Positions 1-40,932 of a DNA stretch of 40,932 bases are shown here, in pieces (the first letter of the stretch is position 1; the number at the start of each line of letters is the position of its first letter). The notes under the pieces are model-generated. The model saw only the letters and a program-made list of their open reading frames with translations. It did not search any database and was not told where the DNA came from. The translations under genes were made by a program, and so were the position numbers. This stretch comes from an uncultured Bacilli bacterium (GTDB lineage Bacteria; Bacillota_I; Bacilli_A; RF39; UBA660). The stretch spans positions 1-40,932 of the forward strand of contig CANQTA010000007.1 in the NCBI GenBank assembly GCA_947626655.1, given 5' to 3'.

Positions 1-336
1 TGGTATGATAAAAATATCCAAGGGGATTTAGAACATATCTATTTAGTAATGTTAAGTGCTAGTAAAGAAGAAATAGAGAAATTAAGTAAACAAGATAAAT
101 TAGTAAGGGAGGTTGAAGAAAAGATGTTTGTAATCAATGATGATGATAGTATAACAAGATTAGTATCTTATGAAGAAGAAGCTAAAATGATTCAAGAAGC
201 CAGAGAACGTTATGCTAGACACGATACTTCTTTAAATATAGCTAAAAATATGTTAAAGGAACATATTCCAATAGACACTATAATTAAAACAACTAATTTA
301 AGTAAAGAAGAAATAATAAAATTGCAAAATAATTAA
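1..336 (+). CDS. Rpn family recombination-promoting nuclease/putative transposase, C-terminal part (5' end outside window)
   Basis: The reading frame is open from base 1 to the TAA at 334-336, so this is the C-terminal 111 residues of a longer protein cut by the window edge. The segment MLSASKEEIEKLSKQDKLV, the following acidic stretch and the C-terminal KEHIPIDTIIKTTNLSKEEI (a helix-turn-helix-like tail) are typical of the end of Rpn/PD-(D/E)XK transposase-like nucleases, which are multi-copy in many gut Firmicutes. The nuclease core itself would be upstream and cannot be inspected. An internal ATG at 49 is not a likely start because the frame continues upstream with family-like sequence (DLEHIYLVML). 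The gene is followed by an intrinsic terminator at 386. The family assignment is by recalled family pattern only. Confidence 0.75.
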   Translation, partial: WYDKNIQGDLEHIYLVMLSASKEEIEKLSKQDKLVREVEEKMFVINDDDSITRLVSYEEEAKMIQEARERYARHDTSLNIAKNMLKEHIPIDTIIKTTNLSKEEIIKLQNN

Positions 337-385
337 GAATTTTAAAATTTAACAAAATGAATGCTTTCTTTGTGTATTAATTTGT

Positions 386-418
386 AGGAAGATAAAAATT
401 ATCTTCCTATTTTCTTTT
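386..418 (+). terminator. Intrinsic terminator of the Rpn-like gene
   Basis: A perfect 10-bp stem AGGAAGATAA/TTATCTTCCT (386-395 and 399-408) with an AAA loop is followed by a T-rich tail to 418. Confidence 0.85.
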
Positions 419-429
419 ATAAATTAGTA

Positions 430-438
430 TGTTAAAAT
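430..438 (+). promoter_or_regulatory. Candidate extended -10 promoter for the gtrA-like gene
   Basis: TGTTAAAAT is a TGN-extended -10 element located 21 bases before the start codon at 459. No good -35 is visible. The same TGN extension is seen at several stronger promoters in this window. Confidence 0.4.
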
Positions 439-458
439 TATTAAAGAGGTAGTAAAGT

Positions 459-875
459 ATGATAGAATATTTCCAAAAAATATTAAAAAAATATCAAATG
501 TTTCTAAAATATTTAATAGTAGCTGGTCTTAGTTTTGGTATTGATATCATCTTTTTTACCTTGTTTAATACTTTCTTTAAAATAAGTATTGTTGTAGCAA
601 CTATCATGGCTCGTGTTATATCATCATTTATTAATTATTTACTTAACAAAAATAAAGTATTTGAAAGTAAAGTTAATACTTATCAAACTATTTTTAAATA
701 TTATTTATTAGTAATTATCCAAATGAGTATTTCAGCCTTAGTAGTAGATAATATTCATAAGTTTGTAACTATTAATCCTAGTTTTATTAAAATACCAGTT
801 GAATTATTTTTATTTGTATGTAATTATTTGATTCAAAAGTTTTTAATTTTTAGAAGAGGTAATCATGAAAGATAA
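459..875 (+). CDS. GtrA family membrane protein
   Basis: This 138-aa protein matches the length and layout of GtrA-like proteins, small four-helix membrane proteins thought to move polyprenyl-phosphate-linked sugars across the membrane for cell surface glycosylation. Hydrophobic segments lie near residues 17-35, 40-60, 78-98 and 112-130. The family-like motif FINYLLNKNKVF (about residues 56-67) and a basic C-terminus (FLIFRRG) are present. AGAGG lies nine bases before the ATG. The gene overlaps the next one by 11 bases, so the two are translationally coupled. No GtrB-type glycosyltransferase is next to it, so the sugar donor enzyme must be elsewhere. Confidence 0.85.
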   Translation: MIEYFQKILKKYQMFLKYLIVAGLSFGIDIIFFTLFNTFFKISIVVATIMARVISSFINYLLNKNKVFESKVNTYQTIFKYYLLVIIQMSISALVVDNIHKFVTINPSFIKIPVELFLFVCNYLIQKFLIFRRGNHER

Positions 876-2622
876 TTTAAAAAATATTATTTGTAGCAGT
901 TTAACATTTTATAGTATTTATAAATATTTTGATTTATATTTAAATAATAATTATTTAATATATGGCTTAGAATTTGTGTTATTTATCGCCCTTTTTTTAT
1001 TTTATAAATATTTAGGAAAAAATTTTAAATTAGAAAAAAAATATCAAGTTTTAAGTGCCATTATAAGTTTTATTTTAGTTTTAGGTTATAGTTATGAATT
1101 AACTAGTACCGGTAATTTATTTTGGGGCAGTATTCAAAATTTATTTAATTCTTTAATAAAAGTATTTGGTTATTTTATATTTATTAATGTCTTATTTATG
1201 AACATTATTAAATTTTTGGAAAAAAGTTATAAAACTCCTAAGTGGACTATTTTAGAGCGTTATAAACAAAAACCTTTTTTATACTCCTTTATATTTCTCT
1301 TTATTTGTTATAGTATTTTCTTAATAATTTATTATCCAGGTATTATTAATTATGATAATGCTAATCAAATTAAAGAATTTTTTGGCTTTTATACTAGATA
1401 TATAGCAGCGATTAATCCCATAAGTAATAGCACCCTTACTAATTTTAATCCTATAGTGCATACCGTTTTATTAGGAGGAATGGTTAAAATTGGCTACTTC
1501 CTTGGTAATTATAATTTGGGAATGTTTATGTATTCTGTTTGGCAAATGTTAATTGTAATTATTTGTTATAGTTATACCTTAAGTTATGCTATTAAAAAAA
1601 ATATTAATCCTTTATATTCATTAATAATATTGTTATTTTTAGGTCTAGTACCTATCTTTGGCTATTATAGTATTACGGCAGTAAAAGATACTTTATATAC
1701 CGCTTTCTTGGTTTTATTTAGTTTAGAAATATATGATTATTTCAAGAAAGATAAATTAACCAAGCATGATTATATAAGTTTATATTTAATTAGTATGTTA
1801 GTTATCTTATTTCGTAATAATGGCTTATATATAGTTATTTTAACTATTCCTTTCTTAATTAAGAAAAAAAATGTAATAGCGCCCTTAGTAGTATTAGGTT
1901 TAGTATTAACTTCCTATATGAGCTATAGTAAAATATTATTACCTTCTTTAGGAATATCAGGAACAAGTATTAGAGAAACTTTATCAATTCCTTTTCAACA
2001 AACAGCAAGAGTAGCTAAATATCACAATTATCCTTTTAACGAAGAAGAAAAAGAAGCAATAAGTAAAATATTAGATTATGAAAATTTAGCTATTGATTAT
2101 GATGAAAACTTAGCAGATCCCGTTAAAAATAAATTTAATAAAGATTATACTAATGCTGATTTGATAAATTATTTTAAAGTGTGGTTTAGTGGTCTAACTA
2201 AATATCCATTAACTTATGTTGATGCCACTATAAACAATGTTACTGGTTATTTTTATCCTTTTGAAAATAAATGGAAAATTTATCATAAATTAAATCCAAA
2301 GATACCGGAAGCTGGTTTTGATTATCATTATAATAATTTAAGTGGATTAAGAAAAATTATGCATAATTATGAAATAGGAGTGGAGTGTAGTCCTCTGGGA
2401 ATATTTTTAAATATTGGAATAATTACTTGGTTATCAATTTTAGTATTTGTAGGATTATTAAATAAAAAAAGAAATTATGTATTTTTAATTCCTAATATTA
2501 TTTCTATTTTATTTTGTATTTTAAGTCCTGCTAATACTTATTATCGTTATATTTATCCATCTTTATTAATTATGGTTACTTTATTTCCTTTAATTAAAAA
2601 TTGTTTTGAAAAAAAATCTTAA
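865..2622 (+). CDS. Large polytopic membrane protein, DUF6020-like (GT-C glycosyltransferase-like)
   Basis: A 585-aa protein with about a dozen hydrophobic segments spread along its length. After four or five N-terminal helices it carries a conserved-looking segment YYPGIINYDNANQIKEFFG (about residues 154-172), followed by further helices and a soluble stretch near residues 375-480. This layout, with an acidic residue in an outside loop after the first helix block, resembles DUF6020 and GT-C type membrane glycosyltransferases. The start ATG lies inside the 3' end of the GtrA-like gene with AGAGGT just upstream. Pairing with GtrA suggests attachment of a lipid-linked sugar to a surface polymer or lipid. 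The function is inferred from context and topology; substrate and acceptor are unknown. Confidence 0.6.
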   Translation: MKDNLKNIICSSLTFYSIYKYFDLYLNNNYLIYGLEFVLFIALFLFYKYLGKNFKLEKKYQVLSAIISFILVLGYSYELTSTGNLFWGSIQNLFNSLIKVFGYFIFINVLFMNIIKFLEKSYKTPKWTILERYKQKPFLYSFIFLFICYSIFLIIYYPGIINYDNANQIKEFFGFYTRYIAAINPISNSTLTNFNPIVHTVLLGGMVKIGYFLGNYNLGMFMYSVWQMLIVIICYSYTLSYAIKKNINPLYSLIILLFLGLVPIFGYYSITAVKDTLYTAFLVLFSLEIYDYFKKDKLTKHDYISLYLISMLVILFRNNGLYIVILTIPFLIKKKNVIAPLVVLGLVLTSYMSYSKILLPSLGISGTSIRETLSIPFQQTARVAKYHNYPFNEEEKEAISKILDYENLAIDYDENLADPVKNKFNKDYTNADLINYFKVWFSGLTKYPLTYVDATINNVTGYFYPFENKWKIYHKLNPKIPEAGFDYHYNNLSGLRKIMHNYEIGVECSPLGIFLNIGIITWLSILVFVGLLNKKRNYVFLIPNIISILFCILSPANTYYRYIYPSLLIMVTLFPLIKNCFEKKS

Positions 2623-2629
2623 AATAGCA

Positions 2630-2659
2630 TTGTAAAAACATATAATTATATTGGATAAT
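2630..2659 (+). promoter_or_regulatory. Candidate promoter of the acyl-CoA synthetase gene
   Basis: TTGTAA (2630-2635) and GATAAT (2654-2659) are separated by 18 bp. The -10 lies inside the inverted repeat at 2637-2668, which could therefore act as an operator. Confidence 0.45.
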
Positions 2660-2668
2660 TCATATGTT
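2637..2668. repeat. Inverted repeat (candidate operator) over the acyl-CoA synthetase promoter
   Basis: AACATATAATTAT (2637-2649) pairs with ATAATT-C-ATATGTT (2655-2668) as 13 base pairs with one bulged C and a 5-base centre. No T run follows, so a terminator role for the upstream gene is unlikely. Confidence 0.5.
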
Positions 2669-2685
2669 AATAGAAAGGTAAAAGT

Positions 2686-4395
2686 ATGACAAAAGAAAAA
2701 AACTATTTATGGAATCATTTTTATACTAAAGAAGAAAGAATTGTTAATATTCCTGATTTATCGGTTTATGATTATATGATGGATATTACGTCTTCTTATC
2801 GAAAGTTAGCAGTATTAAATTATTTTGGACGCAAAATTACTTATGAAGTATTTTGGGATTATATTGATAAATGTGCAAGAAGTTTAAAAGCTTTAGGCGT
2901 AAGAGAGAAAGATGTTGTTACAATATGTTTACCAAATACTCCCGAGGCAGTTATCTCCTTTTTTGCTATTAATAAAATTGGAGCTATTGTGAATATGGTG
3001 CATCCTTTAAGTGCTGAAAGTGAGATAAAAGATTATTTAAATAGTACGAATAGTACTGTTTTGATTGCTTTAAATCAATGTTATAGTAAGATAAAAAATA
3101 TTATTGAAGAGACGAAAGTATATCGAGTTATTATTGCATCTCCTTCTGATTCAATGCCACTTTTACTTAATACTATGTATAATGTTACTTTAGGAAGAAA
3201 AGATGAAAAGCCTAATAAAAATAGTTTTTATCTTTTTTGGAATAAATTTATTCATTTAGGTGATTCTTATCAAGGCATTATCAAAGCTAAAGTTAAAAGT
3301 AAAGATCCTTGTGTTATTTTACATAGTGGTGGTACAACCGGTACTCCTAAAAGTATTGTTTTGTCTAATCGTTCGATTATTGGGGTAAATGAACAAGCCA
3401 AAGTTTTCTTCGATATCGTTGAAGTTGGTGAATCAATTTTATCCATTTTGCCTCTTTTTCATTGCTTTGGTTTAGTGGTTGGAGTCTTTATTCCTATCTG
3501 TAAAGGAGCTACTACAATTTTAATTCCCACTTTTAATGCTAAAAGATTTGATAAATTATTAGTTAAGTATAATCCTAATTATATTATTGGAGTTCCAACC
3601 CTTTTTGAAGCTTTACTTAAAAATTCCTATTTAGATAACGTTTCTTTAGCATCGATTAAATGTTTAATTTCCGGAGGTGATTCCTTAACTCCTCAAAAAA
3701 ATGCCATTATTAATGAATTTTTAAAAAAACATGGTAGTCAAGGAAAAATCATCCAAGGCTATGGAATGACTGAAACAACGGGACCGGTTACTTTTGGGAC
3801 TAAGGGCAGTGATAAATTAGGTAGTATTGGTATTCCTCTACCTGGTAATATTGTTAAAATTTGTGATCCCAATACTTTTGAAGAATTAAAAGTCGGGGAA
3901 ATTGGCGAAATTTGTATTCATAGTTTTGTAGTAATGGATGGTTATTTAAATAATGAAAAAGCTACTAAAGAAGTTTTAGTTAAACATGCTGATGGTTTAG
4001 AATATATTCATACTGGTGATTTAGGTTATATGGATAATGATGGCGTATTGTTCTATGTTCAAAGAATAAAAAGAATAATTATTTCTTCTGGCTATAATAT
4101 TTATCCACAACATGTTGAAAATGTTTTAAAAGATATGGATTTAATTAAAGATGCTTGTGTAGTAGGAGTACCACATCCTTATAAAAAAGAAGTAGCTAAA
4201 GCTTTTATTATCTTAGAAGATGGAGTCGAAGAATCATATACAACTCTTAAAAAAATTATGGATTATGCTAATAAACATTTAGCGCATTATATGATTCCTA
4301 AAGAATATATTTTTAAAAAAGAATTTCCCAAAACCAAGATGGCTAAAGTTGATTATTTAAAATTACAAGAAGAATTACTAGAGAAAAATAAATAG
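2686..4395 (+). CDS. AMP-binding acyl-CoA synthetase (fatty acid-CoA ligase type)
   Basis: A full-length 569-aa member of the ANL superfamily, which activates carboxylic acids (here probably fatty acids) with ATP to acyl-AMP and then to a thioester. The core motifs are intact: the phosphate loop HSGGTTGTPKS near residues 211-221, GYGMTETTG near 362-370, the adenosine-binding TGDLGYMD near 443-450, and the hinge region KRIIISSGYNIYP. The C-terminal catalytic lysine motif is visible in KTKMAKVDY. The neighbouring plsC-like gene suggests that the acyl group is fed into phospholipid synthesis. Start at 2686 follows AGAAAGG. The exact chain length and acceptor (CoA or carrier protein) cannot be read from sequence. 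Confidence 0.85.
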   Translation: MTKEKNYLWNHFYTKEERIVNIPDLSVYDYMMDITSSYRKLAVLNYFGRKITYEVFWDYIDKCARSLKALGVREKDVVTICLPNTPEAVISFFAINKIGAIVNMVHPLSAESEIKDYLNSTNSTVLIALNQCYSKIKNIIEETKVYRVIIASPSDSMPLLLNTMYNVTLGRKDEKPNKNSFYLFWNKFIHLGDSYQGIIKAKVKSKDPCVILHSGGTTGTPKSIVLSNRSIIGVNEQAKVFFDIVEVGESILSILPLFHCFGLVVGVFIPICKGATTILIPTFNAKRFDKLLVKYNPNYIIGVPTLFEALLKNSYLDNVSLASIKCLISGGDSLTPQKNAIINEFLKKHGSQGKIIQGYGMTETTGPVTFGTKGSDKLGSIGIPLPGNIVKICDPNTFEELKVGEIGEICIHSFVVMDGYLNNEKATKEVLVKHADGLEYIHTGDLGYMDNDGVLFYVQRIKRIIISSGYNIYPQHVENVLKDMDLIKDACVVGVPHPYKKEVAKAFIILEDGVEESYTTLKKIMDYANKHLAHYMIPKEYIFKKEFPKTKMAKVDYLKLQEELLEKNK

Positions 4396-4488
4396 ATGAC
4401 TAATGTTGTCTTTTTTCTTTTGGTTAATTACAAAAATTTGTTAAAAAAATAATCTTTTTATGATATGATTATAAAGAAGGTGGTAAAA

Positions 4489-5157
4489 ATGACTATTTTA
4501 TACATATCATTGATATTACTTTGTTTATATATAATTTTTATTATATTTAAATCCTATCAAAAAAATGAGTTTGGGATGTTTTGGTATAATTTTTTAAAGT
4601 ATCCATTAGGGTTAATTTTTAAAATTTATTATCCGTATCAAATTATTAATAAAAAGATAATACCAGAAACAGGTCCAGTTATCTTTTGTGGCAATCATGT
4701 TCATTTAATGGACCAATGTTTAGTTATTTTAGCCTCAAAAAGACCTATTCATTATATGGCCAAAATTGAATATTTTCGTAATTTAAAAACAAGATGGTTT
4801 TTTAAAATGGTTGGATGTATTCCAGTTAATAGAGAAATTCATGATGAAAATGCTAAATCAAAAGCTTTAGAAGTTTTAAATAAAGATTTAGCTTTAGGAA
4901 TTTTTCCTGAGGGGACAAGAAATAAAACTAAAGAAATATTATTGCCTTTTAAATTTGGAGCAGTATCATTAGCTCATAAAAGTGATGCTTTAATAGTGCC
5001 TTTTGCCATCAGTGGTCATTATAAATTTCGGAGTAAAGATTTAAAAATAACTTTTGGTGAACCTTTTAAAGTAGGAAAAATGAGTTTAGAAGCTGCTAAT
5101 CAAAAATTATATCAGACAATATATAATATATTAAAAGGAGAAAATGATGGAAAATAA
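4489..5157 (+). CDS. plsC: 1-acyl-sn-glycerol-3-phosphate acyltransferase (PlsC-like)
   Basis: The protein carries the two signature motifs of glycerolipid acyltransferases: NHVHLMDQ, which fits HX4D, and FPEGTRNKTKE, which fits the FPEGTRS block. An N-terminal hydrophobic helix (about residues 4-22) anchors it in the membrane. It would add the second acyl chain to lysophosphatidic acid. I place the start at ATG 4489 because the upstream in-frame ATG at 4465 precedes the ribosome binding site AAGAAGGTGG (4475-4484), which sits correctly for 4489; this gives 222 residues. The gene directly follows the acyl-CoA synthetase and its 3' end overlaps murF. Confidence 0.88.
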   Translation: MTILYISLILLCLYIIFIIFKSYQKNEFGMFWYNFLKYPLGLIFKIYYPYQIINKKIIPETGPVIFCGNHVHLMDQCLVILASKRPIHYMAKIEYFRNLKTRWFFKMVGCIPVNREIHDENAKSKALEVLNKDLALGIFPEGTRNKTKEILLPFKFGAVSLAHKSDALIVPFAISGHYKFRSKDLKITFGEPFKVGKMSLEAANQKLYQTIYNILKGENDGK

Positions 5158-6529
5158 AATTTATTTAAAAGATTTAATAACTAAATGTGCAGGAACTTTA
5201 TTAGTGGGCGATGAAAAATGCATCTTAGATAACTTTTCTAAAGATACAAGAACTCTTCAACCGGGTGATATTTATGTTGGCATTAAAGGTGAAGTATTTA
5301 ATGGTAATGCTTTATATAAAGAAGCTTTAGAAAAAGGAGCAAAAGGCTGTATCTTAGATCGAGATACAGTTATTGAGCCAGATTTACTTAAAAATCAAAA
5401 AAGTTTTATTGTTTTAGTAGATGATACCATTAAATGTTTACAAATATTAGCTAGTTATAAAAGAAGTCTATATGATATACCAGTAGTAGGAGTTACAGGT
5501 AGTGTCGGAAAAACTAGTACTAAAGATGTTATTGCTAGTGTGTTAGGGAAAAAATATAAAGTGTTAAAAACTGAAGGTAGCTATAATAATCACATTGGTT
5601 TACCTTTAACTATTTTAAGTTTAAAAGACCATACTGCCATGGTTATTGAAATGGGGATGAATGCTTTAGGCGAAATAGCTACTTTATCGCAAATTGCTAA
5701 ACCTACTTTAGCAGTTATTACTAATGTTGGAACAGCTCATATTGGTTTTTTAGGTAGTCGAGAAAATATATTAAAAGCTAAACTCGAAATATTAGCAGGA
5801 ATGCCAGAAAAAGTTTTAGTAATTAATAATGATAATGATATGCTTCATAATTATTATTTAAATTGTTCTGATAAAATAAAGTTTATTACTTATGGTATAG
5901 ATACTCCAAGTGATTATATGGCCAGTAATATAGAGTTAAGTGAAAATTATTCAAAATTTACTTATAACCATGAGGAATTTCAAATTAATTCACCGGGAGC
6001 CCATTTTGTATTAAATGCTTTATGTGCTTTAGCAGTGGGCCATTATTTTAAAATTGCTGATAATGATATTAAAGAAGGAATAAGTAGTTTTACTTTAACT
6101 AAAAAAAGATTAGAAGTCGAAAAATATCATGGAATAACAATTATTAATGATGCTTTTAATGCCAATTTAGATTCAATGACAAGTGCACTTAATTATCTAG
6201 GAATTTTAAAAAATACGAGAAAAGTAGCTATTTTAGGTGATATGTTAGAATTAGGAGATTATGCAACTAAATTACATCAAGAAGTAGGTAAATGTGTCTA
6301 TGCTAATAAAATAGATGTTTTAGTAACAATTGGATCTAATGCAAAATATATTGCTTCCGAAGCTTTAAAATTAGGCTTTAATAAAGAAAATGTTTTTACA
6401 TATAATTCTAATGAAGAAGCTAATAATAATTTAAAAAATATTGTCAAACCTCAAGATACAATTTTAATCAAAGCTTCAAAAGCGATGCATTTAAATGAAG
6501 TATATGACAAATTGAAAGAAGTGATTTAA
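5147..6529 (+). CDS. murF: UDP-N-acetylmuramoyl-tripeptide--D-alanyl-D-alanine ligase
   Basis: MurF adds the D-Ala-D-Ala dipeptide to the UDP-MurNAc tripeptide, the last cytoplasmic step in making the peptidoglycan precursor. The Mur ligase ATP loop GVTGSVGKTSTKD is present near residue 110, followed by the central-domain motifs TEGSYNNHIGLP, EMGMN and TNVGTAHIG, and the C-terminal domain with NDAFNANLDSM and LGDMLELG. Length (460 aa) is normal. Two adjacent ATGs occur at 5144 and 5147; AAAGGAG ends at 5140, so 5147 has the better 6-base spacing. The gene overlaps plsC by 11 bases and is separated from ddl, which makes its dipeptide substrate, by a single base. Confidence 0.95.
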   Translation: MENKIYLKDLITKCAGTLLVGDEKCILDNFSKDTRTLQPGDIYVGIKGEVFNGNALYKEALEKGAKGCILDRDTVIEPDLLKNQKSFIVLVDDTIKCLQILASYKRSLYDIPVVGVTGSVGKTSTKDVIASVLGKKYKVLKTEGSYNNHIGLPLTILSLKDHTAMVIEMGMNALGEIATLSQIAKPTLAVITNVGTAHIGFLGSRENILKAKLEILAGMPEKVLVINNDNDMLHNYYLNCSDKIKFITYGIDTPSDYMASNIELSENYSKFTYNHEEFQINSPGAHFVLNALCALAVGHYFKIADNDIKEGISSFTLTKKRLEVEKYHGITIINDAFNANLDSMTSALNYLGILKNTRKVAILGDMLELGDYATKLHQEVGKCVYANKIDVLVTIGSNAKYIASEALKLGFNKENVFTYNSNEEANNNLKNIVKPQDTILIKASKAMHLNEVYDKLKEVI

Positions 6530-6530
6530 C

Positions 6531-7574
6531 ATGAAAATAGCGGTTATTTTTGGTGGCAAGAGTACTGAACATCAAGTTTCTGTTGTCTCAGGAACAAGTG
6601 TAATTGCCAATTTAAATAAAGAAAAATATGATATTTATCCCATTTATATTGATAGAAATGGTTTATTTTATAAATATTTAGTTCCTGTTTCCCAAATAAA
6701 AGTTTTGAATATTGATGATAAAATTACGGAAATTGAACTAATTCCCAATATTGTTTCTTATTTAAAAGATATTGATGTAGTATTTCCAGTTTTACACGGC
6801 CAATATGGTGAAGATGGAACTATTCAAGGCATGTTAAAAATGTTAAATAAAAAATATGTTGGTTGCCATGAATTATCATCTAGTATTTGTATGGATAAAA
6901 TATATACGAAAATGCTTTTACGAGGTAATGGCTTTAATTTAGCTAAAGACATATATTTAAAGAAAACTAGTCAAGGTTATAGTTTAATTAAAGATAATTG
7001 GGATATGAAGCTAGTTACAATAGAAGATATTGATAAAGAAATTCAAACTAAATTAAATTATCCTGTATTTATTAAGCCATCTAAGTCTGGTTCTTCTGTG
7101 GGTGTTACTAAAGTAAAAGATTTTAATACTTTAGAATATGCTTTAGAAACAGCTTTTAAATATGATGAAAAGGTCTTGATTGAAGAAGAAATTATTGGTA
7201 GAGAAGTGGAAGTAGGAATAATTGGTAATGAAGTATTAGAAGCATCAAGAGTAGGGGAAATTTTAGCAGCTGATGATTTTTACTCTTATTCTTCAAAATA
7301 TAAAAATACTTATTCAAAAACAGTAATTCCAGCTGAAATTGCGGATAATATAGCTAAAGAAATTCAACAATTAGCTAAAAGGGCTTTTAGAATTTGTGAT
7401 TGCACTGGTTTATCGAGAATAGATTTTTTTGTAAATGAAGATACTCATAAAATAATATTAAATGAAATTAATACTTTACCCGGTTTTACAGAAATAAGTA
7501 TGTATCCGCAATTAATTCAAGATTTAGGTTATTCTTATTCTGAATTATTAGATAAATTAATTGAACTAGCCTAA
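6531..7574 (+). CDS. ddl: D-alanine--D-alanine ligase
   Basis: Ddl makes the D-Ala-D-Ala dipeptide used by MurF. The protein has the family N-terminus MKIAVIFGGKSTEHQVSVVSG, the ATP-grasp core with PVFIKPSKSGSSVGVTK, and the C-terminal metal and substrate site RIDFFVNED followed by LNEINTLPGFT. In the omega-loop region it has FYSYSSKYKN, retaining the tyrosine context of true D-Ala-D-Ala enzymes, so a D-Ala-D-Lac (vancomycin resistant) type is not indicated. At 347 aa it is full length. It starts one base after the murF stop and ends without an obvious terminator, so murF-ddl is one transcript that may continue into the HD gene. Confidence 0.95.
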   Translation: MKIAVIFGGKSTEHQVSVVSGTSVIANLNKEKYDIYPIYIDRNGLFYKYLVPVSQIKVLNIDDKITEIELIPNIVSYLKDIDVVFPVLHGQYGEDGTIQGMLKMLNKKYVGCHELSSSICMDKIYTKMLLRGNGFNLAKDIYLKKTSQGYSLIKDNWDMKLVTIEDIDKEIQTKLNYPVFIKPSKSGSSVGVTKVKDFNTLEYALETAFKYDEKVLIEEEIIGREVEVGIIGNEVLEASRVGEILAADDFYSYSSKYKNTYSKTVIPAEIADNIAKEIQQLAKRAFRICDCTGLSRIDFFVNEDTHKIILNEINTLPGFTEISMYPQLIQDLGYSYSELLDKLIELA

Positions 7575-7634
7575 AAAGTGGCAATTATAAATTTGTTAAT
7601 TAATAAGTTTTAAAAAGAGAGAAGCTTAAAAGAA

Positions 7635-8225
7635 ATGCTAATAAATGATGAGGAATTAATATTATTTCTAAAAGATAATAAATTATTTAACGAGTGGTAT
7701 TCTTATGTTAAAGATATACTGAAAAGTGAAGAATTTGAAAAAAGAAAGCTATATATACATCATGATGATTCTGTGTTTCATCATTGTGTACTTGTTTCTT
7801 TCGAAAGTTTTATGATAGCAAGAAAAATCCATGTCAATGCAAAGATATGTGCTATAGCGGGTTTATTACATGATTTTTACCCTAAAGCATGGCAATATAA
7901 TGAAGAATTATTTAAAAAATATCCTGAGTGTTTAAGGACTAAAAAAAGTGTTTTTAGAATGCATGGTTTTGTTCATGCCAAAGAGGCTTCTGAAAATTAT
8001 CAAATCTATTATCCTGATATTATTGATAAAAGAATTACTAATGCAATTAAAAATCATATGTTTCCTTTAACAATTGTACCACCATTATATATAGAGGGAT
8101 GGATAGTGTCAATTGCCGATAAATTAATAACTATTAAAACTATTAATATTAAAACTGTTCCTAAATTAATTGGTTTAAAAGAACAAGGAAAAGTATTACA
8201 AAAAACCAAAAAATATAAAGTTTAA
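7635..8225 (+). CDS. HD-domain protein (metal-dependent phosphohydrolase family)
   Basis: A 196-aa protein with an HD-type histidine/aspartate pattern: HHDDSVFHHCV near residues 42-52, LLHDFYPK near 77-84, the conserved-looking HGFVHAKEA near 113-121, NHMFPL near 140-145 and SIADKL near 159-164. These are the ligands expected for a di-metal phosphohydrolase acting on nucleotides or phosphoesters. The substrate cannot be told. It lies 60 bases after ddl with a weak ribosome binding site (AGAGAG) and is followed by stacked hairpins, the second of which is a good terminator, before the dcw promoter. No role in wall synthesis is shown by the sequence; the link to murF-ddl is only positional. Confidence 0.75.
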   Translation: MLINDEELILFLKDNKLFNEWYSYVKDILKSEEFEKRKLYIHHDDSVFHHCVLVSFESFMIARKIHVNAKICAIAGLLHDFYPKAWQYNEELFKKYPECLRTKKSVFRMHGFVHAKEASENYQIYYPDIIDKRITNAIKNHMFPLTIVPPLYIEGWIVSIADKLITIKTINIKTVPKLIGLKEQGKVLQKTKKYKV

Positions 8226-8329
8226 CTAAACCATTATTTAAAAGTACATCGTAAGGAAAATCTAATAGAAAAGAAAATAACTTAACTTACAATTTCTCTT
8301 GTCAATAACAGAGTTGTAATTTTTAATCT

Positions 8330-8363
8330 AAACTAGTAAATTTAATGATTTATTAGTTTTTTT
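8330..8363 (+). terminator. Terminator after the HD-domain gene
   Basis: AAACTAGTAAAT (8330-8341) pairs with ATTTATTAGTTT (8348-8359) with one G-U pair and a TTAATG loop, followed by T's to 8363. A second hairpin, TTACAA/TTGTAA with inner CTCT/AGAG, lies just upstream at about 8286-8320 and also ends in T's. Confidence 0.75.
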
Positions 8364-8365
8364 CT

Positions 8366-8383
8366 TTGACAAGATTTTGTCAA
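8366..8383. repeat. Short palindrome TTGACAA-N4-TTGTCAA upstream of the dcw promoter
   Basis: Seven-base arms at 8366-8372 and 8377-8383 around GATT. TTGACA could serve as a -35, but no matching -10 follows at 17 bp. Another TTGTCAA lies at 8299-8305. The half-site resembles the TTGACAT motif before mraY and the SleB-like gene. Confidence 0.45.
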
Positions 8384-8418
8384 CATGGTGGATTTTCCAA
8401 AATAAGAAGTAATAATTA

Positions 8419-8447
8419 TTTACTTTTGAGGTGGGTTTTAGTATAAT
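8419..8447 (+). promoter_or_regulatory. Promoter of the dcw cluster (PmraZ)
   Basis: TTTACT (8419-8424), 17 bp, then a perfect TATAAT (8442-8447) places transcription start near 8454, about 38 bases before mraZ. The -35 overlaps a small palindrome, AAGTAA-N7-TTACTT at 8407-8425. Confidence 0.75.
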
Positions 8448-8458
8448 AATGGTAGACA

Positions 8459-8482
8459 GTGGATATCTGTGGCAGAAAGTGG
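8459..8482 (+). promoter_or_regulatory. Candidate MraZ operator: three GTGG repeats at 10-bp spacing
   Basis: GTGG occurs at 8459-8462, 8469-8472 and 8479-8482, within decamers of the form (A/T)nGTGGnnn; the third is AAAGTGGGTG. MraZ proteins are known to bind tandem GTG-containing repeats upstream of their own gene (TGGGN in E. coli, AAAGTG-type boxes at 10-bp spacing in Mycoplasma). A further GTGG lies at 8431-8434. The third repeat also forms the ribosome binding site of mraZ. Confidence 0.65.
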
Positions 8483-8491
8483 GTGATATAA

Positions 8492-8929
8492 ATGTTCATG
8501 GGCGAATATCATCACAACATCGATGAAAAAGGTAGAATTGTTATACCTGGGAAGTTTAGAGAAGAAAAAGATAAAATAATTGTAACTCGTGGGGTAGAAA
8601 AGTGTTTGTATCTTTATACAGAAGAAGAGTGGCAAGTATTTGTTTCTAAATTAAATAAACTTTCTTACACTAAACATGATGCCCGAGCATTTATGCGTTC
8701 TTTCTTTGCAGGTGCTACTGCGTGTGAATTCGACAAAAATGGTCGAATCAATATTACCTCCCCGTTGGTTAGCTACGCCGGTTTATCTAAAGAATGTGTG
8801 ATAATCGGCGTAAATGACCATATTGAAATTTGGGATGAAACTAAATACAACGAATATATGGAAGAAAATCAAGCTAAATTAGAAGAGATTACTGAAAACT
8901 TATTTGAGGCCTATCATGAAACATTATAG
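8492..8929 (+). CDS. mraZ: Transcriptional regulator MraZ
   Basis: MraZ is the conserved DNA-binding protein that opens dcw clusters and controls them. The 145-aa protein has both halves of the duplicated AbrB-like fold: MFMGEYHHNIDEKGRIVIPGKFR at the N-terminus (motif split here for the reader: DEKGR at about residues 11-15) and the second copy with EFDKNGRINITSPL near residues 75-88. Start ATG 8492 is preceded by GTGGGTGATATAA, which doubles as a GTGG repeat, so binding of MraZ there could affect transcription and, indirectly, access to the start. The end of the gene overlaps rsmH by 14 bases. Confidence 0.95.
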   Translation: MFMGEYHHNIDEKGRIVIPGKFREEKDKIIVTRGVEKCLYLYTEEEWQVFVSKLNKLSYTKHDARAFMRSFFAGATACEFDKNGRINITSPLVSYAGLSKECVIIGVNDHIEIWDETKYNEYMEENQAKLEEITENLFEAYHETL

Positions 8930-9845
8930 TGTAATGCTTAAAGAAGTAATTGAGGCTTTAAATATTAAAAGTAATGGGATTTATGTTGATGCAACTTTAG
9001 GATATGCAGGTATGAGTAAAGAAATTTTAAAAAAATTAGATCAAAATGGTTTACTTATTGGCATAGATCAAGATGCAGAAGCTAGAACATATAGTGAAGA
9101 AATTTTAAAAGAAATAAGTAACAATTATAAAATTTTACCCATTAATTTTAAAGATATGAAACAAGCAATTAATGATTTAGGGATAAATTATGTAGATGGA
9201 ATTATCTTTGATTTAGGCTTTTCATCTCCCCAAATAGACGATGCTAAAAGAGGATTTTCTTTTATGAGTGATGCTCCTTTGGATATGCGTATGAATTTAG
9301 ATAATAAATTAACCGCAGCATCAATAGTTAATAATTATTCCGAAGCAGAATTAACTAAATATTTTTATTTATATGGTGAGGAAAAATTAAGTAAAGTAAT
9401 TGCTGGGAAAATTTGTTTAGTAAGAAAAAATCAACCTATAAACAGAACCTTGGAGTTAGTTGAAATAATTAAAATGGCAACTGGTGCTAATTATTTCTAT
9501 AAAAATCATCCGGAAAGAAAAATATTTCAAGCTTTAAGAATTATGGTTAATGATGAATTAAATGTGTTAGAAAATGTTTTACCAACTGCTATATCATTAT
9601 TAAATAAAGGTGGCAGATTAGCCGTTATTACTTTTCATTCTTTAGAAGATCGCATAGTCAAAAATATTTTTAAAAAGAATAGTGAAGTAGATGAATTAGT
9701 AAAGGGCTTACCAAATATTCCAGAAGAATATCAGCCAAAAATAAAGTTGGTCAATAAAAAGCCAATTTTACCAAGTTCTCGCGAGTTAAAAGAGAATAGT
9801 CGTAGTCATAGTGCAAAACTACGTGTGATAGAAAGGATTAATTAA
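8916..9845 (+). CDS. rsmH: 16S rRNA (cytosine(1402)-N(4))-methyltransferase
   Basis: RsmH (MraW) methylates C1402 in the decoding centre of 16S rRNA and is the standard second gene of dcw clusters. The SAM-binding motif is seen in GIYVDATLGYAGMSKEIL, followed by LIGIDQDAEA, the FDLGFSSPQIDDAKRGFSF block, and the C-terminal TFHSLEDRIVKNIF and RSHSAKLRVIER motifs. I choose ATG 8916 over the upstream TTG 8904 because GAGG (8906-8909) lies 6 bases before it and the family begins at MKHYSVML. This gives 309 aa, the usual length. It overlaps mraZ and its stop abuts the ftsL start. Confidence 0.95.
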   Translation: MKHYSVMLKEVIEALNIKSNGIYVDATLGYAGMSKEILKKLDQNGLLIGIDQDAEARTYSEEILKEISNNYKILPINFKDMKQAINDLGINYVDGIIFDLGFSSPQIDDAKRGFSFMSDAPLDMRMNLDNKLTAASIVNNYSEAELTKYFYLYGEEKLSKVIAGKICLVRKNQPINRTLELVEIIKMATGANYFYKNHPERKIFQALRIMVNDELNVLENVLPTAISLLNKGGRLAVITFHSLEDRIVKNIFKKNSEVDELVKGLPNIPEEYQPKIKLVNKKPILPSSRELKENSRSHSAKLRVIERIN

Positions 9846-10136
9846 ATGAGAAAGAAACATTATCGTTTTTTAAAAGGTGAAAAATTTATGTATTTTTTAA
9901 TCTTAATGTTAATAGTAGCTATTCCAACAGTTAACGTATTTTCCAAAGCTCTTTTAAGTGAAACTAATATTGAAAATGAAAAATTACAAAATAAAATTAA
10001 TAAACAAGAAGGGACTAATGAAAGTTTAGAAATGCAAATCGATGAATTAGTTAGTATGGAAAATATTCAAAAAATAGCTAAAGAGTATGGACTTTCATTT
10101 AGAAGTGATAATATAATAAAGACAGAAGAAGATTAA
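9846..10136 (+). CDS. ftsL: Cell division protein FtsL-like
   Basis: A 96-aa bitopic protein: basic N-terminus (residues 1-14), one transmembrane helix (about 15-32), then a coiled-coil-forming stretch rich in E, N, K and L (about 38-80) ending in IQKIAKEYGL, as in FtsL/DivIC proteins that scaffold the septal synthase. Sequence conservation in this family is low, so the call rests on topology, length and position: it starts at the first base after rsmH and is followed by the PBP gene after 17 bases. GGATTAATTAA at the end of rsmH supplies the ribosome binding site. It would act at the division septum with FtsW and the class B PBP. Confidence 0.85.
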   Translation: MRKKHYRFLKGEKFMYFLILMLIVAIPTVNVFSKALLSETNIENEKLQNKINKQEGTNESLEMQIDELVSMENIQKIAKEYGLSFRSDNIIKTEED

Positions 10137-10153
10137 GATAAAGGAGATAATTT

Positions 10154-12259
10154 ATGATAAGTAGGAGAGTTACAGTAAAAATACCAAAGATTTTAATTTT
10201 TATTGTGGCTTTTTTATTTGTCGCAATTATTGGTAAACTAGCTTATGTATCATTAAGTAATACCGTAGATGGTGTTAATTTACATGAATTTGCTAGTAAT
10301 AGAAATACTAAATCAGAAGTTATTTATGCTAAAAGAGGAAATATTTATGATAAAGATGGTAATCCTTTGGCCCAAACAGTTAATTCCTATAAAATAATTG
10401 CAATCTTAAGTTCCTCAAGAACAACCGATCCTAAACATCCTCAACATGTTGTCGATAAAGAAGGAACAGCTAAAATGTTAAATGAAATGATAGGTATCCC
10501 TTATGAAACTGCTTATAAAATACTTAATACTGAAGGCCGTTATCAAGTAGAATTTGGCCCTTATGGCAGTGGATTAACCGAATCTTTAAAAAATAAAATT
10601 GAAGCTTTAGAAATGCCTGGCATTATTTTTGATGCTGGTCAAAAAAGAGATTATAGTATGGGGGCATTTGCTTCTTATATAATTGGTTATGCGAAAGTTA
10701 AAGAAGATGGCAATATTAATGGTGAATTAGGATTAGAGTCATATTATAACAAAGAATTATCTGGTACTAATGGTAAAAAGACTTATGAAACTGATGCCTA
10801 TGGTTATACCTTGCCTAGTGCTAAAGTTGTCACAACTGAAGCTAAAGATGGGGCTAATATTTATTTAACTATTGATCAAAAAATTCAAATGTTTGCTGAA
10901 ACTTTAACAAGTGATTTAGCTACTAATTATAATATGGATTGGATGATTTTCTCTGTTATGGACGCTAAAACTGGTGCTATTGTAGCTAGTAGTACTTATC
11001 CTAATTTTAATCCTAATGATTTAAATACCATCACAAAATATGAAAATCCGTTAGTTAGTAATCAATATGAACCTGGAAGTGTTATGAAAATATTTTCTTG
11101 GGCAACCGCTATTGAAGAGGGTTTATATGATGGTAATGAAACATTTTTATCTGGTAAAAAAGTAGTGGGAGATGCAACTATCAAAGATCATAACCGTGGT
11201 CAAGGTTGGGGGAATATTTCTTTTGATACAGGTTTTATTTACTCATCTAATGTTGGGGCTAGTTATTTAGCTGATCGGATTGGGGTTGAAACTTTAACAA
11301 ATTATTATAAAAAATTAGGTTTTAGCGAGAAAACTGGTATTGAACTAGCTGGTGAATTAAAAGGAACTGTTAATTTTAAATATCCTGTCGAACTAGATAA
11401 TGCTGCTTTTGGTCAAGGAGTTGCTGTGACCCCAATTCAAATGTTACAAGCCTTAAGTGCTCTTACTAATGATGGGACAATTTTAAAACCATATGTAGTA
11501 GATAAAATTGTTTCTAGTGATGGCAATATCATTTATGATGGTAAAAGAACTGAAGTAACTAAAGTTTATAGTAAAGAAACAATGGATTATATGCGTAAAC
11601 TGATGCATGGAGTAGTTTATGATGGTACCAGTAAATATTGGCATCCAACTAAAACTGTGATGATAGGTAAAACTGGAACTGCCCAAATTGCTAGTGATAA
11701 AGGTGGTTATTTAGATGGTAAATATGATTATATGCGTAGTTTTGCTGGTATATTTCCGGAAGATGATCCCAAATATATTGTTTATATTGCTGTTAAACAA
11801 TTAGAAGCAACTTCAGCTACGCCGATTGGTAATGTTTTAACTAAAGCAGTTGATGATATAGTTGCTTATCTAGGGCTTCAAGAAAGTGAAGTTAATATTG
11901 CTGATAAAACTGTCATTATTGATAATTATATGAGTTTAGAAGTTTTACCAGTTGTAGAAGACTTAAAAAATAAAAAATTAAATGTTTATACTTTAGGTAG
12001 TGGGAAATATATAACTAATCAATATCCTCTTAATAAATCTAAAGTTTTAGAAAACAGTAAAGTGTTTTTGGTAAGTAATAGTAGCGATTACCTAATGGCT
12101 GATTTAACTGGTTGGAGTTTAAATGAAGTAATGACTTATGCCAATCTTTTAAAAATTCCCATTAGTACGGATGGATATGGTTATGTTACTACTCAAAGTA
12201 TTCCAGCTGGAACCTTAGTAACTCCGGATATGAATTTAGTAGTAACTTTAGGTAAATAA
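10154..12259 (+). CDS. pbpB: Class B penicillin-binding protein with PASTA domains (PBP2B/FtsI type)
   Basis: This 701-aa protein is a septal peptidoglycan transpeptidase. It has one N-terminal membrane helix (about residues 12-34), a pedestal domain, and a transpeptidase domain with all three active-site motifs: SVMK at 309-312 (catalytic Ser309), SSN at 364-366 and KTGT from residue 506. The residues after about 585 form two divergent PASTA-like repeats (VLPVVEDLKNKKLNVY and MADLTGWSLNEVMTYANLL). AAGGAG lies nine bases before the ATG. It is the direct downstream partner of ftsL and of ftsW further on. The assignment as PbpB rather than SpoVD is based on being the first of two tandem class B PBPs, as in Bacillus. 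Confidence 0.9.
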   Translation: MISRRVTVKIPKILIFIVAFLFVAIIGKLAYVSLSNTVDGVNLHEFASNRNTKSEVIYAKRGNIYDKDGNPLAQTVNSYKIIAILSSSRTTDPKHPQHVVDKEGTAKMLNEMIGIPYETAYKILNTEGRYQVEFGPYGSGLTESLKNKIEALEMPGIIFDAGQKRDYSMGAFASYIIGYAKVKEDGNINGELGLESYYNKELSGTNGKKTYETDAYGYTLPSAKVVTTEAKDGANIYLTIDQKIQMFAETLTSDLATNYNMDWMIFSVMDAKTGAIVASSTYPNFNPNDLNTITKYENPLVSNQYEPGSVMKIFSWATAIEEGLYDGNETFLSGKKVVGDATIKDHNRGQGWGNISFDTGFIYSSNVGASYLADRIGVETLTNYYKKLGFSEKTGIELAGELKGTVNFKYPVELDNAAFGQGVAVTPIQMLQALSALTNDGTILKPYVVDKIVSSDGNIIYDGKRTEVTKVYSKETMDYMRKLMHGVVYDGTSKYWHPTKTVMIGKTGTAQIASDKGGYLDGKYDYMRSFAGIFPEDDPKYIVYIAVKQLEATSATPIGNVLTKAVDDIVAYLGLQESEVNIADKTVIIDNYMSLEVLPVVEDLKNKKLNVYTLGSGKYITNQYPLNKSKVLENSKVFLVSNSSDYLMADLTGWSLNEVMTYANLLKIPISTDGYGYVTTQSIPAGTLVTPDMNLVVTLGK

Positions 12260-12271
12260 AAATTTAATAAA

Positions 12272-12325
12272 TTATTTTTCAAAGACGATTAAAAAAAGTT
12301 TAATTTAATCGTGAAAGAAAAATAA
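12272..12325. repeat. Long interrupted inverted repeat between the two PBP genes
   Basis: TTATTTTTC (12272-12280) pairs with GAAAAATAA (12317-12325), and ACGATTAAA (12285-12293) pairs with TTTAATCGT (12304-12312). The two 9-bp helices are separated by a symmetric 4x4 internal loop, AAAG opposite GAAA, and capped by a 10-base loop. No T run follows, so it is not a plain terminator. Confidence 0.65.
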
Positions 12326-12382
12326 ATATAACATTTGGTGTTAGTAATTTTAGATTTAGAAGAAAAATAATAAATAAAAATT

Positions 12383-12419
12383 AAAAACATATTATTAAAG
12401 TGGTGAATAATATGTTTTT
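12383..12419 (+). promoter_or_regulatory. Perfect 14-bp inverted repeat burying the start codon of the second PBP
   Basis: AAAAACATATTATT (12383-12396) is the exact reverse complement of AATAATATGTTTTT (12406-12419). The start codon ATG (12412-12414) is in the 3' arm, and the ribosome binding site lies in the 9-base loop AAAGTGGTG (12397-12405). This could be an RNA translation switch or a DNA operator. Confidence 0.7.
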
Positions 12420-14313
12420 TAATGATATTCATATTAGAATTAGGTTTGTTCTTTTAGTAGTTATAATAATTCTTATTTTAGTTATAGGTAAAGTTTTTTA
12501 TATTCAAGTATTTTCTTATAATAAATTAGCTAAAATAACTGAAGATTTATGGAGTCGAAAAATGACTATTAATGCCCCACGTGGTGATATAGTCGATCGT
12601 AATGGAGAAATACTAGCTACTAGTATTGTTACAACAACTATTTATGTAGTTCCAAATCAAATTAAAGATAAAGAAAAAGTATCTAAAGATATTGCAGAAA
12701 TATTAAATTGTGATTATGAAGATGTTTATAAATATGTTTCTAAAAAAAGTAGTATGGAAATTATTCGTAAGGGGATGGATTTAAATAGTGAAACAGCTGA
12801 TAAAATTGAAAAATTAGGTTATGATGGTGTTTATTTAGTAGTAGATTCTAAAAGATATTATCCTTATGGCGAAGCTCTATCCCATATTATAGGATTTGTA
12901 GGTAGTGATAATCAAGGCTTATCAGGTTTAGAGCTTACTTATGATGAGTATTTAAAAGGCACTAATGGGGAACTTAAATATTATAGTGATGGTAAAGGTA
13001 ATAAATTAGAAATACCGGATAGTTATGTCGCTCCATCTAAAGGGATGACTTTAGAATTAACTTTAGATATTGAGATTATAAAAGCAGTTGATAATGAACT
13101 TAAAAATGCGATGGATAAATATGATTCTGAACACGCTTTAAGTATTGTAATGAATCCCAAAACTGGTGAAATTTTAGCAATGGGTAGTAAACCTTCTTTT
13201 GATCCTGCAAATTATCAAAATTTTAGTGAAGAAGTCATCAATCGTAATTTACCAATTTGGATGACTTATGAACCAGGATCAACTTTTAAAATTATTACAT
13301 TAGCTAGTAGTATTGAAGAAAAAACAGTTGATCTATTTAAAGACCATTTTACAGATACAGGAGCGATTAATGTTGATGGTTCAACTATTCACTGTTGGAA
13401 ACATGGTGGTCATGGAAATCAAACTTATTTAGAAGTTGTTGAAAATAGTTGTAACCCTGGCTTTGTTTCATTAGGTCAAAAATTAGGTGTTAATAAACTA
13501 ATGAGTTATATTAAAAAATTTGGTTTTGGTGATAAAACAGGTATTGATTTAAATGGGGAAGGTAATGGAATTTTATTTAAGGAAGAGAAAATGGGTCCCG
13601 TAGAATTAGCTACCACAGCTTTTGGTCAAGGTATTAGTGTAACGCCGATACAACAAGTTGCAGCGGTTGGAGCAGCGATTAATGGCGGTTATTTAAACAC
13701 TCCTTATGTTGTAAAATCCATTATTGATGATAATAGTAAATCAATTGTATTTGCAAATAAACAACAAGTAAAAAGGCAAGTTATTAGTCCTGAAACCAGT
13801 GCCACAGTTCGCTTTGCTTTAGAAAGTGTAGTAAGTAATGGTTCGGGGAAAAATGCTTATATTGAAAATTACCGAGTAGGTGGTAAGACAGGAACAGCTC
13901 AAAAAGTTAGTGATGGTAAATATATGGTTGGCAATTATATCTTATCTTTTATTGGTTTTTTACCCGCTAATGATCCTGAAGCGATTGTCTATGTGGCAGT
14001 TGATAATCCTAAAGGTGTAACCCAATATGGTGGAACAGTTTCTGCTCCTATTGCTCGGAATATTATGTTATCATTAATTGAAACATTGAAAATAAAAGAA
14101 GCCAGTGGAGGCATGTTAAAAGAATATAGTTATTTAGATGTTAGATACTATCAATTACCTGATGTAGTGGGGATGAGTAAAAGTGAAGCAACTAAAGCTT
14201 TAAAAGAATTTAAAGTAAAATATAGTGGTAGTGGGGATAAAGTAGTTTATATGTCACCGGCTCCTAATACTTTTCAAAGTGTTGAAACAACAATTACATT
14301 GCTTTTAAATTGA
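12412..14313 (+). CDS. Class B penicillin-binding protein with one PASTA domain (SpoVD-like)
   Basis: A second transpeptidase of the FtsI/SpoVD family. The N-terminal helix spans about residues 8-28. The active-site motifs are STFK at 290-293 (catalytic Ser290), SCN at 346-348 and KTGTAQ from residue 492. A single PASTA domain closes the protein (QLPDVVGMSKSEATKALKEF onward), as in SpoVD. I start at ATG 12412, not the in-frame GTG at 12400, because AGTGGTG (12399-12405) lies 6 bases before 12412; this gives 633 aa. In Bacillus the order pbpB-spoVD is the same, but nothing here proves sporulation, and this could be a second vegetative enzyme. TGA is the stop codon. Confidence 0.88.
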   Translation: MFFNDIHIRIRFVLLVVIIILILVIGKVFYIQVFSYNKLAKITEDLWSRKMTINAPRGDIVDRNGEILATSIVTTTIYVVPNQIKDKEKVSKDIAEILNCDYEDVYKYVSKKSSMEIIRKGMDLNSETADKIEKLGYDGVYLVVDSKRYYPYGEALSHIIGFVGSDNQGLSGLELTYDEYLKGTNGELKYYSDGKGNKLEIPDSYVAPSKGMTLELTLDIEIIKAVDNELKNAMDKYDSEHALSIVMNPKTGEILAMGSKPSFDPANYQNFSEEVINRNLPIWMTYEPGSTFKIITLASSIEEKTVDLFKDHFTDTGAINVDGSTIHCWKHGGHGNQTYLEVVENSCNPGFVSLGQKLGVNKLMSYIKKFGFGDKTGIDLNGEGNGILFKEEKMGPVELATTAFGQGISVTPIQQVAAVGAAINGGYLNTPYVVKSIIDDNSKSIVFANKQQVKRQVISPETSATVRFALESVVSNGSGKNAYIENYRVGGKTGTAQKVSDGKYMVGNYILSFIGFLPANDPEAIVYVAVDNPKGVTQYGGTVSAPIARNIMLSLIETLKIKEASGGMLKEYSYLDVRYYQLPDVVGMSKSEATKALKEFKVKYSGSGDKVVYMSPAPNTFQSVETTITLLLN

Positions 14314-14332
14314 TGTCAATTTATGTCAAAAT
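14313..14332 (-). promoter_or_regulatory. Tandem TTGACAT motif upstream of mraY (copy 1, reverse orientation)
   Basis: On the plus strand ATGTCAA occurs at 14313-14319 and 14323-14329, a 10-bp direct repeat. The reverse complement of 14313-14332 matches 20868-20887, upstream of the SleB-like gene, at 19 of 20 positions. It is not a promoter on the minus strand, as no -10 lies at the right distance. Confidence 0.55.
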
Positions 14333-14367
14333 GATATTTCTAACTCCATAGGAAAAGAATTGTAGTG

Positions 14368-14373
14368 TATAAT
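14368..14373 (+). promoter_or_regulatory. Candidate -10 element for mraY
   Basis: A perfect TATAAT lies 18 bases before the mraY start. The -35 region (14345-14350) is poor, which would fit an activator-dependent promoter; the tandem TTGACAT motif ends 35 bases upstream of the -10. Confidence 0.45.
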
Positions 14374-14391
14374 TAAAGAGAGGTGGAATGC

Positions 14392-15384
14392 ATGTTAATT
14401 CTAGCAAAAGCCGCGATGGCAATGATGTTAGGTTTTACTTTAGCTATTGCTAGTGGGTTAGTTTTTATTCCCATATTAAAAAAATTAAATGTTGGCCAAA
14501 TGGTTAGTCGAGAAATTAATAAAAGACATTTAAAAAAAGAAGGAACACCAACAATGGGAGGAATAATTTTTATTTTTCCGGTTATTCTTTCTTTAATTTT
14601 ATTATACATTAATGGTAGTATTGAATTTAGTTACAATATCTTTATTTTAGTTTTTGTTTTTCTAGCTTATGCAATTTTAGGTGGCGTTGATGATTACTTA
14701 AAGGTTAAAAAGAAAAATAATGCGGGTATTTCTATTGTTACTAAGTTTTTAGTTCAAATGATTATTGCTTTAATATTTTTCTACTTCTTTATGCGTGGTG
14801 GTGGTAATTCTACTTTAGTTTTCTTTGCTTTAAGACTTACTATTCCTTTAGGATGGATGTTTGGTATTTTTATATTATTTTTATTAGTAGGTACAACTAA
14901 TGCAGTTAATATCACTGATGGTTTAGATGGCCTTTGTGCTGGTTTATCTGCGATTGCCTTTTTAGCTTATGGAATTATTTCTTGGAATTGTGGTTGGTTA
15001 GAAGGTTATCAAGAAATTGCTATTTTTTGCTTTTTAATAGTCGGGGCTTTATTAGGATTTTTAGTTTATAATTCGCATCCTGCTCGCGTTTTTATGGGTG
15101 ATTTGGGCTCTTTATCTTTAGGAGGAGCTTTAGCAACAATTGCTATTTTAACTAGACATGAATTATCACTTGCGATTATTGGTGGCGTGTTTGTTATTGA
15201 AACTTTAAGTAGTTTTGTCCAAATTATAGCAATTAGAAAATTTCATAAAAAGATTTTCTTAAAAGCACCATTACATCATCATTTTGAAGAATTAAAATGG
15301 CATGAAAATGATATTGTCAAACTCTTTTATGTTATTGGTTTGTTACTTGCTATGGCAGCGATTACTTATGGAGTTTGGTTATAA
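14392..15384 (+). CDS. mraY: Phospho-N-acetylmuramoyl-pentapeptide-transferase
   Basis: MraY transfers phospho-MurNAc-pentapeptide to undecaprenyl phosphate, making lipid I in the membrane. About ten transmembrane helices are visible. The catalytic and substrate motifs are intact: GTPTMGG near residue 50, the DDYLK aspartate pair near residues 101-105, NAVNITDGLDGL near 171-182, FMGDLGSLSLGG near 234-245 and the metal-binding LHHHFE near 295. AGAGAGGTGG (14377-14386) lies 5 bases before ATG 14392; the in-frame GTG at 14383 lies inside that site and is rejected. Length 330 aa is normal. It is followed by ftsW after 19 bases. Confidence 0.95.
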   Translation: MLILAKAAMAMMLGFTLAIASGLVFIPILKKLNVGQMVSREINKRHLKKEGTPTMGGIIFIFPVILSLILLYINGSIEFSYNIFILVFVFLAYAILGGVDDYLKVKKKNNAGISIVTKFLVQMIIALIFFYFFMRGGGNSTLVFFALRLTIPLGWMFGIFILFLLVGTTNAVNITDGLDGLCAGLSAIAFLAYGIISWNCGWLEGYQEIAIFCFLIVGALLGFLVYNSHPARVFMGDLGSLSLGGALATIAILTRHELSLAIIGGVFVIETLSSFVQIIAIRKFHKKIFLKAPLHHHFEELKWHENDIVKLFYVIGLLLAMAAITYGVWL

Positions 15385-15403
15385 AATTTAAGGGGGTTTT
15401 GCT

Positions 15404-16489
15404 ATTAAAAGGGGTTTGGATAGAATACTTATAATTACCGTTATAATAATTTCTATTTTTGGTCTTATTATGATTTATTCTGCTAGCTTTGTATGGGCAC
15501 AATATAAATTTAATAATCCATTTCATTTTGTTACTATGCAAGGTATATTTTTATTAATAGGTTTAATTTTGTTATATATTCTTTCTCATATTGATTATCA
15601 TCTTTATTATAAGTATGCTAATATTATTTTATTTATTTGTGCTATCTTATTAATTTTAGTGTTAATTCCTGGATTAGGTAGTGTACGAAATGGAAGTCGT
15701 AGTTGGTTTGGAATTGGCCCTTTAGGTATTCAACCGTCAGAGTTTGCTAAAATTGGTTTAATTATCTATGTTGCTAAATATCTAACTAATAATAAAAAAA
15801 ATATGCAAAGTATTATTCATGGTGTTTTTCCCATTTTAGGAGTTATTGGCATCTTCTTTTTATTAATTATGTTAGAACCTGATTTTGGAACTGCTATGGT
15901 TATTACTTTAACTTTAGTTTGTTTAATTTTTATAAGTGGTGTTCAAATATCCTTTTTTCTTAAAGTTGGATTAGCTGGTATTTTAGGAATTGTGGGAATT
16001 ATTATTGCTGCTCCTTATCGGGTTAAAAGAATTGTTAGTTTTATTAATCCTTGGAGTGATCCTTTAGGAGCGGGATATCAAATTTTACAAAGTTTATATG
16101 CTATTGGTCCAGGTGGCCTATTAGGACAAGGATTTTTTAAATCAAGGCAAAAATATTTTTATTTACCTGAACCGCAAACCGATTTTATCTTTTCTATTAT
16201 TAGTGAAGAACTAGGATTTTTAGGAGTTTTAATTGTTACATCTTTATTTTTAATTATTTTTTATCGAGGTATTACTATTTCTTTAAAAGCTTCGGATTTA
16301 TTTGGAAAATATTTAAGTTTTGGTCTTGCCTTTGGTTTGATAATTCAAGCCAGTCTTAATTTAATGGTGGTTGTGGGATTAATTCCGGTCACTGGAGTAA
16401 CTCTTCCGTTCTTATCTTATGGTGGTAGTAGTCTTTTAGTTAGTATGGCCAGTATTGGTATTCTTTTAAATATTTCGAAAAATAGTTAA
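15404..16489 (+). CDS. ftsW: SEDS peptidoglycan polymerase FtsW/SpoVE, probable ATT start
   Basis: FtsW is the SEDS-family glycosyltransferase that works with the class B PBP at the septum. Ten membrane helices and the family motifs are present: GSRSWFGIGPLGIQPSEFAK, PEPQTDFIFSIISEELGFLG and PVTGVTLPFLSYGGSSLL. No ATG or GTG start fits. TTG 15416 has GGGG only one base upstream, too close. AGGGGG (15391-15396) lies 7 bases before an in-frame ATT at 15404, which would give MKRGLDRILIITV, a family-like N-terminus. I therefore propose ATT as the start, in the manner of infC; if wrong, use TTG 15416. The downstream murD, murG and ftsQAZ usually found next are absent here. Confidence 0.88.
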   Translation: MKRGLDRILIITVIIISIFGLIMIYSASFVWAQYKFNNPFHFVTMQGIFLLIGLILLYILSHIDYHLYYKYANIILFICAILLILVLIPGLGSVRNGSRSWFGIGPLGIQPSEFAKIGLIIYVAKYLTNNKKNMQSIIHGVFPILGVIGIFFLLIMLEPDFGTAMVITLTLVCLIFISGVQISFFLKVGLAGILGIVGIIIAAPYRVKRIVSFINPWSDPLGAGYQILQSLYAIGPGGLLGQGFFKSRQKYFYLPEPQTDFIFSIISEELGFLGVLIVTSLFLIIFYRGITISLKASDLFGKYLSFGLAFGLIIQASLNLMVVVGLIPVTGVTLPFLSYGGSSLLVSMASIGILLNISKNS

Positions 16490-16504
16490 ATTATTTAAAA
16501 AAGC

Positions 16505-16533
16505 TTGTATTGCTCTAGAAAAAAATATATACT
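16505..16533 (+). promoter_or_regulatory. Candidate promoter of the CAP-domain gene
   Basis: TTGTAT (16505-16510), 17 bp, TATACT (16528-16533), 24 bases before the start codon. Confidence 0.5.
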
Positions 16534-16557
16534 TATAGATAAATAAAAGGAGTCAAT

Positions 16558-17631
16558 ATGAAAAAGAAGTTAATAATTATTTTCGGATTGGTCTTAGCTG
16601 TATTTAGTATAACCTTTTTTACTTGTCAAAATTTCTTTGCTAATGCTTATGCCGAATCAGCTAATAATAAAAGTTTACAATCAACTAATAAAGATGAAGC
16701 TAAGAATAATGTTTCTAACGAAGTAGAGGATAATATCGAGGATGAAAATACGGAAATTCAAGATGAAAATAGTGTAAATACTAAAGAAATAGATAGTAAT
16801 ACAACTACTGAAGAGAAGACTGTTACCTCTAAAAAAGAGGAAAGTGTTGTTCCTAATCCGCCAGCTGAAAATGCGAAAAAAGCCGAAAAGAGTGAAGTTG
16901 ATATTCCAGAAAATACTACTCAAACGCCACCAAAAGTAATGGAAAATAATACTAATCAAAAAGAAGAAAATACTTCAAATGAGGAAACTAATATTGAAAC
17001 GAAGAAAGAAGAGACTACTAAAACTTTAGTCAAAACCGAAGATGTTAAAGAATTAGAACTTAAAAGTGAAAAATATGGTACCAAATTTTACACTGAACGT
17101 CATTATGAAGTAAAAATTTATAGTGATGGGACAACTGATAAAAAGTTAAGTTATACAATTACAACGGTTATGGATACTAGTGGCTTTAATGGGACAGCTG
17201 CTAGTATGTTAGAAGAAGCTAAAGCCTTAGTAGCAGAAAACATGGCCAAATATAATGAACTTCTAGCAATAGTTAATGGCTTTCGCGCTGAAAAAGGAGC
17301 AAGTCCTTTAGAATTAGATTATGATTTAACAGTAGCAGCTACCATAAGAGCAATGGAAATGGCTTATACAAACGATATGGATCATACGAGACCTAATGGT
17401 GGTAGTTGTTTTGATATTTTTACTGAATTAGGAGTAGCGCCAAAATCTATTGCTGGTGAGAATATTGCTGCCGGATATGGTAGTCCTACAGCAGTAGCCA
17501 ATGGTTGGAAAAATTCGCCAGGTCATTATAGTAATATGATAAATCCTAATTATACAAAAATTGGCTTAGGGATGATGAAATTGTCAGGAACAGATTATGG
17601 AACTTATTGGGCTCAAATGTTTACCAGTTAA
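16558..17631 (+). CDS. Secreted CAP-domain (SCP/PR1-like, YkwD type) protein
   Basis: A 357-aa exported protein. Residues 1-33 form a signal peptide or membrane anchor (KKKLIIIFGLVLAVFSITFF). Residues about 35-160 are low-complexity and rich in E, N, T and K, a flexible spacer suited to crossing the wall. A CAP domain fills residues about 225-357, with FRAEKGASPLELD, AMEMAYTNDMDHTRPNGG, GENIAAGYGSPTAVANGWKNSPGHYSNM and GTYWAQMF; the His, Glu and His expected in the CAP cavity are all there. AAAGGAG precedes the ATG. CAP proteins of bacteria have no agreed activity. Its place directly after ftsW, under its own candidate promoter, suggests an envelope role. Confidence 0.88.
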   Translation: MKKKLIIIFGLVLAVFSITFFTCQNFFANAYAESANNKSLQSTNKDEAKNNVSNEVEDNIEDENTEIQDENSVNTKEIDSNTTTEEKTVTSKKEESVVPNPPAENAKKAEKSEVDIPENTTQTPPKVMENNTNQKEENTSNEETNIETKKEETTKTLVKTEDVKELELKSEKYGTKFYTERHYEVKIYSDGTTDKKLSYTITTVMDTSGFNGTAASMLEEAKALVAENMAKYNELLAIVNGFRAEKGASPLELDYDLTVAATIRAMEMAYTNDMDHTRPNGGSCFDIFTELGVAPKSIAGENIAAGYGSPTAVANGWKNSPGHYSNMINPNYTKIGLGMMKLSGTDYGTYWAQMFTS

Positions 17632-17659
17632 ATGACATGATAATTAGGGGGAATAAATA

Positions 17660-18463
17660 ATGAATTATTATCAAATTTATGAAAATAATGAAGGAAAATA
17701 TTTGGCAATTAATGATCAAAAATTTAAAGAATTTATTGTTAATTTTAATAAACAAACTAAAATAATTAAATCAGATATCTTAGATGATTTTACTTCGCAA
17801 TATGTGGAATTATATTATCGAATAAGGTCTTTTGTGCTGACCAAATATCCTGAATATATAACTTTGTTTTATCAAATGCTTAACCAAGCTGGTTTTAATT
17901 TAGAAGATGAAATATTTTTAACTATGCGCATTATAGGTAGGGAATTAGAAACAAATATTTCTAAAGATTGGCAAGAATATTTATTATTATCACCATATAT
18001 TGATAATATCATGAGTCAAAATGGGAAGTTTATAATTAATAGTAAAGAATTTGGTGATTATGCTTTTTATCCTGCTTGTAATTATTTGCAAGATCCCGAA
18101 ATTCGCAATTTATTATTATGTTATTTAGGAAGCAATTATTGTCATCAATCTTCTTGGGAACTTATTAAACAACTTAATAATGCTAATTTAGTTACATTAT
18201 TAATGCCTTATTATTTTGTAGGTAATTATTATCACTCAGTAGTACGGGATGTTAATGGCTTTTATATTGATTTAGTAAATGGTTGTGTATATGATGAAAT
18301 GATGGGAGAAAAATTATTTTCTCAAAATATCGTTTCTGAGATTAGAAAAGAAGATTTAGAATTAAGACTTGATAAAGCTCAACAAGAAGAAAGTGCTGAA
18401 TCTAAAAACGCAGATTTACCTCCGGCTTTAGTTTTAGCATTACATAACCAAAGCCAAAAATAA
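17660..18463 (+). CDS. Unknown protein with a possible Cys-His-Asp catalytic triad
   Basis: I do not recognise a named family. The 267-aa protein has no signal peptide and no clear membrane helix. Its C-terminal half reads like a papain/transglutaminase-type fold: Cys161 at the start of a helix (NYCHQSSWELIKQL), then His192 before a strand (YYHSVVRD), a turn NGF, and Asp204 in FYIDLVNG. The order and spacing (about 31 and 12 residues) suit a Cys-His-Asp triad. The N-terminal 130 residues are helical and unassigned, and the last 30 are polar. AGGGGG precedes the ATG. It lies 28 bases after the CAP gene and is probably co-transcribed with it. The catalytic idea is inference from residue pattern only. 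Confidence 0.6.
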   Translation: MNYYQIYENNEGKYLAINDQKFKEFIVNFNKQTKIIKSDILDDFTSQYVELYYRIRSFVLTKYPEYITLFYQMLNQAGFNLEDEIFLTMRIIGRELETNISKDWQEYLLLSPYIDNIMSQNGKFIINSKEFGDYAFYPACNYLQDPEIRNLLLCYLGSNYCHQSSWELIKQLNNANLVTLLMPYYFVGNYYHSVVRDVNGFYIDLVNGCVYDEMMGEKLFSQNIVSEIRKEDLELRLDKAQQEESAESKNADLPPALVLALHNQSQK

Positions 18464-18507
18464 TAATATTTAGTATCATAAAAAATTGTCAAATCAATTA
18501 TAATTAA

Positions 18508-18536
18508 TTGATAAATAAAAATAGTTATGATATATT
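18508..18536 (+). promoter_or_regulatory. Promoter of the lemA operon
   Basis: TTGATA (18508-18513), 17 bp, TATATT (18531-18536). A palindrome TCAATTA-TAAT-TAATTGA (18494-18511) overlaps the -35 and could be an operator. Confidence 0.65.
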
Positions 18537-18560
18537 AACTGTAGAAAGAGAGTGATATTT

Positions 18561-19115
18561 ATGCCATGGTGGGCAATTTTATTAATCATTATTGTAGTTT
18601 TTTTAGTCGTATATGTTATAGGTGTTTATAATAGTCTTGTTTCTTTACGTAATAAGGTAAGAGATCAACTTAGTCAAATTGATGTAGAATTAAAAAGAAG
18701 ATTTGATTTAGTACCTAATTTAGTAGAAACAGTTAAAGGTTATGCTAAACATGAAAAAAGTACCTTAGAAGATGTCGTTAAAGCCAGAAATTCTTATGTT
18801 TCAGCAGATAGTGTAGAAGGTAAATTAGAGGCTGATGGGGAACTTACAAAAGCTATAAGTAAATTATTTGCTTTAACTGAAAGTTATCCAGATTTAAAAG
18901 CTAATGAGAATTTTATGCAACTCCAAAATGAACTTACTGAAATTGAACAAAAAATTGTTTATTCACGCCAATTTTATAATGATTCTGTATTAAAGTTAAA
19001 TAATAAAGTGGAAATGTTTCCATCAAATATTATTGCTAATATGTTTGGATTTAAAAAAGGCGATTTCTTCAAAGCTAATGATGAAGAAAGACAAAATGTT
19101 CAAGTTAAATTTTAA
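18561..19115 (+). CDS. lemA: LemA family protein
   Basis: LemA proteins are small membrane-anchored helical proteins of unclear function. This one has an N-terminal membrane helix (about residues 4-24) and the conserved core YNSLVSLRNKVRDQLSQIDV, then LKRRFDLVPNLVETVKGYAKHE, followed by long helices, ARNSY, and the C-terminal FYNDSVLKLNNKVEMFPSNIIANMFGF, all diagnostic. The start is ATG 18561, since GAGAGTG sits just before it and the in-frame GTG at 18552 lies within that site; this gives 184 aa. LemA next to a DUF2207 protein is a widespread pair, present here too, but with a terminator between the two genes. Confidence 0.93.
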   Translation: MPWWAILLIIIVVFLVVYVIGVYNSLVSLRNKVRDQLSQIDVELKRRFDLVPNLVETVKGYAKHEKSTLEDVVKARNSYVSADSVEGKLEADGELTKAISKLFALTESYPDLKANENFMQLQNELTEIEQKIVYSRQFYNDSVLKLNNKVEMFPSNIIANMFGFKKGDFFKANDEERQNVQVKF

Positions 19116-19135
19116 GGCATGTGAAATGCCTTTTT
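19114..19135 (+). terminator. Intrinsic terminator (attenuator) between lemA and the DUF2207 gene
   Basis: AAGGCAT (19114-19120) and ATGCCTT (19126-19132) with a GTGAA loop, followed by T's. The downstream gene begins only 16 bases later with no clear promoter of its own, so it probably depends on readthrough. Confidence 0.8.
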
Positions 19136-19150
19136 AAATAGGTGATTTAG

Positions 19151-20824
19151 ATGAAAATAAAGAATTATTTAGGTTTTTTGTTACTTGGTTTAATATCATT
19201 AGTTAAAGTATCAGCTAATGATATTAAAAGTATTAAGATGGATATTTATATTGATAATAATGGTAATGCTCAAATAACAGAAGTTTGGAATGCTAATTTA
19301 ACTAGTGGAACGGAAGGCTATAAACCATATTATAATTTAGGGAATTCTGATATTATAGATTATCAAGTAACGATGAATAATATTCCATTTACAACTAAAA
19401 ACTATTGGGATGTTGATGCCTCCTTTGATGAAAAGAGTTATAAAGCTGGGATAAATTATACTAGTGATAGCTATGAGTTATGTTTTGGAATAAGTAAATA
19501 TGGAAATAATACTTATACAATGGAATATACCATAACTGATTTTGTTACGAGAGCTAACGATGCTGATGTTGTTTATTGGACTTTAATACCTCATGATTTG
19601 TCTGATAAACCTGAGTCGGTTTATATAAAAATACATAGTGATTTTGCCTATGAAGATACTTTAGATGTTTGGGGTTATGGTTATGGTGATAGAAATAATG
19701 AAGGCTATGCTTATGTTTATGATGGCTATATAGAAATGACTAAAGAAGGGGCTTTAGATAGTGATGAATATATGGTAACATTAATAAAATTTCCGAAAGG
19801 CACCTTTAATACTAACAATATAATTGATGAGGATTTTGATTATTTTTATGATATGGCTGAAAGTGGGGCCATAAATTATCATAAAAAAACATTTTGGGAT
19901 TATATTTTAATAATATTTTCATTTATTTTTTCTTTTTTACCATATCTAGCAATATTTGTAATAGTTTGGACAATTATTAAAAATAGTAATAAATATGGTA
20001 CAAAGAGATTAAAGTTTAATAAAAATGCCAAAAAATTAAAAGATGTACCTTATTTTCGAGATTTACCATGTAATAAAGATATTTTTGCTGGATATTGGAT
20101 AAGTTGTCAATATAATTTAATAAAAAAACAAACTGATTTTTTGGGAGCAATTTTATTAAAATGGCTTAAAAATGGTAATATAGAAAATGTAACTGTACAA
20201 AGTAAATTTTTAAAGAAAGAAGAAAGGGCAATTAAATTAGTACATGCCAATAATTTATCGGCAGTAGAGTTAGAATTATATAATATGATGCTTAATGCTG
20301 CTGTCGATGGTACTTTAGAAAGTTACGAGTTTGAAAATTGGTGTAAGGACAATTACAGTAAAATATTGAATTGGTTTAATAAAGTTATTGATGATGTTAC
20401 TATGCAATATGTAGGTACTGGGTCTATAATTCAAAATCATAATACTTATGAAGTTACCGACGTTTTAGATAATACAGCTAAAGAAGTAGCTGGTTTGAAG
20501 AAATTTTTAGATGATTTTTCTAATATTAAGGAAAGAGAAGCAATTGAAGTTACTTTATGGGAAGAATATTTGATGTTTGCCCAAATATTTGGAATTGCTT
20601 CGAAAGTTGCGAAAGAATTTAAAAAATTATATCCTGATGTAATTACGGAAGAATATTATAATGATATAATGTTTATTCATACCATTTCTTATGAGAGCGT
20701 TAAAGCTGCAAGTGTGGCCAAATCAAGAGCTGAATCTTATTCATCCGGTGGTGGTGGATTTTCATCTGGTGGCGGAGGCGGCGGTTCCTTTGGTGGCGGC
20801 GGAGGCGGTGGCGGTTTCCGCTAA
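19151..20824 (+). CDS. DUF2207 domain membrane protein with Gly-rich tail
   Basis: A 557-aa protein with a signal peptide (residues 1-22, ending VSA), an outside beta-rich DUF2207 domain (about 25-235, with YIDNNGNAQITEVWNANLTSG near its start), a membrane hairpin (about 249-275), a cytoplasmic region, and a C-terminal tail of Gly, Ser and Phe repeats that ends GGGGFR. These features match the family found beside LemA. The Gly-rich tail is coded at 20745-20820 and is more GC-rich than the surroundings simply because of GGN codons. Function is unknown; envelope stress or wall-related roles have been suggested for the LemA pair. A ribosome binding site TAGGTG precedes the ATG. Confidence 0.88.
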   Translation: MKIKNYLGFLLLGLISLVKVSANDIKSIKMDIYIDNNGNAQITEVWNANLTSGTEGYKPYYNLGNSDIIDYQVTMNNIPFTTKNYWDVDASFDEKSYKAGINYTSDSYELCFGISKYGNNTYTMEYTITDFVTRANDADVVYWTLIPHDLSDKPESVYIKIHSDFAYEDTLDVWGYGYGDRNNEGYAYVYDGYIEMTKEGALDSDEYMVTLIKFPKGTFNTNNIIDEDFDYFYDMAESGAINYHKKTFWDYILIIFSFIFSFLPYLAIFVIVWTIIKNSNKYGTKRLKFNKNAKKLKDVPYFRDLPCNKDIFAGYWISCQYNLIKKQTDFLGAILLKWLKNGNIENVTVQSKFLKKEERAIKLVHANNLSAVELELYNMMLNAAVDGTLESYEFENWCKDNYSKILNWFNKVIDDVTMQYVGTGSIIQNHNTYEVTDVLDNTAKEVAGLKKFLDDFSNIKEREAIEVTLWEEYLMFAQIFGIASKVAKEFKKLYPDVITEEYYNDIMFIHTISYESVKAASVAKSRAESYSSGGGGFSSGGGGGGSFGGGGGGGGFR

Positions 20825-20867
20825 AAAGTCAATAGCTATTGTTAATTTTTGGTAAAATAGCCCGAAT

Positions 20868-20909
20868 ATTTTGACATAATTTGACATAAACTTAAATATA
20901 TGCTATAAT
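20868..20909 (+). promoter_or_regulatory. Consensus promoter with tandem TTGACAT motif (copy 2) before the SleB-like gene
   Basis: TTGACATAA occurs at 20871 and again at 20881. The second copy is the -35 of a perfect promoter: TTGACA (20881-20886), 17 bp, TGC-TATAAT (20901-20909). The segment 20868-20887 matches the reverse complement of the motif before mraY at 19 of 20 bases. Confidence 0.8.
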
Positions 20910-20934
20910 TATTTTGTTATTCAGGGGGATAATG

Positions 20935-21588
20935 ATGAATAATTTAGTTGATAGTACATATCACCTCCGCAAGTTGTGGAGGGGTGTCAAAAAAACAATT
21001 TTAAAATATAATGTCGGTTATTTAGTATTACCAATAATCTATTTAATAGTTATTATGATTGTCGTTCCAACATCAAAAGAAATAGTCAATATGGTTAAAG
21101 TAACTAAGATGGATTCTTATACGGTTACAAGAATAACTAAAGAAGATAAAAAAGATATTATTTTAGATCGTTTTTCATTAACTGATGAACAATTTAAAGT
21201 AATTGTTGGAGTTACCTTAGCTGAAGCTGAGTACAATTCCTATGAAGATAGTTATGCAGTTATAAATACCATTTATAATCGTATTCATAGTAAAAGTTGG
21301 GTAAAATCAATTGAAAATAAATTTGGTAAAGATAAAGGTAAAAGTTTATATTATCAAGTAATTTCACCTAATCAGTTTACGGTTTATCAAAGTGGTAGTT
21401 ATAAAAAATATATGGATGATACTGAAAGTGTTGGTTATAATGCGATTATTGATTTCTTATTTACGGAAAAAATAATGCATAATTATTTATCATTTCGTTC
21501 TAATCATATTAAAGTGGCTGGTAGTGAGTCATATAGTTTAAAAGGAAATAATTATTTTAATGTTTTATTAGATGAAAATAGAGTATAG
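20935..21588 (+). CDS. Membrane-anchored SleB-like cell wall hydrolase
   Basis: A 217-aa protein with an N-terminal cytoplasmic stretch, a membrane helix near residues 32-50 (VLPIIYLIVIMIVVP), and an outside domain resembling the SleB/Hydrolase_2 lytic enzyme fold: the catalytic-type Glu in TLAEAEYNSYEDSYAVINTI, YNRI, then SPNQFTVYQSGSY and the C-terminal HNYLSFRS and GNNYFNVL. SleB enzymes cut peptidoglycan glycan strands, classically in spore germination, but the family also has vegetative members. The start is ATG 20935, 6 bases after AGGGGG; 20932 is too close. A GC-rich hairpin with a 16S-tail-like ATCACCTCC follows at 20960-20986. The TTGACAT box and consensus promoter suggest strong, regulated expression. 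Confidence 0.78.
   Translation: MNNLVDSTYHLRKLWRGVKKTILKYNVGYLVLPIIYLIVIMIVVPTSKEIVNMVKVTKMDSYTVTRITKEDKKDIILDRFSLTDEQFKVIVGVTLAEAEYNSYEDSYAVINTIYNRIHSKSWVKSIENKFGKDKGKSLYYQVISPNQFTVYQSGSYKKYMDDTESVGYNAIIDFLFTEKIMHNYLSFRSNHIKVAGSESYSLKGNNYFNVLLDENRV
20960..20986 (+). promoter_or_regulatory. GC-rich hairpin with anti-Shine-Dalgarno sequence in the SleB-like gene
   Basis: CCTCCGC (20964-20970) pairs with GTGGAGG (20976-20982) around AAGTT. ATCACCTCC at 20960-20968 equals the bacterial 16S rRNA 3' tail and could instead pair with this gene's own GGGGG ribosome binding site at 20924-20928. Confidence 0.45.
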
Positions 21589-21611
21589 ATTACTATACTC
21601 TAGAATAATTG

Positions 21612-21647
21612 CAAATAGGTAAAATTTTTACTTATTTGTTTTTTTTT
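21612..21647 (+). terminator. Terminator of the SleB-like gene
   Basis: CAAATAGGTAAAA and TTTTACTTATTTG pair across 21612-21638, followed by a run of nine T's. A further perfect hairpin, GAGTATAG-ATTA-CTATACTC (21581-21600), overlaps the stop codon. Confidence 0.85.
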
Positions 21648-21668
21648 GCTAAATTTTTAATATACAAT

Positions 21669-22583
21669 TTAAAGCCTGTTAGCATTGCTAAAATTCATTT
21701 TGGCTATTTTATTTAAAGTTTCAAATCCTAAATTTTCAATTACTTCTTTGGCTATTTTATCGACATTAGTACCAGCACCTTTAGGAAGAGGAATATGAAC
21801 TAAATCAGATAATTCATCCATTTTTTGTAAAAATTTATAACGACTGATAATTGAAGCACACGCCACACTTAAAACTTGATCTTCCGCTTTAGTCATAAAA
21901 GTAATATGCATAACCTTATCAGGAATTTCTTTTAAATAATTATAATAATTATCGGGGCTACAAAATTCATCGACAACTATTTTGGCATAGTTATAATTTC
22001 TATTTTTCATAGTTAATAAAGCTTTATTATGTAAGATAGCTTTTAATTTGTTCATATTCATATTTTTATTATAGTGTTTATTATAAGTTTCGTTATCTAA
22101 AATTGTTGTTACATAAGGTATTTTTGCCATAATTTTCGGAGCAATTTCTTTAATTTTTTGATCAGTTAATTTTTTTGAATCTCTAACTCCTAATTCTTTT
22201 AAAAAATCAAAATCTTTAGTTGATACAAAAGTTGCAGTTACAACAATAGGGCCAAAAAAATCACCAGTTCCAACTTCATCAGAACCAATCGTAGCAAGTT
22301 CCATAAATTCGGCCTTTTCCTTCGGCTTTTCTTTAGTCTCTGTCCCATCTAAATTGATAATCCGCTTATTTAATTTCTTTTCTAGATCAATCCATATCCC
22401 AGCATCAATGTCAGCAGATGTACCTTGAAACATAATTTTGCCACTTTGGTACATAGTAATAGTAGTGTCCTCTTCTTGAGCTTGGAAGATGGCATAAGGT
22501 GGGGTTTTCTCTTTCCTTAAATCTTTATAATAATCAATAATTTTATTTTTCAAATTATCTGAAACTTTAAAAACAATCGTCAT
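21669..22583 (-). CDS. rnhC: Ribonuclease HIII
   Basis: RNase HIII cuts RNA in RNA-DNA hybrids. The protein has the N-terminal TBP-like domain of this family (through about residue 85, with GIWIDLEKKLNKRI), then the catalytic domain with IGSDEVGTGDFFGPIVV carrying the Asp-Glu pair, VRDSKKLTDQKI, IVVDEFCSP and the C-terminal SVACASIISRYKFL. Length 304 aa is normal. On the minus strand GAGGTG lies 5 bases before ATG 22583; the upstream GTG at 22595 is inside the ribosome binding region. It is the only minus-strand gene in the window, divergent from cvpA, an order also common in Bacillus relatives (rnhC beside cvpA). Confidence 0.95.
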   Translation of the reverse strand: MTIVFKVSDNLKNKIIDYYKDLRKEKTPPYAIFQAQEEDTTITMYQSGKIMFQGTSADIDAGIWIDLEKKLNKRIINLDGTETKEKPKEKAEFMELATIGSDEVGTGDFFGPIVVTATFVSTKDFDFLKELGVRDSKKLTDQKIKEIAPKIMAKIPYVTTILDNETYNKHYNKNMNMNKLKAILHNKALLTMKNRNYNYAKIVVDEFCSPDNYYNYLKEIPDKVMHITFMTKAEDQVLSVACASIISRYKFLQKMDELSDLVHIPLPKGAGTNVDKIAKEVIENLGFETLNKIAKMNFSNANRL

Positions 22584-22669
22584 TTTACACCTCACAATAA
22601 AATTTTAACATATTATTCTTTATTTTTCATTACAATTATAATATAATTTAATATAAGGAGATGATTTAG

Positions 22670-23398
22670 ATGGGTACAGTAGTAGATATTTTAATTATAA
22701 TCTTTGTGCTTTTAGGAGCATTAGCCGGTTGGAAGAAAGGTCTTATTAAATCACTAGTTAGTTTAATTGGTTTAATCGCCGTTGTCATAATTAGTTATTC
22801 ATTAAGATATAGTTTAGCAGAATTTTTAATCGATAAGTTACCGTTCTTTAATTTTGCTGGTTTTGAAGGCCTAACTGCTATCAATATTTTAGTATATAAT
22901 GTAATATCGTTTATAGTAATCTTTGTTATTTTATATTGTGTTTTAAATATTGTTATTGCTGTAACAGGATTTATTGATACATTATTAAAATTTACTGTAA
23001 TATGGATATTACCATCTAAAATTGGTGGCGCTATCGTTGGCTTCTTAGAAGCATGGGTATTTGTATTTGTAGTTCTTTTTGCTTTAGCCTCATTTAATGT
23101 AACTGCTAATTTTATTATCGATAGTAAAGGAGCAAATATTGTATTTGATTATACACCGATAATTGGTAATTATTTATATGGCACTACTAATGGAGCTAGA
23201 GATATTTATAAAGGTATAAAAGAATTACAAGCAGATGAAACTAAAACTACTCGTGATGTTAATTTATATATTCTACAAACTGAGATAAGCTATGGTTTAA
23301 TTACTAAAGAAAAAGCTCAAGAGTTAGTAGATATAGGCAAAATTGATCTTGGTGATGTGCAATTTAGTAAAAAGGATGCCTTATGGTTAAATATTTAG
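22670..23398 (+). CDS. CvpA family membrane protein
   Basis: A 242-aa membrane protein with four helices near residues 3-20, 28-48, 65-100 and 115-145, beginning with the family pattern VVDILIIIFVLLGALAGWKKGLIKSLVSL (described in parts: the GWKKGLIKSL segment at about 22-31 is diagnostic). The C-terminal 80 residues are soluble and helical. CvpA was named for colicin V production in E. coli but its general role is unknown. AAGGAG precedes the ATG. Its last 16 bases overlap the thioredoxin gene, so the two are translationally coupled. AT-rich TATAAT-like sequences lie at 22637-22647 but without a convincing -35. Confidence 0.88.
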   Translation: MGTVVDILIIIFVLLGALAGWKKGLIKSLVSLIGLIAVVIISYSLRYSLAEFLIDKLPFFNFAGFEGLTAINILVYNVISFIVIFVILYCVLNIVIAVTGFIDTLLKFTVIWILPSKIGGAIVGFLEAWVFVFVVLFALASFNVTANFIIDSKGANIVFDYTPIIGNYLYGTTNGARDIYKGIKELQADETKTTRDVNLYILQTEISYGLITKEKAQELVDIGKIDLGDVQFSKKDALWLNI

Positions 23399-23694
23399 AA
23401 AAAGAAGAAGAATTTGATGATTTAACTGCTAAAGGTATAATTTTAGTTGATTTCTATACTGAATGGTGTGGTCCTTGTAAAATGCTAGCAAGTATCTTAA
23501 ATGAGATAGATTATATGGAAGTTTTGAAGGTTGATGCTGATAAATTCCCACATTTAGCAATGAAATTTGGCATTATGAGTGTTCCAACTTTATGTTTTTA
23601 TAAAGAAGGCTTAATGATGCAAAAAGAAATTGGTTATAGGACTCCGGAAGAAATTAAAAATATCTATAATAAAATAAGTGGTCAAATAGAGTAA
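23383..23694 (+). CDS. Thioredoxin-like protein
   Basis: A 103-aa cytoplasmic thioredoxin fold protein with the redox-active WCGPC motif (about residues 28-32) in DFYTEWCGPCKML, the cis-proline segment SVPTLCFYKEG (about 66-76), and the usual strand-helix order. It would reduce protein disulfides. Start ATG 23383 lies inside the end of cvpA, with GGATG about 8 bases upstream as a weak ribosome binding site. The final helix is coded by bases that also form the terminator stem at 23676-23705. It may be the main thioredoxin or an accessory one; sequence alone does not tell. Confidence 0.92.
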   Translation: MVKYLEKEEEFDDLTAKGIILVDFYTEWCGPCKMLASILNEIDYMEVLKVDADKFPHLAMKFGIMSVPTLCFYKEGLMMQKEIGYRTPEEIKNIYNKISGQIE

Positions 23695-23705
23695 CCACTT
23701 TTTTA
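23676..23705 (+). terminator. Terminator overlapping the end of the thioredoxin gene
   Basis: AAGTGGT (23676-23682) pairs with ACCACTT (23694-23700), followed by T's to 23705. The stem includes the stop codon region. Confidence 0.8.
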
Positions 23706-23746
23706 TTTAGTAAATCTTAAAAAGTACTGTAATAGTTTAATTTATA

Positions 23747-23755
23747 TGTTATAAT
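23747..23755 (+). promoter_or_regulatory. Extended -10 promoter of the small membrane protein gene
   Basis: TGTTATAAT (23747-23755) with a weak CTGTAA at -35 (23727-23732), 17 bp apart. Confidence 0.5.
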
Positions 23756-23774
23756 ATAAAATAGGAGTAAAAAT

Positions 23775-24182
23775 ATGAAGTGGAGAAAGATAATATTAAT
23801 AATATTAGCAGTATTAATAATTGGATTATTGATATTATATTTAAGTCGGAACCGGATTCATTATAATTTAAAAAAGATCGATAAAGATAAAATAGTGAGT
23901 ATAAATGTCGAAAAAGATAAAAATGGTTTATTAATAAGCGCTAGTCAAGATATTGAAAAAATTTATAATAGTTTATTTAGTGAAGAAAGAACTTCTCATT
24001 TAAAAAATAAAAATTTGGCTCGTAATGCGATAATTATAATTAAATTTTATTATGAAAGTAAAGAAGCTGGTGCTTATTATTTATATGAAAATAATGATAA
24101 ATATTATTTAGAAGATATTTATAATGTAATGTATGAAATAACTAAACAAGATTATGAATTAGTAAATTCTTATTTAAAGTGA
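23775..24182 (+). CDS. Small membrane-anchored protein of unknown function
   Basis: I do not recognise a family. The 135-aa protein has an N-terminal helix (about residues 5-23, IILIILAVLIIGLLILYL) followed by a soluble domain of about 110 residues with alternating strands and helices (DKIVSINVEKDKNGLLIS, then ARNAIIIIKFYYES and YYLYENNDKYYLEDIY). A single N-terminal helix with lysines before it suggests an inside N-terminus and the domain outside the cell. It has its own promoter and terminator, so it is a single-gene unit. TAGGAG precedes the ATG. It ends in TGA, which supports the standard bacterial code. Confidence 0.7.
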   Translation: MKWRKIILIILAVLIIGLLILYLSRNRIHYNLKKIDKDKIVSINVEKDKNGLLISASQDIEKIYNSLFSEERTSHLKNKNLARNAIIIIKFYYESKEAGAYYLYENNDKYYLEDIYNVMYEITKQDYELVNSYLK

Positions 24183-24203
24183 TCGAATATAAATCGCTTT
24201 TTT
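24176..24203 (+). terminator. Terminator after the small membrane protein gene
   Basis: AAAGTGAT (24176-24183) pairs with ATCGCTTT (24193-24200), one G-U pair, then T's. It overlaps the TGA stop. Confidence 0.78.
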
Positions 24204-24217
24204 AATGCAAAATTTTC

Positions 24218-24246
24218 TTGACATACAATTGTTTGTTTGATAGAAT
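24218..24246 (+). promoter_or_regulatory. Promoter of the MBL-fold hydrolase gene
   Basis: TTGACA (24218-24223), 17 bp, TGA-TAGAAT (-10 at 24241-24246). Confidence 0.8.
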
Positions 24247-24266
24247 TAGGTTAACAAGGAGGAGCT

Positions 24267-25511
24267 ATGCAAGTTATTATTAAAAAAGGTACTAATCAAA
24301 TTGGTGGTTGTATTACAGAAATCATTAGTAAAGAAGCCAGAATTATAATTGATTTTGGGGAAGATTTACCAGATGAAGAAGAAAAAACTAAGGAACCAAT
24401 TGTTATTGCTGGTTTAAATGATGGTAAAAGTTCTTTATATGATGCAGTCTTTATTACTCATAGTCATGGTGATCATATTGGTTTAATTAATACGATAAAT
24501 AATGATATTCCTATTTATATGTCAAATGATACGAAAAAAATATATACTATAGCCAATGATTTTACAAATAAAGAAGAAGTAAAAATCACAAAAGATATTA
24601 GAACCTTTGATTTTGCCAAATATACAGTCGAAAGTGCGCCGATTAAAATTAAAGATTTGACGATAACTCCTTTTTTAGCTGATCATTCTGCTTATGGTTC
24701 TTGTATGTATTTAATAAGTGATGGTGTAAAAAAAATACTACATACCGGTGATTTTCGTAACCATGGCCGTAAACAAACTGTTTTAAAGAAAGTTTTAGCC
24801 AAAATTAAAAAAGTTGATTTGCTTATTAGCGAGGGAACAAGCTTAAGTATAGGACCGAAAATATATGAAACTGAAAATGCTTTGGAAATAAGAGCTAAAC
24901 AATTATTTAAAGAATATGATCAAATATTTATTTTACAATCATCTACTAATATAGATCGAACTGTTACTTTTGTAAGAGCAGCTTTACAAGTAAATAAAAA
25001 ATTTGTTGCAGATTATTTTACCAAAGTATTAAATGACCAATTAGATTTTAAGGTAGTTATTGATAATAAAAAAATTTTTGTTTGGAAACCAATGAGTTAT
25101 GATTATAAAGAAGCATGGTTTAAAAATAAATATCAAGAAATTTATGAACGAAAATATAATTATGGTTTTTTACCAAATTATGTCATGCAAGTTAAATCAT
25201 CTATGTTAAAAGATATTTATGCTCTTAATAAAGCTTGCCCTTTGACAAAAGCTTGCTTAGTATATTCCATGTGGGATGGTTATAAAAAAAATAAAAGAAC
25301 TCAAAATTTTTTAGAAAAGTGTGAATCATTGGGGATGACTATCGAAGATTTACATACTTCCGGTCATGCTGATAACCAAACGCTAAGGTTAGTTGAAGAT
25401 AGTTTATTACCCCAAGAGACAATTATAATTCATACTGATGATAGTAAATTAGGGGTAAAAGTATTTCATAATAATGTCTTAGTTGAAGATGGACAAATTA
25501 TTGAGATTTAA
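24267..25511 (+). CDS. MBL-fold metallo-hydrolase, RNase J-like
   Basis: A 414-aa metallo-beta-lactamase fold protein. The metal-binding motif is THSHGDHIGL (about residues 64-73), followed by a histidine in LADHSAYGS, an aspartate in HTGDFRNHGRK and a C-terminal histidine in HTSGHADN. This is the pattern of the RNase J / beta-CASP-like group of hydrolases, but at about 410 aa it is shorter than RNase J (about 550) and lacks that enzyme's C-terminal domain. Nucleic acid hydrolysis is possible but not shown. GGAGG precedes the ATG. It is transcribed alone from a near-consensus promoter; the next gene has its own promoter 1 base after the stop. Confidence 0.8.
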   Translation: MQVIIKKGTNQIGGCITEIISKEARIIIDFGEDLPDEEEKTKEPIVIAGLNDGKSSLYDAVFITHSHGDHIGLINTINNDIPIYMSNDTKKIYTIANDFTNKEEVKITKDIRTFDFAKYTVESAPIKIKDLTITPFLADHSAYGSCMYLISDGVKKILHTGDFRNHGRKQTVLKKVLAKIKKVDLLISEGTSLSIGPKIYETENALEIRAKQLFKEYDQIFILQSSTNIDRTVTFVRAALQVNKKFVADYFTKVLNDQLDFKVVIDNKKIFVWKPMSYDYKEAWFKNKYQEIYERKYNYGFLPNYVMQVKSSMLKDIYALNKACPLTKACLVYSMWDGYKKNKRTQNFLEKCESLGMTIEDLHTSGHADNQTLRLVEDSLLPQETIIIHTDDSKLGVKVFHNNVLVEDGQIIEI

Positions 25512-25540
25512 TTGACAGTAAAAACAGATTTTGTTAAGAT
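25512..25540 (+). promoter_or_regulatory. Promoter of the FabG-like gene
   Basis: TTGACA (25512-25517) starts right after the previous stop codon; 17 bp on is TAAGAT (25535-25540) with a TGT extension. Confidence 0.7.
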
Positions 25541-25561
25541 AAATTAGAAGAAGGTATAGAT

Positions 25562-26302
25562 ATGAATTTAGAAGGTAAAGTTGTTATAGTAACAGGGGGA
25601 ACAAGAGGAATTGGTTTAGAAACCGTACGAGCTTTTTTAGAAAATAAGGCCCAAGTAGTGTTATTTGGTTCACGCGCAGAAACTGTGAAAGTAGCCATCC
25701 AAGATTTAAATAAAGAAGGATTTAAGGTTGAAGGTTATTATCCTAATTTAAATGATTATGAAGAGATTTTGCAAATTATAAAGAAGATTAAAGAAAAATA
25801 TGGCAAAATAGATATTTTAATTAATAATGCTGGTATTTCTGATAATAAAAAAATAACTGAAACGACGAGTGAAGATTTTGCTAGTATTATGGATTTAAAT
25901 GTCAATGCAATGTTTAATATGTGTAAAGCTGTTGTGCCAATAATGCAAGAACAACATTATGGTGTTATTTTGAATACTAGTTCGATGGTTAGTATTTATG
26001 GTCAACCATCTGGTGTAGGTTATCCGGCTTCTAAGTTTGCCGTTAATGGTTTAACTAAATCGCTAGCTAGAGAATTAGCTCCTGATAATATTCGGGTAAA
26101 TGCTGTAGCACCAGGAATAACTAATACCGAAATGGTCGCTAAACTTCCAAAAGAAATGATTGAGCCACTTATTAAGACGATACCTTTAGGAAGAATTGGG
26201 GAGCCGAGAGATATTGCGAATGCCTTTTTGTTTTTAGCTAGTGATATGGCTAGTTATATTACCGGTGTTATCTTACAAGTTGATGGAGCTGCTAGAAATT
26301 AA
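25562..26302 (+). CDS. SDR family oxidoreductase, FabG-like 3-oxoacyl-ACP reductase
   Basis: A 246-aa short-chain dehydrogenase with a complete set of classical motifs: the cofactor loop VTGGTRGIGL (about residues 9-18), NNAGIS (about 88-93), the catalytic serine in NTSSMVSIYG (about 138-147) and YPASK (about 155-159, Tyr and Lys of the active site). The C-terminal FLASDMASYITGVILQVDGA matches the FabG subfamily, which reduces 3-oxoacyl-ACP in fatty acid synthesis. No other fab genes are adjacent, so a different ketone substrate cannot be excluded and I give no gene symbol. The gene has its own promoter and terminator. Confidence 0.85.
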   Translation: MNLEGKVVIVTGGTRGIGLETVRAFLENKAQVVLFGSRAETVKVAIQDLNKEGFKVEGYYPNLNDYEEILQIIKKIKEKYGKIDILINNAGISDNKKITETTSEDFASIMDLNVNAMFNMCKAVVPIMQEQHYGVILNTSSMVSIYGQPSGVGYPASKFAVNGLTKSLARELAPDNIRVNAVAPGITNTEMVAKLPKEMIEPLIKTIPLGRIGEPRDIANAFLFLASDMASYITGVILQVDGAARN

Positions 26303-26324
26303 GTGTTTTAATCGACACTTTTTT
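26301..26324 (+). terminator. Terminator of the FabG-like gene
   Basis: AAGTGT (26301-26306) pairs with ACACTT (26315-26320), then T's. The stem overlaps the TAA stop. Confidence 0.8.
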
Positions 26325-26347
26325 AAATTTTAAAGAAATTTTGCTTT

Positions 26348-26376
26348 TGTAACCTAGATGTAACTTTCTTTATAAT
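26348..26376 (+). promoter_or_regulatory. ABC transporter promoter with TGTAAC direct repeat (OmpR/WalR-type box)
   Basis: TGTAAC at 26348-26353 and 26359-26364 form a direct repeat with 11-bp period, the helical repeat bound by OmpR-family regulators; it fits the published WalR form TGTWAH-N5-TGTWAH. The first copy covers the poor -35 position, 17 bp before a perfect TATAAT (26371-26376). Confidence 0.65.
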
Positions 26377-26403
26377 ATAATTTTTTTAGAAAGGAAATTT
26401 TTT

Positions 26404-27072
26404 ATGGAAATTTTAAGAGTCGAAAATTTAACGAAAGTTTATGGAAAGGATAATACTAAAGTTGTCGCTTTAAATAATGTTTCTTTCAGTGTCGAAAAAG
26501 GAGAATTTGTAGCAATTGTTGGAGCCTCTGGGAGTGGAAAATCAACTCTTTTACATTTAATGGGTGGTGTGGATAAGCCGACAAGTGGCAAAGTTTTCAT
26601 TGATGGCCTAGATATTTATAGTTTAAATGATGATAAATTAGCTATTTTTAGAAGAAGACAAATTGGCCTTATTTATCAATTTTATAATTTAATTCCCATT
26701 TTAAATGTTGAAGAAAATATTGCTTTACCACTTAGTTTAGATAATCGCCGTGTCGATAAAGATAAATTAGCAGATTTAATAAAATCTTTGGGATTGAGTC
26801 ATCGAAAAAATCATTTACCAAACGAACTATCTGGTGGTGAACAACAAAGAACATCTATAGGCAGAGCTTTAATTACCAGTCCAGCGATTATATTGGCAGA
26901 TGAACCTACCGGAAATTTAGATAGTAAAGCTAGTGATGAAATAGTCGAAATTTTAAAGAAAACTAATAAAGATTATAAACAAACGATTGTGATGATTACT
27001 CATAATTTAGAAATAGCTAAATGTGCTGATCGAATTATTAAAATAGAAGATGGGCAAATAGTGGGTGATTAA
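26404..27072 (+). CDS. ABC transporter ATP-binding protein (MacB/LolD type)
   Basis: A 222-aa ATPase with Walker A GASGSGKSTLL (about residues 37-47), the Q-loop in IYQFYNLIP, the signature LSGGEQQRTSIGRA (about 142-155), Walker B IILADEPTGNLDS and the switch histidine in MITHN. The family pattern LTKVYGKDNTKVVALNNVSF at the start is typical of ATPases that pair with FtsX-like permeases. It drives the permease coded next, whose GTG start follows this stop by one base. The 11-bp direct repeat at its promoter and the two-component genes downstream indicate regulated expression. Confidence 0.93.
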   Translation: MEILRVENLTKVYGKDNTKVVALNNVSFSVEKGEFVAIVGASGSGKSTLLHLMGGVDKPTSGKVFIDGLDIYSLNDDKLAIFRRRQIGLIYQFYNLIPILNVEENIALPLSLDNRRVDKDKLADLIKSLGLSHRKNHLPNELSGGEQQRTSIGRALITSPAIILADEPTGNLDSKASDEIVEILKKTNKDYKQTIVMITHNLEIAKCADRIIKIEDGQIVGD

Positions 27073-27073
27073 T

Positions 27074-29716
27074 GTGAAAGTTTTAGATAATTTAACAATT
27101 AAAAATTTAAAATTAAATAAAAAAAGAACGATTGTAACAATAATTGGCATTATTTTATCGGTTGCTCTTATTTCTGCCGTCGCTAGTATGTTTTTTTCTT
27201 GTCGGCAAAGTTTAATAGAATATGAATCTAAAAGGAGTGGCAATTTTCATTATGCTTTTTATGATGTCAAAGATAGTGAAATTGAGAATTTTAAATTAAA
27301 TCGTAAAATTGCTAATATTTATACAAGTGCTAACATTGGTTATGCTAAGTTAGATGGCATTAAGAATGAATATAAACCTTATGTCTTTGTCAAAGCATTT
27401 GATACTCCTGCTTTAGAGAATTTGGGAATAGCTTTAATAAAAGGTCGAATGCCTGAAAATTCTAATGAAATAGTTATTCCTAATCATTTAATGACTAACG
27501 GTAAAGTAGTAGAATTAAATATTGGTGATACCATTACTTTAGATATCGGTAATCGAGTTTCTAATGGTACCATTTTAACTCAAAGTAATCCTTTTGATAC
27601 TACAAATTCAGAAGAATTAATTGATACCCAAACTTATACTTATAAGATAGTGGGCGTAATTAGTAGACCTTCTAAGTATATTGAAAGTTATGAGGCCCCA
27701 GGCTATACTTTTATTACCTATTTAGATAATAATATCACTCCTAAAATGGTTGATGTTTATGTTCGTTATACTAAAGATGGCATTAAAAATCCTTATAAAG
27801 TAACAGCGGGTATTCTAGGTGTTGATGCATCACTTTATGAAAAACTTTATAACCCTCAAGATAGTATTAGTGAAAGTGAAATGGTTTCCTTACAAACTAT
27901 GCTTGATAATGCTGAATATCAATATAATATTAATGATTATTTAATTTCTTTAGAAAGTGGAATAATTGGCGATTCAACTATGCAAACTTTATTTAATGCC
28001 GCTTTAATCGTCGTAGTTATTATTATTTTTACTTCTGTCTTTTGTATCAAAAATAGTTTTGATATTTCGGTTATGGAGCGAGTTAAAGAATATGGAATGC
28101 TTAAAAGCGTTGGAGCTACTAAAAAACAAATTAGAAAAAGTGTTTATTTTGAAGCAATAATTTTAGGTATTATTGGAATTCCTTTAGGTATTTTAGCAGG
28201 TCTCTTAGCTTCATACATTTTGATTATTATTAGTAATTATCTTTTAGGAGCAGCTTTTGCTGAGGATTTAAAATTGCAATTTGCCTTTTCATTTTTAGCT
28301 ATTATCTTTGCAACTATTTTAGGTTTTGTAACGGTTTTATTATCAAGTTATCGAAGTGCTAGAAAAGCTTGTAAAATATCTCCAATTAGAGCTATTCGGG
28401 GAAATGATGAAATAAAAATTAAGAAAAATAAAATTAAATGCCCTAAAATAGTTAGTAAAATTTTTGGAATTGGTGGGGAAATATCTTATAAAAATCTTAA
28501 GAGAAGTAAGAAAAAATACCGTACCACAGTTATCAGTATTGTCGTATGTGTAGCAGTTTTCTTAGGTTTAACTTCTTTTATGAATTATGCTTTTAAAATG
28601 ATTAAATTAGAATATGCTGCTAATAATTATAATTTAAAAGTTTCTTATAATGGTAACAAAGATAGTCAACTTGAAAACATTAGAGCCTTAGATAATATCA
28701 AAAATATGGCGGAAGCTTATAGTAGATATTTTGATTTAATAAATCCTTCCCAACATTATTCCAAAGAATACCAAAAATTAATTGATAATAATGAAATCTA
28801 TTATTCTTATAGTACTGAGTATGAAGATATCAATGGTGAAATAATTGAAAAGAAAGTTGAGTCAATAAATCTTTATTTAGTTGATTCTACCTATTTCCAA
28901 GAATATGTCCAAAGTCTTAATTTAAATTATGAAGATGTTGCTAATCAATTTATTTTCATTAATACAGCTTTTGTTGCCAATAAAGAAAACGATAAAGAAT
29001 TTGAAGTGGAAAAATATGATTTTGGTTCTGGTTCCCAAATGGAAGGTTTTATAGATGATAAAGCTCAAAATATAAACATTGCCAAAGTTACCAATAAAAG
29101 ACCATTTTTTATCTCTGACCATAATGTTAATGTTATTTTAATTGGGGATCAGAAAAACTTTAATGATGAAGATTCTTATAAATCAATTTATATTGATAGT
29201 AAGGATGCATCTAAAACTGCGAAAGATTTAGAAACTATCTTTAAAGATGAAGATGTGGGCATCAATAATTATGAAGAAAATGTTAAAAAAATCCAATCCT
29301 TATATATCTTAATTGCTATCTTCCTTTATGGATTTATTACTGTTATTGCGCTTATTGGGATAACTAATATTTTTAATACAATTACTACCAATATGAATTT
29401 AAGAAGAAGAGAGTTTGCTATGTTAAAAAGTATTGGAATGACGAAAAATGAATTTAATCGAATGATTCGTCTTGAAAGTTTATTCTATGGTACAAAATCA
29501 CTTTTGATTGGTATTCCCTTAGGTATTCTACTTTCTTATTTGATTTATTATACTTTTAAAGATGGTTATTTTGTGATGGCTTATCAAATTCCATGGCTAC
29601 CAATTATTATTACTTGTCTAGTAGTTTATTTACTAATTTTAGTAATTATGAAATATTCTTTAAATAAAATAAATAAACAAAATATGATTGAAACAATTCG
29701 CAATGAAAATATTTAA
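27074..29716 (+). CDS. FtsX-like ABC transporter permease (two FtsX domains)
   Basis: An 880-aa permease. It begins with a cytoplasmic amphipathic stretch, a membrane helix (about residues 17-40), a large outside domain (about 45-305), three helices with the FtsX core (about 310-440), then a second copy: a helix near 485-505, a second outside domain (about 510-740) and three C-terminal helices. Both halves keep the inner motif (MERVKEYGMLKSVGATKKQI and RRREFAMLKSIGMTKNEF). It does not have the ten-helix plan of BceB. The start is GTG 27074, one base after the ATPase stop, with GTGGGTGA upstream. Likely substrate classes are antimicrobial peptides or lipoproteins; none is shown by sequence. 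Confidence 0.88.
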   Translation: MKVLDNLTIKNLKLNKKRTIVTIIGIILSVALISAVASMFFSCRQSLIEYESKRSGNFHYAFYDVKDSEIENFKLNRKIANIYTSANIGYAKLDGIKNEYKPYVFVKAFDTPALENLGIALIKGRMPENSNEIVIPNHLMTNGKVVELNIGDTITLDIGNRVSNGTILTQSNPFDTTNSEELIDTQTYTYKIVGVISRPSKYIESYEAPGYTFITYLDNNITPKMVDVYVRYTKDGIKNPYKVTAGILGVDASLYEKLYNPQDSISESEMVSLQTMLDNAEYQYNINDYLISLESGIIGDSTMQTLFNAALIVVVIIIFTSVFCIKNSFDISVMERVKEYGMLKSVGATKKQIRKSVYFEAIILGIIGIPLGILAGLLASYILIIISNYLLGAAFAEDLKLQFAFSFLAIIFATILGFVTVLLSSYRSARKACKISPIRAIRGNDEIKIKKNKIKCPKIVSKIFGIGGEISYKNLKRSKKKYRTTVISIVVCVAVFLGLTSFMNYAFKMIKLEYAANNYNLKVSYNGNKDSQLENIRALDNIKNMAEAYSRYFDLINPSQHYSKEYQKLIDNNEIYYSYSTEYEDINGEIIEKKVESINLYLVDSTYFQEYVQSLNLNYEDVANQFIFINTAFVANKENDKEFEVEKYDFGSGSQMEGFIDDKAQNINIAKVTNKRPFFISDHNVNVILIGDQKNFNDEDSYKSIYIDSKDASKTAKDLETIFKDEDVGINNYEENVKKIQSLYILIAIFLYGFITVIALIGITNIFNTITTNMNLRRREFAMLKSIGMTKNEFNRMIRLESLFYGTKSLLIGIPLGILLSYLIYYTFKDGYFVMAYQIPWLPIIITCLVVYLLILVIMKYSLNKINKQNMIETIRNENI

Positions 29717-29740
29717 AAAAGGGTTTAGGCCCTTTTAATT
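29717..29740 (+). terminator. Terminator after the permease gene
   Basis: AAAAGGG (29717-29723) and CCCTTTT (29730-29736) with a TTTAGG loop; the T tail is the end of the stem plus AATTT, so strength is moderate. Confidence 0.7.
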
Positions 29741-29742
29741 TA

Positions 29743-29751
29743 TGTTATAAT
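29743..29751 (+). promoter_or_regulatory. Extended -10 promoter of the two-component genes
   Basis: TGTTATAAT with no good -35; no TGTAAC repeat is present here. Confidence 0.5.
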
Positions 29752-29770
29752 ATAAAGAAATGGTGAATTT

Positions 29771-30424
29771 ATGGAAATATTGTTAATCGAAGATAATTTA
29801 AATATTATTAAAGGACTTGAGTATGCTTTTAAGCAAGAAAATTTAACTTTAAATACAGCAACTACTTTAACAAAAGCGACGAAATATTTGCAAGAACAAC
29901 AAGTTAATTTAATTATTTTAGATATTACTTTACCAGATGGTGATGGTATAGTATTTTATCAAGACTACATCCAATCATTAAATATTCCTGTCATTTTTTT
30001 AACTGCAAAAGATGAAGAAGAAGTTATTGTCAATTGTTTTAATTTAGGCTGTGATGATTATGTTACCAAACCGTTTTCTACTAAAGAATTATTAGCTAGA
30101 GTCAAAAGAATTTTATTAAAAGCTAAGCAAAAAAGTCTTATAACTGTGCAAAATATTAGTTTTGATTTAGATAAAATGGTAGTTTCCAAAAATAATGTCA
30201 AAATTGAACTCACAAGTTTAGAATTAAAAATCTTGCAAATGTTATTTTTAAATTTAGGTAAAGTAGTGACAAGAACGAGTATCTTAGATAAAATATGGGA
30301 ATGGACTGGTAATGATGTAGATGACCATACGGTAACGGTTTATTTAAAAAGAATTAGAGAAAAATTAGGGGAAGATATAATTGTGACTGTTAAAGGAATT
30401 GGGTATTTAATCGATGAAAAATAA
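29771..30424 (+). CDS. OmpR-family response regulator
   Basis: A 217-aa regulator with a receiver domain (residues 1-115) and a winged-helix DNA-binding domain (about 125-217). The receiver keeps the acidic pair Glu7-Asp8, the phosphoacceptor Asp51 in LIILDITLPDGDG, Thr78 and Lys100 (YVTKPFS). The output domain shows LTSLELKILQMLFLNLGKVVTR and the recognition-helix region DDHTVTVYLKRIREKLG. It is coupled to the kinase gene by an 11-base overlap. OmpR-type proteins bind 11-bp direct repeats, so the TGTAAC repeat before the neighbouring ABC genes is the natural candidate target. Confidence 0.93.
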   Translation: MEILLIEDNLNIIKGLEYAFKQENLTLNTATTLTKATKYLQEQQVNLIILDITLPDGDGIVFYQDYIQSLNIPVIFLTAKDEEEVIVNCFNLGCDDYVTKPFSTKELLARVKRILLKAKQKSLITVQNISFDLDKMVVSKNNVKIELTSLELKILQMLFLNLGKVVTRTSILDKIWEWTGNDVDDHTVTVYLKRIREKLGEDIIVTVKGIGYLIDEK

Positions 30425-31622
30425 AATAAATTTAAAAAGATATTTAACAATTATTAGTCTCTTTATCATATTATTTATAATTATTATTATGAGTAATAAA
30501 TATGAAGAATACTTAAAATATAATCAAAATTATAATAAGAAAATAAATAATATTGTTGCTTTAATAAAGAAGAATAATTTAACTATCTCTGAAAAAGAAT
30601 TGTTACAAATTTTAAATGATGATACAAATGATGATTATTTAGCTAAATATGGTTTATTTATTGATGAAGATATTATTATTAAAGCCAATACAGAAATATT
30701 TTGGCATTATTTTATTAACGATTTAATATTAATTTTATTATTGGTATTAATAATTATTGGTTTGTTTTTAAAATATAATCGTAAAAAAGATCAGGAAATA
30801 AAAAATATTACGGAATGTATTAAAGAAATAAATAAAAATAATTATGAATTATATATAGATACAATTAGTGAAGATGAATTGTCTATTTTAAAAAATGAAT
30901 TATATAAAATAACGGTTAATTTAAAAAGTATGGCTGATAATTCTTTAAAAGATAAGATAAATATTAAAGATAGCTTACAAGATATTTCCCATCAATTAAA
31001 AACACCGCTTACTTCAATAATGATTATGATTGATAATATTTTAGATAATGAGATGGATCCAAAAGTTCAAAATGATTTTTTAAGAGATATCAAAAGAGAA
31101 GTTATAAATATTAAATTTTTAGTCGATGAAATATTAAAATTAGCTAAAATAGATGCTAATAGTGTAGTTTTTCATAAAGAGAACATAATAGTTGAAGATT
31201 TAATTAATGATGTATGTAAAAATGTTAGTTCTCTAAGTGATTTAAAAAATATTGATATCATAATTAAAGGTAAAGATGCTCATATATTAGGAGATTATAA
31301 ATGGCAAAAAGAAGCATTAACTAATATTTTAAAAAATGCTTTAGAATATTCTTATGATAATAGTGAAATAATTATTAATTTTGAGCAAAATAAAATTTAT
31401 ACGGAAATTAAAATTGAAGATTTTGGAGTAGGTATTAAAAAAGAAGATTTAGACAATCTTTTTAAAAGATTTTACAAAGGAAGTAATTTAAAAGATGACA
31501 GTGTGGGAATAGGTATGAATTTAGCCAAAAAAATTATTGAAAAAGATAATGGAATTGTGAGTATAAAAAGGAAGAATAATGGTACAATTTTTACTATTAA
31601 ATATTTTCAAAATTTGCTATAA
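30414..31622 (+). CDS. Sensor histidine kinase
   Basis: A 402-aa membrane kinase. Two helices (about residues 10-27 and 99-119) enclose an outside segment of about 70 residues, too large for the intramembrane-sensing kinases that serve Bce transporters (which have almost no loop). The dimerisation helix carries DISHQLKTPLTSI with the phosphoacceptor His193. The ATPase domain has the N box (LKNALEYSYD), DFGVGIKKEDL and GIGMNLAKKI. It would phosphorylate the regulator encoded just upstream. The start ATG overlaps the regulator gene. What it senses is unknown; context suggests a signal connected with the ABC transporter. Confidence 0.92.
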   Translation: MKNKINLKRYLTIISLFIILFIIIIMSNKYEEYLKYNQNYNKKINNIVALIKKNNLTISEKELLQILNDDTNDDYLAKYGLFIDEDIIIKANTEIFWHYFINDLILILLLVLIIIGLFLKYNRKKDQEIKNITECIKEINKNNYELYIDTISEDELSILKNELYKITVNLKSMADNSLKDKINIKDSLQDISHQLKTPLTSIMIMIDNILDNEMDPKVQNDFLRDIKREVINIKFLVDEILKLAKIDANSVVFHKENIIVEDLINDVCKNVSSLSDLKNIDIIIKGKDAHILGDYKWQKEALTNILKNALEYSYDNSEIIINFEQNKIYTEIKIEDFGVGIKKEDLDNLFKRFYKGSNLKDDSVGIGMNLAKKIIEKDNGIVSIKRKNNGTIFTIKYFQNLL

Positions 31623-31623
31623 T
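31615..31623 (+). promoter_or_regulatory. Extended -10 at the end of the kinase gene
   Basis: TGCTATAAT overlaps the kinase stop codon and lies 17 bases before the YcxB-like start. The -35 is poor. Confidence 0.4.
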
Positions 31624-31639
31624 ATTAATGTGATAAGAT

Positions 31640-32170
31640 ATGAGAATAAAATATAATTTAGAAAAGAATTATTTTAAAAATTATAATGAAGCTAATGGTG
31701 CTATTTGTTTAAAAAGAAAATTAGCCGAAAAGCCCCAAGCCAAAGTTCGTTCGTATTTAACAGTCGCTTATACTTATTGTTTGGCTTTATTAATATTTGC
31801 AATCGTTTTACTTTTCTGGTCATCTTATTTTGAATTTACTTTATTTATGGAAATGGCTTCTTTTTTAATCGGTGCTAGTATTTTTCTTTTCTTTTTTTAT
31901 TTCATTTGGTTATATGCTTGTTCTTCCTTAGAAATTAATAGTAAAAAAGGGGAAATTGTCATTTCAGAAGATGGTATCACAGATGAAAATAGTAATGGTA
32001 ATAAAATAACATTTAGTTATAATAATATTAAAGCTATAATTATTACTAAAAATTTAATAGTTTTTTCTCTTTCCATGCCATTTATGTTTTTTATTCCTAA
32101 TAAAAACAAAACTAAAATAATCAAAGAAATAAAAAAATATAGTGATGTTTTAATAATTGATAAAAGTTAA
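31640..32170 (+). CDS. YcxB-like membrane protein
   Basis: A 176-aa protein with a short polar N-terminus, two adjacent membrane helices (about residues 45-62 and 72-92) and a C-terminal domain with the pattern EIVISEDGITDENSNG, ITFSYNNIKAIIITKNLIVF and MPFMFFIPN. This strand-rich layout is that of YcxB-type PH-like domains found in many Firmicutes. The role is unknown. It lies 17 bases after the histidine kinase and may be co-transcribed, or use the extended -10 at 31615. No clear ribosome binding site is seen before the ATG. No terminator follows. Confidence 0.65.
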   Translation: MRIKYNLEKNYFKNYNEANGAICLKRKLAEKPQAKVRSYLTVAYTYCLALLIFAIVLLFWSSYFEFTLFMEMASFLIGASIFLFFFYFIWLYACSSLEINSKKGEIVISEDGITDENSNGNKITFSYNNIKAIIITKNLIVFSLSMPFMFFIPNKNKTKIIKEIKKYSDVLIIDKS

Positions 32171-32236
32171 AACAATAATATATTTAAAAATATGCTTAAC
32201 TAAGTATCAATATAATGCCAAATATCTGAATGTTAT

Positions 32237-32265
32237 TTGCAATACACAGGAAATTATAGTAAAAT
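32237..32265 (+). promoter_or_regulatory. Promoter of the membrane thioredoxin-like gene
   Basis: TTGCAA (32237-32242), 17 bp, TAAAAT (32260-32265). Confidence 0.6.
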
Positions 32266-32281
32266 TTTAGTAGGTGAAGAA

Positions 32282-32965
32282 ATGGAAAAGAAAAATAAAA
32301 TAATAGTTATTTCTTTAATTGTTTTAACAATTTTAGTTGTAGGAGTTTGTATTTATGTTTTAAATAATAAAAAAGATACTAATGATGATGCTTTGAAGTT
32401 TCGTAGTGAATATATGGAATTAAATGATAAAGTTGATAGTGGAAATAATGCTTATTTAAATACTGTTATTAGTGAAGATAATACCGTTAAATATTTGAGG
32501 GCTAGTGCTGCTGCAAGTATGTTAAAAGATAAATCGGGAGTATTATATTTAGGGTATGCTTCATGTCCTTTGTGTCGAAGTTTAGTGCCAACTTTAACCA
32601 AAATAGCTAAAGATTTAAAAGAAACAATTTATTATGTTGATCTTGCGGAAATTAGAGCAGATTTTGTCATTGAAAATAATACTTTAGTTAAAATAAAAGA
32701 TGGTAGTGAAGGATATTATGAGTTAGTAAAAGCTTTAGATAGTGTCTTAAATGATTTTGTTTTAGATGATGGATATGGTAATTTATATAATACTGGTGAG
32801 AAAAGAATTTTTGCACCTAGTTTAGTAGCATTTAAAAATGGAGAGATAACTTATTATCATATCGGGACAGTTTCAACTCAGACCTCAGGATATACAGAAT
32901 TATCTAAAGATGAAGAAAAAGAATTAGAGAATATTATTAAAGATGTCATAAATAGTAAACAATAA
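32282..32965 (+). CDS. Membrane-anchored thioredoxin-like protein (CPLC motif)
   Basis: A 227-aa protein: N-terminal membrane helix (about residues 6-25), a polar linker, then a thioredoxin-like domain with VLYLGYASCPLCRSLVPTL (CPLC redox motif near residues 95-98), YYVDLAEIR, and a cis-proline-type segment IFAPSLVAFKNGEI near the C-terminus. Outside location is expected from the topology. It may act in exported-protein disulfide exchange or transport-related redox, but the partner is not visible. I start at ATG 32282, which has TAGGTGAAG just upstream; the longer open frame begins at a TTG inside the promoter. Its CPLC motif differs from the WCGPC of the cytosolic thioredoxin at 23383. Confidence 0.8.
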   Translation: MEKKNKIIVISLIVLTILVVGVCIYVLNNKKDTNDDALKFRSEYMELNDKVDSGNNAYLNTVISEDNTVKYLRASAAASMLKDKSGVLYLGYASCPLCRSLVPTLTKIAKDLKETIYYVDLAEIRADFVIENNTLVKIKDGSEGYYELVKALDSVLNDFVLDDGYGNLYNTGEKRIFAPSLVAFKNGEITYYHIGTVSTQTSGYTELSKDEEKELENIIKDVINSKQ

Positions 32966-32966
32966 G

Positions 32967-32995
32967 TTGAGGTAATAAGGTAATTTTGATATAAT
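32967..32995 (+). promoter_or_regulatory. Promoter of the exported unknown-scpA-scpB operon
   Basis: TTGAGG (32967-32972), 17 bp, TGA-TATAAT (-10 at 32990-32995), 26 bases before the start at 33022. Confidence 0.75.
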
Positions 32996-33021
32996 TATTA
33001 AAGATAATAAGGGTGAACAAG

Positions 33022-33957
33022 ATGGCTAAAAAAAATACAAAGGTTGAATTAGAAAATATTGAATTAAAACCACAAGTTTTAGGTAAAGTTTATAAAAAGA
33101 AAAGTAATATGGGACGAGTAGTATTTATTTTTATTGTATTTCTGTTAGTAATTTATTATATTAATGATATTAGTGTCTTTATTAATAATTTATTAGGTAA
33201 GAATACAGCCAATACTATCTTAGGGGGAACAACTGGTAATAATAAAGATAAAGATAAAGAACCAATACCGGATAATAAAGAAATAGTATATAATGTTTTT
33301 AGTGAAGGATTAGTAATTAATGAAGCTGGATTAACAATCAATAATTTTAAAATTATTAATAGTGTCTTAACATTTGATGCAAATAATAATACTAGTGGTA
33401 AGATTGATTTAAGTAATCAGAAATATTATTTAGAAACTTATAATCAAGATAAGACATTATTAGAAAGATTTAAAGTTGATTTTAATTTAATCAATGCTAA
33501 TTCCAAAGTTAGTTTTGCCTTTGATTTAGCTAATGAGATTTATTATGTTGTTCTTGTGCAAAAAACAAATGATGATTATGAAGCTATCGAGTTACCAATA
33601 GATGCTGATACTGGTTTTGCCACTTTGACATGTACTAAAGGTTTAGAAACTATAGTTTATAATTTTACTACAGAAGGTTTAAGAGAAGTAAGAGATACTA
33701 TTCAAAATAATAATGTTAGTGATCCTGATTATTATGTAGGTTATACTAATTATCAAACAAAAGTAAATAATTATAGTAGTGAAGAGGGAGTTATTGCTAC
33801 TTTTAATGGTTCTTTAAATGGTTATACAGCAATAATAACTCTTGATTTAGCTAATGTTAATATGGATAAAATAGATGCTAAATATTATTTTAATTATAAA
33901 GAAGAGGCTAAAGTAGTTAATTTTGAAATGACAACTTATGGATTTAAATGTTCATAG
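33022..33957 (+). CDS. Membrane-anchored exported protein of unknown function
   Basis: I do not recognise a family. The 311-aa protein has a basic cytoplasmic N-terminus of about 30 residues, one membrane helix (about 31-49, VVFIFIVFLLVIYYI), a Gly/Asn/Lys linker, and an outside beta-rich region of about 230 residues that seems to contain two similar-length domains (about 92-195 and 200-311). One cysteine sits at residue 213 or close to it and one near the C-terminus, leaving a disulfide possible. AAGGGTGA lies 5 bases before ATG 33022; the upstream in-frame GTG is within that site. It is the first gene of an operon with scpA and scpB. Confidence 0.72.
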   Translation: MAKKNTKVELENIELKPQVLGKVYKKKSNMGRVVFIFIVFLLVIYYINDISVFINNLLGKNTANTILGGTTGNNKDKDKEPIPDNKEIVYNVFSEGLVINEAGLTINNFKIINSVLTFDANNNTSGKIDLSNQKYYLETYNQDKTLLERFKVDFNLINANSKVSFAFDLANEIYYVVLVQKTNDDYEAIELPIDADTGFATLTCTKGLETIVYNFTTEGLREVRDTIQNNNVSDPDYYVGYTNYQTKVNNYSSEEGVIATFNGSLNGYTAIITLDLANVNMDKIDAKYYFNYKEEAKVVNFEMTTYGFKCS

Positions 33958-33969
33958 ACAGGGGGATAA

Positions 33970-34689
33970 ATGAATTTACAATTAGAAGATTTTGAGGGGC
34001 CTTTTGACCTTCTCTTGCATTTGGTACGGATATCGAAAGTTGATATTTATAAGGTTAATATAAGAGCAATCATTGATCAATATATTAATTTTATTAATAG
34101 TATTGATAAATATGATATTGATAAGAGTAGTGAATATTTGGTTTTAGCAAGCGAGCTTATTCATTTAAAAAGCCGTATGTTAATTAAAAAAGATGATGAA
34201 GTAGTCGAAAATGAAGAAGAATTTGCTTTTAAAAATGAAGAAGATTTACGAAATAAATTAATATTATATGAACAATATCAAAATATAACAGCAGCTTTTA
34301 AGTCTTTAGAAGAAAATAGATTGGATTATTATACTAAAATTCCCGAAAATTTAGCCAATTATTTAGAAAATGAAAAAAAATTTAATACACAAATATCTAT
34401 AGATGAATTATTAAATGCTTTTTTAGAATTGCAAAGAAGAATTGATTTTAAAAAACCAGAGATTACTAAAATCGCTAAAAAAGAATATAGTGTTAAAGAT
34501 AAAATTAAAGAAATACGAGATATTTTAAGAAACAAAAAGCGAATTGAATTTATAGAATTGTTTGATGTTTTAACCAAAGAAAATATTGTTGTCACATTTT
34601 TATCGCTTTTAGATATGACTAAAAATAAAGAAATTACTTTAAAGCAAGATAAGATATTTAGTACAATAGTAATAGAAAGTGTTGGGTAG
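33970..34689 (+). CDS. scpA: Segregation and condensation protein A
   Basis: ScpA is the kleisin that bridges the SMC dimer in the bacterial condensin complex. The N-terminus LEDFEGPFDLLLHLVRISKVDIY is the family signature (N-terminal helical domain binding the SMC neck); YLVLASELIHLKSRMLI follows, and the C-terminal winged helix that contacts the SMC head spans about residues 160-239 (FIELFDVLTKENIVVTFLSLLDMTK). At 239 aa it is of ordinary length. AGGGGGATAA precedes the ATG. It is 12 bases after the exported unknown and 2 bases before scpB, its complex partner. Confidence 0.95.
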   Translation: MNLQLEDFEGPFDLLLHLVRISKVDIYKVNIRAIIDQYINFINSIDKYDIDKSSEYLVLASELIHLKSRMLIKKDDEVVENEEEFAFKNEEDLRNKLILYEQYQNITAAFKSLEENRLDYYTKIPENLANYLENEKKFNTQISIDELLNAFLELQRRIDFKKPEITKIAKKEYSVKDKIKEIRDILRNKKRIEFIELFDVLTKENIVVTFLSLLDMTKNKEITLKQDKIFSTIVIESVG

Positions 34690-34691
34690 TT

Positions 34692-35252
34692 ATGAATTTA
34701 TTAGGAGTTTTGGAAGGTTTATTATTTGTAGTGGGTGATGAAGGGGTAACTATTGAAGATATATGTAATACTTTAAATATAAATCAGAAAAAAGCCCAAG
34801 AATTATTGCAAATGCTTAAGAAAGAGTATGAACGTGCTGAAAGAGGGTTAAGAGTTAGTTTTTTAGGTGAAACTTTTAAATTAACAACTAAAAAAGAACA
34901 TAAAGAGTTTTACCAAAAATTAATTAAAGAAAAGGAAGAAATATTATCACAAAGTCAATTAGAAGTATTAGCTATAATAGCCTATAATGAACCAATAACG
35001 AGAATTGAAATTGATGAAATAAGAGGAATAAGTAGTTCTTATATAATTAAAAAATTGTTAAGTAAAGATTTGATTAAAGTAGTTGGAAAAAGTGATTTAC
35101 CAGGAAAACCTAATATGTATCGTACAACTCGTGAATTTTTAGATTGTTTTGGTTTATCTTCTTTAAATGATTTACCTGAGATAATTATCAAAAATGCAGA
35201 GGAAAAACAAGAATTATTTAAAAAAAAGGAAGATATTGAAGAACTATTGTAG
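34692..35252 (+). CDS. scpB: Segregation and condensation protein B
   Basis: ScpB forms a dimer that binds the middle of ScpA in the SMC complex. The protein has two winged-helix domains: an N-terminal one (about residues 1-85, with LEGLLFVVGDEGVTIEDI) and a C-terminal one (about 86-165, with LSQSQLEVLAIIAYNEPITR, IDEIRGISSSYIIKKLL and GLSSLNDLPE). The Y-N-x-P-I-T segment is diagnostic. Length 186 aa is typical. It starts 2 bases after scpA. The last bases of the gene double as the -35 element (TTGTAG) of the tRNA-Leu promoter. Confidence 0.95.
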   Translation: MNLLGVLEGLLFVVGDEGVTIEDICNTLNINQKKAQELLQMLKKEYERAERGLRVSFLGETFKLTTKKEHKEFYQKLIKEKEEILSQSQLEVLAIIAYNEPITRIEIDEIRGISSSYIIKKLLSKDLIKVVGKSDLPGKPNMYRTTREFLDCFGLSSLNDLPEIIIKNAEEKQELFKKKEDIEELL

Positions 35253-35275
35253 TACAATTTAGTTTATGCTATAAT
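35247..35275 (+). promoter_or_regulatory. Promoter of tRNA-Leu
   Basis: TTGTAG (35247-35252), 17 bp, TGC-TATAAT (-10 at 35270-35275), 10 bases before the mature tRNA. Confidence 0.8.
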
Positions 35276-35285
35276 ATTCTTATAT

Positions 35286-35372
35286 GCCGATGTGTCGGAA
35301 TTGGTAGACGAGACAGACTCAAAATCTGTTATCTGTAAAGGTGTGTGGGTTCGAGTCCCACCATCGGCACCA
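35286..35372 (+). tRNA. tRNA-Leu (anticodon CAA)
   Basis: An 87-base tRNA with encoded CCA. The acceptor stem is GCCGATG (35286-35292) with CATCGGC (35362-35368), discriminator A35369 and CCA at 35370-35372. The anticodon stem ACAGA/TCTGT (35313-35317, 35325-35329) holds the loop CTCAAAA with anticodon CAA at 35320-35322, reading TTG. The long variable arm (about 35330-35344) is the class II form expected of leucine tRNAs. The T arm is GTGGG-TTCGAGT-CCCAC. The gene has its own promoter and terminator and appears intact; the mobile element starts beyond its terminator. Confidence 0.95.
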
Positions 35373-35412
35373 TTGGGAAATCTGTTCGAACTATTCGAAC
35401 TTTTGATATAGG

Positions 35413-35436
35413 AATCAATCGAAAGATTGGTTTTTT
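35413..35436 (+). terminator. Terminator of tRNA-Leu
   Basis: AATCAATC (35413-35420) pairs with GATTGGTT (35425-35432) around a GAAA tetraloop, then T's to 35436. Between the tRNA and this hairpin, TTCGAAC occurs twice (35385-35391 and 35394-35400). Confidence 0.85.
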
Positions 35437-35476
35437 CTTTTGTTAGAAAAAATCATAGTCGGAAAGGTTGGTGTCT

Positions 35477-35752
35477 ATGGTAAATGTAATCAAAAAAGAA
35501 ATTGATATGGAAGAATCTTTAAAGAAAAGAATTGAAATTATTTGTGATTTTTGTAATACTACTCCAACATTTATTAATGGTAGTATTCGTAAAATTGATA
35601 AAACTAATCTCTCATACATTGAACCACATAGAATTATTGTCAAAAATAATCTGTTTCTTGCATTTAATTACTCGAATGAAATTTATATCAATAACTTAAG
35701 TAAAAAGATTAAAATATCAGAACTTGAAAACTATATTAAGACTATGAACTAA
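35477..35752 (+). CDS. Small protein of unknown function, first gene of the mobile element
   Basis: A 91-aa protein with no match I recognise. It has a charged helical N-terminus (residues 1-20), a single CxxC (ICDFC) near residues 22-26, and a strand-rich second half (HRIIVKNNLFLAFNYSNEIYINNL). It is not hydrophobic and has no signal peptide. GGAAAGG lies 9 bases before ATG 35477; a GTG at 35471 is too close to that site. Its stop codon lies on the 5' strand of a 12-bp helix that can compete with the terminator before the recombinase, so its translation may control recombinase expression. Small genes in this position sometimes code for excision factors; that is only a suggestion. Confidence 0.6.
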   Translation: MVNVIKKEIDMEESLKKRIEIICDFCNTTPTFINGSIRKIDKTNLSYIEPHRIIVKNNLFLAFNYSNEIYINNLSKKIKISELENYIKTMN

Positions 35753-35874
35753 TACTTTATCCCGCGAACAAGACATAGACAAAATAAAAATTTTGTTGTA
35801 TTATGTAAGTGATTTAAAAAGACTTACCGAGAAGTAAAAGTATTAGTTAGCAGTACCTTTACTTCTCTTTTTTT
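35747..35874 (+). promoter_or_regulatory. Candidate attenuator leader of the serine recombinase gene
   Basis: AACTAATACTTT (35747-35758) is the exact complement of AAAGTATTAGTT (35837-35848). This closing helix encloses two hairpins, ACAAAAT/ATTTTGT (35779-35785, 35790-35796) and GTAAGT/ACTTAC (35805-35810, 35822-35827), giving a three-way junction. The 3' strand of the closing helix overlaps the 5' arm of the terminator at 35829-35874, so the two folds exclude each other. The 5' strand covers the stop codon of the 91-aa gene (35750-35752). Confidence 0.6.
35829..35874 (+). terminator. Terminator between the 91-aa gene and the recombinase
   Basis: GAGAAGTAAAAGTA (35829-35842) pairs with TACCTTTACTTCTC (35854-35867), 14 positions with one mismatch, followed by seven T's. 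Transcription from upstream must pass this to reach the recombinase. Confidence 0.88.
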
Positions 35875-35896
35875 GAAAATAAGAAAAAGGAGATGA

Positions 35897-37869
<1,973 letters not shown>

Positions 37870-37881
37870 ACACTTTATGGA

Positions 37882-38019
37882 GTTTTGTTTTATTACGAAG
37901 TTTTAAAACAATATGGAATAAAGTAAAACGGATTCTAAGGTGTCCTTAGCCCACGAGGTTATTTTGATGCCTGTGTCAAAATACCTAGGGGGTTACATAT
38001 TTTGACGATGCCAAAATAT
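37882..38019 (+). other. Candidate origin of transfer (oriT), hairpin cluster upstream of the relaxase
   Basis: This 187-base gene-free stretch (37862-38048) is unusually rich in inverted repeats. GTTTTGTTTTATT (37882-37894) nearly complements AATAAAGTAAAAC (37917-37929). CTAAGG-TGT-CCTTAG lies at 37935-37949. TATTTTGA/TCAAAATA (37960-37967, 37976-37983) has the loop TGCCTGTG, and ATATTTTG/CAAAATAT (37997-38004, 38012-38019) has the loop ACGATGC. MobV-family relaxases normally nick in a hairpin just upstream of their own gene. The nick site is not identified. Confidence 0.5.
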
Positions 38020-38048
38020 AGTCTAAAGAAAGGAGCGTAATTTATAAT

Positions 38049-39428
38049 ATGGAACTTGCCTATTCACTACATTTGGGTAGTGATAAAAATAAGAAGAATG
38101 TATCAAGAGCAACAGCAAAAGCTAATGCTAGTGGAACAACATCTTTATCAAATAATGCAATACAAAATGCTCAAGGATTATCAAGAGTTGATAAACACAA
38201 TTATAGAAAATATGATAACAATCAAGAAAATATTGAGATTATAAGAGGTACTTCTTCTTTATTTGATGATGTTAAAAGATTATATAAAAATGAATTTGAA
38301 GAAGCAAGACTTGAATATAATGCTAGACAAACAAGAGATAATAGAAAAATAAATGATTATTTTACTCATATAAGTAATAGTTCGAAAAGCGATCTTGCTT
38401 GTGAAATAATCATTGAACTTGGAAAAAAGAAATATTGGGATACTAAAGATATGGAATTTAAAAAGCGAATGACAAATGTTTTTAAAGAACAAGTTAATGA
38501 TTTAGAAATACTTGTTCCTAATTTTAAAATAGCCAGTGCAATTATTCATTATGATGAAACGAGTCCACATCTTCATATTGTTGGTGTACCTGTTAAAATT
38601 GGTGGTAAAAATGGTATGAAAAAACAAGTTGGAAAAACTGAAGTATTTACAAAAGAATCGCTTCGCAAATTGCAAGATAAAATGAGAATTTTATGTATTG
38701 AAGAATTTAATAAAGAATATGGCTTAAATGATAAATTAAAAATGAAAAAGAAAGGTAGAAATAAAGATTATTATATATCTGAAATGGATAATTATGAAGA
38801 AATGCAAGAACAACTAGAACGAAATCAAGAAAAGTTAGAAATAGCAAGTAAAAAAGCTATAGAACTTGATAATTCTTCGAAAGAAGTAAAAGATATTATA
38901 AACGACTTAAAAACTACTTTAACATCTAAAGATAAGTATGTATTAAAACAAGAAGATAAAGATAGGTTAGTATCTTACATTGATTCAGTTAGTAAAACAA
39001 ATGAAGAATTTAAACAAATTCAAACTTTATCAGTTACTTTAAGTAATGTTGATGATGAATTAAAAGAAAATCGTGAAAAGATTAAATTACTAACTGAAAA
39101 CAATAAAGCACTTTCTTTAAGAGTTGAAACACTTACTAAAAATGTTAAAACTAAAGATAAAGCGATAGATGAATTAAAAGAAGAGAACTATTCTTTAAAA
39201 TCTAGTATTGAACATTTGATAAATAAATTTACTAATCTAATTAAACTTATTAAAAATAAGATATTCTCTAAAAAGGATACAAGAGAAAAATATATGGAGT
39301 TTTCAAGAGATTTATATACTCATGGTGTTATTGATGACAACGAGATAACCGATATTAAAGATAATTATGATTATTGTCAAAATCGTGATAATGGTAAAGA
39401 TAAAGATGATTTTGAGATAGAAATTTAA
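38049..39428 (+). CDS. MobV/Pre family relaxase
   Basis: A 459-aa plasmid mobilisation/recombination-type protein that would nick oriT and lead the strand during transfer. The N-terminal relaxase domain (about 1-230) has the HNxR motif at His50-Asn51-Tyr52-Arg53; by comparison with MobM of pMV158 (His22 in HNER) His50 is the probable nucleophile. The metal-binding motif HYDETSPHLHIVG has His167, Glu170, His174 and His176. The C-terminal half is a long coiled coil (about 255-390) with a charged tail. AGGAG lies 13 bases before the ATG, a rather long spacing. It follows the candidate oriT. No transfer-channel genes are nearby. Confidence 0.92.
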   Translation: MELAYSLHLGSDKNKKNVSRATAKANASGTTSLSNNAIQNAQGLSRVDKHNYRKYDNNQENIEIIRGTSSLFDDVKRLYKNEFEEARLEYNARQTRDNRKINDYFTHISNSSKSDLACEIIIELGKKKYWDTKDMEFKKRMTNVFKEQVNDLEILVPNFKIASAIIHYDETSPHLHIVGVPVKIGGKNGMKKQVGKTEVFTKESLRKLQDKMRILCIEEFNKEYGLNDKLKMKKKGRNKDYYISEMDNYEEMQEQLERNQEKLEIASKKAIELDNSSKEVKDIINDLKTTLTSKDKYVLKQEDKDRLVSYIDSVSKTNEEFKQIQTLSVTLSNVDDELKENREKIKLLTENNKALSLRVETLTKNVKTKDKAIDELKEENYSLKSSIEHLINKFTNLIKLIKNKIFSKKDTREKYMEFSRDLYTHGVIDDNEITDIKDNYDYCQNRDNGKDKDDFEIEI

Positions 39429-39483
39429 TAAATTATAGAAAAAAATGAGAAAATATGTTAATATATGTGTAGGAGGTATTTTT

Positions 39484-39750
39484 ATGCAATATTCTGATGA
39501 ATTTAAGCAAAAAGTTTTATCTACATTAGGCGATAGTGAAGAAATGAGACAAAGACTTGATCAAGGCCAAGAAATAGTTGGTAGATATCTTGATGATGCT
39601 AGATATACTGGCGTATCCTCAAAAGAGATCGTTGAAGCTTGTGAATCTATGAATTTTCAAGGAATATATAAAAAAGCAAAAAGGCAATTAGCTTTAGAAA
39701 GTTTGTATGGTGAATGGGTCGAAATGTATCAAAGTCAAATGCACAGATAA
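39484..39750 (+). CDS. Small helical protein of unknown function in the mobile element
   Basis: An 88-aa soluble protein that I do not recognise. It appears entirely helical (SDEFKQKVLSTLGDSEEMRQ, IVGRYLDDARY, SKEIVEACESM, KKAKRQLALESLYGEWVEMY). AGGAGG (39471-39476) lies 7 bases before ATG 39484, a strong ribosome binding site that decides the start over an ATG at 39445. It sits 55 bases after the relaxase gene and is followed by a good terminator at 39765, so it may be the last gene of the element. Accessory mobilisation or copy control roles are possible; none is shown. Confidence 0.68.
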   Translation: MQYSDEFKQKVLSTLGDSEEMRQRLDQGQEIVGRYLDDARYTGVSSKEIVEACESMNFQGIYKKAKRQLALESLYGEWVEMYQSQMHR

Positions 39751-39764
39751 AAAAGGCTTAACAG

Positions 39765-39791
39765 GTAGCAAATAATTATTGCTACTTTTTT
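39765..39791 (+). terminator. Terminator after the 88-aa gene
   Basis: GTAGCAA (39765-39771) pairs with TTGCTAC (39779-39785), then six T's. Confidence 0.85.
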
Positions 39792-39807
39792 CTTTTTCTG
39801 GTAAAAT
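39779..39807 (+). promoter_or_regulatory. Promoter reading into the 39814-39930 structured region
   Basis: TTGCTA (39779-39784, which is also the 3' arm of the terminator), 17 bp, TGG-TAAAAT (-10 at 39802-39807). Confidence 0.6.
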
Positions 39808-39813
39808 ATATTT

Positions 39814-39930
39814 AAAGATTGATTCAATCGTAATTTCTTGGTAAAAGTTGTAGATAACTTTCTCAACCGCACCAGATAAATACCAAACTCGGACTTTTTA
39901 AATTATTTGATAAGTTCGAGTTTTATTATT
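39814..39930 (+). ncRNA. Candidate small structured RNA or leader
   Basis: No ORF is present between 39751 and 39975. From the promoter at 39779 transcription would begin near 39814 and meet a terminator at 39886-39922 (AACTCGGACTT with AAGTTCGAGTT, 11 bp with one G-U, tail TTTTATTATT). Inside, TTGGTA (39838-39843) pairs with TACCAA (39881-39886), enclosing AAAGTT/AACTTT (39844-39849, 39856-39861). The closing helix abuts the terminator arm. I do not recognise a known RNA family. Confidence 0.45.
39886..39926 (+). terminator. Terminator of the candidate small RNA
   Basis: AACTCGGACTT (39886-39896) and AAGTTCGAGTT (39912-39922), followed by TTTTATT. Confidence 0.7.
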
Positions 39931-39940
39931 CAATAATTTA

Positions 39941-39949
39941 TGATAAAAT
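39941..39949 (+). promoter_or_regulatory. Extended -10 of the KilA-N gene
   Basis: TGATAAAAT, 26 bases before the start codon at 39976; no clear -35. Confidence 0.4.
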
Positions 39950-39975
39950 AATCTTAGAAATTGAGGGGGAAAAAT

Positions 39976-40836
39976 ATGAATAAAGAAATAATAAAATCAG
40001 AAATTAATGTGAATAATAATAAAATTAATGTAATAAGAATAGGAAATAAAGAATATATTTCTCTTACAGATTTGGCTAGATATGCTAATCCTGAGGAACC
40101 AAAAATTCCAATTCAAACTTGGATGAGAAATAGAGATGTTATTGCCTATTTAGGATTGTGGGAAAGATTACACAATGAAAATTTCAAAGGTGTCGAATTT
40201 ACGACCTTTGAATCTTCCGCGGGTAAAAATAGTTTTTATATGTCGCCTCAAAAATGGATTAAAGAAACCAACGCAATAGGAATAATATCTAAATCAGGTA
40301 ATAATGGAGGAACTTATGCTTGCAGTGATATAGCTTTAGAATTTGCAAGTTGGCTATCTCCAGAATTTAAATTGTATGTTATCCAAGAATTTGAAAGATT
40401 AAAAAAGAATGAAGCATATCAATATAAAGTTGATTGGACAGCTAGTAGAATGCTTGCTAAATCTAATTATCATATTCATACTGATTCAATTAAAGAAAAT
40501 ATTATTCCTAAATTAACTGAAAAACAAAAACAATATGTGTATGCTGAAGAAGCTGACGTTTTAAATGTCGCTTTATTTGGGATGACTGCAAAAGAATGGC
40601 GAGATAAAAATCCCAATATTGAAGGAAATATTCGAGATTATACGGATTTAAAACATTTACTTATTTTATGTAATTTAGAAAATACAAATGCTGAACTTAT
40701 TAACGATGGCATACCGCAAAAAGAAAGATTAATAAAGCTTAATAATTCAGCTATCAGGCAAATGAAAATATTAGCAAATGATAAATCTATAAAAGAATTA
40801 GAAGATTTAAATAAAAAAATAATAAGTACTAAATAG
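39976..40836 (+). CDS. KilA-N domain-containing protein
   Basis: A 286-aa soluble protein with an N-terminal KilA-N domain (about residues 12-130): VIRIGNKEYISLTDLARYANPEEPK, IQTWMRNRDVIAYLGLWE, YMSPQKWIKETNAIGIISK and GTYACSDIALEFASWLSPEFKLYVIQEFERLK (quoted in pieces). KilA-N is a DNA-binding domain common in phages, mobile elements and some bacterial genomes. The C-terminal half (about 150-286) is helical and shows AEEADVLNVALFGMTAKEWRDKNP, a segment shared by many such proteins. GAGGGGG (39962-39968) lies 7 bases before ATG 39976, so the upstream TTG is rejected. Whether it belongs to the mobile element or to the host flank is not settled. Confidence 0.85.
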   Translation: MNKEIIKSEINVNNNKINVIRIGNKEYISLTDLARYANPEEPKIPIQTWMRNRDVIAYLGLWERLHNENFKGVEFTTFESSAGKNSFYMSPQKWIKETNAIGIISKSGNNGGTYACSDIALEFASWLSPEFKLYVIQEFERLKKNEAYQYKVDWTASRMLAKSNYHIHTDSIKENIIPKLTEKQKQYVYAEEADVLNVALFGMTAKEWRDKNPNIEGNIRDYTDLKHLLILCNLENTNAELINDGIPQKERLIKLNNSAIRQMKILANDKSIKELEDLNKKIISTK

Positions 40837-40839
40837 CTA

Positions 40840-40884
40840 TGACAATTTAGAAAACACACTTGCATATTGTCAAAAACAATATGC
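40840..40884. repeat. Two mutually exclusive inverted repeats before the last gene
   Basis: GCATATTGT (40862-40870) and ACAATATGC (40876-40884) form a perfect 9-bp hairpin around CAAAA. TGACAAT (40840-40846) and ATTGTCA (40866-40872) form a second inverted repeat that uses the same bases. No T run follows. Confidence 0.55.
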
Positions 40885-40900
40885 CTATAGGGGAATAAAA

Positions 40901-40932
40901 ATGGAATACAAAGAATTTGCAAAATATTATGA
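40901..40932 (+). CDS. Start of a gene cut by the window end (possible class I methyltransferase)
   Basis: ATG 40901 is preceded by AGGGGA at a suitable 6-7 bases, and ten codons are visible: MEYKEFAKYY, with the first two bases of the next codon consistent with Asp. This opening resembles the N-terminus of many Firmicutes class I SAM-dependent methyltransferases (pattern YxxFAxxYD). With so few residues the product is a guess; the presence of a gene start is better supported than its identity. Confidence 0.4.
   Translation, partial: MEYKEFAKYY

Follow-up and report, generated by a model that had tools for sequence, protein, structure and literature searches.

The mraY locus and its tandem element

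The window analysed here is a stretch of 40,932 nucleotides from an uncultured Bacilli bacterium. A SpoVD-like penicillin-binding protein (PBP) with a PASTA domain is encoded at 12400-14313 on the + strand, followed by mraY for the phospho-N-acetylmuramoyl-pentapeptide transferase (14392-15384, +; Pfam Glycos_transf_4 and MraY_sig1) and then by a gene of the FtsW/RodA/SpoVE family (15416-16489, +). A predicted tandem operator, ATGTCAA-TTT-ATGTCAA, is located at 14313-14329 (+) and possesses the half-sites TGTCAA at 14314-14319 and 14324-14329. This element starts on the final base of the PBP stop codon, and mraY is the first gene after it. The -10 box of the mraY promoter, TATAAT at 14368-14373 (+), is preceded by an invariant G, and no -35 box is present 17 bp before it. 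About 38-39 bp separate the last base of the element from the -10 box. The original prediction, a site about 35 bp upstream of a TATAAT with a poor -35, was thus close; 39 bp were measured and a usable -35 is absent.

The + strand reads ATGTCAATTTATGTCAAAAT at 14313-14332. Its reverse complement, ATTTTGACATAAATTGACAT, had been predicted to match 20868-20887 (ATTTTGACATAATTTGACAT) at 19 of 20 bases, with two TTGACAT units at a 10-bp period in both copies; direct sequence comparison confirmed both statements. The bare match is unremarkable by itself, because this AT-rich window holds five pairs of 20-mers with at most one mismatch, and five dinucleotide shuffles of it hold 2, 2, 5, 6 and 7. The unusual part is the internal tandem structure: exact TTGACAT-N3-TTGACAT occurs twice in the window and never in 100 shuffles. 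The same two sites are the sole exact copies in the 1.48-Mb assembly. With up to two mismatches, 36 matches were found genome-wide against 10 for the reversed-pattern control. A looser scan of the window (up to three mismatches) returned 14 matches for 9.7 expected, which is not above chance. An RNA element at 14313-14329 was also considered and rejected, as the Rfam search matched just one tRNA within the window.

Conservation of the mraY site

Orthologues of mraY from congeneric genomes were obtained by protein similarity, and the upstream DNA of 34 genomes was read in gene orientation. TGTMAA-N4/5-TGTMAA (M is A or C) with at most one mismatch was found before mraY in 26 of them. Seventeen of the 34 have a perfect TGTMAA-N4-TGTMAA, three have N4 with one mismatch, and six have N5 with one mismatch, of which the matches in G009 and G018 use the end of the PBP gene and are less certain. 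The site starts 54-56 bp before an invariant TATAAT in the congeneric genomes. In the alignment, the half-sites and the -10 box with its preceding G stand out against a poorly conserved spacer, and a usable -35 is lacking in these genomes as well. Outside the genus, where mraY is 62-76% identical, TGTMAA-type tandems with periods of 10, 11 and sometimes 12 bp lie in the same place. These relatives are mostly metagenome-assembled genomes (MAGs) labelled Bacilli, Bacillales, Tenericutes or Mycoplasma, many of them from 'Lapin' samples.

The site was lost or changed in two subclades. The clade of G001, G008, G010 and G051 has CGTAAA at both mraY and the SleB-like gene described below. Coevolution of both sites with the regulator was considered for this clade and dropped; the change is better read as a loss at mraY, since another target in the same genomes, gene X (see below), retains TTTACA. 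In G019, G045, G047 and G050, GACAG...TTGACTGTCAAA stands in place of the site and is nearly an inverted repeat in some of them.

The inverted copy upstream of a SleB-like hydrolase gene

The second copy in the window, TTGACAT-AAT-TTGACAT at 20871-20887 (+), precedes a gene for a SleB-like cell wall hydrolase with an N-terminal membrane segment (20935-21588, +), whose Pfam Hydrolase_2 match is weak and below the curated cut-off. Its downstream half, TTGACA at 20881-20886, is a consensus -35 box placed 17 bp from the TATAAT at 20904-20909 (+), a feature absent from the original prediction. A total of 37 of 38 genomes possess an orthologue of this gene, obtained by protein and not by motif. The inverted form TTKACA-N4-TTGACA-N17-TATAAT is highly conserved before these genes: in 33 of 34 congeners TTKACR precedes the -35 by exactly 10 bp. 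A further conserved element, TGTTAATTTTTGGTAA, is located at 20840-20855 (+), 64 bp before the TATAAT; it has the orientation of the mraY site and is present in 24 of 34 genomes. Relatives of the SleB-like protein were not found among phage records.

Some other features were seen at the start of this gene. The leader TATTTTGTTCATTCAGGGGGA (20910-20930), between the -10 box and the start codon, is strongly conserved genus-wide. A GC-rich hairpin, CACCTCC...GGAGGGGTG, occupies 20958-20987 in the first codons, and the region 20912-21000 folds with -21.1 kcal/mol (z -2.6). Arms of the CCTCC/GGAGG type were also noticed by eye in relatives.

Further targets

A genus-wide scan for TTKACAT-N3-TTGACA-N17-TATAAT with at most one mismatch returned 52 matches, and its reversed control none. 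The matches at genes other than the SleB-like one include gene X, which encodes an uncharacterised protein of about 260 aa and is followed downstream by a peptide deformylase gene. Gene X is divergent from lepA in the window's own genome (L009 2610-3391; G000:C1:70102-70887) and was found, by protein, in 36 of 38 congeners; searches of Pfam and NCBIfam gave no match to it. Of 27 orthologues, 26 have TTKACA 10 or 11 bp ahead of the -35, as do six of six more, which makes 32 of the 33 with a readable -35; the 11-bp spacing is common.

Three of the matches are promoters of OLE RNA (RF01071, 221-227 bits), which is located directly 3' of the tandem TTGACA promoter in G006, G043 and G044 (L417 1837-2355, L403 1666-2186 and L412 1865-2386, respectively); it was not found at the examined sites of the window's own genome. 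A search of titles and abstracts on OLE RNA gave nothing on its transcriptional control, which makes a specific predicted operator at OLE useful. The same tandem promoter also precedes an uncharacterised gene of about 290 aa (LITLKELNYV...) in three genomes (L082, L085 and L088; strict and loose patterns), one copy of which was scanned against Pfam and gave no match.

One half-site in two geometries

When read in one orientation, both half-sites at mraY and the upstream halves at the SleB-like gene and gene X are all TGT(C/A)AA. C and A are both frequent at position 4 in all four half-site sets, and the flanks differ. The same half-site thus recurs though its two orientations serve different promoter geometries, and a single DNA-binding protein common to all targets would be the simplest reading. 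Across dozens of species of this uncultured gut-bacterial genus, the tandem motif is kept before mraY, before a wall-cutting gene and before a few others. This conservation across congeners settles its status: the element is almost certainly a genuine operator, and TGTCAA/TGTAAA in tandem is very probably bound by one regulator. The original prediction of a regulator-type site was borne out in this respect. Absence before mraY in close relatives and random scatter, the two outcomes named in advance as contrary to it, did not occur: the site, which mraY has in common with the SleB-like gene, is retained in relatives, among them the 26 genomes above.

The targets appear to constitute a real and conserved small regulon with a variant of the OmpR/WalR-type direct-repeat site. 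The idea of a common cell-wall regulon stands in part: mraY and the SleB-like gene do share a regulator-type site, but gene X with the deformylase gene behind it is a target as well, as is OLE RNA in three congeners. At the SleB-like gene and the extra targets, the element overlaps the -35 in the opposite orientation and would likely mediate repression, unlike at mraY. Judged from position, the most likely effects are activation at mraY, where the site lies upstream of a promoter without a -35, and repression wherever a half-site lies on the consensus -35, as it does at OLE, gene X and the SleB-like gene.

Proposed mechanism and candidate regulators

Direct repeats one turn apart fit the OmpR/PhoB family, and same-direction TGTMAA units at 10 or 11 bp are indeed found at mraY, the SleB-like gene and gene X. 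A regulator of OmpR type is a likely occupant of the site. In the mechanism we propose, a winged-helix regulator of this family would bind head to tail on the two half-sites, one helical turn (10 or 11 bp) apart. The bound dimer upstream of the -35-less mraY promoter would recruit RNA polymerase and activate mraY and ftsW within the wall cluster. When bound before the SleB-like hydrolase gene, the gene X-deformylase operon and OLE RNA, the regulator would cover the consensus -35 and repress transcription. The active regulator would then give more wall-precursor synthesis and less wall cutting. The whole proposal, an OmpR/PhoB-family operator with TGT(C/A)AA half-sites, activation at mraY, repression elsewhere, and RR-A (described next) as the best candidate regulator, seems to us moderately probable.

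Five OmpR-type proteins are encoded in the window's own genome; two of them, beyond RR-A, RR-B and RR-C, are seen in few relatives. RR-A (G000:C10) is PhoB-like and present in 33 of 38 genomes, and most genomes lacking it are incomplete MAGs. It is the sole OmpR-type protein in G009 and G040, both of which keep the sites. Its gene is followed by that of a membrane kinase with HAMP and HisKA domains and without a PAS domain; in many genomes a LytR-CpsA-Psr gene or an LTA-synthase-like gene lies upstream. The recognition helix RT(V/I)DTHIKTLR is nearly invariant. Among profile scores, PhoB is best (210, cut-off 296), and YycF scores 191 (cut-off 340). Within the core promoter of RR-A, about 33 genomes have a different conserved direct repeat, TTTCAY-N5-TTTCACA, with an 11-bp period (L420 ~3690-3750). 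It is possibly an autoregulation site, and in that case RR-A may prefer a sequence other than TTKACA. G018 (92% complete) lacks OmpR-type proteins altogether and still has TTTACA-N4-TTGACA at the SleB-like gene, although the site before mraY is degraded in this genome and no gene X turned up there. That RR-A itself is the regulator is a plausible assignment that falls a little short of probable.

Three other candidates were set aside. RR-B, an OmpR-family response regulator encoded with a histidine kinase in the window (29771-31622, +), is lacking in G009, G015, G022 and G040, which keep the sites. The VanR-like RR-C is missing from 12 of 38 genomes. The WhiA core GAYACRCY (PMC11701221) is present in neither window site.

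The predicted site also resembles operators of the wider OmpR family. The Pho box of PhoB is a direct repeat of TGTCA with an 11-bp period. The TGTCA core and direct repeat are shared, and the best candidate regulator here is PhoB-like; the 11-bp period of Pho boxes is a difference, and no phosphate genes were seen among the present targets. CenR, an OmpR-family protein of Rhodobacter sphaeroides, recognises TGA-N8-TGA with a 10-bp spacing upstream of envelope genes (PMC9275681). It thus shares the direct repeat, the 10-bp period and the envelope targets, and differs in half-site and lineage; moreover, mraY responds only indirectly in the CenR system.

A bolder version of the proposal, which we regard as rather doubtful, is that a PhoB-like two-component system took over the role of WalKR with an operator of its own, using one site in opposite orientations to raise transcription of mraY/ftsW and to lower that of the SleB-like hydrolase, of the deformylase operon and of OLE RNA, which is membrane-associated. 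If true, envelope control and OLE RNA would be connected at the level of transcription in a walled, Mollicutes-related gut lineage. The regulon is defined from sequence alone in an uncultured relative of the wall-less Mollicutes, and a single regulatory site would connect the synthesis of wall precursors and the cutting of the wall with OLE RNA and an uncharacterised gene.

Comparison with known operators and alternative explanations

The nearest described operator is that of WalR, with the consensus TGTWAH-N5-TGTWAH (PMC9210968, PMC4168254). WalR, YycF and VicR sites are likewise direct repeats of TGTnAA-type hexamers about one turn apart, with wall-gene targets and possible overlap with promoter elements, as reported for VicR (PMC4168254). 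The element at 14313-14329 departs from this consensus with TGTMAA half-sites and a period of 10; position 4 is C or A instead of A or T, and the period is 10 or 11. The 10-bp period had originally been held to set the site apart from WalR (11 bp), a distinction that fails, as both 10 and 11 bp occur at orthologous promoters in the genus and among its wider relatives. A true WalR (YycF) operator, belonging to a WalKR system that tolerates C at position 4 and a period of 10 bp, would agree with the N5 spacing of some orthologous sites, with the promoter overlap and with the wall genes among the targets. We consider it unlikely: a profile scan found no YycF orthologue among RR-A, RR-B and RR-C (best 212 bits, cut-off 340), the RR-A kinase has HAMP without a PAS domain, and one added spacer base abolished WalR binding in B. 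subtilis (PMC4168254). Furthermore, mraY, gene X-deformylase and OLE RNA correspond to no described Wal set. A WalR-like site can, it seems, persist without a recognised WalR. A repressor outside the OmpR family, of the CtsR kind, is less likely still. CtsR blocks transcription by binding tandem heptads, (A/G)GTCAAA-NAN-(A/G)GTCAAA, across the -35/-10 region (PMC12634643), and the heptad-N3-heptad geometry, the 10-bp period, the GTCAA core and the -35 overlap are all matched here. However, the first base is T where CtsR sites have A/G, GTAAA and GTCAA are equally frequent, spacing is flexible with 11 bp common at gene X, and no clp genes were recognised among the examined targets. The CtsR family matched in none of 38 genomes, in a search whose control found the L. 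lactis protein but missed that of B. subtilis.

Promoter architecture would be another explanation, in which the SleB-like, gene X and OLE promoters simply carry a duplicated -35 and the mraY copy is coincidental. In every one of these promoters, one half-site does coincide with a consensus -35 at 17 bp from TATAAT. The mraY copy, however, lies in the inverted orientation, does not act as a -35 and is independently conserved in position and sequence; the upstream half is TTTACA as often as TTGACA, unlike a -35; and about half of the consensus promoters in the fetched loci, a sample biased by locus fetching, have no upstream TTKACA. We thus hold this explanation to be very improbable, and favour an OmpR/PhoB-family operator.

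The least probable of the alternatives, which we would scarcely entertain, is binding of the mraY site by MraZ, which regulates the division and wall cluster. The mraZ gene does lie in the window (8492-8929), and MraZ boxes are repeats every 10 bp. The repeats that precede mraZ at 8459-8482, 10 bp apart, are GTGG (at 8459, 8469 and 8479), which we take to be the usual MraZ-box core; the mraY site has TGTCAA, and these repeats are unlike TGTMAA.
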